Shown: positions 1-64,000, counted from the stretch's first letter. The stretch: DNA of 64,000 nt from Candidatus Methanohalarchaeum thermophilum (GCA_001914405.1 MSDW01000001.1:310001-374000), one strand, 5' to 3'. Notes: a model not told the origin generated them from the letters alone. Made by a program: numbers and translations.

Positions 1-37
1 AATATCGTGTGATATAGTGGGAGGATGGATCGATTTA

Positions 38-500
38 GTGAAGTAACTCCTCCTAAATCAGAGATTTGGGAAGTAGGCTTCCCTGTGTACCTTGTTCAAG
101 AGGAGTTTGTCTTTCCATTGAGGTTGTCTCATTCACTCGACCAAAAAGAGGAACTCTTTGCTCTGGGAGAAGGCTTGGATTAGGGCAAAAACAAGGGTTT
201 ATGTATTAGCTACGAAATTTTTCCGCTTATTCTCCTCTGTTTGCCCTTCCACCAGCCACCAAAGACCTGTACTCCAAATGCTTTGAGCTTACTTCATAAA
301 ACTATTTGATGTAGGGTTCTAGGGAGTATTTAGCCAATCCTTAAGACATGGGATTGCCTTTTGTTTAAAAAATGTAGACAAGCTAACCAATTGCTAATTA
401 AGTTTTAATTGTCAGTGAAAACTACTTTACTACTGTGGTTAATTGATTCTTCTACCCAAATCAGAGATTTAGGAATAGGTCTTCTTAACCTAAAAAAATA
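38..500 (-). mobile_element. Family A non-autonomous IS605-like element
   Basis: The RE is at the left, GTGAAGTAACTCC then the hairpin CCTAAATCAGAGATTTGGG. The LE is at the right, CCCAAATCAGAGATTTAGG then GGTCTTCTTAACC. The body shares landmarks with the copies at 30149 and 36786: a stretch reading as gagagaagc-type motif on the minus strand and the ATTCACT / CTCTGGGAGAAGG blocks. No ORF is conserved between copies. Transposition class is inferred from the ends. Confidence 0.7.
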
Positions 501-675
501 AACTTAAATGGTTTGAATAAGTTAAATTGAGGTAATCTGGCAGTTGGTTGTCTTTGTCTGTCTTGGACGAAGGACGATCCTATTGTTTTTTCTGGATTGG
601 CTGAGTTTTCGGATCGGTATATAGAGAGGTGTTTGGTAAATCTGTTGTCTTTTTGGGTGGAGTTTTAGTAATATT

Positions 676-1780
676 TCAGATTGCTTTTTTGAGGTAGATT
701 TCGAATCTTGCTCCTCCTAGCTCTGAGTCTTTTACTTCTATTTTTCCGTTATAGCTATTTATTATTAATTTGGATAGGTACAATCCTAGTCCTGCTGATT
801 TTCTTGTTTCAGTATATTTTTTATCGAATATTTTGTCTTTTTTGCTGTCTGGTATTCCTTTTCCATTGTCTTCGACTATAATAGTAATCTCCTTGTCCTC
901 AATTATTTTGACTTTGATTAAGTCCGCACTTCCGTGTCTTATTGCATTGTCTATTTTATTAGATATTACATCTTTCAATAAGCTTCCGGCTCTTACTGGT
1001 GTACTTAAATCTGTTTCAGCTAGCTTTATACTGACATTGTCTCTTTCATTTTCTTTTATTGCTTCTTGAATAATTTCTTTTAGTTCATTTGGGGCTATTT
1101 TTTTCTCTTCAAAACTGCTTTTAGAAGAAACTCTTACTTTTTCAACGAGATCTAATGTTCTATTTATCCTGGACATGACTATTTCAATTTTTTTTTGTTT
1201 TTTTCTGGTCTTTTAACTCTTCTTTCAAGATCTCCAAATAACCTAAAACAACTTGAGAGGTATTCTTTATGTCATGGGTTAAAAGAGAATTCAGCATCTT
1301 TCTTTTTTCTTTTTCTTTTGATATCTTGGTTATATTTTTCATGTTAGTGGTATTGAATATACCTATCAGCAGACCACTCAAACCACCTATTGAAATGTTG
1401 TTTAAAAAAACTAAGCCTTTATTTGCCATTATTACGCCTTTTTCGAGTTGATAATATAGGTTATTTATGGTTATTAATCCAGAAAAAGTTAATCCTATAA
1501 TAAACCAAATAAAGATTCTTGATAGATGTTCTGGCTTGTTTTCTTTCTTAGATATACGATAAGTTAAATATATTATAAATATTGTAAAAACTAAAGGAAT
1601 AGAAGTAATTAATATTGATTGTATGCTTTTTGTGTTACTTGTTACTGATCTAAATATAAATATAAATTTTATAAAAAATATTATTACAGCTATAGAAGTA
1701 ATTGAATATAATTCGATTCTTGATAGTCTTTCATTTTTTAAGAAGATTCTGGCTTTCTCTAAAATCTCATCGCTTAACAT
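676..1780 (-). pseudogene. Frameshifted membrane histidine kinase
   Basis: Two minus-strand frames together make one sensor kinase. The upstream part (1780 to 1184) has about five hydrophobic membrane segments and ends in the H-box region LLTHDIKNTSQVVLGYLEIL. The downstream part (1176 to 676) carries the ATPase domain with N-box NKIDNAIRHG, G1 box VEDNGKGIP and G2 box SAGLGLYL. The frame breaks in a run of nine A (T9 at 1188-1196 on the plus strand); removing one A restores a continuous protein. The intact relative at 7408-8460 has the same architecture and the same C-terminal block KDSELGGARF. It is either a broken gene or a slippery-run gene; a sequencing error is also possible. No response regulator lies next to it. 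Confidence 0.8.
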
Positions 1781-1851
1781 AATTTTAACTTTAACCGGAT
1801 GGTTAGTTTTCTACACAATTTGTTTATTTTCAAGGATATAATAGAATGGGT

Positions 1852-2327
1852 GTGAAGTCCGCTCTACTTTACTCAGAGTCGTTCGTGGGGGAGGGGTTTT
1901 TTCCGTTGTGACATTTAATCCTGAGAGGAGTTTGCTCTAAAATATGAGCTTATTTCATTGTACCCAAATTCATCATTTGGGAGCTATTTGCTCCCTAAAA
2001 GACCCTACACCCTTGAATTGGGACACAAAAAAGTTTCATATATTAACTCTTCAGATGGTTCCCTATGTTCTCTTCAAGCAGCTTCACACCAGCCACAAGA
2101 CTCTACTAAACCTCGAGCATACCTCATACAACTATTCGATGCAGAATCCAAGGCTTTAGCAAATTTAGAAAATAAAATAATGTCGATTTTGTTTAAAGAG
2201 GATGATAAGTCAAATCAACTGCCAGCTACTCCTTTACTCAATATTAGAATTACCTAAGCTTTATGGCTGATTCATATTTCTACCTAATATCAGAAATTTG
2301 GAGGGGTCTTCTCAACCATTAAGATAA
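1852..2327 (-). mobile_element. Degenerate family A element
   Basis: It starts with GTGAAGTCC at the left (RE) and ends at the right with GAGGGGTCTTCTCAACCATTAAGATAAA-like LE sequence. The interior matches family A in order, including the pair of blocks around GATGGTTCCCTATG and CTTCACACCAGCCAC. It is strongly decayed compared with the 30149 copy. Short ORFs inside are not conserved. Confidence 0.6.
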
Positions 2328-2405
2328 ACTTAAGAAGGGTTGGGTGAAAGTTTTCTTTAAAGGTAAAAAATATCTTTCTAACTAAAAATATGATTAGTAT
2401 CCATA

Positions 2406-2870
2406 ATGGGTAGATGGGAGAATATCAGTAAGATGAATCCAAAAAGACCTAGAAAAAAAAGTGAAGAATTAGAGATATATACGGATGGAGCATCAAGAGG
2501 AAATCCTGGACCAGGTTCTTATGCATTTGTTTTTAAAAGAAAGGAGGGGAAGGTATTTTTGAGGGACTCGGGTTATATTGGACATACGACAAACAACCAA
2601 GCAGAGTACATAGCTATAATAAAAGCAATAGAAAAATCTAAAGAGGTAAATAAAACCAAGATAAGCTTATATTCAGATAGCAAATTAGTAGTTAATCAAT
2701 TGAATCAAAAATGGAGAGTTAAGGACGATAAACTCAGGAAACTATATAATAAAGCATTAAAGTATATTGAAGAAGAAAAGGTAGGTTTTAGTCATGTATC
2801 AAGAGAGAACAGGTACATAAAAATAGCAGACAAGCTATGTAACCAAGTATTAGATAAAAAAGGCCATTAG
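2406..2870 (+). CDS. rnhA: Ribonuclease HI
   Basis: RNase H type 1 degrades the RNA strand of RNA-DNA hybrids using two metal ions. All four catalytic acids are visible: Asp in YTDGASRGNPGP, Glu in NNQAEYIA, Asp in LYSDSKLVVNQL and Asp in IADKLCNQ. The 154 aa length fits a single catalytic domain without the eukaryote-type hybrid-binding domain. The first 15 residues are basic and poorly defined, and a second ATG at 2433 is a good alternative start. It stands alone, between a family A element and a minimal LE-RE element. Confidence 0.92.
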   Translation: MGRWENISKMNPKRPRKKSEELEIYTDGASRGNPGPGSYAFVFKRKEGKVFLRDSGYIGHTTNNQAEYIAIIKAIEKSKEVNKTKISLYSDSKLVVNQLNQKWRVKDDKLRKLYNKALKYIEEEKVGFSHVSRENRYIKIADKLCNQVLDKKGH

Positions 2871-2917
2871 AGATATAAAAACCTTAGAGCCAGTTAAGTT
2901 ATAAAAAAGAGTTTTTT

Positions 2918-2974
2918 TTTATCTTAGTGGTTGAGAAGCCCTCTTCCAAGATCTCTGATTTTGGGAGGGGTCAC
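2918..2974 (+). mobile_element. Minimal LE-RE element
   Basis: About 57 bp: TTTATCTTAGTGGTTGAGAA (LE), hairpin CCAAGATCTCTGATTTTGG, then GAGGGGTCAC (RE). There is no body. It lies between rnhA and the rhodanese gene, where it could act as a terminator hairpin. Confidence 0.65.
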
Positions 2975-3008
2975 TTTATCTTTTTGTTGCTTAGGAATAA
3001 TTAAGAAC

Positions 3009-3017
3009 TTATTTATA
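3009..3017 (+). promoter_or_regulatory. TATA box of the rhodanese operon
   Basis: TTATTTATA lies about 40 nt before the ATG at 3055, which predicts transcription starting near 3039 with a leader of about 15 nt. Assigned by position and AT motif only. Confidence 0.45.
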
Positions 3018-3054
3018 GGTTAATTTACTTATTAGGTTATGGTGTTTTAGTCTT

Positions 3055-3915
3055 ATGGATTACCCAATTGGAGAGGGAGAAGTTAAATTAGTTTCAACGG
3101 ATTGGTTAGAAAAAAAGAAAAAAGAAGATATAAAGATATTGGATTTCCAACCTAATGTACACGATTACATATACGAACATATCCCCGGAGCGGTATATTT
3201 CAATGAGGGACTATTTAGGTCTGCTAAGGAGGGTGTTCCGGGTAAATATGTTCCAGGGAAAAATATAGAAAACATATTTAGGAGTTTGGGAATCAAGAAA
3301 GATGAACCGACTGTAGTTTATACTGGAAAAGGCGAATTTAAGGGATGGGGCGATGGATTAGAACAGACTATGGCAGCATACACTTTAGCTAGGTTTGGAC
3401 ATGAGAATGTGTATCTATTGGATGGTGGACTGGAGAAATGGAAAAATGAAGAAAGAGAATTAACTAAAGAGTATCCAGAAACCAAAGAATCAAGTTTCAA
3501 AGTGGAAATTAAAGAGGAATTATTCTTAGAATATAGAGAATTTAAGAGAATAAAAGACCAAGAAGATGTTCTTTTACTGGATGCAAGACCACTAAACCTA
3601 TATGAAGGCCAAGGACCTTGGATGAAGCCTGGACATATTCCTGGGGCAGTTAATTTACCTTGGAAAAACCTGATGCAGAGTAATCCTAGGAAATTAAAGT
3701 CAATAGATGAAGTGGAATCAATATTAGAGGATAAAGGCGTTCAAAGAGATAAAAAGATTATCTGTTCATGTGGAACAGGCAGGGAAGCAACAAATGAGTT
3801 CACCCTTCTAAACTGGTATCTCGATTACCCGGATGTCTATATCTATGAAGGATCCTTCACAGAATGGTGCGCATACCCCGATAACAAGACTATAACTGGA
3901 GAAAAACCTAGATAA
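3055..3915 (+). CDS. sseA: Thiosulfate sulfurtransferase, two rhodanese domains
   Basis: Rhodaneses move sulfane sulfur from thiosulfate or a persulfide to an acceptor through a cysteine persulfide. The 286 aa protein has an N-terminal inactive-type domain (about residues 8-130, with IPGAVYFN) and a C-terminal catalytic domain (about 150-275). The active-site loop is [21 protein letters not shown] and [13 protein letters not shown] are typical rhodanese motifs. Its TAA overlaps the ATG of the next gene by one base (TAATG), so the two are translationally coupled and probably handle the same sulfur substrate in the cytoplasm. Length and domain order match SseA-type enzymes. Confidence 0.9.
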
Positions 3916-5273
3916 TGTTATTTGAAAGAATTGAATCAGAGGGACTAGCGCATTACTCTTACATAATAGGAGATGGAACGGAAGCAGCCGTAATAGACCC
4001 AAGAAGGGATGTAGAGGTTTACCTAAAAAAAGCTAGGGAACAAGAAATGGATATCAAATATGTACTAGAGACACATAGAAATGAAGACTATGTCGTGGGA
4101 TCGAGAGAAATAAAAAATAGAACAGAATGTGAGATATGGCACGCAGACCGGCAGTTAGAGTACGAATATGGAAAGCCAGTCGAAGAAGGAGTAGAATTTG
4201 AGATAGGGGACTTGAGTATAGAAGCTATTCATACTCCTGGCCATACTCCTGGAAGCATGAGTTACCTACTTAAAGAATACTCTGGCGAAAACTGGGCACT
4301 ATTTTCAGGAGATGCATTGTTCGCTGGAGATGTAGGAAGAGTGGATCTTTTGGGGATGGACAAAGCCGAAGAAAACGCAGAAGCCCTATATGACTCTATT
4401 TTTAACAAAATCCTAAAATTAGGAGATGAAGTACTGTTATTTCCTGCACATGGACCTGGATCCGTTTGCGCAGAATCAATAGCAAATAGAAAATGGACTA
4501 CAATCGGTATAGAGAAAAAAAGAAACCCTAAACTAAGATATGACACCAAAAAAGAGTTTGTAAATGAAATAAAGGAAAAACTAGAGAGACCTCCTTATTT
4601 CAGAAAAATGGAGGAACTAAACCTAAAACCACCCTTGCTAGGAGATATACCTTGGCCAAACCCGATGTCACCTGCAGAGTTCCAAAAACAAGCTCAAGAC
4701 AACTGGGTCCTAGATACTAGAACGGAACTCTCTTACGGAGCGGCCCACACGCCTCATTCAATCTCTATTTGGAAGGATGGAGTCCCAAGCTTTGTAGGAT
4801 GGTTCCTTGACTACCAAAAACCAATCTCATTGGTCACGGAGTCACCTCAGGAACTAGAAAAAGTAACTAAGTACCTTATAAGACTGGGATACGACGAAAT
4901 AGAGGGATATCTGTCTGGTGGAATGGTTAAATGGCATATGTCTGGTAAAAACAGCCATTCAATAGAAATGCTAACGGTACAGGATCTATGTGAAAAAATA
5001 GACAAAGAAAAAGAATTAGATATCCTAGATGTAAGAGGAAAAGAGGAAATAAAAGAAAATGGTAGGATAGAAGGAGCAGAAGAAATTCATTTAACAAAAA
5101 TAAAACAAAACATATCCAAAATAAAAGAACTAGATGATATACATATATTCTGCGGAAGTGGACTAAGATCAATGATTGCAGCAAGCATTTTAAGGAATAA
5201 AGGAATAAAAAATCTTAAAGTCGTTTTAGGTGGACTATCAGGATGGAAATCCAACAAATGCCATATAAAATAA
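3915..5273 (+). CDS. MBL-fold hydrolase fused to two rhodanese domains
   Basis: This has an N-terminal metallo-beta-lactamase fold (about residues 1-220) followed by two rhodanese modules (about 255-350 and 365-450). The second module carries a candidate catalytic Cys in FCGSGLRS. Family relatives include persulfide dioxygenase-rhodanese fusions. The metal motif is unusual: where HxHxDH is expected, the sequence is ETHRNEDYVVGS, so only the first His is kept; later ligand regions HTPGHTPGS, SGDALFAGDVGR and PAHGPGS are present. It is coupled to the upstream sulfurtransferase. Persulfide oxidation or sulfur transfer is likely, but the altered motif makes the chemistry uncertain. Confidence 0.85.
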   Translation: MLFERIESEGLAHYSYIIGDGTEAAVIDPRRDVEVYLKKAREQEMDIKYVLETHRNEDYVVGSREIKNRTECEIWHADRQLEYEYGKPVEEGVEFEIGDLSIEAIHTPGHTPGSMSYLLKEYSGENWALFSGDALFAGDVGRVDLLGMDKAEENAEALYDSIFNKILKLGDEVLLFPAHGPGSVCAESIANRKWTTIGIEKKRNPKLRYDTKKEFVNEIKEKLERPPYFRKMEELNLKPPLLGDIPWPNPMSPAEFQKQAQDNWVLDTRTELSYGAAHTPHSISIWKDGVPSFVGWFLDYQKPISLVTESPQELEKVTKYLIRLGYDEIEGYLSGGMVKWHMSGKNSHSIEMLTVQDLCEKIDKEKELDILDVRGKEEIKENGRIEGAEEIHLTKIKQNISKIKELDDIHIFCGSGLRSMIAASILRNKGIKNLKVVLGGLSGWKSNKCHIK

Positions 5274-5423
5274 AAAATATAAACTAAAAATAGTATTAAA
5301 TTGCATATAAACTTTTTAGGTTAACTAAAGAAAAACAATACATTATCAATTTCAATTTTTGAGTATAGGATCTTGTTAATTTGATCAAGATATTGAACTA
5401 GTTATAAAAACATAAATAAATCA

Positions 5424-5434
5424 CTTAAATAATA
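5424..5434 (+). promoter_or_regulatory. TATA box of the beta-RFAP synthase gene
   Basis: CTTAAATAATA is centred about 23 nt before the GTG at 5451. That spacing would give a leaderless or nearly leaderless transcript, common in archaea. No Shine-Dalgarno motif lies in front of the start. Confidence 0.45.
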
Positions 5435-5450
5435 TCTAAAGGCGATAACA

Positions 5451-6392
5451 GTGGCTTTAGAAATTGAAGCTCCCTCTAGAATGCATTTTGGTTTTTTAGA
5501 TCTAACAGGAGATCAATTTCACAAATACGGTGGAATTGGAATAGCTATAAATGAACCAAAGGCAGAATTAACCATAGCAACATCGAATACTTTAAAAGTA
5601 AAAGGAGAGGATCAAAAGAGAGTAAGAAAAATAACTAGAGATATTTTAGAGAAATTAAATGTCCCTGGAACTAGTTTACATGTAAAAAAGACAATACCCT
5701 CTCATAGAGGCCTTGGATCCGGTACCTCCCTAACCCTGGCAATATTAAGTGGATTAATAAGGTTATACGACTTAAAACTAGACTTAGAAAAAACTGCATA
5801 TAGACTAGGAAGAGGAAAAAGATCAGGAGTAGGAACTAAAATAGCTAAAAAAGGAGGATTCGTTATAGAACTCGGACATTCCACACACGGAGAAAAAAAA
5901 CCAACACTATTACAACAAAAATTCCCAAAAAACTGGTTTTTCACATTGATAACCCCAAAATACCAAGGTCTACACGGTAAAAAGGAAAAAAAAGCATTCG
6001 AACAAGAAGTTAACCAACCTAAAAAACTAGCAGGAGAAGTTTGCAGAACTACCTTAATGTCTCTAGTTCCAGCCCTAAAGAAACAAAATTTAAATGAATT
6101 TGGCAAGGCATTAACAAAGATACAAAAAAACATAGGAAAAACATTTAAAAAAACCCAAGACGGAATATATGCCTACAATGAAGCTAAAAAAATATTTAAC
6201 AAAATAAAAAACATTCCAGAAGTTAAAGCATACGGACAGAGTTCATGGGGCCCAACAATCTTCTTTTTAACAAGAGAAAAACAAGAAAGAAAAATAAAAA
6301 ATAAAATAGACAAAATAAAACCAGAACTAGAGAAAGAAATAGAAATAAAAACTACAACCCCCAACAACCAAGGAATCAAAATAAAAAAATGA
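5451..6392 (+). CDS. mptG: Beta-ribofuranosylaminobenzene 5'-phosphate synthase (GHMP-kinase fold)
   Basis: This enzyme joins p-hydroxybenzoate or p-aminobenzoate to PRPP with loss of CO2 and PPi, committing to tetrahydromethanopterin. Evidence is the N-terminal EAPSRMHFGFLDLTGD block followed by YGGIGIAI, characteristic of beta-RFAP synthases, and the GHMP glycine-rich loop IPSHRGLGSGTS. Length (313 aa) fits the family. The start is a GTG with a TATA box just upstream. The gene stands alone. Codon use becomes A-rich toward the lysine-rich C-terminus. It is the main hint that the organism uses H4MPT-type C1 carriers. Another GHMP-fold role is possible but less likely. Confidence 0.82.
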   Translation: MALEIEAPSRMHFGFLDLTGDQFHKYGGIGIAINEPKAELTIATSNTLKVKGEDQKRVRKITRDILEKLNVPGTSLHVKKTIPSHRGLGSGTSLTLAILSGLIRLYDLKLDLEKTAYRLGRGKRSGVGTKIAKKGGFVIELGHSTHGEKKPTLLQQKFPKNWFFTLITPKYQGLHGKKEKKAFEQEVNQPKKLAGEVCRTTLMSLVPALKKQNLNEFGKALTKIQKNIGKTFKKTQDGIYAYNEAKKIFNKIKNIPEVKAYGQSSWGPTIFFLTREKQERKIKNKIDKIKPELEKEIEIKTTTPNNQGIKIKK

Positions 6393-6513
6393 AAACCACA
6401 CTACTAAAAAACAATCTCCCAACCGCCCACTATACCTTCCTTTTTTTAGTTAACCTTTTAACCAAGAAATCACTTTCCTACCCAATGGTTAGGTAGTTGA
6501 GGAGATCACAGTA

Positions 6514-6831
6514 GTGACTTCCTCCCCTACCAAAATCAAGGGATTTTGGAAGGATGCTTCCAGAGTCAAAGGGGTTCACTTCCTACCGCCGTCATCCAAT
6601 CTCAGTCCTGGGCGGCCCTTATCTAGGAATCTTTCTATGGGGAGGTTCCCGATTCAGCCAGCGAGCTTGGTAACCAGAGGCTCAATCTGTCCACGGGCTT
6701 TTGGCTTCGGCCGCGCCCCTGCCTAGCTTAAACCAAAACCTAAGACACGGAGCCACTTAAGCCTTATGGGTTGATTCATCCCTTTCCTAATCAAGAGATT
6801 AGGAAGGGGTCTTCTCAACCACCAAGATAAA
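6514..6831 (-). mobile_element. Family B element, copy 1
   Basis: About 318 bp: RE at left (GTGACTTCCTCCCC, hairpin CCAAAATCAAGGGATTTTGG) and LE at right (hairpin CCTAATCAAGAGATTAGG, then GGTCTTCTCAACC and AAGATAA). It is nearly the same as the copy at 29805-30123 over its whole length. It contains a GC-rich stretch with GGGCTTTTGGCTTCGGCC-type hairpin. It lies between convergent genes. Confidence 0.75.
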
Positions 6832-6885
6832 GTAATTTAGTAGAAACTAAGTTGTAACCTGTATGTTCTTCTACCTAGTTTTCTC

Positions 6886-7146
6886 TTAGGATATATTTCT
6901 TGCCAGTTTTATGACTTCTTCAGACCAATCTGATTTATCGGTTCCAGAGATTGGATAGCCATTTGGTAACATATTATCTGGGATTTTTTCTGTTCCTCCA
7001 AGTTCTTTGGCTAATTCTCTTCTAACGCATTCGTCCATTTTGTCTCCCTTACAGTATTGGTTAATAAATCCATTTAGGCCTAGCTCATTTTCCTCCTTGT
7101 ATTTCTCAAAGAAACCACAACTATCTATATTTTTACATTCGCTCAT
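6886..7146 (-). CDS. Small cysteine-rich protein of unknown function
   Basis: About 86 aa, not recognised with a function. Five cysteines are spaced in the order C-x5-C, YC and C-RRELAKELGG, followed by LPNGYPISG. Similar Cys-plus-LPNG modules occur, to my knowledge, as small stand-alone proteins or attached to sensory proteins, possibly as metal or redox sites. I prefer the ATG at 7146 (MSECKNIDSC) over 7155. It converges on a family B element. A sensor kinase reads the same way 250 bp upstream, so a signalling role is conceivable. Confidence 0.65.
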   Translation of the reverse strand: MSECKNIDSCGFFEKYKEENELGLNGFINQYCKGDKMDECVRRELAKELGGTEKIPDNMLPNGYPISGTDKSDWSEEVIKLARNIS

Positions 7147-7407
7147 AGAAAACACCCCTAGAAATTCACAGTGTTATAAAATCCTAGATTAACTAAAAAA
7201 TTTTGGACTAAGTTAAATAAAAAACCCTTTAACACAAAAAACCTAATTAATGTTTGAAAAAATTGAAACAAAATCAGGCAAAAAACCCTACGATATCAAA
7301 AAGAAGATTAAACTTAGATTACATAGCCAAGAAAATTTTTAGGATATAAAATAATTACGTTTGAATAGGAATCAATTGAAGTCAATTTAATTATCTTAGA
7401 GTTGGTT

Positions 7408-8460
7408 CTAATTTTTTTTTAGGTATATGTCAAATCTAGCTCCTCCCAGTTCAGAGTCCTTTATTTTAACTTTTCCTCCGTACATTTCGATTATCTCTTT
7501 AATAAGATATAGGCCTAACCCTCCCGAATTTAGTTTTTTGGAGAAATCTATGTTAAATATACTCTCCTTCTCCTCATCAGGTATTCCTTTTCCATCGTCT
7601 TCAACGGTTATTCTTAATGTATCATCGAGGTTCTTTGAAGAAACAGTAATCTTTTCGCAGTCTGCATGTTGAATAGAGTTCTGTAATAGGTTATGTAATA
7701 CATCTTTAATTAAAGCGCTTCCCTGTACATCTCTTCCTTCAATATTTGCTTCTATCTCAATACCCTCTATATTTGCTTTTTCTCTATTTTTTTCTAGTAC
7801 TTCATTTAAATAGCTTTCTAATTCATTAGCATGGACTTTTTCTATATCTATTTGTTCTAAAGAATTAATTTTTTTCATATTTTTCGTTAAATTTAGAATT
7901 CTTTCGATAGATCTATCAGCTTTTTCTAATTTCCCCAGCAAATTTTCATCCGGATTTTCTCTAATTAAATCCAAGTATCCTTTAGTAACCTGAAGATGAT
8001 TCCTTAGATCATGGGTGAAAAGGGAATTAACAAACTCCTTCTTTTTATCAGCTTTTTTTCTTTTAATAACTGCATTTTTCCTTTCATACCTTAACGTATG
8101 GATATAGACGATCAGTTTACCGGAAATAAAACCAGAAACAAAAAATAATATTGAGAATATAAACCAATTGAAAATCGAGATAAATATCCTATCAAAGAAA
8201 AATTGGCTATAATACAATATTGAAACTAATAAAAGAGAGAATGACGCTAAAATTGGAGGTAAAAAACTCCAACTCTCAAAATAGAAACAATTCGCCAAAA
8301 ACAAGGGGAAAAACAATAGAAACAAAGGGTAACCCGAATCAAGAAATACACATAAAGCAAAAACTATAAAATCGAACGTAACAAAAATAAAGATCGTAAA
8401 AAGATTCCTTTTAGTTCTACTTAGCTTACGGGTAAATTTAAAAAAATAATTTCCAAACAT
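7408..8460 (-). CDS. Membrane sensor histidine kinase
   Basis: 350 aa. The N-terminal 125 residues contain about four or five membrane helices. They are followed by a basic linker, the H-box FTHDLRNHLQVTKGYLDL (phospho-acceptor His), and a HATPase_c domain with LLQNSIQHAD (N box), VEDDGKGIPD (G1) and GGLGLYLIKEI (G2). There is no PAS or HAMP domain, so the membrane part itself probably senses the signal. It autophosphorylates and passes phosphate to an unknown response regulator; none is adjacent. The gene at 676-1780 is its frameshifted paralogue. Confidence 0.9.
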   Translation of the reverse strand: MFGNYFFKFTRKLSRTKRNLFTIFIFVTFDFIVFALCVFLDSGYPLFLLFFPLFLANCFYFESWSFLPPILASFSLLLVSILYYSQFFFDRIFISIFNWFIFSILFFVSGFISGKLIVYIHTLRYERKNAVIKRKKADKKKEFVNSLFTHDLRNHLQVTKGYLDLIRENPDENLLGKLEKADRSIERILNLTKNMKKINSLEQIDIEKVHANELESYLNEVLEKNREKANIEGIEIEANIEGRDVQGSALIKDVLHNLLQNSIQHADCEKITVSSKNLDDTLRITVEDDGKGIPDEEKESIFNIDFSKKLNSGGLGLYLIKEIIEMYGGKVKIKDSELGGARFDIYLKKN

Positions 8461-9061
8461 ATCGCAAAAACCTCAAGAGCCTAAAATACATTAAAAAACA
8501 AAAATACCATAAATACATATGCAGTAACTACAATAATTCATTAACACAAATAAAAGGTAGGCCTAGCAAAAACTAAATCAATTCTCTTGTATCTTCTTTT
8601 ATCTATTACGATGAACTAGATTAAAATACCATTAACATAGATCAAACAAAAAAAATAACCTAATTAGGAAATAAAAAATAATTTATAGGCCTTTTAAACT
8701 ACTTATAAAGGTAATATAGGGGGTATAGTAGCTAACTATAAGGAAAATACGCTTAAATTGGTATGTTAAATAAAATTTAAGTGTTTGTTTTTCCATATAC
8801 TCTTTTAATTATTTAATACCTAGTTAAACTTCTATATTGAGTTCTAAGCTATCATCAAAAAACTTATGAACCAATTATCTCTTTAAATTTATTATAAATA
8901 GTCCATATAACTAATTTATGTTGCCATGGATAAACCCTATACAGTTTTTTTTACTTTATATGATTATAACAGGTTTCCTTTAGATCTATCCTACAACCCC
9001 TATACCTTGCAGCTGGATCACCTAGAGAACATAGTAAACCCAAAAAAAAAGTCCTTGATTT
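8461..9061. other. Intergenic region without recognisable gene
   Basis: About 600 bp of very AT-rich sequence. I see no gene and no LE or RE. The block CCTATACCTTGCA near 9000 recurs near 56040, at the same place relative to an AbrB-like remnant and a tRNA gene. Confidence 0.5.
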
Positions 9062-9241
9062 TTATTTTTGTTTCAGGAATAATCCTCCAGATTCATAACT
9101 GAAGTCTATTTTGTCTCCTTTTTCCCAGTATAAGCCTTCAACCATTAATTTTGGCAAGATTATTTTGGAGCTTCCATCTTTTTCTGTTGTAGTTTTCGGG
9201 AACTCAATTTTTACATCATCGATATCTATATGGACTTTGAT
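9062..9241 (-). pseudogene. AbrB-like domain remnant next to tRNA-Thr
   Basis: A minus-strand open frame of 59 codons has no ATG, GTG or usable TTG start at its beginning and is preceded in frame by TAA. Its product would read KIILPKLMVEGLYWEKGDKI then SGGLFLKQK, a swapped-hairpin AbrB/SpoVT-like pattern (prolyl loop, then W-K-GD). The same module, also damaged, lies next to tRNA-Arg at 56137-56324. Both sit just downstream of the tRNA 3' end, suggesting remains of tRNA-targeting integrated elements. Confidence 0.55.
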
Positions 9242-9310
9242 TTAAAAAAAGTGTGATTTTTGGCACTTAAGCAATTTAAGTCCTTATAAGCTTTAAAGAA
9301 CCTTTATATA

Positions 9311-9384
<74 letters not shown>

Positions 9385-9496
9385 AGTTATTTATTTGTTT
9401 TGTTAGTTGTGTTATATGTTTAAATGTATGGTTTTGTTTTGGTCTTTATTTTTGTGGTTTTTATTTTTTTGTTTGGTTGGTGTAGTATTTTTATGT

Positions 9497-10561
9497 TTAT
9501 TTGTTTTGGTTTTTGATTTTTATGTCTATTGCTATGTTCCATACTCCGGGGGAGTATGATCTTACTATTCTTTCGTCTAGGAATTTAGTTTTTTTGTTGT
9601 ATTTTTGGGCTGTTTCTTTTATCTCTTTTTTTGGTTTTTGGTATAGGTTTTTTTCTTTTTCTATGTCGTAGTAGTGGATTATTCCTTTGTCTCCTATTAG
9701 TTTTAGGGCTGTTTTTAGGAAGTCACCTGATTTGAAGGGGAGGTTCATTATTGTTCGGTCTGCGTATCCTTTGTATTTTTGGGCTATTTTTCTTATGTCT
9801 GCGTGGATTGGTTTGGTTTTTTTCTCTACTTTGTTTGTTTTTATGTTTTCTTTTAGTAGTTTTATTGCTGTTTTGTTTTTGTCTACGGCTATTATTTTTT
9901 GTGCTTTTGTTTTTTTGGCTATTAGTATTGCGAATGGTCCTACGCCTGTGAACATGTCTATTACTTTTTCGTTTTCTTTTACTTGGTTTTTTATTCTTTC
10001 TCTTTCTTTTGATAGTCTGGGTGAGAAGAAGGCTTTTGATAGATCTATTTTGTATTTACATCCATGTTCTTTGTGTATGGTTGTGGTTTTGTTTTTTCCT
10101 GCTATTTTTTCGTATTTTCTGGTTCTGTATTCTCCTTGTACTGATGTAGTTGGTGTTAGTACTGTTTTTAGGTGTTTGTGTACTTTCATGAGTTCTTCTC
10201 CAATTATTTCCTTTTGGTTTTTTAGTTCGCTTGGTATCTCTATTATTGCTATATCCCCGACTATGTCAAATGATGAAGGAGCTTTTTCTAACTGTTTTGG
10301 CGTTAATTTATTTTTTAGTGCTGTTTTTAGGTTTTGATAGTTATTTTTATGTTTTTTGTGGTTTTTTACTGTAAATTTTGGGTTTTTCAGGTTTTTTTGT
10401 ATTTTTCTTTTTTCTTTTTGATTTGGTTCTTTTTTTATTGGGATGAATAGGTGGTTTTTTTCTTTGAGTATCTCGTGTTTTTTGTCAAGTAAGTTTAGTT
10501 CGATTAGGGTTTTTCTTGCTTTTTCTCCTTCCTTTTTTTGGACCTGAATTGAGTTCGTCAT
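9497..10561 (-). CDS. trm5: tRNA (guanine37-N1)-methyltransferase Trm5
   Basis: Class I SAM-dependent enzyme that methylates G37 next to the anticodon to prevent frameshifting. It has an N-terminal lysine-rich D1/D2 region (about 1-170) with SVQGEYRTRKYE, typical of Trm5. The Rossmann domain shows VIDMFTGVGPFAILIAKK (motif I), IAVDKNKTAI and the catalytic NLPF (NLPM-type) motif. 354 aa matches the archaeal family. The gene ends about 110 bp from tRNA-Thr and is divergent from dphB, sharing a short intergenic region of about 40 bp. Confidence 0.93.
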   Translation of the reverse strand: MTNSIQVQKKEGEKARKTLIELNLLDKKHEILKEKNHLFIPIKKEPNQKEKRKIQKNLKNPKFTVKNHKKHKNNYQNLKTALKNKLTPKQLEKAPSSFDIVGDIAIIEIPSELKNQKEIIGEELMKVHKHLKTVLTPTTSVQGEYRTRKYEKIAGKNKTTTIHKEHGCKYKIDLSKAFFSPRLSKERERIKNQVKENEKVIDMFTGVGPFAILIAKKTKAQKIIAVDKNKTAIKLLKENIKTNKVEKKTKPIHADIRKIAQKYKGYADRTIMNLPFKSGDFLKTALKLIGDKGIIHYYDIEKEKNLYQKPKKEIKETAQKYNKKTKFLDERIVRSYSPGVWNIAIDIKIKNQNK

Positions 10562-10605
10562 CTTTTGGCAAAAAAATATTGGTTTAGTTAAATAATTGTT
10601 CTGTG

Positions 10606-11370
10606 ATGTCTCTTTACTTCATTGGTTTAGGGCTTTATGATGAAAAAAGTATATCGGTGAGAGGATTAGAAGAGGCAAAAGACTGTGATAAGTTGTTTGC
10701 TGAGTTTTATACATCTAAATTAATGGGCAGTTCCTTAAATGATATTGAAAATTTGATTGATAGTGAAATAATTTGTCTTAGTAGGGATAAGGTTGAGAGA
10801 TCCGATTTAATTGTAAGTGAGGCTGAAGAAGCGAAGGTAGGTTTCTTGGTGGGAGGAGACCCTATGATCTCTACGACTCATGTTGATCTGCGGCTTGATG
10901 CTATTGATAGAGATGTTGATGTAAGAATAATTCACGGGACATCGATTTATACGGCTGCACCAGGTTTAGCTGGACTTCAAAACTATAAATTTGGTAGATC
11001 AGCTACTTTGACCTTCCCTAGGAATGATAAATACCCTAGGTCTGCTTTTAATGCTGTTAAAGAAAATAGAGGGAGAGGGCTTCATACATTACTTTTCTTG
11101 GACCTGGAGGAGGATGGAAATTTTCTTTCTCCCTCTGAGGGGCTTGAGTATTTAATGGAAGTGGTAAGAGAAGAAAAATCTGATTTAATTAATTTGGAAA
11201 CTGTTTGCGTTGTAGTTGGTAGGGCAGGTTCATCTGATCCGGAGTTGGTAGTTGATGAAATAGGTGAATTAATTGAAAGGGATTTTAATCAACCGATGTA
11301 TATTTTAATCGTTCCAGGTGACCTGCATTTCAGAGAGGAAGAGGCACTGGATAAATTAAAACAGGTCTAG
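10606..11370 (+). CDS. dphB: Diphthine synthase
   Basis: Tetrapyrrole-methylase-fold enzyme that trimethylates the modified histidine of elongation factor 2 during diphthamide synthesis. The start [20 protein letters not shown] and the SAM-binding block [20 protein letters not shown] are diagnostic; [21 protein letters not shown] follows. The length of 254 aa fits DphB. GTG-ATG occurs in tandem at 10603/10606 and the ATG is preferred. It is followed 75 bp later by a HerA-like ATPase in the same direction. Confidence 0.95.
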
Positions 11371-11444
11371 ATTATTAAAATAGGGAAAGTGTAATTAGTT
11401 GTTGTTCCCATTTATTTTATGTCTCGGGGATGGGTGTTTTTTAG

Positions 11445-13040
11445 ATGAGTAGAACGACCATTGGAACGGTTCACGGTAAAACTGGATTCAATAATTTTAA
11501 ATTTCTTGTAGAAGATCCGAGTGTAGAGAGGATGGAGTACATTAAGGTATGGCATGAATCTGATAACTGGATCCTTGGTCAAGTTCTGGATTTGACTAAG
11601 AAGAATCCAACTTATAACTCAGATAGGGATTTTGATCCTACAGAAGAAAAGATAATAGCTAAGTCATCAATTATTGGGTATAGAGATGATAATGGGCTTT
11701 TGAGGCCACCTAAGACTCCATTAAGTCCTGGTGATGAGGTTTATAGGGCAGATGACTCTCTTATTTGTGAATCTCTTGGTATCGATAGAGGAGAAGTGTA
11801 TATAGGGAACTTGGATAGAAAAGATCTCGAAGTTAATTTAGATGCAAATGAATTAGTTCAAAAACATTGTTCTATATTGGCTAAAACTGGAAGTGGAAAA
11901 AGCTATACCTGTGGAGTCTTGATTGAAGAATTAAAAGAAGAAAATGTCCCAGTAGTAGTGATTGATCCACATGGAGAATTTCACTCGATGAGGAAACCTA
12001 ATAAATCGAGTAAACAGAAAGCTAGGATGGATGAATTCAATGTCTCGCCCAAAGGTTACTCTAACATAGACATATACTCTACTGGAGATAATTTAGGTAA
12101 AAAACTGGTACTTGACGGAAAAAATCTGGGGCCAAGAGACATAATAGATCTATTACCTACAAACCCCACTAACACCCAGACTGGGTTATTATACAAGGCC
12201 GTTAAAGAGCTTAGAGGTAGAAGAGGGGACTATGACATCAATGAGTTAATTAGAACTATTAAAGGATATGATAGTAAATCAAAATGGAACTTAATTAATC
12301 AACTTGAAGTCGTAGCCGACTTAAATCTTTTTTCAGCCAATCCTACTCCAATAGAAGATATGGTTTCACCAGGAAAGATATCTATAATCAACTTGAAGGG
12401 ATTTAAACCAGATATACAAGAGATATTAGTCACTAGATTATGTAATGATCTTTTTATGGCACGAAAAAATGAAAAGATACCACCCGCTATGTTGATAGTA
12501 GAAGAAGCACACAATTTTGCTCCAGAAAGAGGTTTTAAGAGTTCAGCTTCTACAGATATAATGAGGACGATAGCAAGCGAGGGCCGAAAATTCGGTTTAG
12601 GTCTGACAGTAGTTTCTCAGAGACCTGCGAGAGTCGATAAAAATGTCTTATCACAATGCAATACCCAGATTATACTCAAAGTAACTAACCCAAATGACCT
12701 GAAAGCAATAAAAAAAGGAGTCGAAGGATTGACGACAGAGATGCAAGACGAAATACAGAGCTTACCTACAGGAGTTAGCCTGTTAGTAAGTAACGATATT
12801 GAAAAACCAGTTTTTGTAGATGTCCGAGTAAGAAAAAGCAGTCACGGAGGCGAAGCCGTAAAGGTAACAAAGAATAGCGGTAAAAGTAAAAAGAAGAGTA
12901 CAAATAAAAATAAAAATAAAAATAAAAATAAAAATAAGAGTAAGTCGGTTAGTGGAAGCGGGAAGACTAAAAAAGGCACTGAGGATTTTGCTGAGGAAGG
13001 AGAGGATGGAGGGCTTATGGATAAGATATTTGGGAAATAA
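11445..13040 (+). CDS. HerA-like hexameric ATPase
   Basis: FtsK/HerA superfamily motor. The N-terminal HAS-barrel-like region (about 1-130) precedes Walker A at LAKTGSGKSYTCGVL, then VVVIDPHGEFHSM, Walker B MLIVEEAHNFAPE and the arginine region VSQRPARVDKNVLSQCNTQI. Such ATPases pump DNA, often in end resection with NurA. No nurA is adjacent, so this may be a paralogue with another role. The C-terminal tail is low-complexity and built on a six-base repeat at 12903-12938 that encodes alternating Asn-Lys. The gene stops directly against the stop of the convergent protease gene (13040/13041). Confidence 0.88.
   Translation: MSRTTIGTVHGKTGFNNFKFLVEDPSVERMEYIKVWHESDNWILGQVLDLTKKNPTYNSDRDFDPTEEKIIAKSSIIGYRDDNGLLRPPKTPLSPGDEVYRADDSLICESLGIDRGEVYIGNLDRKDLEVNLDANELVQKHCSILAKTGSGKSYTCGVLIEELKEENVPVVVIDPHGEFHSMRKPNKSSKQKARMDEFNVSPKGYSNIDIYSTGDNLGKKLVLDGKNLGPRDIIDLLPTNPTNTQTGLLYKAVKELRGRRGDYDINELIRTIKGYDSKSKWNLINQLEVVADLNLFSANPTPIEDMVSPGKISIINLKGFKPDIQEILVTRLCNDLFMARKNEKIPPAMLIVEEAHNFAPERGFKSSASTDIMRTIASEGRKFGLGLTVVSQRPARVDKNVLSQCNTQIILKVTNPNDLKAIKKGVEGLTTEMQDEIQSLPTGVSLLVSNDIEKPVFVDVRVRKSSHGGEAVKVTKNSGKSKKKSTNKNKNKNKNKNKSKSVSGSGKTKKGTEDFAEEGEDGGLMDKIFGK
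12903..12938 (+). repeat. Hexanucleotide tandem repeat AATAAA in the HerA-like gene
   Basis: About six tandem AATAAA-type units lie in frame and encode (Asn-Lys)n in the tail. A unit of six keeps the frame open when copies are gained or lost, so the tail length could vary by slippage. Confidence 0.8.
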
Positions 13041-13892
13041 TCATCTAACTAAGTTTTCTACATTACTTCTCTCTGTCAAAGACTTGTATAATTCCATTAA
13101 GCTATGAATTTCTTTAGGTAAATCAGTTGATACATTTAATCCGATTTCCTCGGCTTTTTCAGGGAAGATTGGATAAGAATGTATGTCATTCGAATAAAGC
13201 AATTTTTCACATACTTTGTCCACATCTTCAACTCTATCCTCTATAAGCTCTCTTATTAAGTCATCAACATTATTCATAGCCCACTCTGAAACTAATCCTA
13301 AAGCTAAAGTTGAATCCTCTGCATCTAATTCCTTCTTGTCCTTAACCGATATCCAGCTTTTAGCTGGTAAAACACCCCGTAATAAATCACCGATTTGAGG
13401 ATCAACAGGGCCTATTGTAGCCTGTTTATCCATAACAATTTCATCTGCTCCTAAGGCAATTATAGTTCCACCGGACATTGCAAAATGAGGAACAATCACT
13501 CTAGTTTTTTTATTATGGCTTTTTAATGCTTTAGCTATTTGAATTGAAGGAAGTAAACTTCCTCCTGGCGTATGTATTACTAAATCAATAGGTTCATCTC
13601 TGTTTTCCCTTATACTTCTAATGATCTCCTCAGAATCTTCAACATCAATTTTAGAAAAAACTGGAACCCCAAAAAGAGATATAGGTGTTTTACGATGTAT
13701 CATAGTAATTACCTTGTTCCCTGTTTCTGATTCAATTTCACTTATCTTCTTTAGCCGACTCCTCTTCCTTCTCCAAATCTGTAGCCTAGGAGCCATCACT
13801 ACATATCCAATAACCACCAAAATTAGTATAGTTATATAATCAAAGGATCCCAAGTTCTCAAACATAACAATAAATTGATTCGAGAAAAACAA
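13041..13892 (-). CDS. Membrane-anchored ClpP-fold serine protease (SDH/SppA-like)
   Basis: One N-terminal membrane helix (about residues 18-36) is followed by a crotonase/ClpP-fold domain of the SDH (serine dehydrogenase proteinase) family. Motifs are LVIHTPGGSLLPSIQIAKAL (oxyanion region) and PHFAMSGGTIIALGADEIVMD, with the candidate nucleophile Ser in AMSGG, then IGPVDPQIGDL. The soluble domain probably faces the cytoplasm and cleaves membrane or signal peptides. An alternative start is the ATG at 13862. It converges with the HerA-like gene with no spacer. Confidence 0.88.
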   Translation of the reverse strand: MFFSNQFIVMFENLGSFDYITILILVVIGYVVMAPRLQIWRRKRSRLKKISEIESETGNKVITMIHRKTPISLFGVPVFSKIDVEDSEEIIRSIRENRDEPIDLVIHTPGGSLLPSIQIAKALKSHNKKTRVIVPHFAMSGGTIIALGADEIVMDKQATIGPVDPQIGDLLRGVLPAKSWISVKDKKELDAEDSTLALGLVSEWAMNNVDDLIRELIEDRVEDVDKVCEKLLYSNDIHSYPIFPEKAEEIGLNVSTDLPKEIHSLMELYKSLTERSNVENLVR

Positions 13893-14000
13893 AAATCTAA
13901 TTAAAGCAAACCAAAAAAAGCCCCAAATTAAAATAAAAAAAAGAATAGAGAATCAAATACTTATCTTGACTCCAGAAAATGTAATATCCCAGAGCTTAAG

Positions 14001-14073
14001 TTTTATCTCTTTGTGGGTTTGCAAGGGAGCAGCATAGACCCTTTCCTTAATCTCTGATTTAGGTATGGGTCAC
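14001..14073 (+). mobile_element. Minimal LE-RE element at the mpg stop codon
   Basis: TTTTATCTCTTTGTGGG (LE), then GGGAGCAGCATAG, hairpin CCTTAATCTCTGATTTAGG and TATGGGTCAC (RE). The following TTCAC contains the complement of the mpg TGA stop. The same LE plus GCAGCATAG block opens the family A copy at 51364, so this looks like an internal-deletion derivative. Confidence 0.65.
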
Positions 14074-14074
14074 T

Positions 14075-14632
14075 TCACTTTCTTGAAACATACTCGTTGT
14101 TTTCTATATAGAATCTCAAATGGCTGTTGTCTTCAACTCCTATCCTTTGATCTTTAACTATTTCATCTGCTTTATATCCATTTTTAGTCCATAATCTATT
14201 TTCTTTGGTGATGTCTAATCCATTTAAATTCATGTCTATGTTAAAAGCTTCTGTAACTTTTCCAGGTCCGTTTGTTAAATTATTTTGTTTTCCCCTGTTT
14301 TTCTTCATCTTATCTAGTCCCTCGATAGGTTCTACGGCTCTTATTAAGACTGCTTCTGGAATTCCCTCTACATTTGTAACGAAATTTAGCATGGTATGTA
14401 TACCGTAGATCAAGTAGATATAAGCTATACCGCCTTTTCTGTACATAACCTCTGTTCTATTAGTTTTTCCTACTGAAGCATGGCAAGCAGAGTCTTCTTC
14501 ACCGCAATAAGCTTCAGTTTCAACGATTTTTCCCTTAAGGACTGAATTACTTGTTTTATGAACCAATATTTTACCTAAGAGGTTTTTCGCAACCTCAACT
14601 GCATCTCTAGTATAAAAAGCTCTACTTAACAT
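14075..14632 (-). CDS. mpg: DNA-3-methyladenine glycosylase (AAG/MPG family)
   Basis: Excises alkylated and deaminated purines to start base-excision repair. Family motifs are VAKNLLGKILVH, IVETEAYCGEEDSACHAS (catalytic Glu region), GIAYIYLIYGIHTMLNFVTN and LTNGPGKVTEAFNI. I choose the ATG at 14632 (MLSRAFYTRD), giving 185 aa. It overlaps the end of the UPF0182 gene by about 11 bp, so the two are translationally coupled. The TGA stop lies in the conserved TTCAC at the edge of a minimal element. Confidence 0.93.
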   Translation of the reverse strand: MLSRAFYTRDAVEVAKNLLGKILVHKTSNSVLKGKIVETEAYCGEEDSACHASVGKTNRTEVMYRKGGIAYIYLIYGIHTMLNFVTNVEGIPEAVLIRAVEPIEGLDKMKKNRGKQNNLTNGPGKVTEAFNIDMNLNGLDITKENRLWTKNGYKADEIVKDQRIGVEDNSHLRFYIENNEYVSRK

Positions 14633-17321
14633 TTTGATCTGGAATAATAGATTGGTTGAGTTCCTCAAGTATTTCGCCTAACTCTCCTAAACTGTTTCCA
14701 AATTCCGTCCATTCGCCTTGTCCCGCATATTTCTTTATATTGCTATATTCTTGAAGCGCCTCCATGATCCTCTCTCTCAGATCTACTGGTCCAGGTGGTT
14801 CCTCAACCTCTCCAAAAAGAGAAGCTAATCCTTTATCCAGTTCTTCTGACATAACAACTTTGTCTCCATTTGAGACGATAATTCTTCGTAATTCAGGTAA
14901 TGCACTCTCTTCGGATCTGATAAATATTGGTTCAACATAGAGAACTGAGTCGTCTAATGGTATTACTAATAGATTTCCTCTAATAACTTCTGATCCTCTC
15001 TGATCCCACAGAGTTAATTGCCGTGATATGTCTGGGTTTTGGTCTATTCTGGCTTCTATCTGACTTGTACCGAGAATTAATTCGCTTTTCGTGAATTGGT
15101 AGTGCTTGATCTCTCCATAGTGTGGCATATCACTTCTTGCTCCTATCCAAGCAACCATGTTATCCTTGTTGGTAGGTGAAAAGGGCTGTATTAATACAAA
15201 TTCCGTGTCATTATTATTTGGAAGGGATAAGGTAACATAATATGGTTCTACTTTTATTCTTTCACCTGAATATTTTTCTCTTGGAATCTCCCACTCATCT
15301 TCTTTTCCGTAGAAAACCGTAGGATCCTCCATATGATAGGTTCTATACTTATCCATCTGTATATCGAAATAATCTTCTGGATATCTTATGTGTTCCTTTA
15401 ATTTGGAGGGCATTTCCTCGAAGTCCTTGAAGAGGGATGGAAAGATCTTTTTCCAAGAATTGATAATTGGGTCGTCTTGGTTAATTTGATAAAATGTAAC
15501 TTCTCCACTGTATGCGTTAACTACAACTTTTACTGAGTTTCTTACATAATTAAATCCATCTGTTGGCTCTGAGTATGGGAACCTATCTGATGTAGTGTAA
15601 GCGTCTATTATCCAATATAGGCCTCCATCGTATGTAACTGGATAAGGATCTGAGTCATATTCTAGAAATGGAGCTAATTCGTTAACTCTTTGCTTTATGT
15701 CTCGATTAAACATTACCTTACTGTCTTCATCAATATAATTGCTTAAAAATAATTGTATATCATTGAACCTGTATGAGAAAGCTATTTCGTTTAATGTATT
15801 TAATTTAACTCCTCCTTCGCCCTTGTAGCTTGTATAGACATTTTGTTCGCCACTAGGGTAATCAAATTCTTCTCTAGATGTGTCTACCACTACATAATTA
15901 TCTGTTTTTTCTCCGTAATAGATTTCAGGCCTGGATATATTTAATATGCCCTTTGGAGGAATATCCTTTAATATTAGCTCTGGGAAACCTTCGTCCGTTT
16001 TCTCATTGACAGGACTCATTACCATTCCAAAGCCGTGAGTGTAAACTAAGTGTCTGTTAACCCATGTATCAGCGGTTGATGGTAGTTTACTGACATCAAG
16101 TTCACGCATTGATAACATTACTTGCTTATAACTTTCCTTTCCATTGAATTGGTATCTATCTACATCAACATCACTAAATGAATAGTATAATCTAAGTTCC
16201 TGTAACTGCTCGTATGTTGATTTTAGAGCTCTATAGTCCCACAGTCGAATGTTATCTATAGTTCCATTGTTTTTTTGGATCTCTTTGGCGGTGATATTTT
16301 GATCAACAATGAATGGTTTTTCCTGTATCTTAGATAACCCAAATCCTTCTTGAGTCATATTTATGTTGTTTTCGATGTATTCTTCTTCTAGCTTTAACTC
16401 ATTTGGACTAACACTTAATCCCTGTACCACTGCAGGAGCTATAAACAAACCAATGAATGAAAAAACCAATAATAAGCCAATTGAAGCAGGAATAAGTTGG
16501 AAATTAGTTAACTTTAAGTTATAAAATAATATTAAACCTAGTAATATTGATAAAACCATTAAAAACTGGAGAACAGGTAAAACAATGTTTATATCAGTGT
16601 ATCCTGCACCGTAAACCACACCAGAACTTGAAAAAAGTAATCCAAATTTATTTAAGTAGAAATTAGCTGCTAAAATAATGAAAAAAAGACCTAAGAGAAC
16701 AGATACATGCTTGAGCCCTCTTTTAGGTAGATCACCTAATGATTCTATCCTTATTTGGTCTGAGGAAGGAGTTGACATACCTGCTAAATAAATCAACGAA
16801 ACCAATACGATGCTCAAAATTATTAACCAAAGCATTAAGTCCTTTATTAAATTATATACTGGTAATGAAAAGAAATAAAACGAAATATCTTTACTAAAAA
16901 TAGGGTCTTTCATCCCATAAGCTGTCTTATTAAGGAATAATAATATTTCCTGCCAGTTACCTGAAAAGATTAACCCAAGGCCAATTGAAACAAAAGAAAT
17001 TAAAACTAAAGCTAATTTATCAGGAAATTGCTTTGAACCTGATTCATAATCAATTGACTTCCTTAGGTACTTAATAGAGAATCTGTAATTAATATAAAAA
17101 ACTACAAATGCAAATATGGATATTGCTACAAATAGGAGAATCCTAGCCATTATCTTTTTCTCAAATACAGATGAAAAACCAAGGGAACCGAACCAAAGCC
17201 AATTAGTGTAAATACTTACTAAAGTACCTGCACCCAAGATCAATAAGAAGAACAATCCAAGTAATATATATTTCAGGCTGTTTGTTTTCTTCATCAATTC
17301 ATTAATTTGTTTTTGGAACAT
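14622..17321 (-). CDS. UPF0182 family integral membrane protein
   Basis: A very large protein of 899 aa with about seven membrane helices in the first 310 residues, followed by a long extracytoplasmic domain of about 580 residues. That domain contains DTWVNRHLVYTHGFGMVMSP and LYWIIDAYTTSDRFPYSEP, both typical of UPF0182 (COG1615). An acidic C-terminal segment closes the protein. No biochemical role is established for the family. It lies directly upstream of, and overlapping, the mpg gene, so the repair enzyme may simply ride on this transcript. Confidence 0.93.
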   Translation of the reverse strand: MFQKQINELMKKTNSLKYILLGLFFLLILGAGTLVSIYTNWLWFGSLGFSSVFEKKIMARILLFVAISIFAFVVFYINYRFSIKYLRKSIDYESGSKQFPDKLALVLISFVSIGLGLIFSGNWQEILLFLNKTAYGMKDPIFSKDISFYFFSLPVYNLIKDLMLWLIILSIVLVSLIYLAGMSTPSSDQIRIESLGDLPKRGLKHVSVLLGLFFIILAANFYLNKFGLLFSSSGVVYGAGYTDINIVLPVLQFLMVLSILLGLILFYNLKLTNFQLIPASIGLLLVFSFIGLFIAPAVVQGLSVSPNELKLEEEYIENNINMTQEGFGLSKIQEKPFIVDQNITAKEIQKNNGTIDNIRLWDYRALKSTYEQLQELRLYYSFSDVDVDRYQFNGKESYKQVMLSMRELDVSKLPSTADTWVNRHLVYTHGFGMVMSPVNEKTDEGFPELILKDIPPKGILNISRPEIYYGEKTDNYVVVDTSREEFDYPSGEQNVYTSYKGEGGVKLNTLNEIAFSYRFNDIQLFLSNYIDEDSKVMFNRDIKQRVNELAPFLEYDSDPYPVTYDGGLYWIIDAYTTSDRFPYSEPTDGFNYVRNSVKVVVNAYSGEVTFYQINQDDPIINSWKKIFPSLFKDFEEMPSKLKEHIRYPEDYFDIQMDKYRTYHMEDPTVFYGKEDEWEIPREKYSGERIKVEPYYVTLSLPNNNDTEFVLIQPFSPTNKDNMVAWIGARSDMPHYGEIKHYQFTKSELILGTSQIEARIDQNPDISRQLTLWDQRGSEVIRGNLLVIPLDDSVLYVEPIFIRSEESALPELRRIIVSNGDKVVMSEELDKGLASLFGEVEEPPGPVDLRERIMEALQEYSNIKKYAGQGEWTEFGNSLGELGEILEELNQSIIPDQNVK

Positions 17322-17411
17322 ATATTATTTAAATAAAAATAAAAAGAAACCTACTATTGAGAAATAGATCTCAGGTTGTATTATTCTTCAATAAAATATT
17401 TGTGGGTCTGG

Positions 17412-17648
17412 ATGGTGGAGATGGGCTATAAAAATGAAAAACATGAAAACGAAATTAACCTAGATGACGGGCTTGGAGTTGATTTAGATATAGATTTTAT
17501 CGAGGAATTACCATCAAAAGACCCTAATGATTCAAGGAATAAAAAAGATATCCCTAAGTTTATTGAATCAGCTTGGAAAGAGGCTCTTGACGAAGCCAAA
17601 AAAAGAAAAGAAAAAGAGGATTTCCCTGATAACCTAGGAGGAGATTAA
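17412..17648 (+). CDS. Small acidic protein of unknown function
   Basis: About 78 aa, rich in Asp and Glu, with no recognised domain. The C-terminal half (IPKFIESAWKEALDEAKKRK) looks like an amphipathic helix. The start is unclear: ATG at 17412 or 17421, or a TTG at 17376. Its last codons contain GGAGGAG, which is well placed as the ribosome-binding site of the following rhomboid gene, so the pair probably forms an operon. Confidence 0.6.
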   Translation: MVEMGYKNEKHENEINLDDGLGVDLDIDFIEELPSKDPNDSRNKKDIPKFIESAWKEALDEAKKRKEKEDFPDNLGGD

Positions 17649-17649
17649 C

Positions 17650-18456
17650 ATAAGTAAAACGAAATGCTCCGAATGTGGAGAAGAAGAGTTTATGCCCTAC
17701 ACATGCAGGTTCTGTGGAGAAAAATTCTGTGCTGAACATCGCTTACCAGAAAACCACGATTGCAAGGGACTAGAAGAGTACAAGAAAAAATTAAATGAAG
17801 AGGGCCAGGTCTTTAGAAAAGAAAAAAAAGCTGGAACCAACAAAAAACCGTCTAAAATGGGTTTTTTCTCTTATTTAAAAGGTAATATATCCCTAATATT
17901 ACTAGCAGGCATAGTTGTGACCTTTCTAGTTCAAACAGTAATAAGTTCTTTTAATCCAACTCTTAGTGCTAAAATCTTTTATCTAGGCCCGGACTTTATC
18001 AACAGACCATGGGCCATTTTAACGAGCATATTCGCACATAATGGGAGCTTCCACTTAATGGTTAACTCAATCGTTCTATTCTTCTTTGGTCCAGAATTAG
18101 AAAGAAGAATTGGAAGTAAAAAATTACTTGTGCTTTTCTTTTTAGCTGGAGCTCTAGGAGGCCTAGCTCAAGCTCTAATTCTGCAGAACTTTGTTTTAGG
18201 AGCTAGTGCTGCAATTCTAGGGCTGCTTGGTACATTAACTATATTAGCACCAAATATGAGGATATTTTTGTTGTTTCTCCCGATGAGGCTATGGATGGCT
18301 ACACTATTTGTGGTTTTACTTAATGTAGTCTCTTTAGGTAGAGGACCAGAAGCAAGTCTAGCTCATCTAGTTGGACTTGGTATAGGGTTGTTATACGGCC
18401 AGATGTATAAAGGGGAAACTAAAGAAACTCCTCAATCAAGGTTTTTAAGGAGGTGA
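17650..18456 (+). CDS. AN1 zinc finger-rhomboid membrane protease
   Basis: Intramembrane serine protease with an N-terminal AN1-type zinc finger. The finger needs KCSECGEEEFMPYTCRFCGEKFC plus HRLPENHDC (in two segments), and its first CxxC lies before the first ATG at 17692. Extending in frame reaches an ATA codon at 17650, six nt after GGAGGAG. I therefore propose an ATA start, or a G-to-A change of a former ATG. The rhomboid core has about six helices: FHLMVNSIVLFFFGPELERR (His-Asn), LGASAAILGLLG (catalytic Ser in GASA) and AHLVGLGIGLLYG (catalytic His). The TGA stop is part of the conserved end of the next element. Confidence 0.88.
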   Translation: MSKTKCSECGEEEFMPYTCRFCGEKFCAEHRLPENHDCKGLEEYKKKLNEEGQVFRKEKKAGTNKKPSKMGFFSYLKGNISLILLAGIVVTFLVQTVISSFNPTLSAKIFYLGPDFINRPWAILTSIFAHNGSFHLMVNSIVLFFFGPELERRIGSKKLLVLFFLAGALGGLAQALILQNFVLGASAAILGLLGTLTILAPNMRIFLLFLPMRLWMATLFVVLLNVVSLGRGPEASLAHLVGLGIGLLYGQMYKGETKETPQSRFLRR

Positions 18457-18515
18457 AGTGCCCCCTATCTAAATCAAAGGAGTTAGGAAGGTGTCTTCTC
18501 AACCTAAAAGATAAA
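18453..18515 (-). mobile_element. Minimal LE-RE element between convergent genes
   Basis: It reads GTGAAGTGCCCCC, an imperfect hairpin around ATCTAAATCAAAGGAGTTAG, GTGTCTTCTCAACC and AGATAAA. At its left the TGA of the rhomboid gene overlaps GTGAAG; at its right it ends a few bases from the stop of the AspA-like gene. It could serve both genes as a terminator. Confidence 0.6.
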
Positions 18516-18520
18516 TTAGT

Positions 18521-19474
18521 TCACCAAAAAATGTGGACTATACTTTCTCCTTCAGCAACTGCTCTTTCCCTCCTTAGATATAGGATTCTCCCTGAGATTG
18601 GAGAATAGATTTCCTCTTTTTTACCGAGGATCTTTTCAACTATGCCAATAACTTCTCCTTCTTCAATGTACTCGCCTAACTCTACATTTGACTTGAAGAA
18701 CCCTGAGAAAGGAGAACCTATTTTTTCTTTATTAACGAAGACATCTTCATCTCTTTTATCTATAGAGCCTTTAAGTAATTTAGTCGCCTTAAGATAATTT
18801 TTTAATCCATCTATAGTTTTATCGACATATTCGTAGTTAATATTTCTTCCTCTGCCTATTTCTAATAAAATGGATCTAATTCCCTGGCTTTCCGAAGAAG
18901 AAACCAGAGTGTTACCCCAATTTTTAGCTACATAGATATAAGGTAATATCAGAGAAGCTTCAGATATTCTTTTCCTATTTGTCACTGCAGCATGAGGCAG
19001 GTACTCACCGGGGCCACCAGTGTGCACATCAACTACATAATCCATTTTTGAGAATATGTTTTCAAACAAGAGCTTACCTAGTCTTTCCGTTGGTTTTCTA
19101 TAGTTCTTACTTAAATAAGTCCTATTCAGGTCTATACTATCGATACTGGAAACCCTTGATTTCTGATTAAAAGCCAGAGGATTTAAAATAGGTAAGACCA
19201 CTAAATTACCGGTTACTTTTTTCTTATCTATCTGCTTAAAGATTTTTTGAGAAATATATGTGCCGTTCCATTCTATACCATGCTGCCCCCCAACAATACA
19301 AACAGTTGGGCCTTCTTCTCTAGATATAACTCCACAAGGAAGACTTAAATTTGATCCATCCCCTAAGTCAAATGTCCTAAGCCTAAAACTTTCTTTACCA
19401 CTGTATTCGCCAAGTTCAAAATCTTTAACATCCAAGGAATCGTTTTCCATACGCATATATATCAAAGGATCCAA
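18521..19474 (-). CDS. AspA/AstE-type zinc hydrolase (M14-like)
   Basis: 317 aa of the succinylglutamate desuccinylase/aspartoacylase family, which removes acyl groups from amino acids or cuts amide bonds with one zinc ion. Ligand motifs are GGQHGIEWNG (His and Glu) and VVDVHTGGPGEYLP (His). The C-terminal part EYIEEGEVIGIVEKIL then IYSPISGRILYLR is the usual beta-barrel. It is the last gene of a three-gene operon after the RtcB-like and ATP-grasp genes, 15 bp from the latter. An ATP-grasp ligase next to an AspA-like hydrolase suggests making and trimming of amide or peptide bonds. The substrate is unknown. Confidence 0.85.
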   Translation of the reverse strand: MDPLIYMRMENDSLDVKDFELGEYSGKESFRLRTFDLGDGSNLSLPCGVISREEGPTVCIVGGQHGIEWNGTYISQKIFKQIDKKKVTGNLVVLPILNPLAFNQKSRVSSIDSIDLNRTYLSKNYRKPTERLGKLLFENIFSKMDYVVDVHTGGPGEYLPHAAVTNRKRISEASLILPYIYVAKNWGNTLVSSSESQGIRSILLEIGRGRNINYEYVDKTIDGLKNYLKATKLLKGSIDKRDEDVFVNKEKIGSPFSGFFKSNVELGEYIEEGEVIGIVEKILGKKEEIYSPISGRILYLRRERAVAEGESIVHIFW

Positions 19475-19489
19475 AAGATCCAGGTGAAA

Positions 19490-20809
19490 TTAATCTTTTA
19501 TGTAATTGAATGATTTCTTGTAATTGTCCACTGTTTTTTTAAACAAAATAGTAGAAGCCTTCAGTAGGTTGGTAACTTCTTCTTCAGATAAACCAAGTTT
19601 TTCAAAATTATCTTTGTTAAACGGAATTCCTCTATTAATATCTAATCCTTCGTAGCCAGATAAATTGACAACAAAACTTTCTTTCTTGTACTCTTCTGTT
19701 TTTGGAGCTAAAGCTGCTCTTCCTAGGCCACCGCAGGGAATTAATTCTTCATCTAGTCTAGTGACATATATCCTTAGATCAAAGTTTCTATTGCTTCCAA
19801 GCCAATAAACGGGCTTAGAATTAACTTTTTCTGTGATAGTGTAAGGAAAACCCTCTTTTTTATAACTAAATTCTTCGCTAAACTCATCCAAGCTCTTGTT
19901 TATTTTACTTAGAGCATTTTTCTGGTTTTTAATTACTTCTATCCCCCTTCCACCACTCCCTCTTGCAGGCTTAATAACTAAATCACTTTTGTCTAAATTT
20001 TTTTCTACGATATCAATTAACTCCTGTTTGTCGTGAACTCTCCAAAACTCTAAAGGCTCTATATTAAATTCTTTTAACTTATCACGATTTTCTTTAACTA
20101 CATTATAGATAGAAGCTTTTTCATCAGTTATAGGATATATGGGATTAGCTAAAGTTATATTAATTTCGTTTTCTAATATTTTTTCAGTATATGAAGGTAT
20201 TCTTCTAGCTAATCCATCACCGACCATCACATCAATCTTTTTACCTTTAAAGTGAGGTACTCCATTCTTCAACTCTATGTAATTCAGTACATTGGGATAA
20301 GAACCGAGAACGATACCTCCTTTTTCAATGTCTTCTGATGGCAATTTAGTTTCAAGACCCGTTTCGTCAGAAAAATAATCAGATAAAATCAGTTTCTCAT
20401 AAAAAAGCTTATCATTCTTCGGGTAAGCAATTAAAACCAAAGGACAAGGTTTTTGGACAAAATTTATTGTACTAATTAGTCCCTTGTAACATCTTTTCCA
20501 ACAAAAAGGGGTTAAAGAAGATAATCCTCTACTACTACCACCATTTGCTTCTATTACTCTGAATATATTTTCTTCATCCTTTTTTTCGACCATAAAATCA
20601 ACAGAACCAAGGAAAAATTTATCATTTGAAATTTTATTTTTGCTATTTTCTCTAAGATAACTTACGCTATCTTCGTACAGCTTTCTTATTAAATTGGGAT
20701 CCTGTTTCTCTCTTATTTCCTTAACAGAAATTTGTTTGAAACCGAGAAATTTAGAGTAATTAATTATATCTTCAATTTTCCCCGGCCGGATTTCTTTCAC
20801 TGAAAGCAC
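19490..20809 (-). CDS. ATP-grasp ligase-like protein
   Basis: 439 aa. The C-terminal half is an ATP-grasp domain: LVIKPARGSGGRGIEVI (ATP-binding lysine and glycine-rich loop), ITEKVNSKPVYW, FDLRIYVTRLDEE and IPCGGLGRAAL. ATP-grasp enzymes join a carboxylate to an amine or thiol through an acyl phosphate. The N-terminal 200 residues are unfamiliar, with RVIEANGGSSRGLSSLTPFC as a notable block. The start is a GTG immediately after the upstream TAG (TAG-GTG), so it is tightly coupled to the RtcB-like gene. The partner substrate cannot be read from sequence. Confidence 0.8.
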   Translation of the reverse strand: MLSVKEIRPGKIEDIINYSKFLGFKQISVKEIREKQDPNLIRKLYEDSVSYLRENSKNKISNDKFFLGSVDFMVEKKDEENIFRVIEANGGSSRGLSSLTPFCWKRCYKGLISTINFVQKPCPLVLIAYPKNDKLFYEKLILSDYFSDETGLETKLPSEDIEKGGIVLGSYPNVLNYIELKNGVPHFKGKKIDVMVGDGLARRIPSYTEKILENEINITLANPIYPITDEKASIYNVVKENRDKLKEFNIEPLEFWRVHDKQELIDIVEKNLDKSDLVIKPARGSGGRGIEVIKNQKNALSKINKSLDEFSEEFSYKKEGFPYTITEKVNSKPVYWLGSNRNFDLRIYVTRLDEELIPCGGLGRAALAPKTEEYKKESFVVNLSGYEGLDINRGIPFNKDNFEKLGLSEEEVTNLLKASTILFKKTVDNYKKSFNYIKD

Positions 20810-21937
20810 CTAGATCTTGATTGTATACCTTTGTTCCAACTTAACTACAGCCTCACCAAGTCCAAATTCCCTTACCTTATCTAGAACCTTAGTCCCTCTA
20901 TAATCAAATGGGATATTTGAAGGATTTGAAAGAACATAATCCCTATCATTCGGCTTAATCGCAAAAAATCTATTTCCTTCCTTTATAATAGGCTTAATAT
21001 TGTAATCTGATTCACTTAAGCTGAGTTTATATCCGCCTCCATGTGGAAGAAGATTAAGATCAACTGCTTTATTGCTATATAGCTCTTCACCTGCTTTAGG
21101 AATCTCACTTGAACTATTAGGCCTTATTAGGTAAACAGGTAACCTAGAATTGAATGAAAGAGGAAAAAGCCCTTCTTGAGCTTCATATAAACCCAATCGG
21201 ATCTCATTTTTGTCGAAAAGCCCTTGATGAGTTGGATTCGATACTACCTCCAGATCTGGAAGTATTTCTTCTGCTACTAAGCGCCTTTTTTTAATTGAAA
21301 ACTCCTCAAGCTCTTTATACTCCCTGAAATATCTATCAACGAGATCTCCTTCAAGAGTGAGAATTTCTCCAAAAGCCGTGTCAACCCACCTTCCACCTCT
21401 ATCTTGCCACTTATCAAAATCGTACATTAAGTGTTTTTTTTCAGAAGCAGAAGTATGTAACAAAGCAAAAACTTCTCCCTCTTCAACTTCATCTGTCTTC
21501 GATTCAGTTGCTTCATATACCTCTACAAAGTGATTACTTTTACCAAAATCCCATATAACCTCAATATCATCTATTTTTAGATTCCTATCTCTTAGCTCTA
21601 CAATATTACTTACAACATCATCGTAAGAAGGCACTTCATCTAGTCGAACTAAAATCATCCCACAAGAATTAGGCTTCATTTCTGGAAAAGCAAAGCCCTC
21701 AGGCCACCTAATAACACAACCGTAACCAAAACCACTCTTCCATCTCTCAAAGTTCCTAGTAATCCCTGCATCCGGCCCAAACACACAAGTAGGCGATTTA
21801 TTTATCCTTTTATCTTTTAAAACTGAATCTATTTTAGCTAACCCAAATTTAGTGTTCGATATACTCAGCCTAGAACTCAAATCATCAACTGCAAACGAAT
21901 AAATATTATCTTCCACCTCTTTTGGGATATCTATCAA
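20810..21937 (-). CDS. Divergent RtcB-like protein
   Basis: 375 aa, first gene of the operon. It follows the landmark order of the RNA ligase RtcB: PNSCGMILVRL (Cys92, as in DINCGVR), SNHFVEVYE (His136, as in GNHFLEI), FALLHTSASE (His161, as in HSGSRG), SNPTHQG (His237), PLSFNSRLPVYLI (as in PGSMGTRSYI) and LPHGGGYKLS (His299, as in HGAGR, the guanylated His). The spacing between these residues resembles RtcB. The Asp three residues before the Cys is Pro here, and the RKGA motif is replaced by EIRLGLYEAQEG. I infer an RtcB fold with some metal sites kept but possibly altered chemistry. Coupled to ATP-grasp and AspA-like genes. Confidence 0.62.
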   Translation of the reverse strand: MIDIPKEVEDNIYSFAVDDLSSRLSISNTKFGLAKIDSVLKDKRINKSPTCVFGPDAGITRNFERWKSGFGYGCVIRWPEGFAFPEMKPNSCGMILVRLDEVPSYDDVVSNIVELRDRNLKIDDIEVIWDFGKSNHFVEVYEATESKTDEVEEGEVFALLHTSASEKKHLMYDFDKWQDRGGRWVDTAFGEILTLEGDLVDRYFREYKELEEFSIKKRRLVAEEILPDLEVVSNPTHQGLFDKNEIRLGLYEAQEGLFPLSFNSRLPVYLIRPNSSSEIPKAGEELYSNKAVDLNLLPHGGGYKLSLSESDYNIKPIIKEGNRFFAIKPNDRDYVLSNPSNIPFDYRGTKVLDKVREFGLGEAVVKLEQRYTIKI

Positions 21938-21997
21938 ATTGAACCCCCTATTTTTCCAAACATATTTTGATTTAAGTAAAGAGATAAGAAATAACTT

Positions 21998-22843
21998 ATG
22001 GAGGAGAATAGAGTGACTTTAGGCGTAGGATTAGCTATATATTACTCCAAAAAATACGATTTATATGAGAAAATTAAACATATAGGCGAATCTGATATAC
22101 AACAGGTTGAATTATACTGTGGCAGTCCTTTTTTAAAAAAATGGAATACCAGCGATTACATTGAAGAGATAAAGAAAATAAAAGAAGAATTAAATACACA
22201 GGATTTAAATTCATCCGTTCACTCACCACACTACGACCTAAATATCTCTACATGGAATTCTGGAGTTAGAAAAGTAGTTTTAGAAGAAATAAAAAAGACA
22301 TTTAAGGCTGCAAATCTGATAGGATCCAATTTAGTAGTTGTTCATCCTGGTTATGTTCCTTCGAGGAAGTTTTCGAGAGAAAAGGCTCTACAAAAAATGA
22401 TCGACAACCTGAGGGAACTGGTTGATGTAGCTGAAAATTTTGATATAATGATAGGTCTTGAAAACTTAAGTAGACACTCAAAGGCTCTGGGAGTGCTTCC
22501 GAGGGAACTAAATATGGTTTTAGATGAGGTTGATTCAAAGAACTTGGGAATTACTTTTGACGTAGCACATGCTAATACTATTTCATCTATGTCCCCTGTT
22601 GAATACATCCAGGAAATAGGAGATAGAATCATTCATGTTCATTTAAGCGATAATAGAGGAGAAGATGAACACCTGCCTATTGGGGTAGGTGACATAGATT
22701 TTAGGGACGTTTTAGCTGAGTTAAAAAAATTCGATTACAGTGGAGACTACATAATAGAAGGATGGTTACCTAGACAGGATTATAAAGACTTTTTCGTTAA
22801 GAAAAGCTATAAAATAATAAAAAACCACTTAAAAAATATTTAA
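21998..22843 (+). CDS. TIM-barrel sugar isomerase/AP endonuclease-like protein
   Basis: 281 aa of the xylose isomerase-like/endonuclease IV superfamily. Metal-site motifs are HSPHYDLNIS, VVVHPGYVPS, IGLENLSRH, GITFDVAHAN, RIIHVHLSDNRGEDEHLPIGVGDIDF and YIIEGW. The family includes AP endonucleases and sugar isomerases or epimerases, and the sequence alone does not separate them. It is divergent from the RtcB-like operon with about 60 bp between them, so they may share a promoter region. A paralogue lies at 34796-35578. Confidence 0.82.
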   Translation: MEENRVTLGVGLAIYYSKKYDLYEKIKHIGESDIQQVELYCGSPFLKKWNTSDYIEEIKKIKEELNTQDLNSSVHSPHYDLNISTWNSGVRKVVLEEIKKTFKAANLIGSNLVVVHPGYVPSRKFSREKALQKMIDNLRELVDVAENFDIMIGLENLSRHSKALGVLPRELNMVLDEVDSKNLGITFDVAHANTISSMSPVEYIQEIGDRIIHVHLSDNRGEDEHLPIGVGDIDFRDVLAELKKFDYSGDYIIEGWLPRQDYKDFFVKKSYKIIKNHLKNI

Positions 22844-22857
22844 AAAAAATATTTGAA

Positions 22858-23475
22858 TTATCTTGAATCAACTCGACCTACTCTTAGTAGTGATTTTACC
22901 GGGACACCGTCAATTGTGTCCATTCCTTTCTTATCCAGTAAGACTACTGCTGCTAATGGCTCAGCTCCAGCTGAATTAAGAGAAGAAACTGTTTCTCTCA
23001 TAGTATTACCCGTTGTTATTATGTCATCAACTATAACACATCTTTTTCCACTTGGATCAGCAAAATTAGGACTAACAACACCCTTTTCAAGGTTCTTCAT
23101 CTTTTTACTTGGCTCCCATCTATGCTTACGAGGAAGTATTACACTCAATTCCGCTTCGAGTTCTTCTGCAATAGGATAAGCAAGAGGTATACCACTAATA
23201 GCAATACCCGCTATAACTTCTACATCTTCTGTTATTTCCTTTATCGAATCCAACATAGCCCTTGATATGTACTTAAGTCTCTTTGAATTACTTCCAACCT
23301 CATCCCATTCTATAAAGAAATCTCTTGGAGCCTTTTCTGTTTCCTCCTTAGAACTCCTTGATATAAGCCACTTAGCCGTCTCCTTAGAAACATTAAGCTC
23401 GTCAGCTATACTACCAGTTCTTAAACCTTTTTCTTTGAGTTTTTTAGCTTTTTGAACAAGTTCATTTAAACTCAT
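22858..23475 (-). CDS. gfcR: GfcR-like HTH-PRTase transcriptional regulator
   Basis: An N-terminal helix-turn-helix (LRTGSIADELNVSKETAKWLISR) is fused to a type I phosphoribosyltransferase domain with the PRPP loop CVIVDDIITTGNTMRE. This is the architecture of GfcR, first known from haloarchaea as a PRTase-like regulator of sugar metabolism and often annotated as orotate phosphoribosyltransferase-like. About 205 aa. I prefer the ATG at 23475 (MSLNELVQKAKKL). It ends 15 bp from the convergent TIM-barrel gene. Confidence 0.87.
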   Translation of the reverse strand: MSLNELVQKAKKLKEKGLRTGSIADELNVSKETAKWLISRSSKEETEKAPRDFFIEWDEVGSNSKRLKYISRAMLDSIKEITEDVEVIAGIAISGIPLAYPIAEELEAELSVILPRKHRWEPSKKMKNLEKGVVSPNFADPSGKRCVIVDDIITTGNTMRETVSSLNSAGAEPLAAVVLLDKKGMDTIDGVPVKSLLRVGRVDSR

Positions 23476-23535
23476 TATTTTCACTTACATTAATAAGAAC
23501 TCATTAAATCAGATATCATTCAAAATCCTTTAAAT

Positions 23536-24054
23536 TTACGAATCTACATCCTCTTTTAGATCACTTATCTTATTTTGTTCGAAGAGTCTATCAGTTAAAT
23601 CCGAACCACAAACAGGACACTTTTCATATAACCCAGCTTCAAACTCTCTTTTACATCCCTCACATCTCTCAATCCATTTAAATTTTTCATCAATCTCTGG
23701 CTGCTGAATCCCCTCATATTCTATACTCATCCTTTGTGCAACATTCTGAATTGAGTAGTCATCCGTAAGAATTTTAACTTCACTATTTTCTTCTTTAAGC
23801 TCAAGAGCTAAACTCAGTAACTTTAGATCTGTACTTGAAATTCTAGAAATATCCCCAGTAGACTTTGCTTCTGTTTTAGTTTCCTCTATATATTTAGCAT
23901 CAGGCGAATAAACTCTAACAGAACTAGAAATATAATTAAGCTTAGAAAACTTATCTTTAACCTCTTCTAGAACCTTTTCAACTGTGAAAACCTCCTCACA
24001 TCCATCAGGAATATACCCAGTGATAAAAACAGATGTATCAGCTACATAAATCAT
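23536..24054 (-). CDS. nob1: Endoribonuclease Nob1 (PIN domain plus zinc ribbon)
   Basis: Cuts the 3' end of pre-16S rRNA during small-subunit maturation. The PIN domain has acidic residues in VADTSVFITGY and KILTDDYSIQNVAQ. The zinc ribbon is CEGCKREFEAGLYEKCPVCG. The length of 172 aa fits the archaeal form. It ends about 60 bp before gfcR in the same direction, possibly an operon. Confidence 0.93.
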   Translation of the reverse strand: MIYVADTSVFITGYIPDGCEEVFTVEKVLEEVKDKFSKLNYISSSVRVYSPDAKYIEETKTEAKSTGDISRISSTDLKLLSLALELKEENSEVKILTDDYSIQNVAQRMSIEYEGIQQPEIDEKFKWIERCEGCKREFEAGLYEKCPVCGSDLTDRLFEQNKISDLKEDVDS

Positions 24055-24085
24055 ATTATACTATAAATATTTGTTCTAATACAAC

Positions 24086-24506
24086 TTTAACTTTGTTTGG
24101 TGAGAAATCCCTTTCCTCAAATCTCTGATTTTAGGTAGGGGATGAATTAACACAGGGTATTTGTATTTGGGTGGCCAATGGGGTTTTTTTTGAGAGGTTC
24201 TTAGTCCAATAGTCGAGTTTGGGTGGGCAAGCACTTGAGTGCAGGGCTCTATCGCGATAGATATGTGGTGGGGTTGGGAACGGGGCTTTGTGTGATCGAG
24301 TCCAAAACCAAGGCACATAGTAGTGATGGACATGGGTGCCTGTCCTGGAAAACAGCATAAGTCCTTGTGGGACCTGCAATATCTTGGCAGACCGTGTCTG
24401 CCTCTGTTAGACCATTCGGTAACAAGGCACCAAATCTTGGATACTGGTCTTGTAAATGGATGGAAGCACCTTCCAAAATCTTTGATTAGGTAGGTGAGGA
24501 GGTTAC
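24086..24506 (+). mobile_element. Family C element, divergent copy
   Basis: The LE is TTTAACTTTGTTTGGTGAGA plus a CAAATCTCTGATTTTAGG hairpin. The RE carries ATGGATGGAAGCACC and a hairpin followed by GGTAGGTGAGGAGGTTAC. Inside are the hairpins GCACTTGAGTGC and CTATCGCGATAG (CGCA in other copies, a loop change). It lies between the nob1 promoter and the histone gene. Confidence 0.72.
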
Positions 24507-24713
24507 TATACATCAAAACCAAAAACAAATAAATCAACTACATCTTCAAAACAAATAACCAAATCCTAAAAGTTTCGATCTAACCATTTTCTAATAACTT
24601 CTCTCCAAAAACCCACAATTAATCAAAAACTAATCTGATATCGAGTAAATAATCATCATCTAGAAACCTCAAGCTTACCTAATTCCAAAATAAAAAGTTA
24701 TTTAAGTAAACAA

Positions 24714-24721
24714 CTTAAATA
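24714..24721 (+). promoter_or_regulatory. TATA box of the histone gene
   Basis: CTTAAATA is centred about 23 nt before the ATG at 24741, predicting a leaderless or very short-leader mRNA. A second similar motif lies around 24698. Confidence 0.45.
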
Positions 24722-24740
24722 GGTTTTTTGGGTGCAAATA

Positions 24741-24947
24741 ATGTCTGAAATACCTTTAGCTCCTGTTGACAGAATAATAAGAAGTTGTGGTGCAGATAGA
24801 GTAAGTGAAGAAGCTAAAGAAGAACTGAGTATTGTTATGGAAGAATACGGTAAAAAACTTTCCGAACAGGCTTCAAAATTAGCTGAACATGCAGACAGGA
24901 AGACAGTAAAGTCAGAAGACATTAAATTAGCTTCAGATAGACTATAA
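24741..24947 (+). CDS. Archaeal histone
   Basis: 68 aa single histone fold: MSEIPLAPVDRIIRSCGADR begins helix 1, RVSEEAKEELSIVMEEYGKKL forms helix 2 (two segments) and HADRKTVKSEDIKLASDRL ends the fold. It wraps DNA as dimers and longer stacks. The upstream GTG at 24732 would add only three residues, and the ATG fits the TATA spacing. A Cys in GADR-preceding SCGA is slightly unusual. Confidence 0.96.
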   Translation: MSEIPLAPVDRIIRSCGADRVSEEAKEELSIVMEEYGKKLSEQASKLAEHADRKTVKSEDIKLASDRL

Positions 24948-25107
24948 AAAAGTTAACCTAGGAAATACATAAACTAAAATAAATACTCATTTAAAAAATC
25001 AATTTAGATTAATTCTAATATTTATCAAGGAGGTTTAAAATACTCTTCTATCTTAATAATTGAGAAAATTCTTTTTTTAACTTTTTAACCAAGAAGTATA
25101 TCTGTAT

Positions 25108-25263
25108 ATGGATGTTGTATTTATATGTGGTGTTGTTGTGTCTATTATATTCATCCAAAATCTAACAAAGGAGGAAAAAAAGAAACTTGACATAGCTAAG
25201 GCAAAATCAGGTGCAGGTAGTTGGAAAGAATTCATACTAGGCTATATAAAAGATGAAAATTGA
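25108..25263 (+). CDS. Small ORF upstream of and overlapping tnpB
   Basis: 51 codons. The C-terminal part reads LTKEEKKKLDIAKAKSGAGS then WKEFILGYIKDEN, a compact charged helix pattern resembling small ribbon-helix-helix or antitoxin-like proteins. The N-terminal 16 residues are hydrophobic. Its TGA overlaps the likely tnpB ATG at 25254 by 10 bp, the usual sign of a coupled pair. It is intact while tnpB is broken. Function unknown. Confidence 0.5.
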   Translation: MDVVFICGVVVSIIFIQNLTKEEKKKLDIAKAKSGAGSWKEFILGYIKDEN

Positions 25264-26366
25264 AAAAACCATCGTTTGCAGGATACTGGAACCCATAAAA
25301 AGAAAAAAAAGGATTACTAATCAAAGAATTATGCAACGCCAACGGATACATACGTAGAATAACAAATGACCTGTATTCTGCGACTAAGCAAGCGATGGAC
25401 GAATACACACAAGAAGATAACTAAAAAAATAATATACCTATCCATTGTTCCTAAGAAATGACACATTTAGAGTAGAGAAAGCGAGAGAAACAGAAGGAAT
25501 TTAACTATGGGCTAAAGTACCAATAAATGGTGTCTGGGGCGGGATTTGGGTTCCAATATAAACCACACAAACCAATAAAAGAAGAATACGAAATTAAGGA
25601 TTCTAAGGTTGTGTGGAAACCGTATGGTTTTGAGTTGCATCTTTCAGTTGGTTTTGGAGTAGAGCCACAGGTTCCTAGAAACATCTTTGCTGTTGATTTG
25701 GGTGGAAGGGTTATGGCTGCGGCTGTGTCCACTTCCGATAACGGGAACCCTAAGCCTATATGGCAGAGATGTTAGAGGGATTAGAAGACACTACGCTTAC
25801 CTAAGAAAACAGTTACAGGAAATTGGAGAATCAAAAGTGAAAGAAGGTTAGGGACAAGGAGAGTAGAGTTGTTGAAGACACCTTACATAAGATATCTAAA
25901 AGAATTGTCATGTTGGTAGAGCTGATAGGGAGGATGCGTTGATTGTTTTGGGTGACCTCAAGGGGTTTAGGCAACGAAGAGACAGGTAGGGGGAAACGAA
26001 TGAATCGAATATCGAACACAATGCCTTATTACAAACTAATCAAGATGATTACTTACAAGGCCAAGGAAAAAGGGAATAAGAGTAATCAAGATAAGTGAGT
26101 GTCTTAGTTTGGTGACTTGTCATTGTTGTGGTAGCGAGAACATAGATAGACCTACACAGGGTAGATTTGATTGCAATATCTGTGGTTTAGAGAACTATAA
26201 TGCTGATTTGAATGGAGCTAAAAACATATTATATAGGTCTCTCGACTATTTGGCTGGAGACGGGGCTGTTGTGAACCAGCCCCTAACCAAGGCATCAATA
26301 GCGAAACAAGATTATGATACAGGAAAAGTCCTTGGAAACTCCTTCCTAACAAGAGAAGCGAGTTAG
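25254..26366 (+). pseudogene. tnpB: TnpB (IS1341-type) pseudogene
   Basis: TnpB is the RNA-guided nuclease of IS200/IS605 elements and an ancestor of Cas12. Fragments are in order but in different frames: start MKIEKTIVCRILEPIKRK (25254), RuvC-I FAVDLGGR (around 25690), RuvC-II region LIVLGDLKGF (around 25940), zinc finger CHCCG...CNICG and RuvC-III YNADLNGAKNI (from 26109). The end is AVVNQPLTKASIAKQDYDTG. Several frameshifts and stops interrupt the middle, so it cannot make an active nuclease. Total span fits an original of about 400 aa. Confidence 0.88.
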
Positions 26367-26420
26367 GTAGGAGTAGTTCACAAATCCCTGGCTTTAGTGA
26401 AAGAGATAAAATAAACCTAT

Positions 26421-26829
26421 TTTAACTTTAGTGCCGAGAAATTTCCTTTCTTTCTTTGATAGGAGGGAGGATGGATCGGCATAGGGTATTTGGGGGGCGA
26501 TGGGGTTTTTGTTGGGAGGTTTCTAGCGTATAAGTCGAGTTTGGGTGGGCAAGCACTTGAGTGCAGGGCTCTATCGCAATAGATGTGTGGTGGGGTTGGG
26601 GATGGGGGTCCTCTGTGATCGAGTCCATGACCAAGGCGTATGATGGCGATGGATATGGCTGAAGTACTGGAAACCAGTATTTAAGTCCTTGTGGGATCTG
26701 CAATGTTTGGTAGACTGTGTCTGCCTTTGTTAGACCATTTGGTAACAAGGTATCAAATCTTGGATGCTGGTTTTGTGAATGGATGGAAGAAGCTTCCTAA
26801 ATCTTTGATTAGGTAGGGGAGAAAGTCAC
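26421..26829 (+). mobile_element. Family C element, young copy 1
   Basis: About 409 bp. The LE is TTTAACTTTAGTGCCGAGAA and the RE is GTGAATGGATGGAAGAAGC, hairpin TCCTAAATCTTTGATTAGG, GGGAGAAAGTCAC. I found one mismatch against the copy at 31298-31706. Hairpins include GCACTTGAGTGC and TACTGGAAACCAGTA. Confidence 0.82.
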
Positions 26830-26836
26830 GTATCTA

Positions 26837-26898
26837 TTCATCTTAATGATTGATAAGACCCTTTTTCTTAAATCTCTGATTAGATAGGAGTAGTTTAC
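26837..26898 (+). mobile_element. Minimal LE-RE element at the kinase stop codon
   Basis: TTCATCTTAATGATTGATAA (LE), hairpin around TTAAATCTCTGATTAG and AGGAGTAGTTTAC (RE). The RE contains the complement of the TAA stop of the dolichol-kinase-like gene at 26895. Confidence 0.6.
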
Positions 26899-27497
26899 AG
26901 GTAATGGATTATTTGGATCGCTAGGGCAGCTATGATAGGGATTGAAAGGTTGTCGTCTATTATTAAATCGAAGCTTTCAAGTGACATTGCAGTGAAGGAT
27001 GCAATGAAAGCTTCTATTGTGCTAACAAAAAATATGGCTCCCAAAAATCCGCCTAAAAATCCAATAAAACTTCCTTCTATTTTTTTATCAGGTTTTAATG
27101 GGTTACTTATTTTGCCATAGTTTTTTCCAATTAAATGGGATAAAGAGTCTCCAATAGCCAAAATAATGATTGAAGCTAAGGCAATTTGGTTACTAAAAAA
27201 GTTAATCACTAAAAAAGATCCTAATGCTCCATATAAAGCTCCTCTGCCTGGTTCTTCATTTTTTCTTTCAAATTTAGCCAAAAACCATTTAATAATTGGT
27301 AGAGCAAATCTCCTACTTAATATAGATAAAAGGAAGCCAAATATGAAAATTAAAAAAATTGGTCTTGCTTCACTTTTTAAAAAATAAATAGGAAAAAAAT
27401 GACCAATGTACTTAAGAAAACCACTGTAAAGTAAAATAACTAATACCAGCCCTAATGATAAATGAACTAATTGTCTTCGTACTTCTAATTTTTTCAT
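26895..27497 (-). CDS. Dolichol/phytol kinase-like membrane protein
   Basis: About 200 aa with six or seven membrane helices. The CTP-dependent polyprenol/phytol kinase family is indicated by RRQLVHLSLGL, EEPGRGALYGALG, IILAIGDSLSHLIGKNYGK and KKIEGSFIGFLGGFLGA. It would phosphorylate an isoprenoid alcohol at the membrane, for dolichol-linked sugars or recycling of isoprenoid alcohols. I use the ATG at 27497; a TTG lies three codons upstream. Its stop codon overlaps the end of a minimal element. Confidence 0.82.
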   Translation of the reverse strand: MKKLEVRRQLVHLSLGLVLVILLYSGFLKYIGHFFPIYFLKSEARPIFLIFIFGFLLSILSRRFALPIIKWFLAKFERKNEEPGRGALYGALGSFLVINFFSNQIALASIIILAIGDSLSHLIGKNYGKISNPLKPDKKIEGSFIGFLGGFLGAIFFVSTIEAFIASFTAMSLESFDLIIDDNLSIPIIAALAIQIIHYL

Positions 27498-27825
27498 TTT
27501 GATCAAAACTTATCTATTAGTTAAAAATTCAAACTCAATAAAACCACTATGAATTATAATATAGATAAGGACATCAAAAATATGTAAGGCAAGCTCTAAA
27601 AAATTAAGGGATTTTTGAAAAAAATACAATTAAGGCCCAATTACCTTGGATTAAGAAAAATCAATGGAGATCAATATCTCAAGTTGGAGAAAGACCATTA
27701 AAAAGTAAAAATAAAAGTAAAAGTAAGTGACATAGAAATTAAAAGCATTAAAAGAGGACATAGGTTGATTAAGGGAAACAAGTCATATAGTTATTTTTCC
27801 TCGAATATGTGGTTAATAAATTCAA
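27498..27825. other. Intergenic region, no gene seen
   Basis: About 330 AT-rich bases between divergent genes. Short A-rich imperfect repeats (AAAGTAAAAATAAAAG) near 27700 are the only structure noted. It must contain both promoters. Confidence 0.4.
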
Positions 27826-28584
27826 GTGGAGTTAAATAACTCTATGAAGCTTTCTAAAGAAGAAAAAGAACGGTATAGTAGACAACTTCCTGTCCTAAAG
27901 GAAAAAGGACAAGAGAAGGTAAATGATTTGAAGGTTCTAGTTTCTGGAGTTGGAGGTATTGGAGGAACTGCTGCAGAATATCTCGTTAGACTGGGGATAG
28001 GTGAGATAAGATTACTAGATCCTGATACGGTAGAACTTAGTAATCTAAATAGGCAAATCCTCTATAACAAGGATGATATAGGAAGGAATAAGGTTGATGT
28101 TGCATTTGAAAAACTAAAAAAGGTTAATCCAAATGTAGATATTGAACCAATACCTGAAAAACTTAGAAGAGATAATCTACATGAGATTTTTGGAGATATG
28201 GACGCTTTCGTAGATGGATTGGACAATATGCAAGCTAGATATCTTGCCAATAAAGAATGCGTTAAAAAAGATATCCCCTACTTTCACGCAGCATGTGAAG
28301 GATTTGAATCCCGCTTAACGACAATTATTCCAAATGAAACTCCTTGTCTGAATTGTATATATGGGGGGAAGATTGAGATTAAGGAAAAAGAGTATGAACC
28401 AACGGTCGGGGTAGTACCAGGAAAAATTGGAATAATTGAAGTTGAACAATTAATTAAATATTTCTTAGATCTTAAGGGCCTCTTTAAAGATAAATTAGTT
28501 ATATTTGATGAGAAGAATATTAAGCCGAGAATAATAGATCTTAGAAAAAAGAAAAACTGTGAGGTTTGTGGAAGCATCGATTAA
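27826..28584 (+). CDS. E1-like adenylyltransferase (ThiF/MoeB/HesA family)
   Basis: Activates the C-terminal glycine of a ubiquitin-like sulfur carrier by adenylation, serving molybdopterin, thiamine or tRNA thiolation and protein samp-ylation. Motifs are [29 protein letters not shown] (nucleotide loop), [16 protein letters not shown] and [15 protein letters not shown]. Metal-binding cysteines occur in CLNC and CEVC at the end. The 252 aa length fits MoeB-type proteins without a rhodanese domain. No ubiquitin-like gene is adjacent. It overlaps the long reading frame of the next gene but not its likely start. Confidence 0.87.
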
Positions 28585-28615
28585 ATTATGCTTAAAAAAT
28601 TATTTGGAGGATAAA

Positions 28616-29758
28616 ATGCCAGGTTTTAATATTATAACTGAGGAAAAAATAAAATCGGGTAAGGCCACAGATATCTATTTCAGTAGGATGAAAGAGATCT
28701 TAGAAGCCAAGAATAAAAATCCTCAGGTTGTAGCTGAGATTACTGCTTCGACTAGAGGAATACTAGCTGGACTAAACGAAGCTGTTGAATTACTAAGAGA
28801 TAAGCCAATTAATGTTTACTCGATGGAGGAGGGAACCTTTTTTTGGCCTAATGAACCAGTTATGGCGATAGAAGGAGATTATCTTGATTTTTGTGAACTA
28901 GAAACATCTTTATTAGGTTTTCTATGCCATAATTCTGGTGTTGCAACAAAGGCAGCAAGAATAAAGAAAGCCGCAGGAGATACCAGTGTTTTATCTTTTG
29001 GCACAAGGAGACAGCATCCATCCCTAGCAGGTGTCATAGAAAGATCATCTTATCTAGGAGGAATGGACGGCGTCAGCAATGAAGCAGGAGCAGAATCAAT
29101 AGACATAAAACCCAGTGGAACAATGCCACACGCCCTTGTTTTATGCTTTAAAAAGCAAGAGGAAGCTTGGCGATCCTATGATGAGGTTCTAGATAAGGAA
29201 ATACCTAGAGTCATGCTATGTGATACCTTTAGTGATGAAAAAGAAGAGGTAATGAGAGCAGCAAGAGAACTAGGTGACTCCCTCGATGCAGTTAGAATAG
29301 ATACCCCGGGTTCACGAAGAGGAGATCTCAAGGAGATCGTTAAAGAAATAAAATGGGAGTTAGAAAAAAATGGATTTGAAGATGTAGAGATCTTCGTTAG
29401 CGGAGGTCTCGATGAGGAAGAAATCATTAGATTAAAAGAATATGTAGACGGGTTTGGTGTTGGCACATCTGTTAGTAGTGCAGATCCTATAGATTTTGGC
29501 ATGGATCTAGTAGAAGTCAACGGAGAATCTCTAGCTAAAAGAGGAAAGTACAGTGGAAAAAAACAGGTTTACCGCAGCAAAGACTTTAAAGACGAAATTC
29601 TCTTAAGAAGAGAACCCAAACCAAAGGAAAAGAAACCACTTTTAAAGCCATTAATTAAGGATGGAGAAATTAAAAGAGATATATCCCTAAAAAAAGCAAG
29701 AAAAAAAGTTTTAAACAATATCAACGAAATACCATTAAATGAATCCTTAACTACTTAA
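28616..29758 (+). CDS. pncB: Nicotinate phosphoribosyltransferase
   Basis: Salvages nicotinate to nicotinate mononucleotide with PRPP. Motifs are [59 protein letters not shown] and [11 protein letters not shown] followed by [14 protein letters not shown] choose the ATG at 28616 ([12 protein letters not shown]), which follows a GGAGG, giving 380 aa. The longer frame from 28559 would overlap the E1-like gene. The C-terminal 60 residues are a basic extension. The pair probably forms an operon. Confidence 0.9.
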
Positions 29759-29804
29759 CATAAAAGACATTTACCTGACCCCTGATCCAGTCCAAAATAA
29801 CTGA

Positions 29805-30123
29805 GTGACTTCCTCCCCTACCAAAATCAAGGGATTTTGGAGGGGGCTTCCAGAGTCAAAGGGGTTTTCTTCCTACCGCTGTCATCCAATCTCAGTCCTG
29901 GGCGGCGCTTATCTAGGAAGCTTTCTATGGGGAGGTTCCCTATTCAGCCAGCGAGCTTGGTAACCAGAACTCTCAATCTGTCCACGGGCTTTTGGCTTCG
30001 GCCACAACCCCTGCCTAGCTTACACCAAAACCTAAGACACGGAGTCATTTAAGCCTTATGGGTTGATTCATCCCCTTCCTAATCAAGAGATTAGGAAAGA
30101 GTCTTCTCAACCACCAAGATAAA
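29805..30123 (-). mobile_element. Family B element, copy 2
   Basis: About 319 bp, nearly the same as 6514-6831 from GTGACTTCCTCCCC to CCACCAAGATAA. It differs by scattered substitutions and a couple of one-base changes. It is the first of four elements stacked between the convergent pncB and cca genes. Confidence 0.78.
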
Positions 30124-30148
30124 AGATCTCTATTAATTAAAATATCCA

Positions 30149-30570
30149 GTGAAGTGACCCCTGCCTAACCTCATATCTGTTCGGTGAGGGGAGGGGCTTC
30201 CCTGTGATCCTTATCCTCGAAAGGGAGTTTGTTTTCCACCAAGCTTCTCTCATTCACACCGTCAACAGGGAACCTATTGCTCTGAGTGAAGTCTGGACTT
30301 AGGGAACAGTTTTCCCATATACTAACCCTAGATGGTTCCTCTTATTCACTTTCGGTTGCTCCACACCAACCACTAAAACCCCTACTCCAGAACCGTTTCA
30401 GGCTTACCCAGAGTCTTTTATAGATAGGATCGCTTTTTGTTCAAGGCAGACCCCCAACCAACTGCCCATTACCCCTAGTTAATACTGGAGCTAAGTAAAG
30501 TGTTACAGCTGATTCATCACCTACCTAAACCACAGATTTAGAAAGGAGTCTTCCCAACCATTTAGATAAA
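30149..30570 (-). mobile_element. Family A element, well preserved
   Basis: About 420 bp. RE at left: GTGAAGTGACCCC, then an imperfect hairpin around CCTCATATCTGTTCGGTGAGG. LE at right: CCTAAACCACAGATTTAG and TTTAGATAAA. It is an inverted copy of 36786-37196 with only scattered differences, including the core read on the minus strand as GTTCCCTGTTGACGGTGTGA. Confidence 0.8.
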
Positions 30571-30670
30571 GATAGAGAACTTAGTGAACTTCGAAAACTA
30601 TAAGCGATTAATTAGATAGTGGTTTTTACATAACAAAAATATAAGAAATTTTAATTTATTTTAATTTAAT

Positions 30671-31246
30671 TTTAGTTTATTTTAGTGGTTGAAAAGACTT
30701 TTTCTTCTATTTTTTAGTTTTTGGGTTGAGGTATGAATCAGTTGTAGCTTTTAAATTGTTTAAATAAATAAGGTAGAGGATAATTGGCTATTGGTAAGGT
30801 TTGTTTGCCTCTTCAAAAGGCGACCTCATAAGTCTTTCTGGTTGGTTAAATCCTTAAATCCTGTATTGGATAAATGTTTTAGAAAGCCTCTATTTAGGGT
30901 AAGGGGAGGGGAACTCCATTTTTTGTTATGGGGGTTAGTTTACGCATTTGATTTGTAGGGTCTTAGTGATTGTTGTGAAGTTTCTTGAAGATGAGCTGGG
31001 TGAAAACTACTTGGTTAGTGTATTTGGCACTTTTTGTGTCTTGGTTCAGTACCTTCTCTTAGGAGTGGATGTTTCCTTGTTGGTTGAGTGAATTTAGAAT
31101 GAGTTCCAATAGAACGGTGAAGCTCTATCTGGGGTAGGGCATACATGGTTTTTTCCCCTACTTAACTCTTAACTGAACGGTGCCGATTCATCCTCCACTA
31201 AAATTAAAGATTTTGGAAGGAGTTTTCTCAACCATTAAGATAAATA
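30671..31246 (+). mobile_element. Composite of two element ends with an IS6-type terminal remnant
   Basis: It opens with an LE (TTTATTTTAGTGGTTGAAAA) in + orientation and closes with an LE in - orientation (AGTTTTCTCAACCATTAAGA). Near the join at 31160-31185 lies ACTTAACTCTTAACTGAACG then GTGCC, which matches the right terminal repeat of the IS6-like element at 41984-42736. The interior is decayed family A-like sequence. It looks like a rearrangement left by an IS6-type insertion and deletion. Confidence 0.55.
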
Positions 31247-31297
31247 AATTATAAATGGGTTGTATTGGATCCCGTTGCTTAATGTCAGTAGGTGGGA

Positions 31298-31706
31298 TTT
31301 AACTTTAGTGCCGAGAAATTTCCTTTCTTTCTTTGATAGGAGGGAGGATGGATCGGCATAGGGTATTTGGGGGGCGATGGGGTTTTTGTTGGGAGGTTTC
31401 TAGCGTATAAGTCGAGTTTGGGTGGGCAAGCACTTGAGTGCAGGGCTCTATCGCAATAGATGTGTGGTGGGGTTGGGGATGGGGGTCCTCTGTGATCGAG
31501 TCCATGACCAAGGCGTATGATGGCGATGGATATGGCTGAAGTACTGGAAACCAGTATTTAAGTCCTTGTGGGATCTGCAATGTTTGGTAGACTGTGTCTG
31601 CCTTTGTTGGACCATTTGGTAACAAGGTATCAAATCTTGGATGCTGGTTTTGTGAATGGATGGAAGAAGCTTCCTAAATCTTTGATTAGGTAGGGGAGAA
31701 AGTCAC
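31298..31706 (+). mobile_element. Family C element, young copy 2
   Basis: Differs from 26421-26829 by a single base (GTTGGACC instead of GTTAGACC) in about 409 bp. Its RE GTCAC abuts the TAA stop of the cca gene. Flanking sequences differ, so this is a dispersed copy rather than a duplication of the locus. Confidence 0.82.
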
Positions 31707-31707
31707 T

Positions 31708-33090
31708 TTATTGGTTTAACCATGGGGCTTTTTTACTTATAAATTTATTTAGTTCTTTGATGTATCCTTTTTTTATTAATTTATCTTGATTTAAGACTTT
31801 TATATTGGTGTTTTGGAGATTTTTTCCTATTCCTGGTTTTTCAGTGTTTGTTATTTTTTTTCTGATCAATTTTAGGGGGTTGGTGAATTTTCTCTTTTTT
31901 TCTACGATCCATCGATCTTCTTCAATATATGGTCCAGAGAAAGTTTTTTCGGATAAGTATTTTTTTACAAATTTTTTGGAATGTTTATTAGAAGTTACTG
32001 GTGGTCCCATGTGTTTACGAACATCTGATAGTGTATTATTCTCTACTTCAATTAATATTAAGGCGTTTTTGTTGTCATAGGCCTCTGTTCTTAAAACTCT
32101 GAATCCTTTTTCTTTTAATAGGCTTTTGATCCATTTCTTAGACTTGTATAATTGTGGGTAGAGAGTGTCTTCTACCAAATCAGGATCCTGAAACTCGATC
32201 CCTAGTAGATAGGAGCATCTTTCACTCAATTTATTTTTGATTTCTTTTTTATCTAGCTTTTTGATTTCTTTTTTATAGAAAAAATTCTTGCTAGGGTTTC
32301 GTAGATAAAATTGACAGGCCGAAGTAAAGTAGCTCCATTTTTCCAATGATAGAGCGGCAGCGACATTTCTGTTAGGGTCAACAGGATCTAAGACAATTAA
32401 TGGTCCTTCAAAATCTTTATTAGTTCCGTGTTCCTCTAGGTCAATTATATCTCCTTTTTTCCAATTCTTTCCTTCTTCAATGGTTTTTTTAAATGCTCCG
32501 TATTTTTCACCCGATCTATCTAATCTATTATAGTGTAATATTAATAACTCAGTTAAATAACCAGAAAATCCTTTGACTTTTAATTTAGAGCCATAAGCTC
32601 TTATACCCTTTATAAATTTTTTTAAAAGCCTAATATTGTCTCTTAATCTATTATTTATTTTTTTTGAAACATATTTGTCATGTAAAGGAGTTCTATCTAC
32701 TGCAGAAGTTACTTCAGTATGATCAGAAGCTCTATAACATGGAACAATATCAACATCAAAATCTTCTAATTGAGCTACTACATACGGATGCTCGGCAAAA
32801 TCCTCCTTAAAGTTATCACACTTTTCTCCAACATACCTAGCTAATTTTAATCCCTTTTCCCTGAATTCATCTTCGTTTAGTTCCCTTGATATTAACATAA
32901 AGACATCGATATCTCTATCACCTGATATCCATGTTCCTCTGGATACGGAGCCAACGACCTGAGGATCTACATCAATACCAAGCTTGTCACCTCCTTCAAT
33001 TATATACTCCTTGACTCTTTCGATAACTTCTTTGGATTTATTTATCTCAGATTCAGTCGGTTTAATATTGTCTAATACTTCATCCAGCAC
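31708..33090 (-). CDS. cca: Archaeal (class I) CCA-adding tRNA nucleotidyltransferase
   Basis: Adds and repairs the CCA end of tRNAs without a nucleic-acid template. The nucleotidyltransferase signature is VGSVSRGTWISGDRDIDVFM, with a third carboxylate in DFDVDIVPCYRA. GIRAYGSKLKVKGFSGYLTE and DPVDPNRNVAAALS are typical of class I archaeal enzymes. 460 aa is normal. This enzyme is needed because the tRNAs in this window do not encode CCA. It overlaps thpR by about 11 bp, forming an RNA-processing operon. An element touches its stop codon. Confidence 0.95.
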   Translation of the reverse strand: MLDEVLDNIKPTESEINKSKEVIERVKEYIIEGGDKLGIDVDPQVVGSVSRGTWISGDRDIDVFMLISRELNEDEFREKGLKLARYVGEKCDNFKEDFAEHPYVVAQLEDFDVDIVPCYRASDHTEVTSAVDRTPLHDKYVSKKINNRLRDNIRLLKKFIKGIRAYGSKLKVKGFSGYLTELLILHYNRLDRSGEKYGAFKKTIEEGKNWKKGDIIDLEEHGTNKDFEGPLIVLDPVDPNRNVAAALSLEKWSYFTSACQFYLRNPSKNFFYKKEIKKLDKKEIKNKLSERCSYLLGIEFQDPDLVEDTLYPQLYKSKKWIKSLLKEKGFRVLRTEAYDNKNALILIEVENNTLSDVRKHMGPPVTSNKHSKKFVKKYLSEKTFSGPYIEEDRWIVEKKRKFTNPLKLIRKKITNTEKPGIGKNLQNTNIKVLNQDKLIKKGYIKELNKFISKKAPWLNQ

Positions 33091-33643
33091 CTAATTCCAC
33101 CTCAACGAGATCAGAATACTCTGGGCCCTGAGGTTTTAATTTACTCTTTTTTAATTTAACCTTTTCTACTTCTATCTCCCCAAAGTAGATACCTTCATCC
33201 TTTTTGATAGTTTCAATTAGGTTGTCCTTGTTTTTACCACTCTTAACACGCCCAATTGTTGCATGAGGAACAAAATCTCTATCTTCTCTTTCAAAACCCA
33301 ACTTAGACATCTCGTCTTCGATATAGTTATTTAGTTCTAAAAAACCTTTCTTCCCTCTATCCACACCAATCCAAACAACCTTAATGTAGTCAAAATTAGG
33401 AAAAACTCCTAGTCCTTCAACAGAAGATTTGAAGGAATCAATATCATTAGAGATTTCTTTGAGAGATTTTCTAATACTATCAACTTTTCCTTGGTTGATA
33501 TCGCCCAGGAATTTCATAGTAAAATGAACTTTTTCAGGATCAACAAATTTTATATCAGCACCACTCTTCTTTAACTCCTTCTGTATTTCGGAAATCTTAT
33601 TACAAAATCTATCCGGCAAATCCACAGCTATGAATGTTCTCAC
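33080..33643 (-). CDS. thpR: RNA 2',3'-cyclic phosphodiesterase
   Basis: 2H phosphoesterase that opens 2',3'-cyclic phosphates, formerly called 2'-5' RNA ligase. Both HxTx motifs are present: HFTMKFLG and HATIGRV. I choose the GTG at 33643 (MRTFIAVDLPD), preceded by GGAGGA, which gives 187 aa; the longer frame adds an unsupported hydrophobic leader. Coupled to cca. Confidence 0.93.
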   Translation of the reverse strand: MRTFIAVDLPDRFCNKISEIQKELKKSGADIKFVDPEKVHFTMKFLGDINQGKVDSIRKSLKEISNDIDSFKSSVEGLGVFPNFDYIKVVWIGVDRGKKGFLELNNYIEDEMSKLGFEREDRDFVPHATIGRVKSGKNKDNLIETIKKDEGIYFGEIEVEKVKLKKSKLKPQGPEYSDLVEVELGAG

Positions 33644-33856
33644 AAAAATTCCTCCTAATAAGAAAAACATATCTCAAAGTAAATAATTTAATTGATTTAA
33701 GAAAAATTAAATTTGGAAGAATACTTTCTGGTGATCTAGAAGTAAGCATACTAGTTAAAAGGCTGAATGTTAAGACCAGACCACCAAAAATTACACATCT
33801 TTTTGAAATTAGATACATTGTTGATTAACAAAAAAAGATATGGAGGAAAATTTGAA

Positions 33857-34402
33857 TTGAAAGTCATTGGATTTATTGGTCGCCAGGCATCTGGAAAAAC
33901 GACAGCTGCAAAAGCTCTTAAGAATGAAGGTATTCCGGTTTATGTTATGGGGGATGTGGTTAGAGAGAGAACTAAAAGTAGGGGGTTACCTCTGACTGAA
34001 AAGAACATAGGAGTAGTAGCAAATGAGCTAAGAAAAGAGAATGGGATGGATGCTATAGCAAAAATATTGATAGAAAAAATAGGGAATTCAGGTTCTGATA
34101 TAGTGGCTATAGATGGGATAAGAGGAATATCTGAAGTTAAAGCTTTTAGAAAAGAATATAAAAGGAATTTTTATTCTATAGCTATAATAGCGGAAGAAGA
34201 AACGAGATTTAATAGAATAAAAAATAGGGAAAGATCGGATGACGCAGTTAATTGGGATAGATTTCGAGAAAAGGAAAAAAGAGAGAATAGCTGGGGGTTG
34301 AATGAGGCTATAGATGAATCAGATTATAAAATTAGAAATGAAAATGGGAAGAATAGGTTTAAAAAAAGAATAAAAGAATTGGTTGATGAGATTAATGACT
34401 GA
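33857..34402 (+). CDS. P-loop nucleotide kinase, UPF0200/dephospho-CoA kinase-like
   Basis: About 181 aa. The P-loop [18 protein letters not shown] starts the protein, followed by [13 protein letters not shown] and [12 protein letters not shown]. The family is archaeal UPF0200, related to adenylate and dephospho-CoA kinases; the exact substrate is unproven. I choose the TTG at 33857, ten nt after GGAGG, because homologues begin just before the P-loop. It overlaps the following DUF54 gene by 8 bp, a pairing common in archaea. Confidence 0.8.
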
Positions 34403-34799
34403 AGTTAAAGTAAAGACACCTATCTATCCAACTGAGTCCAAAGAGAAAGTTAAAAAAGCTATTAGAAATTTCTTTCCAACAATTAACATTAAAATACAGA
34501 AAAAAGGTGATATTGATTACTTAACAGGAGATGGAACATTTGATGACTTAAAAAAACTAAAAGAACTGATACTTGAGCAAAAAATCTCTGATACGGCTAG
34601 AAGTGTTCTTAAAAAAAATAGTTTTAAGTTCTCACTTAATAAACAGAGTGCTCTAGTGGAAAAAGTAAACTTCAAGGAAAATGCACCACTTGGCACGATA
34701 TATGTTGAAATAAACGATATAAATAATGAAAATGAACTAATAAACTGGTTAGCACCTAAAACAAAAGACGGTGAACCGATAAGGTCAGAGAAAAGATGA
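34395..34799 (+). CDS. RNA-binding domain protein (UPF0201/DUF54 family)
   Basis: 134 aa from the ATG at 34395. [20 protein letters not shown] and [20 protein letters not shown] fit the small archaeal DUF54 fold. The family has an RNA-binding-like structure but no fixed function. It sits between the UPF0200 kinase and a TIM-barrel gene, overlapping both (8 bp and 4 bp, ATGA), so all three should be co-expressed. Confidence 0.78.
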
Positions 34800-35578
34800 A
34801 TAAAATATTTTTTGCATCTCATACGCTAATAAAAAGAGAACCTTCAGAAGTTGTTGAAGAACTTTACGAAAAGGGTTTCGATGGCCTAGAGATTTTATCC
34901 CAGTCCAAACATGCTCTCGATAATGAAACTATAAAGAAATTTAAAACAGCCATTAAGGATATATCATTTGACTTAACAGTTCATGCACCTTTTAAAGGAA
35001 TTAATTTATCAAGCTTTAATGACAAGATCTGGAATAGATCAATAAAAAAACTAGAGAAGAACATAGAAAAAGCTGCTTCTCTCAAGGCAGAACATGTTAC
35101 TATCCACCCTGGATACACCGAAGAAATGTCGAATTATTTACCTAATGAGGAATGGAATAGGAACTTTGAAGCTTTTAAGAGACTAGCCAAAGTAGCAGAG
35201 GAAAATGAAATAATGATTGGTGTGGAAAATATGCCAAATATGTCTCATCTAAGATATAAGACACCTGAAGAGATAATAGGCCTAATAAATTCAATTGAAT
35301 CAGAAAATCTGTCATTATCTTTTGATGTTGGTCATGCCCATACAAATGGCGTTGTCCAAGAGTTTTTAGAACATTTAGATAAAGTTAGCCATGTTCATTT
35401 ACACGATAACTTCGGAAAAAAAGACCAGCACCTACAGATTGGAAGAGGGGACATTAATTTTGAAACCGTGTTTTCAAAATTAGAGAATTATGATGGAATA
35501 TTCGTAATCGAGGGCAGAAACATAAAAGAAGGTAAAAGAAGTATGAAAAATATAAAAAAATTTAATTTAAGAGCTTAA
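34796..35578 (+). CDS. TIM-barrel AP endonuclease/sugar isomerase-like protein
   Basis: 260 aa. Superfamily motifs are LTVHAPFKGINLSS, VTIHPGYTEEM, IGVENMPNMSH, LSFDVGHAHTNG, HVHLHDNFGKKDQHLQIGRG and FVIEGRN. These match the metal-binding positions of endonuclease IV-type barrels. It is a clear paralogue of 21998-22843, with the same HVHL-D-DxHLxIGxGDI block. The operon with a UPF0200 kinase and DUF54 suggests a nucleic acid or cofactor role, but this is not certain. Converges with the next gene and overlaps its end by 12 bp. Confidence 0.82.
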   Translation: MNKIFFASHTLIKREPSEVVEELYEKGFDGLEILSQSKHALDNETIKKFKTAIKDISFDLTVHAPFKGINLSSFNDKIWNRSIKKLEKNIEKAASLKAEHVTIHPGYTEEMSNYLPNEEWNRNFEAFKRLAKVAEENEIMIGVENMPNMSHLRYKTPEEIIGLINSIESENLSLSFDVGHAHTNGVVQEFLEHLDKVSHVHLHDNFGKKDQHLQIGRGDINFETVFSKLENYDGIFVIEGRNIKEGKRSMKNIKKFNLRA

Positions 35579-36745
35579 TAACTCTTTTAATCTTTCTTCT
35601 CCTTCTCTAGTTCCTCTTGCGATAACAAAATCATTTTCTTTTAATATAGTTTCTGCCGACGGATTGTAGATCCAATTATCTCCTCTTTTTATGGCCATTG
35701 CATGCATACCCGTTTTAGTTTTTAAAGGTATCTCTCCTAGTTTCTTATTAATAACTTCTGACCCCTTTTCTGCCATAACTTTAGTTATAATCTCTTCGCT
35801 TTCTCTGACTGCTAAAGCAAATATAGGATGCAACTCTAATCCCCTTAAAACTATATCAGCCATCTCTCCTGCTGCATCACTTATGATCTCCGAACTTCTT
35901 CCAATCCTTAATAAGCTTCTTAATTTACCTAATTCGCTTTCATCATAGTTTTTAGCTGCTTTTAATACCCAAATTTCTAATTCTGAATCTTTTGTATCCA
36001 TTTTCTCTTCGAGTTCCTGAACTTCTTCAGCTATATCCTCAGTATAGAATAATATTGCTGAGTAAGCTAAACCAGTTGCTAGTTCAGATACATCCTTCAT
36101 TTCTACAGCTATATCAGCTGGTCTACTGTCTACCCCACTGGACTGCACTATATCTGGTTGCTTTTCCTTTCCTGTCAATATCTCGTAAAACCTAGGTAAG
36201 CCTTCTTTCCCTCCTCTAGCTATGACAGTATCATCTTCATCAAGTACATCCGTCTTAACTGGATTATATATCCATTTTTCATTTTTCCTTATGGCAATAA
36301 CCCTTAAACCGGTTTTAGATTCTAATTTTAATTCTCCTAGAGTCTTATTAGTTCCCTTAGATCCTTTTTTTACTTTTGATTTTATTATTATCTCGTTTGC
36401 CTCTGATACATTACCTATAAAATCCTCTGGAAGGTTTTTGTTTTCTAGAGCTAATTTAGCTATGTCTCCTGCTGCATTAGATATTTTTTCTGAAGCCTCT
36501 GCTATTTGAAGAACTGAAGAAAGTTTTTTAGCATCTTCAATATTTCTTGCTCCCATTATAGAAGAAATTCTAATCTGATAGATTAATTCATCCATTCTTT
36601 CTTCAAGCCTTAAAGCCTCTTTAGCTATTTTTTTGTTATTATATATTACAGCAGAATAACTTAGATCTAAAATTAATTCAGATACATCTTTCATTTCCTT
36701 TAAAACTTCTTTTACACTCGAAGGGTTATAGCTAAAATCGTCCAT
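35567..36745 (-). CDS. Duplicated PhoU-TrkA_C regulatory protein
   Basis: 392 aa built from two tandem copies of the same two-domain unit: PhoU-like helical bundle (about 1-120 and 215-320) followed by TrkA_C/RCK_C (about 130-190 and 325-392). The repeat is visible in LRVIAIRKNEKWIYNP versus MHAMAIKRGDNWIYNP, and VIARGGKEG versus VIARGTREG. TrkA_C domains bind small ligands and control potassium or other ion transport. No channel gene is adjacent, so the partner is elsewhere. Soluble, no membrane segments. Confidence 0.88.
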   Translation of the reverse strand: MDDFSYNPSSVKEVLKEMKDVSELILDLSYSAVIYNNKKIAKEALRLEERMDELIYQIRISSIMGARNIEDAKKLSSVLQIAEASEKISNAAGDIAKLALENKNLPEDFIGNVSEANEIIIKSKVKKGSKGTNKTLGELKLESKTGLRVIAIRKNEKWIYNPVKTDVLDEDDTVIARGGKEGLPRFYEILTGKEKQPDIVQSSGVDSRPADIAVEMKDVSELATGLAYSAILFYTEDIAEEVQELEEKMDTKDSELEIWVLKAAKNYDESELGKLRSLLRIGRSSEIISDAAGEMADIVLRGLELHPIFALAVRESEEIITKVMAEKGSEVINKKLGEIPLKTKTGMHAMAIKRGDNWIYNPSAETILKENDFVIARGTREGEERLKELLSS

Positions 36746-36785
36746 TCTATTCTATAAAATAAGATATATAGGACTAATAAATTTA

Positions 36786-37196
36786 TTTATCTATTCATCG
36801 GGGAAGACCCTCTTCTTTTCTTTGATAGGTAGGGGATGAATTCGATGTTTTTTAAAATAAAAAACTAATGTTGTGTTAATGGCAGTTGGTTGGGGGTCTG
36901 CCTTGAACAAAAAGCAATTCCATCTATAAAAGACTCTGGGTAAGCCTGAAACGGTTCTGGAGTAGGGGTTTTAGTGGTTGGTGTGGAGCAACCGAAAGTG
37001 AATAAGAGGAACCATCTAGGGTTAGTATATGGGAAAACTGTTCCCTAAGTCCAGACTTCACTCAGAGCAATAGGTTCCCTGTTGACGGTGTGAATGAGAG
37101 AAGCTTGGTGGAAAACAAACTCCATTCAGGTTAAGGTCACAGGGAAGCCTCTCTTCCTCACCGAACGGATGTGAGGTTAGGTAGGGGTCATTTCAC
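36786..37196 (+). mobile_element. Family A element, reference copy
   Basis: About 411 bp. LE: TTTATCTATTCATCGGGGAA with TTTGATAGG hairpin. The body contains GGAGTAGGGGTTTTAGTGG, GTTCCCTGTTGACGGTG and GAATGAGAGAAGC. RE: GTTAGGTAGGGGTCATTTCAC. It is the inverted counterpart of 30149-30570. Confidence 0.8.
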
Positions 37197-37198
37197 CT

Positions 37199-37254
37199 CT
37201 TTTACCCAAGAAGACTTTTTCCTAATCTTTGATTTAGGTAGATGAGGATGTCAC
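37199..37254 (+). mobile_element. Minimal LE-RE element
   Basis: TTTTACCCAAGAAGAC (LE), hairpin CCTAATCTTTGATTTAGG, TAGATGAGGATGTCAC (RE). It is directly next to the family A copy at 36786, so two elements stand head to tail. Confidence 0.6.
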
Positions 37255-37518
37255 TTATCGGAAAAATACGAAATAAAATTATTTCTTATAGAGTTGAAAG
37301 CAGAAAAACTTGTGTCCTTTAGGCTAGGAGATGAATGCTGAAAACCAAAAAGAATTACGTATTAGAGAAAATTTGTTCTTAGCTGGCTGTTGGCTGGCTT
37401 GCCTACCTTTTTTAAACAAAAAGCGTCCTGTTTTTGCTTACACGAAACACTCAATTTTTCGTGGACTAGAATTGGAGACAAAAGCCAAGTGTAGAGTAGA
37501 TAAGTGGGTAAATAGATA
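37255..37518. other. Unassigned spacer between elements
   Basis: About 260 bp with a 62-codon plus-strand frame (37331-37519) that I do not consider a gene: no family resemblance and no ribosome-binding site. It may be the decayed left half of the following family A element, but no LE could be aligned. Confidence 0.35.
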
Positions 37519-37769
37519 GCTAGGAAGCCATTTTTTCTTTGGTTAGTATGGTCCTAGTAACTGGTTTGGAGCAACCAAAACTGAATAATCAGAACCACAC
37601 CTAAAATTGAGTTAATATATTGGTTTTTTGTAATTCATTTCTTTTCTCTGAGCAATAGTTCTCCTTGTTGGTTAGGTGTATGGTATAAGTTCAACGGAAA
37701 TCCAAACTCCTTTTCTTTGGGATAAGGGCTGTATTGAAGCTTATTTCCTTTAGGGAGTGGGTCACTTCA
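37519..37769 (+). mobile_element. Right part of a decayed family A element
   Basis: It matches the body of 36786-37196 from the region of GGTTTGGAGCAACCAAAACTG through CTCTGAGCAATAG to the RE GGGAGTGGGTCACTTCAC. The last TTCAC contains the complement of the cgi121 TGA stop (37767). Confidence 0.6.
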
Positions 37770-38279
37770 CTTTTCGTATCTCAACAAGGAAATTTTTTCT
37801 CTGGCTAAGAGTGGTATCTTCTTAGATCCGACTACATTAAGTTCTTCTTCAGATATATCGAAAATATCCATAATTTTTTTTAGGTCTATTTTATCGGGAC
37901 TTAATATGCTGTCATCTCTTTCTAGATCGAATCTGGTTTCTAGATCTTTCCAGTTTATATCACTAAAGATTAAACATAGATCGGCTTCTCCCTCTTCAAT
38001 TCCTCCCTTTTCAATTGCTTTGTTTATCTGTCTGAGGCCTAGTGTATGTAAGAGGATTTCAATTCCTAGGTTACTTGAGATGGGATCTTTTTCCCAAGAC
38101 TCGAGAGCTTTCTTTAAGGCAAATTCTATGTGCTCTATTCCACAAATAACGCTGGCATTAATTGCCTGAATTACCGCCTTGTTATTGCTAAATGAATTAA
38201 GTTCGTCTATGAATTTACCTTTATTTAAAACTCTTTTTCTTGCTCCTATAATTTCAAAATCGCAGAATTCATGTATCAT
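37767..38279 (-). CDS. cgi121: KEOPS complex subunit Cgi121
   Basis: The small tRNA-binding subunit of the KEOPS complex, which makes N6-threonylcarbamoyladenosine in tRNA. Family features are IQAINASVICGIEHIEFALKKAL (two segments) and NLGIEILLHTLGLRQINKAIEKGGI. 170 aa fits. It overlaps the upstream hel308 gene by 4 bp, so the two are co-translated. Its TGA stop lies in the terminal TTCAC of a family A element. Confidence 0.9.
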   Translation of the reverse strand: MIHEFCDFEIIGARKRVLNKGKFIDELNSFSNNKAVIQAINASVICGIEHIEFALKKALESWEKDPISSNLGIEILLHTLGLRQINKAIEKGGIEEGEADLCLIFSDINWKDLETRFDLERDDSILSPDKIDLKKIMDIFDISEEELNVVGSKKIPLLAREKISLLRYEK

Positions 38280-40381
38280 ATATTCTCTTTAATTTTTTTA
38301 GCTACTTTTTCTCCAATTCCTTCGATTTCCTTTAATTCACTTAAATCTGCTTTTCTTAACTTAGATATTGATTTATAATTATTTTTAAATAAATTACGAG
38401 CCCTAACTCTACCTATACCATTAATGTCGATTAAAGGAAGTAGTTCTTCTTTTATACCATATTTTAATCTATTTTGAAGACCTCTCATTTTTTCAATATA
38501 AAGCGAAGCACTCTCTTCAGATAGCTCAGCCGCTGCGTGCATTAACCATTCAGCTGTCTTAGATTTACTTCTGATATCACCTGCACTCACTCCAAATCGA
38601 TCAATTATCTCACTATCGCTTTTTTCATCAATCCAATCCTTTAAAAGCATAGCCGTTTTGATTTCAGAAAAAAACCAGTCCTCTAATTCTTTTCCCTCTT
38701 TAAGTCTTTCATTTTGTGAAATAAACTCTTTAACCCAACTATAATCACTTTTTTTCATGTAAAGTAAATTCATGTCAGGGGTTTCACAGATCATGTGCAA
38801 GAAATCTATATCTCCTTCAAAATTGTGGTTACTAAGTTTCTCTAGGATAATTGAAGCGCTTTTAGGGTCAATATATAGTTTTGAAATCTTATCACCTAGA
38901 GCGGTCGTTCTTAAGTAATCTTCTTCCACGAGAAATCTCTCTTCGATCAAGAAATCAATAACCTTATCCACTTTAACATTGATCTCCCTTGCAGCATTCT
39001 GCATCGAGTAAAACGTTTTATCCAAGAAATCGTAAACCTCTTTCCTGTTTCTAGTGAAACCAGATGAGAATAAGGAAAGAATTTGAGTTCGTAATGCGGG
39101 TTCAGACGCTAGTTTTGATGTGATATCTTCAGCATCTCCTATTATATACTGATCGATCAAAGCATCTTTTTCTCTTCTATTTTTAGCAATTAATATTGAT
39201 TCACCATAGGGATCTAATCCGGGTCTTCCTGCTCTTCCTAACATCTGTTTAATCTCTAAAACAGGAATAGGCTTCATACCATAATTAGAGTCGTAGCGCT
39301 TATAGCTTCTTATAATCACTCTTCGAGCAGGTAAATTCACTCCCCAAGCGAGCGTGGGCGTAGCAGAAATAACCTTCAAATTTCTCTCCTTAAACTCTCT
39401 TTCGATTATTTCTCTTCTTTCTGCAAGTAAACCAGCATGATGAAAAGCTGCACCCCATTTAACATCTCTGGCCAATTTTTTAGCTTCCTCATTTGGTTCT
39501 CCTACTCCAAGAATCTCTTTCGAAACCTTTTTCAAATAATTTTTCTCTTCCTCAGACAATATCTCTCTTATGGCCTTTCCTCCTCTTCTTGCAGCAGTCT
39601 TAGAGTTCCTCCTAGAACAAGCAAATATAAGAGCTTGTCCATCATTTTTAACCGTATCTTTTGCTAAAGAAGTAGCTTTATCTTTCTCAGAGGAATTTAA
39701 CTTCTTTGAACCATGAAAAGGAAACTCAATCGAATTACCATACAAGACACCCTGTTTTAATTCAACTGGCCTCCAGTCATCTTTTATCAATTCAGCGTCC
39801 AACCAATTAGATATATCCTTAGCATTGCTAATAGTTGCACTTAAAGCAATTACCTGGGAATTTGGATTTAGCTCAATTAACTTAGCTAAGGTAACCTCTA
39901 ATGTAGGTCCCCGATCCTTAGAGTTAATTAAGTGAACTTCATCTGCAACAATCACATCCAGATTTGAAATCCAACTAGTACCTGTTCTCAACATCGAATC
40001 CGCTTTTTCACTAGTAGTAACTATTAGATCATAACCCTCAAGATATTCAGCCGATCTATCATAGTCTCCAGTCGAAATACCAACATTCAGACCTAATTCC
40101 TCAAGTTCCTTAAACTCCTTATATTTCTCACTAGCTAAAGCTCTTAGAGGAACTATATATAAAGCTCTACCCCCGCTCAAGATCGAGTTTAACATACCTA
40201 ATTTAGCAATAAAGGTCTTACCACTTGCCGTTGGAACTGATGCAACAAGATTCTCCTTATCTAAAACTCCTTTTTCAACTGCTTCGATCTGCGGAGGATA
40301 CAACTCCATAATCCCTTCTTCTTCCAATAAATCAATCACTCTTTTGGATAATCCTCGATCATTTAACTCAGATACATACAT
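38276..40381 (-). CDS. hel308: ATP-dependent DNA helicase Hel308
   Basis: 701 aa Ski2-like superfamily 2 helicase that unwinds stalled forks and lagging-strand duplexes 3'-5'. Motifs: Q-motif LYPPQIEAV, motif I SVPTASGKTFIAK, motif Ia PLRALASEKY, motif II VADEVHLI, motif III ALSATISN, motif IV-V region FHHAGLLAERR and VSATPTLAWGVNLPA, motif VI QMLGRAGRPGLDP. A C-terminal helix-hairpin-helix region (INGIGRVRARNLF, IEGIGEKVAKKI) completes the Hel308 layout. Followed by cgi121 in the same operon. Confidence 0.95.
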   Translation of the reverse strand: MYVSELNDRGLSKRVIDLLEEEGIMELYPPQIEAVEKGVLDKENLVASVPTASGKTFIAKLGMLNSILSGGRALYIVPLRALASEKYKEFKELEELGLNVGISTGDYDRSAEYLEGYDLIVTTSEKADSMLRTGTSWISNLDVIVADEVHLINSKDRGPTLEVTLAKLIELNPNSQVIALSATISNAKDISNWLDAELIKDDWRPVELKQGVLYGNSIEFPFHGSKKLNSSEKDKATSLAKDTVKNDGQALIFACSRRNSKTAARRGGKAIREILSEEEKNYLKKVSKEILGVGEPNEEAKKLARDVKWGAAFHHAGLLAERREIIEREFKERNLKVISATPTLAWGVNLPARRVIIRSYKRYDSNYGMKPIPVLEIKQMLGRAGRPGLDPYGESILIAKNRREKDALIDQYIIGDAEDITSKLASEPALRTQILSLFSSGFTRNRKEVYDFLDKTFYSMQNAAREINVKVDKVIDFLIEERFLVEEDYLRTTALGDKISKLYIDPKSASIILEKLSNHNFEGDIDFLHMICETPDMNLLYMKKSDYSWVKEFISQNERLKEGKELEDWFFSEIKTAMLLKDWIDEKSDSEIIDRFGVSAGDIRSKSKTAEWLMHAAAELSEESASLYIEKMRGLQNRLKYGIKEELLPLIDINGIGRVRARNLFKNNYKSISKLRKADLSELKEIEGIGEKVAKKIKENI

Positions 40382-40731
40382 TTAAACCACATGAAGCACT
40401 CTTATTAGTCATTAACTCCATTTAAATCCAAAAATTTACCTTAAACAAAACTTCATCAAATCATTGCTGTATATACAAACTTCATCAAATAATTATTGGA
40501 TCTAACACAAGATACCCTAAAATCTATTGAAACCTATTTAACCAATACCCACCTACAGCCACAAATACTTATCTAGCAAAACCCCTTTAAAATAATTTTG
40601 ATAGTTCCTTTAACTTCTTGTGGGAGTTTGATAAGGCAGTAAATTTCGATTCCTCAAATACGCATTTCTCTATATCTCAGTGATCGCGAACCCTTCTCTT
40701 CAACATTAAATATATTTAGAAACGGACAGGA
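40382..40731. other. Intergenic region upstream of hel308
   Basis: About 350 AT-rich bases with the hel308 promoter. A short direct repeat AACTTCATCAAAT occurs twice near 40450 and 40480. No gene seen. Confidence 0.4.
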
Positions 40732-40791
40732 GTGAACTACACCTACCTAATCAGAGATTTTGGAAGCGGTCGTTTCAACCACCAAGATAAA
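40732..40791 (-). mobile_element. Minimal LE-RE element
   Basis: GTGAACTACACCTACC (RE), hairpin CCTAATCAGAGATTTTGG, GGTCGTTTCAACCACC and AAGATAAA (LE). No body. Confidence 0.62.
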
Positions 40792-40831
40792 CCAAGTAAA
40801 TCTCTCAACTAATTCAGTAAACTTTAACCTC

Positions 40832-41270
40832 TTTTAACTTTTGGGCCAAGAAGTCTACTACCTAAGACAAAATATTTGAGGTAGAAGAGGGTCAGTTGGC
40901 TATGTAAATATTTCCAATAGAATAAAACCCTTCTTTGGGATTGAGTTGTGGCTCAAGTAAGAGCATATCTTCAGACTTCTCCTTGAAGATCCTTAGACAT
41001 TTGAGACATGTTTAATTCTCGAAAATGTCTATTAGAGGATCTTAAACCAATTACAGATCTTTAGGTATTTGTTGTTCTGTGGTTTTCTATAGAATTTAAG
41101 GCAGAGAACTTCATGGCTTTGCCGTAGAGGGTGAATGCCGACAGTTTTATGTTGTGGGAGTAACCTACTTTGGATAAATCCCAAAGGTGTTCCCTTCTGG
41201 GTAATTGGCCTCTGTCTGTATCGTCTCCCAAGAACTTTCGATCTCCTCTTTTAGGGGGAGGTGAGGATGA
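40832..41270 (+). mobile_element. Element with GC-rich RE, family uncertain
   Basis: LE: TTTAACTTTTGGGCCAAGAA. An internal end-like hairpin lies at 41104-41140 (TTCATGGCTTTGCCGTAGAG then GGTGAATGCC), like the left end of the 46363 element. RE: CTCCTCTTTTAGGGGGAGG then TGAGGATGACG. Possibly two nested or fused elements. Confidence 0.5.
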
Positions 41271-41404
41271 CGGTAGCGGGTTTCTGTGAACGGGCCGACC
41301 CTCAGTCCTTGTACACCGCTTGAGGTTATCATGCCGAGGTGTGCACGATGTGTTAATTAATCTTGGGGAAGTCCCTCGGCCCTGCCGGGGAATTATCTAC
41401 ATCC
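41265..41404 (-). ncRNA. Structured RNA candidate with RNase P-like 3' motif
   Basis: 140 nt that close on themselves: GGATG at one end pairs with CATCC at the other, and GGGCCGA pairs with TCGGCCC inside. On the minus strand the 3' part reads TTCACAGAAACCCGCTACC, close to the RNase P conserved region V (ACAGAAACCCGGCTTACC). The 5' part reads GGGCCGAGGGACTTCC, partly like region I (GAGGAAAGTCC). A TATA-like ATTTAAGT lies about 27 nt upstream. Against RNase P: it is only about half the normal length and region I has several changes. It could be a minimal, decayed or unrelated RNA. Confidence 0.33.
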
Positions 41405-41450
41405 TAAATTTTTTTATCAAAAATAGATAAGACTTAAATGGTGTTAAGTA

Positions 41451-41630
41451 ATGGCTACGGCAAAAAACGAGGATGTAGATTGTGAGAAATTTCAAGGATA
41501 CGAGGAATACGGTAACGAGAGATATGTTGTATGTTCTAAGTTTGGAATGATACCTGAGAGCACCTGTAAGAAATGTATGAAAAATAAGATATCTAAATCC
41601 GATGAAAACCTACCAGATTATATCTTGTGA
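41451..41630 (+). CDS. Small four-cysteine protein
   Basis: 59 aa from ATG to TGA: starts MATAKNEDVDCEKFQG and contains YVVCSKFGMIP and STCKKCMKNK. Four Cys (positions about 11, 28, 39, 42) could bind one zinc ion. Not recognised as a known family. It follows the structured RNA candidate and a T-run, and precedes a minimal element. Support is the clean frame and the metal-binding pattern. Confidence 0.5.
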   Translation: MATAKNEDVDCEKFQGYEEYGNERYVVCSKFGMIPESTCKKCMKNKISKSDENLPDYIL

Positions 41631-41671
41631 ACTTATCTTACTCAACTCTTCTCTGAAATTCTAATACTTAC

Positions 41672-41736
41672 TTTATCTTTTGACTGAGAAGACAGCTTTC
41701 TAAATCTTTTGATTAGGTAGGGGTAGTTCACTTCAC
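41672..41736 (+). mobile_element. Minimal LE-RE element
   Basis: TTTATCTTTTGACTGAGAAG (LE), hairpin CTAAATCTTTTGATTAG, GTAGGGGTAGTTCACTTCAC (RE). It follows the four-cysteine ORF. Confidence 0.65.
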
Positions 41737-41983
41737 TTTAAGTACTTGGAACCTATGTAGTTTACTTTAGCGTTGTAAGGGATTAGTGAAGTGACCTCTT
41801 ACTTTTCCTTACCTTGTTTGTGAGAGTGGTTTTTTCCATGTGGTTTCGTATCCTAGGGAGAGTTTGGCTTAACTTTGGTATGTCTCAGTCACCTGAATCA
41901 ACATCGGGACTTGTGCTTTTGGGTGAAGGTTTGGATTTGGGCGTAAAGAAGGCCCATATATTAATTCTTGGATAGGTTTTCTC

Positions 41984-42736
41984 GGCACTGTTCAGTTATG
42001 CACCTTCTTTGGTATCTGCCAGTCTAGTCCTTGGTGTTTTTTAAGGTTGTTGTGGTAGAATATAAATATCTTTAGCCACTTATTAGCGTGTACAACGCCC
42101 TTGCTTTCTGGGAAGTAGCAATAGAACTGGTTTTTTCTCCTTTTTAATGTCTGGAATCAGTGTTTTATGTGGTTTCTGATGCTTTCCTGAGACGACATGT
42201 CTTTTGATCCCGAGCCTTTCTATGATCTTGTACCATGGATGCTCTGTTGAATATGGCTGTCTTTGGCCTGTTTCTATATTTCCTTATCATCTCTTTAAAG
42301 AAGTTCTTGGTTATTAAATAGTTTTTTGTTGGATAGGTTGCTGTATAAACTATTTTCCTATCTTTAGAGAATATCAAAGCATATAGGATGCCAATGCTCT
42401 TCTCTAAACTTCACTACTGTTTTGTCTATAACAACCTTTGATGCAAGTTCACCATTCCATATTTCTGGTCTTCCCAGCTTCTACATCCAATGGTGAACGC
42501 CTCTGTAGGTTAAGTCTTCGTTCAAATAGCTTAAAAGTTCTTCAAACTTCCTGGGGCTTAATCCCTGCTGGTACAACAGTATTGATAGCGCTGTAATTTT
42601 GGGTTCTCTTCTCTCCCTCTCAACAAAACCTTTAAAGCTTAAGAAAAACTTATCTAAAATTACTTCTAGGATCCCCGTCTTCCCAAATAGGGGATTGGAG
42701 CCTGCTCTACTACTTAACTCTTAACTGAACAGTGCC
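41984..42736 (-). mobile_element. IS6-like insertion sequence, defective
   Basis: 753 bp bounded by perfect 15-bp inverted repeats GGCACTGTTCAGTTA and TAACTGAACAGTGCC. The flanks GGTTTTCT and GGTCCTTT may be a decayed 8-bp target duplication. It carries one transposase pseudogene on the minus strand. A terminal remnant of the same IS lies at 31160-31185. Confidence 0.8.
42025..42660 (-). pseudogene. IS6-family DDE transposase pseudogene
   Basis: Fragments in order on the minus strand: FKGFVERERREPKITALSIL, GVHHW followed by a stop, VIDKTVVKFREEHWHPI (first Asp of DDE), YTATYPTKNYLITKNFFKEM and RKYRNRPKTAIF. After a frame change come WYKIIERLGIKRHVVSGK, YFPESKGVVHANKWLKIF and YHNNLKKHQGL. This is the usual archaeal IS6-type layout. 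At least one stop and two frameshifts, so it is dead. Confidence 0.82.
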
Positions 42737-43073
42737 GGTCCTTTCTGTTATTTTTCGGTTGCTTCAAATCAGTTACTAGGCCATAGTAACCAAAGAAATG
42801 GTTTTTTAGCTTACTTGTACATCTTTTGATGTTGGTAAATGGCCTTAGCCAGATGCCTAAAGGAACATGGAATTTATTTTTTGTTTAATTTGCTTGGATT
42901 GTTTAGGTGTTATTTTTGGTTCATCTTTTCCGTAAAATCTGAGATTTGAGGTGTTTTTTTAACTACTAAGATAAAAAATGGAGAGGAAAATTTTCTTTTA
43001 ATGTGGATTTGGGTGAGGTTGATCCCCAAGGTTGAATATAATAGATTGATATTAATTTGTTGATTTAATTTAG

Positions 43074-44240
43074 ATGATTAAAATGTATTCAAATCGTTTA
43101 AGATCACTTCCACCGTATTTATTTGCTGAAATAGATCAAGCAAAGGAAAAAAAGATTAGCGAAGGAGTCGATGTAATTGATTTTGGAGTGGGCGATCCAG
43201 ATTTACCAACTCCTGAGCACATAGTTGATAGGCTTGATGAAGCTGCTAGGAACAAGGAGAATCAAGGTTATCCAAGTTATAGGGGTAAAGAAGAGTTTAG
43301 AGAAGCTGTTTCTGAGTGGTATAAGAGTAATTTTAATGTTGATCTCGATGTTGAGGAAGAAGTTATTTCTTTAATAGGAAGTAAGGAAGGAATAGCTCAT
43401 ACTCCATTAGCATTTGTCGATCCTGGGGAAAAAACACTGGTTCCAGATCCTTCTTATCCAGTGTACGAGATTGGAACGGTTTTAGCAGATGGTGACCCAG
43501 TTAGTATGCCTCTGAAAAAAGAGAATGGATTTAAACCTAATTTGGATAAGATCAATAGGGAAACTGCAGAAGAAGCTAAATTAATGTTTTTAAATTACCC
43601 TAATAACCCAACTGCGGCTGTAGCTACTGGAAAATACTTTAAAAAAGTAGTTGATTTTGCTAAAAAATATGATATAATTGTCTGTCACGATGCCGCGTAT
43701 TCGCAAATAACCTATGATTTTGATGCACCTAGTTTCCTAGAAGTTGATGGAGCTAAGGATGTTGGGGTGGAGTTCCACTCATTGTCTAAGACATATAATA
43801 TGACTGGATGGAGAATAGGTTTTGCAGTTGGCAATAAGGATGTGCTAGATGGTATAGGAAAGGTTAAAACTAATGTGGATAGTGGTGTGTTTCAGGCGAT
43901 TCAAGAAGCAGCTATAGAAGCTCTTTCAGGTTCACAGGATTGTGTTAAAGAAAATGTGAAAACATACAAAGAGAGGAGAGATCTATTGGTAGAAGGAATA
44001 AAGTCTTTGGGATTAGATGTTGAGAAACCTAAAGCAACCTTTTATATATGGGCTGAGGTACCTGAAGGAACGGATTCAATGTCTTTTTCTAAGAAATTAC
44101 TGGAGGAGGGAGGCATAGTTGCAACTCCTGGCTCTGGTTTTGGCGAATATGGAGAAGGTTATCTAAGGTTTGCTCTTACCAAAGACCTTGATAGGATAGA
44201 GGAGGCAGTGGAAAGAATGGAGGAAATAGAATTTGAATAG
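43074..44240 (+). CDS. dapL: LL-diaminopimelate aminotransferase
   Basis: PLP enzyme that turns tetrahydrodipicolinate directly into LL-diaminopimelate. Motifs: [50 protein letters not shown] and the PLP lysine in [15 protein letters not shown]. 388 aa fits DapL. It starts the lysine operon and overlaps lysA by 8 bp. The presence of dapL, lysA and dapF in a row points to the aminotransferase variant of the DAP pathway rather than acylated intermediates. Confidence 0.93.
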
Positions 44241-45522
44241 AAACCACCTTTCAGTAAGCGATCACTTAAATGTTGAAGATGTTGATTGTACTAGATTAGC
44301 TGAAAAATACAAAACACCGCTATATGTTACTTCTAAAAAAGCACTAAAAAATAACTTTAATGAACTAAAAGAAGCTTTAGATAATACTTATAGCAATAAT
44401 CGAATACATTACGCATGTAAAGCAAATACTAATATATCTATATTAAAAACACTTAGAAAAGAAGGAAGCTATATAGATGCAGTAAGCGTGGGAGAAGTAT
44501 ATTTAGCCCTAAAATCGGGATATGAACCTAGTGAAATTCTTTTCACGGGAACAAGCGTGAGTAATAAGGAATTAGAATACTTAGTGGAGAAAGATGTTAA
44601 GATAAATATTGACTCAATTTCTCAATTAGAGAGATTATCCAAGATAGGATCACCCGAGATCTCAATTAGGCTAAATCCAGGCGTAGGAGCCGGCCACCAC
44701 GATCACTGTATAACAGGTGGAAAGGAGAGTAAATTTGGTATATGGGAAGATAAAATAGTAAAAGCATACGAAAAAGCTCAAAGATTAGATTTTGACATAA
44801 AAGGTATTCATATGCACATAGGTTCTGGGATAAGGGATGTCAATAAATTTATCTCCCCAATGGAAAGGATGATGGACATAGCCGGAAAGGTTTCAAATGA
44901 AATAGGAATAGAGTTCGAATTTATAGATATAGGGGGAGGCCTCGGAATACCATATAAGCCAAACGAAACTTCCCTTAACCTAAAAGGATATTCTGAAGAA
45001 ATCACATCGATCTTTAAATCAAAAATAGAAGAACACGGCCTTGGAAACCCTACCTTAGCCCTTGAACCTGGTAGATTCCTAGTTGGTGATACTACAATTC
45101 TACTGACAAAAGTAAATGATAAAAAATCAAACCCATTTCATAAATTCATCGGAGTAGATGCAGGTTTTAACACTCTTCTCAGACCAGCAATGTATGGATC
45201 CCATCATGGTGTTATAAATGCTACGAATCCAAAAAACGCTGGAAGATACATAGATGGAGCCAAAGAAACTGAAATAAACAAAAAAGTAGATATAGCAGGT
45301 CCACTATGCGAATCTGGTGACCTATTAGCAGAAGACAGACCAATTAAAGCAAAAATAGGTGATTACCTCGCTATCTTAGATGTAGGAGCATATGGATATG
45401 TAATGTCTTCCCGGTATAACAGTAGACCTCTACCCGCTGAAGTAATGGTTGAAGGAAATAAAAGTAAATTAATTAGGAAAAGAGAAACCTTGGAAGACCT
45501 ATTAAATAACCAAGTTGATTAA
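44233..45522 (+). CDS. lysA: Diaminopimelate decarboxylase
   Basis: PLP-dependent alanine racemase-fold enzyme making L-lysine from meso-DAP. Motifs: [15 protein letters not shown] (PLP lysine), [48 protein letters not shown] and [18 protein letters not shown]. The start is a TTG inside the end of dapL. 429 aa, normal length. Followed by dapF after one base. Confidence 0.95.
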
Positions 45523-45523
45523 A

Positions 45524-46366
45524 ATGATTGATTTCACAAAAATGCACGGAAATGGAAATGACTTCATTTTAATAAATGAATTTGAAACCAAAAAGGTAGT
45601 GGAAGAAAACAAATCAGAGTTTGCAAAAAAATACTGTGACAGAAAATTCGGTATAGGAGCCGACGGCGTTTTATTTCTCCAGCCCTCCCGAGAATATGAC
45701 TTTAAAATGAGGATCTTTAACTCAGATGGAACAGAAGCCAATATGTGTGGCAATGGAATCAGATGTATAGCAAAATTTGCATTGGATCAAGAAATAACTC
45801 AAAAGAGTAAATTAGCTATAGAAACTAACTCAGGTCCACTAAATGTGGAAACAAGAGAGAATAAGAAATTTTGGGCAAAAGTTAACATGGGAAAACCTCA
45901 ATTTAAAAGAAATAAAATACCAGCCAAAGGCGAAGGAACTTTCCTAGAACAGAAAATAGACCAATATTCAGTTAGCGCCGTGAATACAGGGGTTCCACAT
46001 GCTGTTATATTTAGAAAAAACATAAATAACTTAGATATAGAAAAAGAAGCCCCAAAAATAAGATACAACGAAAAATTTCCAGAAGGAGCAAATGTCAACT
46101 ATGTAAAAGTACTTAATGAAAATAAAATTAAAGTAAGAACATATGAAAGAGGAATAGAATCAGAAACCCTTAGTTGCGGAACTGGAAGTGTAGCATCTGC
46201 AGCAATATCCAAAAAACTAGATAAAACCAAAGGAAACACAATAAATGTAATCACAAAAGGAGGAAAATTGAATATAATTTTCAAAAACCAAGAAGCATAC
46301 ATGGAAGGACCTGCAAAAACAGTATTCAAAGGAAAAACCTCAAAACAATTTTCTATAGTAGAGTGA
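45524..46366 (+). CDS. dapF: Diaminopimelate epimerase
   Basis: Cofactor-free epimerase converting LL-DAP to meso-DAP. The two catalytic cysteines are in EANMCGNGIRC and ESETLSCGTGSVA. KMHGNGNDFILI at the start and GVPHAVIF are family motifs. The ATG at 45524 follows the lysA stop by one base. The TGA stop forms part of the left end of the following element. Confidence 0.96.
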   Translation: MIDFTKMHGNGNDFILINEFETKKVVEENKSEFAKKYCDRKFGIGADGVLFLQPSREYDFKMRIFNSDGTEANMCGNGIRCIAKFALDQEITQKSKLAIETNSGPLNVETRENKKFWAKVNMGKPQFKRNKIPAKGEGTFLEQKIDQYSVSAVNTGVPHAVIFRKNINNLDIEKEAPKIRYNEKFPEGANVNYVKVLNENKIKVRTYERGIESETLSCGTGSVASAAISKKLDKTKGNTINVITKGGKLNIIFKNQEAYMEGPAKTVFKGKTSKQFSIVE

Positions 46367-46713
46367 GGAGAGGACCCTCACGGCTTGGCGTAGGGGTGAA
46401 TCCCGTTAAACTTAAATAATTATATTACTAAGTATCTTTTAATTCCAAAGGTGGGCTTTTTGGGGTGCTTTACATGTTCCACCTTTCAAGAAATCGAGAG
46501 GTTGGGAGGGGGTGGCGTCGGGTAGTGTGAAGCTACAGAGAACTTGTAACAGCCCCTAGATATGCAGGGTCGATCAAATTACCCTGCCACCTATGCAGGA
46601 TGGTTTCGTCCGAAGCGTAGGTTCTCTGCTGACCGGGGTGAATGAGAGAAGCCCTGTGGAAAGGCAGAATCACCCGCGGAGAACCCCACAGCTTTGCTGT
46701 GAGATCACTTCAC
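46363..46713 (+). mobile_element. Family A-related element with GC-rich end hairpins
   Basis: Left end: GTGAGGAGAGGACCC then a CACGGCTTGGCG hairpin and GGGGTGAATCCCG. Body shares with family A the block GTTCTCTGCTGACCGGGGTG and AATGAGAGAAGCCC. RE: GAACCCCACAGCTTTGCTGT, GAGATCACTTCAC. The end hairpins are the GC-rich type typical of IS1341 elements, while the core is family A-like. Confidence 0.62.
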
Positions 46714-46904
46714 AAAAGAATAACCTATAAAATAGTAAATAAAAACAAAAAACTATCTTCACATCCTAAATCTTTCTTATCATTTTCCTAAAAACTTAAT
46801 ATGAAATAATTTAATTCTAATAGAGAGAATTAATTGAATAAAGGAATTAAATTATTATAAATTCATTATTATATATTTTATATACCAAATTTAAGCTATA
46901 TGAG
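46714..46904. other. AT-rich spacer, no gene seen
   Basis: About 190 bp with runs such as AATTATTATAAATTCATTATT. No feature recognised. Confidence 0.4.
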
Positions 46905-46958
46905 GATCTGAAAGGGCTGCAGGTCTTTTTTTCGACAGGAAGGAGGAGAGGATGTCAC
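46905..46958 (+). mobile_element. Right-end remnant of an element
   Basis: CTGAAAGGGCTGCAGG, a T-run, GGAAGGAGGAGAGGATGTCAC. The GAGAGGATGTCAC ending matches the RE of family E (53359). No LE or body found. Confidence 0.45.
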
Positions 46959-47140
46959 ACTTAAAAAAACAAAAATCTTTATAGATTGTTGTTCGAAATT
47001 TCTTAAGTGAAGCAAAAGAGAAACCTCAGAAGATCCAACTTCAAAATAGAAAAATTAAAAAATTAACAAATTGTTTTATCAAACACCTCAATTTAAATTT
47101 AGTCCTGAAAAGATGATTAGATTGGATTTGAGGTGGTAAA

Positions 47141-47773
47141 TTGAAAAAAGGATTCATAGCTTTTGGTTTATTGATTATTTTTTTGCTGCCACTTGCAACA
47201 GCAGCAGTGGATTTTGAAGAAGGTAAGGAAATATATGAGGATGATTGCCTCAGCTGCCATGGCCCTGAAGGAGCTGCAAAGAAAGGAGCAGCTGTAGATT
47301 TTTCAAGCCAAAACTACTGGGATAAAACTACTGAAGAAGAGGTAAAACAGATTATAAAGAACGGAAAGAATGGAATGCCAGCTTTTGATCTCACTTCAGA
47401 AGAAAATGAAAAGCTTGTTGAGTATATGAAAGCGATGGCCAAAAATGAATTAACTCAAAGAAACATGTTAATCCTTCATGGTATAACATTAGCCTTACTA
47501 TTAATTTTTCCTGCCTATTTTCATTTCGACAGTCTAAAAACTTGTTTAGCCTCTTCACTAATCTTGTCTGCTTCAGCTATACTAGGTTTTATAACTATCA
47601 TTGGTCCACTACAGTTCTTTACTATCTTTAATACAATTGTATTATTAATTACAGTGATATTTGCAATTTTATCAATAAAACAAAATGAATGGGTAAAGAA
47701 AAATTACTTAAAAGTATTAAGACCAATCGTCTTAGTTCTGTTTATCTACGGATTAACCTTAGTTTTTACCTAA
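47141..47773 (+). CDS. Membrane-anchored c-type cytochrome
   Basis: 211 aa. A signal peptide (about residues 1-21) leads to a monohaem cytochrome domain with CLSCHGPEGAAKKG (CxxCH) and a likely axial Met in KNGMPAFD. Four membrane helices follow (about 105-205). The haem domain faces outside. Such a fusion could pass electrons at the membrane, as in respiratory chains or cytochrome-containing methanogens. The start is a TTG after GGTGG. No other respiratory gene is adjacent, so the partner is unknown. tatA follows 160 bp downstream across a minimal element. Confidence 0.88.
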   Translation: MKKGFIAFGLLIIFLLPLATAAVDFEEGKEIYEDDCLSCHGPEGAAKKGAAVDFSSQNYWDKTTEEEVKQIIKNGKNGMPAFDLTSEENEKLVEYMKAMAKNELTQRNMLILHGITLALLLIFPAYFHFDSLKTCLASSLILSASAILGFITIIGPLQFFTIFNTIVLLITVIFAILSIKQNEWVKKNYLKVLRPIVLVLFIYGLTLVFT

Positions 47774-47818
47774 ACCAAAATTAAAGAAAATTAATCTCAA
47801 AAAATAATTTAAAAGCAA

Positions 47819-47880
47819 TTTTAACTTATTTGGTGAGAAATCCCCTTCCTAAAATCTCTGATTAGGTAGGGGTGGTTCAT
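47819..47880 (+). mobile_element. Minimal LE-RE element
   Basis: TTTTAACTTATTTGGTGAGA (LE), hairpin CCTAAAATCTCTGATTAGG, TAGGGGTGGTTCAT (RE). Between the cytochrome and tatA genes. Confidence 0.65.
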
Positions 47881-47933
47881 CTATAATCTCCAAGAAAATG
47901 TATTTATACAAATAAAATAAAGTTATAAATGAA

Positions 47934-48233
47934 ATGAATATACCAATACTTGTAGGCGGATTTATGGGTATGGGTGGTTCCGAGTGGATACTGATACTAG
48001 GAGCTATTATACTACTATTCGGAGCATCGAAAGTACCTGAAGTAGCTAGATCAATAGGACAGGCCTCAGGAGAATTTAAAAAAGCTAAAAATATGGCAGA
48101 AAGAGAAGCACAGGAAGCAAAACAAGATGTGATGGGTGAAACCCAAGAGAAGAGTCCAGAAAAACAACAAAAAACAAAAATGATGGATCAAGAAGAAAAA
48201 ACAGGAAAAAAAGAAGATAACCAGGAAAATTAA
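47934..48233 (+). CDS. tatA: Twin-arginine translocase subunit TatA
   Basis: 99 aa. One N-terminal helix with EWILILGAIILLFGASKVPE, then the amphipathic helix VARSIGQASGEFKKAKN and a charged tail rich in Gln, Glu and Lys. This is the pore-forming subunit that lets folded Tat substrates cross the membrane. tatC is not in the window. The binding protein at 48479-49537 carries a twin-arginine signal and is a likely client. Confidence 0.9.
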   Translation: MNIPILVGGFMGMGGSEWILILGAIILLFGASKVPEVARSIGQASGEFKKAKNMAEREAQEAKQDVMGETQEKSPEKQQKTKMMDQEEKTGKKEDNQEN

Positions 48234-48268
48234 ATTAACCCAAATAAAGACCCCAAAAAGCAAGTGAA

Positions 48269-48421
48269 TTAATGTAATTTTGTAGCAAAAAAATCAGATA
48301 AGCTAAGGTTTACAGGCCCTATTATTGTTATTAGGGTTATTAAGTAACCTAGTGTAAATATGTTAATGGATCTAAGATCAAGCTGTTTTACTATAGTGAT
48401 AGCTAGACAGAGAAGCCTAAC
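48269..48421 (-). other. Possible fragment of a membrane-protein ORF
   Basis: A minus-strand open frame encodes a hydrophobic peptide including SINIFTLGYLITLITIIGPV. No standard start codon lies at its beginning. It may be the 3' remnant of a lost gene. Low support. Confidence 0.22.
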
Positions 48422-48478
48422 ACTTTAGATAAAGAAATAATTTTGAGATAATATCTTTGATTTTTTAGATTTGATTTT

Positions 48479-49537
48479 TTAGATTTCTATGTCTCCAAAT
48501 AAATCAGGGGCTTCTTTTTGTATTGCCTTTTTGGTGTATTTGGTTTCAATGTATTTTGTAACGTCTAACTCTGGAAAGTCTTTGGACATCTTGTTTCTTC
48601 TGAAGTCGGCTGCTCTTTGGAGTATTTGATCATATTCAGAATGCCATGGGACAAAGCCATCTTCGTTACCTACTTCTGTTCTGCCTAGGACAACATTTAG
48701 TGCTCTTTTGGCTAGGGGTTTGTCTACTTGACCTGATTCGGCATTCGAAATCCATTCTGCTACTTGGTCAACATTATTGTGGATATATTTCAGAGCTCTT
48801 ACCATTGCGTTCATATAGTTTTGGACTGTATCCTCGTGGTTTTCTAAGTAACTATCTCTTACATAGATTGGACTTAATAAGTAGTAATCTGTTCCATATC
48901 CCCAGGAGAGTATGTCGATCCCAACATCTTCTTCTGCTCTTTCGATCCATGGATGCCAGAATACAGCTGCATCTGCAGTCCCTTGGCTTAGGGAAACAAC
49001 TGCGTTTTGTGGGCCTGAATTCATGAATTCTACATCTTTGAAGCTTAAATCTGTTTTATCTTGTATTACTTCCCTAATAAACCATTCTGCTGTACTACCT
49101 GTTGGAAAAGCTATAGTTTTGCCTTTTAAGTTGTTTATATTGACATCTGATGTTTCAGTGGTTGCAAAAGCATAAACTTTTTTACCTAGATCGTAATTGC
49201 CTATTATAGTTGTGTCTATGTTTTTGCTTAATACAGTTAAAGCTGGGAAGTTTCCACTTTGCCCAATATTGATAGCTCCTCTGGCATAGGCCTGCACTAC
49301 TTCAGCACCCCACGTACATTTAGTTGGCTTGATATCGAAATTGTATTTATCTGTGTAGTTTTTGTGTTTCATTACTTGGTAAGGTGCTTGTTGCCCAAGG
49401 GCGGGCGGTTGATAACCTAATTTCATTGCTGTTTTCTCATTACTGATACAACCTGAAAGTGGCCCTAACGAAGCAGCAGCTATTGAAGTACCAGATAACT
49501 TTAAAAAATCTCTTCTAGATAAATTATTTAGTTCCAT
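48479..49537 (-). CDS. NitT/TauT-type ABC transporter substrate-binding lipoprotein
   Basis: 352 aa. The N-terminus has the twin-arginine motif SRRDFLKLSG and a lipobox ending in LSGC, so it should be Tat-exported and lipid-anchored outside the membrane. The mature part follows the SsuA/TauA-like fold: GAINIGQSGNFPALTVL, IAFPTGSTAEWFIREVI and ADAAVFWHPWIERA. Substrate class is nitrate, sulfonate, thiamine precursor or similar; sequence does not decide. Last gene of the operon after permease and ATPase. Confidence 0.87.
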   Translation of the reverse strand: MELNNLSRRDFLKLSGTSIAAASLGPLSGCISNEKTAMKLGYQPPALGQQAPYQVMKHKNYTDKYNFDIKPTKCTWGAEVVQAYARGAINIGQSGNFPALTVLSKNIDTTIIGNYDLGKKVYAFATTETSDVNINNLKGKTIAFPTGSTAEWFIREVIQDKTDLSFKDVEFMNSGPQNAVVSLSQGTADAAVFWHPWIERAEEDVGIDILSWGYGTDYYLLSPIYVRDSYLENHEDTVQNYMNAMVRALKYIHNNVDQVAEWISNAESGQVDKPLAKRALNVVLGRTEVGNEDGFVPWHSEYDQILQRAADFRRNKMSKDFPELDVTKYIETKYTKKAIQKEAPDLFGDIEI

Positions 49538-49573
49538 AACTAATTAATCCTCCTTAAAGCTAGAAAAGTAATT

Positions 49574-50371
49574 TTAAGCTATATTCATACTTTGTTTTCC
49601 TTCTTCTTTTAGAATGGAGCCTATATCTTTTTTAAATCTAATAAACTCTTCTTTAGACCTATCTGGATATTTATCTCGTCTGGGTCTCTCTAAATTGACT
49701 TCGGATATATCTCGGAAGCTACCTGGTCTATTGGTCATTACTCCTATTCTATCAGATAGAAAAGTAGCTTCCTCTATATCGTGCGTAATAAATATTATCG
49801 TTTTTTCAGTATCTTCCCAGAGCCTCTCTAGCTCTTCTTGTAGTATCTCTTTGGTAATTTCGTCTAATCCACCAAAGGGTTCATCCATTAATAGGACCTT
49901 GGGATCATTTGCTAAGGATCTAACTAAAGCTACTCTAGCCTTCATTCCACCAGAAAGTTGATGAATAAAACTATCTTTAAACTTTTCTAATCCAACAGCG
50001 CTCAGATAATTGTTAACAGTTCTTTTAATTTCTTTTTTATCATTATTACTTAATTTAAGCCCATATGCCACATTTTCTTTAACCGTCATCCAAGGAAAGA
50101 GACCTAACTCTTGAAAAACTACTCCTCTTTCAGCACTAGGTTTATTTATTGGTTCACCATCCTGTTTGACTTCTCCATTGGTTTTATCAACTAAACCAGC
50201 GATGATATGAAGAAGTGTACTTTTACCACAGCCGCTTGGACCTATTATTGAAAAAAATTCTCCTTCTTTAATATCTAATGAAACATCTCTTAAAGCTACA
50301 GTTTCCTCTTCAGCTTGACGATATACTTTGTCTAAATCACTAATCTCTATTTTTGGGCTACCTTTTTCCAT
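49574..50371 (-). CDS. NitT/TauT-type ABC transporter ATPase
   Basis: 265 aa. Walker A IIGPSGCGKSTLLHIIAGL, Q-loop VFQELGLFPWMTV, signature LSGGMKARVALVRSL, Walker B VLLMDEPFGGLDEIT and the switch His in IFITHDIEEA. It powers the importer formed with the genes on either side, and overlaps the permease by 14 bp. Confidence 0.95.
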   Translation of the reverse strand: MEKGSPKIEISDLDKVYRQAEEETVALRDVSLDIKEGEFFSIIGPSGCGKSTLLHIIAGLVDKTNGEVKQDGEPINKPSAERGVVFQELGLFPWMTVKENVAYGLKLSNNDKKEIKRTVNNYLSAVGLEKFKDSFIHQLSGGMKARVALVRSLANDPKVLLMDEPFGGLDEITKEILQEELERLWEDTEKTIIFITHDIEEATFLSDRIGVMTNRPGSFRDISEVNLERPRRDKYPDRSKEEFIRFKKDIGSILKEEGKQSMNIA

Positions 50372-51122
50372 TACTTGGCCTCCAATTTAGAGCTCTATCT
50401 TCGATTAACCTGAAGATCTGATTAGTTACTAAACCAATTCCACCAATAACAGCCATACCTACTAATACGGTTTTTAGATCAAATGCTACTTTATAAGCTT
50501 GGAAAATTAAGAAACCAAGACCTGAATTAGCTCCTATCATCTCAGCAGCTACTACAGTCATCCAGCCGATCCCCCAGCCGGTTCTTAAACCGGTAAATAT
50601 TGAAGGCATTGCACCAGGAATAACGATATCTCTTAAGATATCTCTATTATCTGCTCCTAAAGTCTTGGCAGCATTAATTCTTGTTCCTTCGATACCTCTA
50701 ACTCCACTGATTGTGTTAAGCAAAATAGGGAAAAAGGCACCAAGGAAAATAACAAAAGAATTATAAACTATTCCAACACCAAACCAAGCTAAAGCTAGAG
50801 GAATCCATGCAATAGGAGGTATCGGCCGTATTAACTCGACTATAACATTAGAATAATGCTTAAAAGCATCGAACCAGCCTATTAACAAACCAAGTCCAAC
50901 TCCAGCTAAACTTGCAATCGCAAAACCAGAAAAAACTCTAATCAAACTTAAAAGAGAAGACCTGAATATGGCACCAGACTTTAACAAACTAACAAATTGA
51001 ATGAAAGTTCCAATTGGACCAGGTAATAAAAAATCAGGCAGTACATCAATAAAAGCCACGAACCACCAAAAGATCACTAAAAAAGATAAAGTCATCAAGC
51101 TTCTAAAATATTTTTTTTCCAA
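50358..51122 (-). CDS. NitT/TauT-type ABC transporter permease
   Basis: 254 aa with about six helices. The BPD_transp_1 coupling motif is AAKTLGADNRDILRDIVIPG, before AMPSIFTGLRTGWGIGW. IRPIPPIAWIPLALAWFG is typical of SsuC/TauC-like permeases. First gene of the operon; its promoter must lie in 51123-51363. Confidence 0.93.
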   Translation of the reverse strand: MEKKYFRSLMTLSFLVIFWWFVAFIDVLPDFLLPGPIGTFIQFVSLLKSGAIFRSSLLSLIRVFSGFAIASLAGVGLGLLIGWFDAFKHYSNVIVELIRPIPPIAWIPLALAWFGVGIVYNSFVIFLGAFFPILLNTISGVRGIEGTRINAAKTLGADNRDILRDIVIPGAMPSIFTGLRTGWGIGWMTVVAAEMIGANSGLGFLIFQAYKVAFDLKTVLVGMAVIGGIGLVTNQIFRLIEDRALNWRPSNGKR

Positions 51123-51363
51123 TAATTAGTCCCTCCAAGTTAATTATTTATTTAATAAAACGAGGTATAAAGCTGAAAATGATCACTTAAAATTGACAAT
51201 AAAATTCCAATTTTCCAACCTTAAAAAAGTGGTGCCCATAGAAAAATCAAAACCAATAAGACTAGTAAAAAACTAAAACAAGATACAGATAAAAAACAAA
51301 AGAGAGTATTAATTATTTTCAAAACCTTTTTTTAAAATTATGTATTTTTTAGGTATGTTTGTC

Positions 51364-51822
51364 TTTTATCTCTTTGTGGGTTTGTAAGGGAGCAGCATAG
51401 ACTCTTTCCTAAATCTCTGATTTAGAGAGAGGATACACGTATTCTCTTACACCATAAATGTTAAATAGCTCCAACACCAGCTAAATGTTGGCAGTTAGGT
51501 GTTCTGACCCATCAGACGAACGTGGCCACCTAAATTGGTTCAATCTGGCCAAAAAAATACCTGGGTAATCCCGAAACAGCTTGGGAGTAGGGGTCTTAGT
51601 GGTTGATGTGGAGCAACCATTGAGGAATAAGAGTAGCCACTGTGGCTAATATAGGGCCTTCTTTGCCTTTGCCTTAGCCCTCCAGCCCTTTCTCAAAGCG
51701 CAAGTTCCCTTACTGACTGGGGTTATGAGACAAGCCCAGTTAACAAGGTAAACTCCAACCTGGATAAGGCCCGCAAGGAAGCACGCTTCCTAAATCCTTG
51801 ATTTAGGTAGGAGTCACCTCAC
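51364..51822 (+). mobile_element. Family A element
   Basis: LE: TTTTATCTCTTTGTGGG with GGGAGCAGCATAG and hairpin CCTAAATCTCTGATTTAG. The body has GGGAGTAGGGGTCTTAGTGG, GTTCCCTTACTGACTGGGG and ATGAGACAAGCC. RE: hairpin CCTAAATCCTTGATTTAGG, TAGGAGTCACCTCAC. The RE contains the stop of the gene at 51814. Confidence 0.75.
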
Positions 51823-52515
51823 TTGTTTAAATTCCTTTATATTGTAAATCTCTTTTTCTTCTTTAGTTAATTCGATTTTTGAAAGATCGTAACTTATATT
51901 TTCGCCAAAGTTTTTGCTATATCTACTATAAAAAACTCTTTTGTATATTCTTTCTTTTTCCTTCTTGTTCATACCCCATTTGGCTAACCATACCTCTGAA
52001 TCTACTTGATTAATTTCATGGCTTAATCTAAGTGCTTCATAGAAACTATCAGGGTTATCTTCGTGAATTATTTCCCTTAAACCGGTTTTTTCTTTATACC
52101 AATCTTCTGAAACATATCCAATGAAAATATTTGCTTCAAATACCTCAGGCAATCGACTACCTAAATATCTACGAGCTTCAGGTTTTTCTAGTTCATCAAT
52201 ACCCCTAAAATTTACTTCGTGAGGACTTAGTACATCGCTATATCTATTATCCCAAATAATTACTTCTTCAGGATCAAAAATAGTGTTTTCAGTCCCGGAG
52301 TTAATTACGACAACTTTTTTAGGTTCAATATCCGCCATCTCTAATTGTTCCTCGTATCTGCTAAGTAATTTATATGGCGTTTTTTCTCTTAATTCACTTT
52401 CATCGATTTTTTCATCAGCATCAATTAAAGAATGAACATTTGCTCTTAGTTTACCTGGAAAACCTAGCACCCCATACACTGAGGGGTCTATGTTATTGTA
52501 TCTAGCGCACAACAT
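51814..52515 (-). CDS. Protein of unknown function
   Basis: 233 aa, not recognised. It is soluble and acidic. Notable segments are VVVINSGTENTIFDPEEVII, IWDNRYSDVLSPHEV and RRYLGSRLPEVFEANIFIGY; the C-terminus is rich in Lys, Glu and Tyr. It begins MLCARYNNIDPSVYGVLGFP. A family D element lies immediately upstream, overlapping where its promoter should be, and the end of a family A element supplies its TGA. It is therefore framed on both sides by mobile elements. Confidence 0.7.
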   Translation of the reverse strand: MLCARYNNIDPSVYGVLGFPGKLRANVHSLIDADEKIDESELREKTPYKLLSRYEEQLEMADIEPKKVVVINSGTENTIFDPEEVIIWDNRYSDVLSPHEVNFRGIDELEKPEARRYLGSRLPEVFEANIFIGYVSEDWYKEKTGLREIIHEDNPDSFYEALRLSHEINQVDSEVWLAKWGMNKKEKERIYKRVFYSRYSKNFGENISYDLSKIELTKEEKEIYNIKEFKQVR

Positions 52516-52519
52516 GAAT

Positions 52520-52944
52520 ATTAACTCCTTTGAGAGCTTGAGAGATCAGTAAGTCCTCTTTCTTTAGGTAGGAGGATGTACAGATTCTCTCTTTTATAAT
52601 ATCTGTAGGTAGTGAAATTAATATTATTATTGTTGGGTTCACGGTAAGCTCCGAGTTTCCAAGCTGGTTGGAAGCGTTAGGGCGGTGAGGGACTGAATCC
52701 TCCACCGAATATAGGCAAAGCATCTAATGTGAACGAGGAGGCCTCTGTGGCAGGGCTCGAAACCACTACCGTTGACCCAACCTCTGTACTGGTATTCCGG
52801 TAAAAAGTTGGTGAGGTAGATAGGTAACTGTTTAGGATGGCTATGAAGAGAAAGTCTCTCTTAACGCCACTTTCACTGGTATCCTGAAACCAGATGGCAC
52901 GAGTGAATGGATGAAAGCCTCTTTCTTCAGAAAGAGGATGTCAC
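52520..52944 (+). mobile_element. Family D element, copy 1
   Basis: The LE region has TTTCTTTAGGTAGGAGGATG. The body has GGTAAGCTCCGAGT and GGCCTCTGTGGCAGGGCTC. The RE has GTGAATGGATGAAAGCC, perfect hairpin CCTCTTTCTTCAGAAAGAGG and ATGTCAC. Partner copy at 60738-61107. Confidence 0.7.
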
Positions 52945-52959
52945 ATTAAGCAAAGATAA

Positions 52960-53030
52960 GTGAAGTGCCTCCAATCTAAATCAAAGATTTTGAGGGGAGG
53001 ATTTCCTGTGGGCCTGATCTCTGGGAGGAG
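52960..53030 (-). mobile_element. Right-end fragment of a family A element
   Basis: GTGAAGTGCCTCC, hairpin around ATCTAAATCAAAGATTTTGA, then TTTCCTGTGGGCCTGATC and GGGAGGAG as at the start of the copies at 38 and 30149. Truncated where the family E element begins. Confidence 0.55.
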
Positions 53031-53359
53031 TTTTGGTTATCTTAATGGGTCGCTAAAGACCTTCGCCCTTTGGGGCGGGGAGACAGCGATCCTTGTATCC
53101 AACAAACTTGGATGTGAGTTTAACAGACTTAAATCTAAGTCGGGTCGTGTTGACAAGCCTTGGGACAAAGCCTCTCTCTATCGGCTTTTTGGTTCGATAG
53201 GTAGGAAGTCGGTGATGTGGAGCGGGAACCGTCTACAATGCCTATGACATGACAGTTTGGTGGCCTGTTATGGTATTTCCCTTGGCATTGCCTTAACCGT
53301 GGGCTGAAAGAGTGGGAATGGAGGGAAGTTCGGTTCTTTTAGGGCGGAGAGGATGTCAC
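53031..53359 (+). mobile_element. Family E element, copy 1
   Basis: LE: TTATCTTAATGGGTCGC with GCCCTTTGGGGC hairpin. The body has TCGGTGATGTGGAGCGGGAA and GGCATTGCCTTAACC. RE: GGGAATGGAGGGAAG, a hairpin around TTCTTTTAGGGCGGAG and AGGATGTCAC. The end resembles 57750-57854. Confidence 0.65.
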
Positions 53360-53599
53360 TTTGCTCTAAATGAATCAAAAAACTTAGATTTAATTTTTCA
53401 TGGTTTGGGCCTAAGAACCTATTATCTTCTTTTTGTGGGCTAAGAAACTTAAAAAAACAAATAGGGGATATCTGAGTAAATCTATTTTTTAGTTATATTT
53501 CAATAAATCTTAGATATTTAGGATAAAAATTATTCTGTTTTTAGGTAATATTAGCTAATTAAAAACTTATAGGAATTGCTAAAGAATTTAAACGTGGTT

Positions 53600-53619
53600 A
53601 ATACGGACTCGGAGTAATT
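53600..53619. other. Distal attachment site of a tRNA-Arg island
   Basis: It matches 17 of 20 bases with 56381-56400, the 3' end of tRNA-Arg and four bases beyond. The tightest core is CTCCG(A/G)GTCCGTATT on the minus strand. The integrase pseudogene starts about 80 bp inside. Confidence 0.6.
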
Positions 53620-53700
53620 ACCCATTGGGCTTCAAAATCACTTATTTAAGTAGGTAGAAACAAAAACAAAACAAAGAAAAGAGCTGGTCCAAATATACCC

Positions 53701-54884
53701 ATGCTAGATTATGACAAAAAAGTAAAAAGACATCTAGAACAAATCAAAGAAATACAGACACACAAAAACAATAAAACATTATTCAAAGACTTTAATAGGT
53801 TCTTACATGCCAAAAACCACAGCAATGCACATATAGATAAGTTATTGAGTGAATTAAAGTTAATGATGAAACAATTCAGCTTTAATTTCCAAGAAACAAC
53901 TAGAGAAGACATGGAAACAATAGTTGGATGGATCAATCAAAGAAACGTAAGCGATGCAACTAAACGACAATACAAAATCACATTAAAGAAATTCTATAAG
54001 TGGCTTAACGATGGGAAATATCCTAAAAAAGTAGAGTGGTTTGAAACAACTAGCCAGAGAAAAAAAGAAAAACTCCCAGAACAATTTCTAGGAGAAGAAG
54101 CCATAAAAAAGATGCTTGAAGCAGCAAATAACCCAAGAGACAAAGCCTTTATTGCTCTATTATGGGAGTCAGGAGCAAGAATGGGAGAACTACATGACAT
54201 GACGGTTGGATCCATAGAAAACACCGAAAACGGCATGAAAGCAACCATATATGGGGAAACAGGGCCAAGAAGACTAACATTGATTGAATCGGTTCCCTAT
54301 ATCAATACCTGGATAGAAGCACATCCAGATAATGATAATAAAGATTCTCCATTATGGATTAATATTGGAAACACTAATCCCGGACAAAAAAGCGGTTACT
54401 GAACCCTCTATAATATGCTAAAAGATACTGCAGAAAGAGCTGGGGTAAATAAACCAGTTAATCCTCATCAATTCCGGCACTCTTGGGCACTTATTTAGCT
54501 AATGAATTTACTGAAGCCCAGATGTGTGAGTGGTTTGGTTGGAAACAGGGAAGTGATATGCCAGCTAAATACGTGCATTTATCTGGAAGAGACATAGATA
54601 AGAGTTATAAGCAACTTCATGGAGTTGTTGAGGAAGAGGAAAAAGAGAGCGAATTAACTCCAATAGAGTGCCCTAGATGCGATAACACTAATCCACATGA
54701 TGCTAAGTTATGTAGCTATTGCGGCCAACCCTTCGATCATGAAACAGCAATAGAAATAGAAGAAGGAGAGGAAAAAGCCAGGGAAGCTGCATCAATGGAG
54801 ACAATTCAAGAAACCATGAAGGAATTACAAAAAACAATACAGAAACAGCAGGAAGAGATCCAGGAACTCCAAAATAATCAATGA
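53701..54884 (+). pseudogene. Tyrosine recombinase (integrase) pseudogene with zinc-ribbon tail
   Basis: An N-terminal SAM-like DNA-binding domain (about 20-110) and a catalytic domain. Catalytic residues visible are Arg in ESGARMGELHDM, HxxR in HQFRHSW and the likely nucleophile Tyr in AKYVHLSGRD. A TGA at 54400 interrupts after KSGY, and one base is missing near 54480 within HSWA-TYLANEF. The C-terminus carries a zinc ribbon CPRCDNTNPHDAKLCSYCG and a coiled coil. It probably integrated this island at tRNA-Arg. Confidence 0.85.
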
Positions 54885-54898
54885 GATAATTTAAAGAA

Positions 54899-55315
54899 AT
54901 GGCTCTTAGAGTTGTCTTAGATACTAATGTATTGGTTTCTTCTTTTTTAGGAACTGGTCCACCAGATAAGTTAATGAATAAGATTGAAGAGAGAGAAATA
55001 ATTTCAGTTACTAGTTTAGAAATAATTGAAGAACTCAAAGATGTCTTAGATAGAGACAAGATCCCAGTTAATGAAAAAGAAAAGGAATTATTCCTTGATA
55101 GATTCTTGTTACTTAGTGAGGTAGTGGATCCATTTGACATTGACCTAGATGTTGTTGAAGAGGACCAAGACGACAATAAGTTCCTAGAATGTGCATTAAA
55201 GGGAGACTGTAGTTACTTGGTGAGTGGTGATTCACATCTATTGGATCTAAAAGAATTCAAAGGAATCAAGATCTTGGATCCTAGAGGGTTCCTGGAAAAA
55301 ACAAAAAAAGATTAA
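54899..55315 (+). CDS. PIN-domain toxin-like ribonuclease
   Basis: 138 aa. Acidic residues of the PIN site: Asp in VVLDTNVLVSSFLG, Glu in EIIEELKDVL, Asp in EDQDDNKFLECAL and Asp in SYLVSGDSHLLDL. Family is the toxin-type PIN (COG1569). It starts 14 bp after the integrase frame and is followed by an AbrB-type gene, so the two form a probable toxin-antitoxin pair with toxin first. Confidence 0.85.
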   Translation: MALRVVLDTNVLVSSFLGTGPPDKLMNKIEEREIISVTSLEIIEELKDVLDRDKIPVNEKEKELFLDRFLLLSEVVDPFDIDLDVVEEDQDDNKFLECALKGDCSYLVSGDSHLLDLKEFKGIKILDPRGFLEKTKKD

Positions 55316-55329
55316 TCCCTATCTTAATT

Positions 55330-55354
55330 TTAAGATAAGACTTATTTATCTTAA
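55330..55354. promoter_or_regulatory. Palindromic operator before the AbrB gene
   Basis: A perfect 9-bp inverted repeat, TTAAGATAA and TTATCTTAA, with a 7-bp spacer that overlaps a TATA-like TTATTTATC. It lies 28 bp before the ATG. It is a good candidate for autoregulation by the AbrB-type protein. Confidence 0.6.
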
Positions 55355-55382
55355 GAACTCATTAAGTAATAGGTAGGTTAAT

Positions 55383-55652
55383 ATGAGTGAAGTTGACTTA
55401 ATCACTATGTCCTCAAGAGGCCAAATAAGCATTCCCTCAGAAATGAGAAAAAAAATGGACCTAACAAAGGGATCCAAATTATTAGTTTACCAAAAAAACA
55501 ATGAACTCTACCTAAGAAAAATTGATCCAGAGGCCCTAGAAAAGAGTTTTAGTGAAATACTGGAACCAATTCAAGAAAGATCAAAAGAAAAGGGTTTAAG
55601 TCCAAAAGATGCCGAGGACTTAGTTAGAGAAACAAGAAAACAAAAACAATAA
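55383..55652 (+). CDS. AbrB/SpoVT-type antitoxin-like protein
   Basis: 89 aa. The N-terminal swapped-hairpin domain is ITMSSRGQISIPSEMRKKM then LTKGSKLLVYQKNNELYLRK; the C-terminal tail is helical and charged (LSPKDAEDLVRETRKQ), as in antitoxins that wrap a toxin. It has its own promoter and palindrome and follows the PIN gene. Confidence 0.87.
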   Translation: MSEVDLITMSSRGQISIPSEMRKKMDLTKGSKLLVYQKNNELYLRKIDPEALEKSFSEILEPIQERSKEKGLSPKDAEDLVRETRKQKQ

Positions 55653-56136
55653 CCCAATTACTTTTAGATCTTTTTATTATATCGATATAATTTTTTTCGA
55701 ACCAACCCACTCCTATATATAAAATAAATAGATATATTCCTAGAAAAATAGTTTAATTGAAATACAAGAACTAAGAAAATAAAATAAATAGATTTACTTT
55801 AACCTAAATCAATAATAGATCCGTGTCTTTTTAGATCTATACATGTTTACTAGGTGGGTAGAGCCAAATAAACCGAAAGAAACAGGGGGCTTTTCTTTAT
55901 AAACCCTATATTTTCCTATATATCTGTTTTATGCTCTATTTATTTGGTTTATGTGAGTTAAGGTAAATTCTATATAGTTATTTCTAAATCCTATATGTTT
56001 CCCTAGTTTTTTCTTTGGATTTATTGTTGCAAACTCTCTATACCTTGCACCATGGATCCCTCGGAAACAGTAGGAGAGAGGGCAAAAAGAAAGAAGAATA
56101 GATAAAGTGGATCCTTTGGTGGTTGGGTCTTTTTTG
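55653..56136. other. Island spacer without gene
   Basis: About 480 AT-rich bases. AAAATAAATAGAT occurs twice near 55725 and 55780. The block CTATACCTTGCACCATGGATC near 56040 is shared with 9000. No gene seen. Confidence 0.45.
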
Positions 56137-56324
56137 TTATTTTTGTTTTAGGAATAGGCCACCACTTTGGTAACTAAAATCTATTTCGTCACCTTTCTTC
56201 CATCCAAGGCCTTCGACCATGTCTTTTGGTAGAATTATTTGGTAGCTTCCATCCTTTTTTTGTTGCAATTTTCTAGATCCCAAAGTTACCACCATCAATA
56301 TCTATATAGAACTTGATATAAAAA
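56137..56324 (-). pseudogene. AbrB-like domain remnant next to tRNA-Arg
   Basis: Minus-strand frame with DGSYQIILPKDMVEGLGWKK and SGGLFLKQK, closely matching the remnant at 9062-9241. A frameshift near 56275 separates a short N-terminal stretch (FYIDIDGGN), and no clear start codon is present. It lies inside the island, 60 bp from the tRNA end. Confidence 0.55.
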
Positions 56325-56384
56325 AGTTGGTTAAATCATTAAAAATAAAGAAACAATTAACGTGATGTTGTATGCCAACGAATA

Positions 56385-56459
<75 letters not shown>

Positions 56460-56461
56460 AT

Positions 56462-56788
56462 GTTTTATCTCAGTGGTTGGTTAAGCCCTCTTTTCTTTAG
56501 GGTGAGACTACAACTTAACCTTTAGGTGGGTTCCAATAATACCAATGAATGACAGGTTAATGGCAAGTGTATGATAAGCCCCCTCTCAGAGTCTTTACAG
56601 CCAATTATGGAGGCTTCAAAAGTTTTGGGAAATTAGTCCCTTGTTAGCTGTGAACAATGGTATTTGTGGCAGTGTCCTCAAATTCCCTTAGCTATGATTC
56701 AAACTTTCCCATTTGGTGTGGGTTGGTGATATGGAGAGGGAACTCATGAAATTGACTATGAAGGGTCGGTGTTTCGAATTTTTGTCAC
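56462..56788 (+). mobile_element. Family E element, decayed copy
   Basis: LE: TTTTATCTCAGTGGTTGG and a TTTCTTTAGG hairpin. It shares TTGGTGATATGGAGAGGGAA with the family E copy at 53031. RE reduced to TTTTTGTCAC. It abuts the 5' end of tRNA-Arg, so it must leave the tRNA promoter in or beyond it. Confidence 0.5.
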
Positions 56789-56821
56789 TTCCACTAATAT
56801 GAATGCTACTGAGCCACAAAA

Positions 56822-57385
56822 CCCATCCCCCTTTAGGGGTTGGGTAAGGTGCTATATCTTTTTTTGGGCCTAGGTGCTTCTCTTTTTATTCAAAAGATAT
56901 GTTGTTTGGGAAATAATTTCTTTCTGTCCACTTGTCTTCTTTCTCTCTGGGATCTAGGTGGGTGGCTGAGAAGCTTTCTTGGGGAGGTGTTTCCGGGCAT
57001 CTGGTCTGTGACCGTAATTGTCCTGGAGTCAATCTCTCTGGGCAGTGAAGGTCGGTGGAGAGAGAGGGAAAGGCCAGCCATTATATGTGGCTGGCAGAGG
57101 GGCGGTACCCTGGATTGTACAGGGTTGGAGTGACTCCGCCTAGAAGGGGGTGCCTGTGAGGGCGTGTAAAACCCTAATCTCGCAAGCTTTCCTATCCTGG
57201 CAGTTTCTGAGAAAGAGAAGGGAGCTGAGGGAGCGGCCCCGTGGCAACACGGATCGTTGGGGCAGTGAACGAACGGAAAGCCTTCCTCTTTAGGGAGAGG
57301 GAGGAGGTCACCAACACTTCAACCTTGGATTGGAAGTGTGTGAACGGGTGGAAGCCTGTATCATTTGGGAAGAGGAGGATGTCAC
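56822..57385 (+). mobile_element. Large GC-richer element, family E-like
   Basis: Left part has CCCCCTTTAGGGGTTGGG. RE: GTGTGAACGGGTGGAAGCC then GGGAAGAGGAGGATGTCAC. The interior is unusually GC-rich for the window and full of short hairpins. ORFs on both strands are not convincing. Confidence 0.5.
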
Positions 57386-57400
57386 CATCCCCCAACCAAA

Positions 57401-57854
57401 TTTTATCTTTCTCCTGAGGGCCAGGCCTTTTCCTTTTAGGAAGAGGATACTGTCCGATATTTTTTTCGAGGCTCAAGTACAATAGAGGAATGTTTTTTGA
57501 GGGTACAGCTAAGTCCGGATGACTGAGCGTCTTGGGCGTAGGGCTTGTAGGGATTGGATATCTCTATTGGTTTTGGGGGCTGAGTTCTTGGTGGTTTGGG
57601 CTCTAAAGTTGGTGGTGTTGAAGGAAAGTACTTTGAACTCCTATTGGGGTTTGAGGTCAAGGTTGTGGACACCTAGGTGGGGAGTTCCCAATGAAGGTGT
57701 TTGAAATCTGCAAGAAACTTTAGATCCACGGAGTTAAGTCTTTCCAAGTCAGCCAACAACCTGCAGTAGCCTATCTCGGTACTGCCTTAACTTGGATAGA
57801 AAGGGTGGGAATGAGGACGGAAGCTCCGTTCTTTAGGTCGGAGAGGAGGTCGCA
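57401..57854 (+). mobile_element. Family E element, copy 3
   Basis: LE: TTTTATCTTTCTCCTGAGGG with hairpin TTCCTTTTAGGAA. The RE has GGTACTGCCTTAACTTGG, GTGGGAATGAGGACGG, hairpin CTCCGTTCTTTAGGTCGGAG and AGGAGGTCGC. The third of three elements in tandem after tRNA-Arg. Confidence 0.62.
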
Positions 57855-57900
57855 GTCGGAAGTTAAAACTTTTTCTAGTTTAATGTTGGAGGTGGTATAG

Positions 57901-58326
57901 TTGAGTATATTGTCTGAAGAAATGATAATAGAATATTTGGAGGAGGGAGAACTTGAGATTGATCCTTTTAGTGAGGAATCTCTTCAACCAGCTTCTTATG
58001 ATCTAAGAGTTAGTGAAGATGTCGAAGTCGGTCAGCATACCTTGGTTTCTACACTGGAGAAGGTTAATTTTCCTGAGGATCTGGCTGGCATAATCAGGAT
58101 GAGGTCCACTTTTTCTAGAGAAGGAATTTATTTCTCGGGTGGTTTCGTTGATCCAGGATTTAGAGGAAATCTTACTTTGGCCGTTTCAGCACAGGATGGT
58201 GAGGTAAAGCTCAAAAGAAACGAGAGAATAGCTCAAATGATCTTCTTGGAAGTTAAAGGAGAAACAAAGGGATATGGGGGTAGTTACCAAGGTTCTAGTG
58301 GTTTAGTTGATTCAAAGAGAACTTAA
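57901..58326 (+). CDS. dcd: dCTP deaminase/dUTPase family protein
   Basis: 141 aa trimeric dUTPase-fold protein. LQPASYDLRVSEDVE, RMRSTFSREGIYFSG, GFVDPGFRGNLTLAVS and GSYQGSSG are the Dcd motifs. It makes dUMP or dUTP from dCTP for thymidylate supply. It is shorter than typical Dcd (about 180-200 aa), lacking part of the N-terminal and middle insertions. The start is a TTG. It converges with the Lrp gene, overlapping by 15 bp. Confidence 0.82.
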   Translation: MSILSEEMIIEYLEEGELEIDPFSEESLQPASYDLRVSEDVEVGQHTLVSTLEKVNFPEDLAGIIRMRSTFSREGIYFSGGFVDPGFRGNLTLAVSAQDGEVKLKRNERIAQMIFLEVKGETKGYGGSYQGSSGLVDSKRT

Positions 58327-58767
58327 ATCTATCTTATGTGATTCTTTAACTACATTTAGGGCTAACATCGTGTTTGTCCTTTCTACTCTTTCCATTGAAA
58401 GTATATCTTTGACGAATTTATTCATTTCTTTCCTTTCTTTAAATTTTACCACTACTATCGCATCGTATTCTCCTGTTACATCGTAAACAGATGTGACATT
58501 AGGTTTTTTGGCTATTTTTTCTTCTATATCTGGTAAAAACCCACCTTCAGCAGATACACCTATTATAGCTATTAGATTAAAACCCAGTTCAGAGTAATCG
58601 ATATCTGGAATAAATCCTTTAATCACACCATTTTCTTTTAGCTTTTCTATTCTGTTGTAAACAGTTCCTTCAGCTACATTAACATTTTTAGCTACCTTTC
58701 TGTAGCTTTTTCTTGCATCACACTGAAGTTCTTGCAGAATTTTTAGGTCGATTTCATCAATCTCCAT
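58312..58767 (-). CDS. Lrp/AsnC family transcriptional regulator
   Basis: 151 aa from the ATG at 58767 (MEIDEIDLKILQELQ). Winged-helix DNA-binding domain: SYRKVAKNVNVAEGTVYNRI then EKLKENGVIKGF. The RAM/ligand domain follows (AIIGVSAEGG, DVTGEYDAIVVVKFK). It would sense amino acids or related metabolites. Longer starts (MCKWCGYM) are possible but less typical. Confidence 0.92.
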   Translation of the reverse strand: MEIDEIDLKILQELQCDARKSYRKVAKNVNVAEGTVYNRIEKLKENGVIKGFIPDIDYSELGFNLIAIIGVSAEGGFLPDIEEKIAKKPNVTSVYDVTGEYDAIVVVKFKERKEMNKFVKDILSMERVERTNTMLALNVVKESHKIDLSSL

Positions 58768-59031
58768 ATACCCACACCATTTACACAAGTAACTTTAAAT
58801 TAGTTTACTATAAAATTGATGATTCCTCCAATATCAAACCTTAAATTATGGTAGATACTTTAAATGTTAATACAAAAATTAAACTAATTTTAGAAAATTA
58901 CTTTTGTCAAATAAAGAAATCTATTTTTGGATTGATTTTGGTAGTGAGATATTTTTTATTGAACTCTAGTAGGATCATAATCAGATAAATAATTAAATTA
59001 ATATCGTATATAAATAGATGTGAGGAGTATA

Positions 59032-60150
59032 ATGAGAGCAGTAGGGATTGATCCCGGAACAAAGTCAATGGATATTTGTGGAATAGAAAACGATAGAGTT
59101 TATTTTGAGAGATCGATTGAAACTGAAGAGGTTTTAAATAACCCTAAAATTATGGTGGATGAATTAAAAGATGCAAAGCCATTTGATACCTTGGCTGCTC
59201 CATCTGGATATGGTGTTGAGCCTACTAATCTGAGCGAGGTTAATGAAAAAAACTTAGAGGACTGGTATTATCAATATATACTGTTAACTGAGAAAAAATA
59301 TGTTGAAAGAGCTATTGAAGAAGAATTAACTGGTGCTTTGCTTTACAAGGCAATGGCTGAATCAATTAAAGAAATTAAGAGAGAAGACTGGAACACTTGG
59401 TTTATTCCCGGTGTAATTAATTTGCCAACTGTCCCTAAATATAGGAAAGTAAATAAGATAGATATGGGTACTGCTGATAAGTTAGCAGTTACTGCTCTCT
59501 CCTTATATAAAGAATCAAGGGAGAAGAAATTTGATGAATGTTCTTATGTTCTTTTAGAGATGGGATTTGGCTATAATTCTGTTTTAGCTATCGATGAAGG
59601 TCGGCTAATAGATGGAGTAGGAGGAACAACTATTAGTGGCCCAGGTTTTTTGACTATTTCTTCGATAGATGCTGAATTTGTTCAATTGGTTGGTCAATGG
59701 GATAAAGGAGATGTTTTTAAGGGTGGAGCAGCTACGATATCGAGAACAGATAGCCCAGATCAATTGTTGGATTGTATCGAAGAAAAGAAAGAATGTAAAA
59801 TAGCATATGAGGCAATGATTGAAGGAGTAATAAAGGCCGTAAATTCACTTAAATCAGAGATAAGTGAAGATAAGGTATATGTATCTGGGAGGTTATCAGA
59901 GAAGTCAAGGATAATAGAAGATCTAAAAGAAAAACTTGATGACATAAGAAAATTGGATTCGATAAAAGGAGCGGAAAAAACAAAAAAGACTGCACAAGGT
60001 TACGGTATTGTTGCTGGAGGTCTTACAGGAGGTCACTTTTCCGATCTTATAGAACATATGAAGATACCTGAGGCAAGCGGAACCTCTCTAGATTACCTTT
60101 ACCATCCCAAAGCCCAAAAAATAGAGGATAAACTGGTATCCTTTAAGTAA
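59032..60150 (+). CDS. DUF1464 family protein (ASKHA fold)
   Basis: 372 aa. The start MRAVGIDPGTKSMDICGIEN is a phosphate-1-type loop of the actin/sugar-kinase/Hsp70 fold. VLLEMGFGYNSVLAIDEGRL and VDGVGGTTISGPG are matching later loops, and KVYVSGRLSE closes the site. Members of DUF1464 are archaeal and have been predicted as butyrate-kinase-like enzymes; no experiment is known to me. The ATG at 59032 follows GAGGAG and is preferred over the GTG at 59020. Confidence 0.87.
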   Translation: MRAVGIDPGTKSMDICGIENDRVYFERSIETEEVLNNPKIMVDELKDAKPFDTLAAPSGYGVEPTNLSEVNEKNLEDWYYQYILLTEKKYVERAIEEELTGALLYKAMAESIKEIKREDWNTWFIPGVINLPTVPKYRKVNKIDMGTADKLAVTALSLYKESREKKFDECSYVLLEMGFGYNSVLAIDEGRLIDGVGGTTISGPGFLTISSIDAEFVQLVGQWDKGDVFKGGAATISRTDSPDQLLDCIEEKKECKIAYEAMIEGVIKAVNSLKSEISEDKVYVSGRLSEKSRIIEDLKEKLDDIRKLDSIKGAEKTKKTAQGYGIVAGGLTGGHFSDLIEHMKIPEASGTSLDYLYHPKAQKIEDKLVSFK

Positions 60151-60300
60151 CACCCTCCCTACCGTAAAAGGCGGGGCTTCCAGCCTTTCAATGGTTCTCC
60201 TCCACTACGCCAACTTGCATTGTAGAGATTGGGTCATTGCTATGGAGTTCGAAACCTGCCACAAAACCCCCTGCATCAAACAGAGATCTTATCTCAGATT
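60151..60300 (-). mobile_element. Truncated family B-like element
   Basis: It reads CACCCTCCCTACC, an AAAGGCGGGGCTTCCAG block and GGTTCTCCTCC, resembling the RE side of family B. No LE is found before the next element. It begins right at the TAA of the DUF1464 gene. Confidence 0.4.
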
Positions 60301-60323
60301 TGCCTAATGCCCGCATACAGATA

Positions 60324-60732
60324 TTTAACTTATTTGATGAGAAATCCCTTTCCTTTTTTTGATAGGATGGGAGGGTGAATCATTACAGGGTATTTGTATT
60401 TTAGGGGGTAATTGGTTTTTGTTGAGAGGTTTCTAGCGTATAAGCCAAGTTTGAGTGGGCAAGCACTTGAGTGCAGGGCTCTATCGCAATAGATGTGTGG
60501 TGGGGGTGGGAACGGGGCTCTTGTGGCCGAGCCTAGGACCAAGGTGCATGATGGCGATGGATATGGCTGAAGTACTGGAAACCAGTATTTAAGTCCTTGT
60601 GGGGCCTGCAATGTTTGGTAGACTGTGTCTGCCTTTGTTAAACCATTTGGTAACAAGGCACCAAATCTTGGATGCTGGTTTTGTGAATGGATGGAAGCAC
60701 CTTCCTAAATTCTTGATTTAGGTAGGGGTCAC
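60324..60732 (+). mobile_element. Family C element, divergent copy
   Basis: LE: TTTAACTTATTTGATGAGAA. Shares with 26421 the GCACTTGAGTGC and CTATCGCAATAG hairpins and TACTGGAAACCAGTA. RE: ATGGATGGAAGCACC, TCCTAAATTCTTGATTTAGG, TAGGGGTCAC. An antisense ORF present in the young copies is frameshifted here. Confidence 0.78.
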
Positions 60733-60737
60733 TCTTC

Positions 60738-61107
60738 ACGTATCCCTAATTTTTGACTTAGGGTAATGGGTTTGTGGTAAGCTCTGAGTCCCCGAGCCAT
60801 GTGGAGGTGTTAGGGGTGGTGGGGGCTGAATTTTTTACAGAATGTAGGCGTAGTTCTCTACTGTAGACGTAAGGCCTGTGGCAGGGCTCAGGAGCCATTG
60901 CTGTTGACAGCCTCGAAGCCACTGCTGTTGATCCTGCCTCTGGAAGGTTTTTTGGTTGACAAACTGGCGAAGGTAGGTAGGTAACCAAATAAAGGCGAGC
61001 GTCTCACCCTTCCAGAGTGTCTCTGGAAGCTTCTATCAGTAACCTGAAAGTAGATGGCACGGGTGAATTGATGGAAGCCTCTTCCTTCAGGGCGAATAGG
61101 ATGTCAC
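60738..61107 (+). mobile_element. Family D element, copy 2
   Basis: It has GTAAGCTCTGAGTCCCCGAG and GGCCTGTGGCAGGGCTC like 52520-52944. RE: GTGAATTGATGGAAGCC, CCTTCAGGGCGAATAGG, ATGTCAC. Directly follows the family C copy. Confidence 0.68.
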
Positions 61108-61435
61108 TAGATTACCTTAGGGTTAGTTAACTAAACAATATAATCTGAAGGATTAGTGGTAGATAATGGGGGGATCTTTTTCTTTGGTTAAATTAGATTT
61201 TGGCTGAGGCCATTAGTAATATAGATCTTTAGTCTTCAAAAAAGCCCTATGCTCCCTTTTTTCTATCTGTTTTCAATTGATTCAATTGCTTCTGCTTTTG
61301 GTTGATCTTTTACTTTTAGTTGAAATGTAAGCTTGGACTTGATTTGACCCAAAGTAGGTTTTAGATCAGTTTATTCCTAATTAAGATTTAGTTTATTTAG
61401 ATCTTATTCATTGCTTGCATGTTATCTTTTTTAAT
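61108..61435. other. Intergenic region with a possible gene remnant
   Basis: About 330 bp. On the minus strand near 61270-61360 a frame reads LGQIKSKLTFQLKVKDQPKA then EAIESIENR and a stop. It looks coding but has only about 30 codons and a stop just before, so it may be a decayed gene. Confidence 0.3.
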
Positions 61436-61763
<328 letters not shown>

Positions 61764-61906
61764 ATCTTTTTCCTGATGATATATTACTGTTTCGGCTGCT
61801 CATTCAATTTTGTGTTAAGTAATAAATCTGTAGTAAAAATTCACTTAAAACTAAACAAATTACCTATTACTAGGTTCTAGAAGTAAGATCACACAGGTGA
61901 AATTAA

Positions 61907-63265
61907 ATGCCTGAACTCTTTGGAACAAATGGCGTAAGAGGTATAGCAAACGAGGATTTAACTCCGCAACTGGTTTTAGACTTAACTAGATCACTCTCTA
62001 CTTATATTGAAGAAGGACCTATAGCAATTGCGCGAGATACTAGAGAAACAGGAGATATGTTAAAAAGAGCTGCAGTTTCTGGGATCCAATCTGTTGGTTT
62101 AGATGTGGTGGACCTAGGAGTGGTTCCATCTCCAAATTTACAATATTATGTTAAAGAATCAGAAGCTAAATCAGGAGTTATAATAACGGCATCACATAAT
62201 CCTTCGGAGTACAACGGAGTTAAGATGGTAGACTCTGATGGAGTTGAGTACAATAAAAGTGAACTTGAGGAGATGGAAGAAATATACTTTGATGGAAAAT
62301 ATGATAAAGCATCTTGGGATTGTCCGGGAAGAGTTCGGGAAACCAATCCCATCTATGATTATATTAGAGAAATTAGGGATCTGATTAACGAAGAATTGAT
62401 TAGTGAAAAAAAATTTAAGGTTGTTGTTGATCCAGGAAATGGTGCAGGTTGCTATGTTACCCCGTATCTATTAAGAGAAATTGGCTGTAAGGTTATTACT
62501 CTTAATTCTCAACCTGATGGAAATTTTCCGGCTAGAGAGCCGGAGCCTCTACCAGAAAATTTAGGTGATTTGGCTGAAACTGTTAGAGCAGTTGGAGCTG
62601 ACTTGGGGATTGCACATGATGGTGATGCCGATAGAGCCACCTTTGTAGATAACAGAGGAAATTCACATATGGGAGATGATTCTCTCGCATTGCTGTTCAA
62701 AAAAATGTTGAAAGATAGAGAGGGGGATAAGGTAGTTACTCCTGTAAGTTCGGGAAATAAAGTAGTTGATGCAATTAGAGATGAAGGTGGAGAGGTTATT
62801 TGGACTAAAGTAGGTAGTACAGTAGTTGCACACAAAATGATAGAATTAGGCGAAGATTGTGCATGTGGGGGCGAGGAAAATGGCGGAGTTATTTTTCCTG
62901 ACTTCCAATACTGTAGAGATGGCCTTCTAGCGGCTTCAAGGCTAATAGAATTATTAGCGGAAAAAGAAAAAAGCTTTTATGAGTTAACTGATGAGTTAAG
63001 TGATTATAAATCAGTTAAAACTAAAATTAAGGTCGAAAACAAAAAAGAAGTTATGAAAAAGGTACTTGATAAAGTAGAGAAGATGGAGGTAGACGCCAAT
63101 TACATAGATGGAGCAAAGATCTTTTACGAAGATAAATGGTTGTTAATACGTCCTTCAGGAACTGAACCAGTTATAAGGGTATTTACGGAAGCTAAAAAGG
63201 AAAAAGAAGCTAAAAAATTAGCTGAAGAAGGTTTATCTCTAATCGAAGAAACAATGGAGGATTAA
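61907..63265 (+). CDS. glmM: Phosphoglucosamine mutase
   Basis: 452 aa alpha-D-phosphohexomutase. MPELFGTNGVRGIANEDLTP opens the protein. The catalytic phosphoserine loop is IITASHNPSEYNGVKM, the metal loop HDGDADRATFVD, the sugar loop GGEENGGVIFPD and the phosphate loop RPSGTEPVIRVFTEA. It interconverts glucosamine-6- and 1-phosphate for UDP-GlcNAc; a phosphomannomutase role cannot be excluded. The next gene, a sugar-nucleotide epimerase, follows after two bases, suggesting a surface-glycan operon. Confidence 0.9.
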   Translation: MPELFGTNGVRGIANEDLTPQLVLDLTRSLSTYIEEGPIAIARDTRETGDMLKRAAVSGIQSVGLDVVDLGVVPSPNLQYYVKESEAKSGVIITASHNPSEYNGVKMVDSDGVEYNKSELEEMEEIYFDGKYDKASWDCPGRVRETNPIYDYIREIRDLINEELISEKKFKVVVDPGNGAGCYVTPYLLREIGCKVITLNSQPDGNFPAREPEPLPENLGDLAETVRAVGADLGIAHDGDADRATFVDNRGNSHMGDDSLALLFKKMLKDREGDKVVTPVSSGNKVVDAIRDEGGEVIWTKVGSTVVAHKMIELGEDCACGGEENGGVIFPDFQYCRDGLLAASRLIELLAEKEKSFYELTDELSDYKSVKTKIKVENKKEVMKKVLDKVEKMEVDANYIDGAKIFYEDKWLLIRPSGTEPVIRVFTEAKKEKEAKKLAEEGLSLIEETMED

Positions 63266-63267
63266 TA

Positions 63268-64000
63268 ATGGAATACGAAAAGATAGCAATAACGGGATCG
63301 AACGGTTTTATAGGCAGAAATCTAACTAAGAATCTATTGAACCAAGATAAAACAATAATAGGAATAGATAATTTTTCCAATAGTAAAAAAAAGGATCAAA
63401 TTGAACACCCTCGCTACAGTCACTATGACATAGATATTAGAAATTTGGAAGAACTAAAAAAAGCTATAAATGGAATCGATGCGGTTTTTCACTTAGCAGC
63501 TCAAAGTACAGTTCCTAAATCAACTAAATACATAGATAAAGATTTTGAAATAAATACAAAAGGAACTTTAAATGTTCTAAAAATATCCAAGGAAACGGAT
63601 GCTAAGGTAATTAATGTGTCCACATCAACCGTGTATGGTATTCCCAACAGTTTACCTACATCTGAAGAAAGCCCTATCAAACCAATTTCATTTTATGGAG
63701 CATCTAAGGCTTCAGCTGAGAGTTATTGCTTTGCTTTTAATGGAACATACGACACATCAGTAGTTTCACTTAGACTCTACAATGTCTATGGACCAGGAAA
63801 TAGAAAAGGAGTGATGTGGGATTTTTTCAATAAATTAAATGCCAATCCAAGTCACTTAGAGATACTTGGAACCGGAAAACAAGAAAAGGACTATATCTAT
63901 ATAACTGATGTAGTCGAGGCTTTAAATGTAGCTTTAGATCGGGGTGAACCTGGGGAAGCTTATAATGTAGGAAGTTCTTGTTCTTACACGGTGAATGAAC
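63268..64000 (+). CDS. NAD-dependent sugar-nucleotide epimerase (partial)
   Basis: Extended short-chain dehydrogenase, cut by the window end after about 244 residues. NAD-binding loop ITGSNGFIGRNLTKNLL, HLAAQSTVPKS, catalytic Ser in VSTSTVYG and YxxxK in FYGASKASAE, then RLYNVYGPGNRKG. The fit is with UDP-glucose 4-epimerase-like enzymes. The ATG follows the glmM stop closely (GGAGGATTAATAATG), with GGAGG as ribosome-binding site. Confidence 0.9.
   Translation, partial: MEYEKIAITGSNGFIGRNLTKNLLNQDKTIIGIDNFSNSKKKDQIEHPRYSHYDIDIRNLEELKKAINGIDAVFHLAAQSTVPKSTKYIDKDFEINTKGTLNVLKISKETDAKVINVSTSTVYGIPNSLPTSEESPIKPISFYGASKASAESYCFAFNGTYDTSVVSLRLYNVYGPGNRKGVMWDFFNKLNANPSHLEILGTGKQEKDYIYITDVVEALNVALDRGEPGEAYNVGSSCSYTVNE

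Follow-up and report, generated by a model that had tools for sequence, protein, structure and literature searches.

A distant RtcB-superfamily protein in an operon with a permuted ATP-grasp protein and an AspA-type hydrolase in Candidatus Methanohalarchaeum thermophilum

An operon of Candidatus Methanohalarchaeum thermophilum places an RtcB-like gene directly before genes for an ATP-grasp protein and an AspA-type hydrolase, which raises the question of whether the three enzymes serve one pathway and what an RtcB fold would contribute to it. All three genes lie on the minus strand of the 64,000-nucleotide stretch of DNA analysed here (hereafter named the window). The first gene, RTCBL (21937–20810), has a TTG start and a TAG stop and encodes a 375-residue protein with a predicted RtcB fold. 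It is followed by GRASP (20809–19490), a 439-codon ORF for a putative divergent circularly permuted type-2 ATP-grasp protein, and by ASPA (19474–18521), a 317-codon ORF with a TTG start encoding an AspA/AstE/DoeB-type zinc amidohydrolase. The TAG of RTCBL runs directly into a GTG of GRASP, and GRASP and ASPA are 15 bp apart; the ORFs, coordinates and spacing were as given in the initial annotation, which had described three tightly packed genes. At the RTCBL/GRASP junction (ATCTAGGTGCTTTCAGTG, 20798–20816, minus strand), the TAG is overlapped by a Shine–Dalgarno-like AGGTG, with candidate GTG starts at 20809 and 20800. GRASP probably begins at the second GTG, because the AGGTG upstream of it gives the better Shine–Dalgarno arrangement.

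Searched as a single sequence, RTCBL had no Pfam match over the cut-off (the best was SepF, E = 0.064), no NCBIfam match and no PDB match; no PHROG family matched it either, and PADLOC had no match for RTCBL, GRASP or ASPA. The RtcB family model PF01139 did not match the window copy, and matched 3 of 20 members weakly (best E = 0.062) without reaching the curated cut-off, although it was the commonest sub-threshold family among the RTCBL homologues searched. An AlphaFold2 model of RTCBL was then built with 20 homologues (pLDDT 85.6, pTM 0.86) and compared with the PDB using Foldseek. All 13 matches with E ≤ 1e-3 were RtcB, the best being 4dwq (E = 1.7e-10, probability 1.00), and the first non-RtcB protein appeared at E = 1.2e-2; TM values against RtcB were moderate (0.5–0.58) and the rmsd was large. 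In a viral structure library, the sole match with E ≤ 1e-3 was an RtcB ligase (E = 6e-13). Profile comparisons gave an E-value of 8e-4 between RTCBL and RtcB (hhalign), and the RTCBL profile scored 20/20 real RtcBs above 20/20 reversed ones. RtcBs were also its best matches among PDB sequences (E = 0.05), and in whole genomes it picked RtcB-sized frames, which are candidate RtcBs (E = 2.5e-4 to 8e-4), over profile positions 142–253, the same stretch as in the PDB matches. The divergent RtcB fold proposed for this protein was thus confirmed at the level of the predicted structure, with strong PDB matches to RtcB only. Both family and fold are well supported, and RTCBL represents a very distant, uncatalogued family of the RtcB superfamily. 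It shares with RtcB (PF01139) the predicted fold, a putative counterpart of the Cys/His metal set, the equivalent of the guanylylated histidine and the motif order NHF, HxG, HGxG and C-terminal lysine. It differs in having ~13% identity in the structural alignment, in lying under the Pfam cut-off, in a length of mostly 375–417 residues compared with ~480 for RtcB, and in coexisting with a canonical RtcB in most carrier genomes.

The conserved residues were compared across 24 RTCBL members. Cys92, His136, His161 and His299 are invariant, as are Asn135, Asp56, Arg218 and Tyr303, whereas His237 is conserved in 23 members and position 374 is lysine in 21. The five Cys and His residues that had been reported as kept are therefore present in the window protein and, with one exception for His237, throughout the family. 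The reported lack of the RtcB aspartate also held, as the position of RtcB Asp95 is occupied by proline in 24/24 members. The arginine that follows the guanylylated histidine of RtcB is replaced by tyrosine in every member, so that the His299 motif reads HGGGY or HGAGY, compared with HGAGR containing the guanylylated His404 in RtcB. In a joint alignment, His136, Glu139, His161, His299 and Lys374 of RTCBL corresponded to His204, Glu207, His235, His403 and Lys479 of the RtcB of the same genome. Motif order, conservation and fold are the basis for pairing Cys92 with Cys98 and His237 with His329; the automatic alignment did not recover these two matches. Lys374 is the counterpart of Lys480 of Pyrococcus horikoshii RtcB, a residue with an active-site role. 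In the P. horikoshii enzyme, the residues named as part of the active site include His203, His234 and His404; the metal bound by Cys98, His234 and His329 contacts the α-phosphate, and that bound by Asp95, Cys98 and His203 contacts the γ-phosphate (PMC10630183). Judged from these correspondences, Cys92, His136, His161 and His237 are candidate metal ligands of RTCBL and His299 is the candidate nucleotidylated residue. The loss of the aspartate, the change of arginine into tyrosine and the different partner genes together suggest that RTCBL has a substrate or chemistry other than the standard ligation of 3'-phosphate and 5'-hydroxyl RNA ends.

The second protein had been described as an ATP-grasp ligase with an unfamiliar N-terminal half. 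The ATP-grasp assignment stood, and the best tblastn match was an annotated circularly permuted type-2 ATP-grasp protein (32% identity over 168 residues). With hhalign, residues 216–385 of GRASP matched the last third, the ATP-binding part, of seven such proteins (E = 5e-5), whereas the score against PF04174 was below the cut-off (E = 0.12; 11.8 bits compared with 23.1). A Mg-binding/catalytic motif, VDFMV...EANGG, was read by eye at residues 70–91 with its ExN at 87–89, and it precedes the ATP-binding loop KPARGSGGRG (280–289) and DLR (344–346), which is the permuted order. Thus GRASP is most likely a divergent circularly permuted type-2 ATP-grasp protein, and its N-terminal half probably appeared unfamiliar because the permutation places the catalytic lobe there; this motif order ruled out an ordinary RimK-type ligase. 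GRASP resembles PF04174 and its relatives in carrying the catalytic ExN N-terminally and the Lys/Gly loop and DLR C-terminally, but falls below the Pfam cut-off and is without the alpha-E and transglutaminase neighbours. Its single-sequence AlphaFold2 model had a pLDDT of 34. No full-length relative was found in 197 genomes of the phylum or in the other RTCBL carriers (~225 genomes in total), the latter yielding two weak partial matches. For ASPA, the proposed assignment to AspA/AstE-type zinc hydrolases was borne out by PF24827, the AstE/AspA catalytic domain (E = 1.3e-24; 87.3 bits compared with a cut-off of 25). The motifs HGIE (residue 65), DVHTGG (149) and LLEIGRG (203) are intact and a C-terminal β domain is present, confirming from its sequence an intact AspA/AstE/DoeB-type zinc hydrolase. 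ASPA is like aspartoacylase and DoeB, the N-acetyl-diaminobutyrate deacetylase, in its catalytic domain and its HGxE, DxH and ExG motifs, but its score against the DoeB model (E = 2e-23) is far below the equivalog cut-off. An ATP-grasp ligase adjoins an AspA-type hydrolase elsewhere too, for example in a zinc protease–rimK–aspA operon of Salinivibrio, although RimK there is a non-permuted ATP-grasp protein and no RtcB-fold protein is present.

The gene neighbourhoods did not agree with a conserved three-gene pathway. Neither GRASP nor ASPA partners were found near RTCBL at any of the 23 other RTCBL loci, so the trio was kept together in no other genome examined. The conserved trio was rejected on this ground and on the lack of a full-length GRASP relative. 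Thus, of the new pathway that the initial annotation had proposed, the RtcB fold and the ligase and hydrolase assignments stood, and conservation of the trio did not. Since the partners are absent at the other loci, the functional link between the three genes rests on their packing in one genome, and the operon may be a real lineage-specific pathway. The recurrent neighbour of RTCBL is instead an HD phosphohydrolase of ~215 residues (PF01966; nearest named model PRK10119, YedJ/PRK10119-like), which adjoins RTCBL in 8/24 loci of both bacteria and archaea (L006, L009, L010, L012, L016, L017, L022 and L086), in some with a 4-bp overlap. Six genomes with a strong copy of this HD subfamily (E < 1e-90) were tested; each had a single copy, beside RTCBL, and their next HD proteins scored E = 1e-20 or worse. 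No HD protein of this kind was found in the window genome. The RTCBL–HD pairing is a stronger conserved association than the window trio and, as the strongest counter-hint, points to nucleotide or RNA metabolism or RNA-end processing rather than amide chemistry. Among the texts searched, we found no description of an RtcB–HD or RtcB–ATP-grasp association. Pyruvate kinase genes overlap or directly precede the RTCBL/HD genes at L013 (8523–9959) and L086 (7995–9329), but were rejected as partners, being seen at these two Woesearchaeota/Nanoarchaeota loci only.

RTCBL is rare and patchy, with a frequency of ~1% in three large genome samples. Three genomes of the same phylum and 19 loci in genome contigs yielded homologues with ~30–37% identity, and more were detected by profile. 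The archaeal carriers are Bathyarchaeota, Woesearchaeota/Nanoarchaeota, Prometheoarchaeum and a Methanocellales-labelled family, and the bacterial ones are Spirochaetales, a Deltaproteobacteria/Myxococcota MAG and Armatimonadota. The window copy stands far outside the rest of the family, with an end branch of 3.53 compared with a median of 0.13 and a best identity of 35%. A separate canonical RtcB is encoded in the window genome and in 16 of the 19 other carriers, indicating that RTCBL is an extra protein and not a substitute for RtcB. No homologue was found in plasmids, in viral contigs or in phages (the phage query being a Woesearchaeota homologue), and a phage, plasmid or defence origin was rejected on these results together with those for PHROG and PADLOC. 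Decayed remnants occur in two genomes of one family whose other species hold intact copies, one with several stops (G043:C5:7455–8437; L047 and L049–L053) and one a short fragment (G035:C65:22833–22955; L048), and RTCBL seems to be undergoing loss in this family.

What, then, would RTCBL do in the operon? We give about even chances to RTCBL being a new RtcB-superfamily family of metal- and NTP-dependent phospho- or nucleotidyl-transferases that was recruited into a lineage-specific amide-tailoring operon. We infer that RTCBL is probably such a transferase, and that all three enzymes would act in one amide-tailoring pathway into which it was recruited in this lineage. RTCBL would bind at least one divalent metal, through Cys92, His161 and His237, together with an NTP, and His299 would form a phosphoryl- or nucleotidyl-histidine from which the group is passed to an acceptor. 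GRASP would use ATP to activate a carboxylate and couple it to an amine; the product, or a precursor, would be deacylated by ASPA; and RTCBL would add or process a phospho or nucleotidyl group on the same molecule. To our knowledge, the RtcB fold and its histidine-GMP chemistry have been described only for the joining, and capping, of nucleic-acid ends. A bolder version, which we hold tentatively and consider rather unlikely, is that the histidine–nucleotide chemistry now serves a substrate other than RNA, with RTCBL activating or capping a small molecule or peptide that GRASP assembles and ASPA trims; in other lineages, RTCBL and the HD phosphohydrolase would act together on a related phospho or nucleotidyl intermediate.

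A different explanation, possible although on the doubtful side, is that RTCBL heals or seals RNA ends with altered specificity, with the HD protein trimming phosphates or nucleotides elsewhere and GRASP and ASPA being incidental. The preserved fold and His/Cys set and the dedicated HD phosphohydrolase at a third of the loci favour it, and RtcB paralogues with specialized RNA targets are known: RtcB2, an RtcB ligase whose described target is cleaved 16S rRNA (PMC9223846), resembles RTCBL in being an additional RtcB paralogue whose operon partner is not RtcA. However, PrfH, the partner of RtcB2, was not seen recurring near RTCBL, no RNA-processing gene recurred beside RTCBL in the surveyed loci, and the metal ligand Asp95 and the arginine after the guanylylated histidine are invariably lost. 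These same losses could be read another way. With Cys92, His136, His161 and His237 kept while the second-metal aspartate and the arginine are gone, RTCBL might have retained the metal site alone and be a metallohydrolase or phosphatase that forms no covalent nucleotide intermediate, and since the Asp95 metal contacts the γ-phosphate in RtcB (PMC10630183), loss of the aspartate could weaken the use of triphosphate. This we regard as improbable: the HG(G/A)G histidine and the C-terminal lysine, conserved as described above, both match nucleotidylation residues. Least probable by far is that the TAG at 20810–20812 is read as pyrrolysine, giving a single protein of 815 residues. The two ORFs share a frame and are separated by this TAG alone, and the two PylRS/tRNAPyl pairs of the host species, strain HMET1 (PMC9071458), would allow such decoding. 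Read-through is nevertheless unlikely, because all RTCBL homologues end at this point, next to the C-terminal RtcB lysine, because the AGGTG and a GTG start overlap the TAG, and because TAG is the stop of 9 of the 47 long ORFs in the window and thus an ordinary stop here. RTCBL offers a concrete enzyme to assay, and a separate family that has the RtcB core, an HD partner of its own and a thin spread across archaea, Asgard among them, and several phyla of bacteria would be a comparison point for the evolution of RtcB chemistry.

Finally, we analysed the flanks of the operon. RTCBL is separated by 60 bp (21938–21997) from a divergent TIM-barrel gene on the plus strand (21998–22843), and this intergenic region likely holds the operon promoter. 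Promoter and terminator scans around the operon gave nothing clearly above shuffled sequences, the promoter scan being of the σ70 type and uninformative for archaea. No close orthologue of the TIM-barrel gene was found in the sister genome, and therefore an empty site could not be defined by synteny. Downstream of ASPA, at the 3' end of the operon, lies a convergent AN1-zinc-finger/rhomboid gene. A GfcR-type orotate phosphoribosyltransferase-like regulator is encoded near the operon at 22858–23484 (NF002620, E = 1.7e-74). Further away, 24167–24506 and 26489–26829 form direct repeats with three matched stretches of 69–123 nt (74–87% identical) at a spacing of ~2.32 kb. Between them lies a broken transposase-like gene that includes a Cas12f1-like/TnpB zinc-ribbon piece (26109–26366), and the repeats and the transposase remnant constitute a decayed mobile element ~2–5 kb from the operon.
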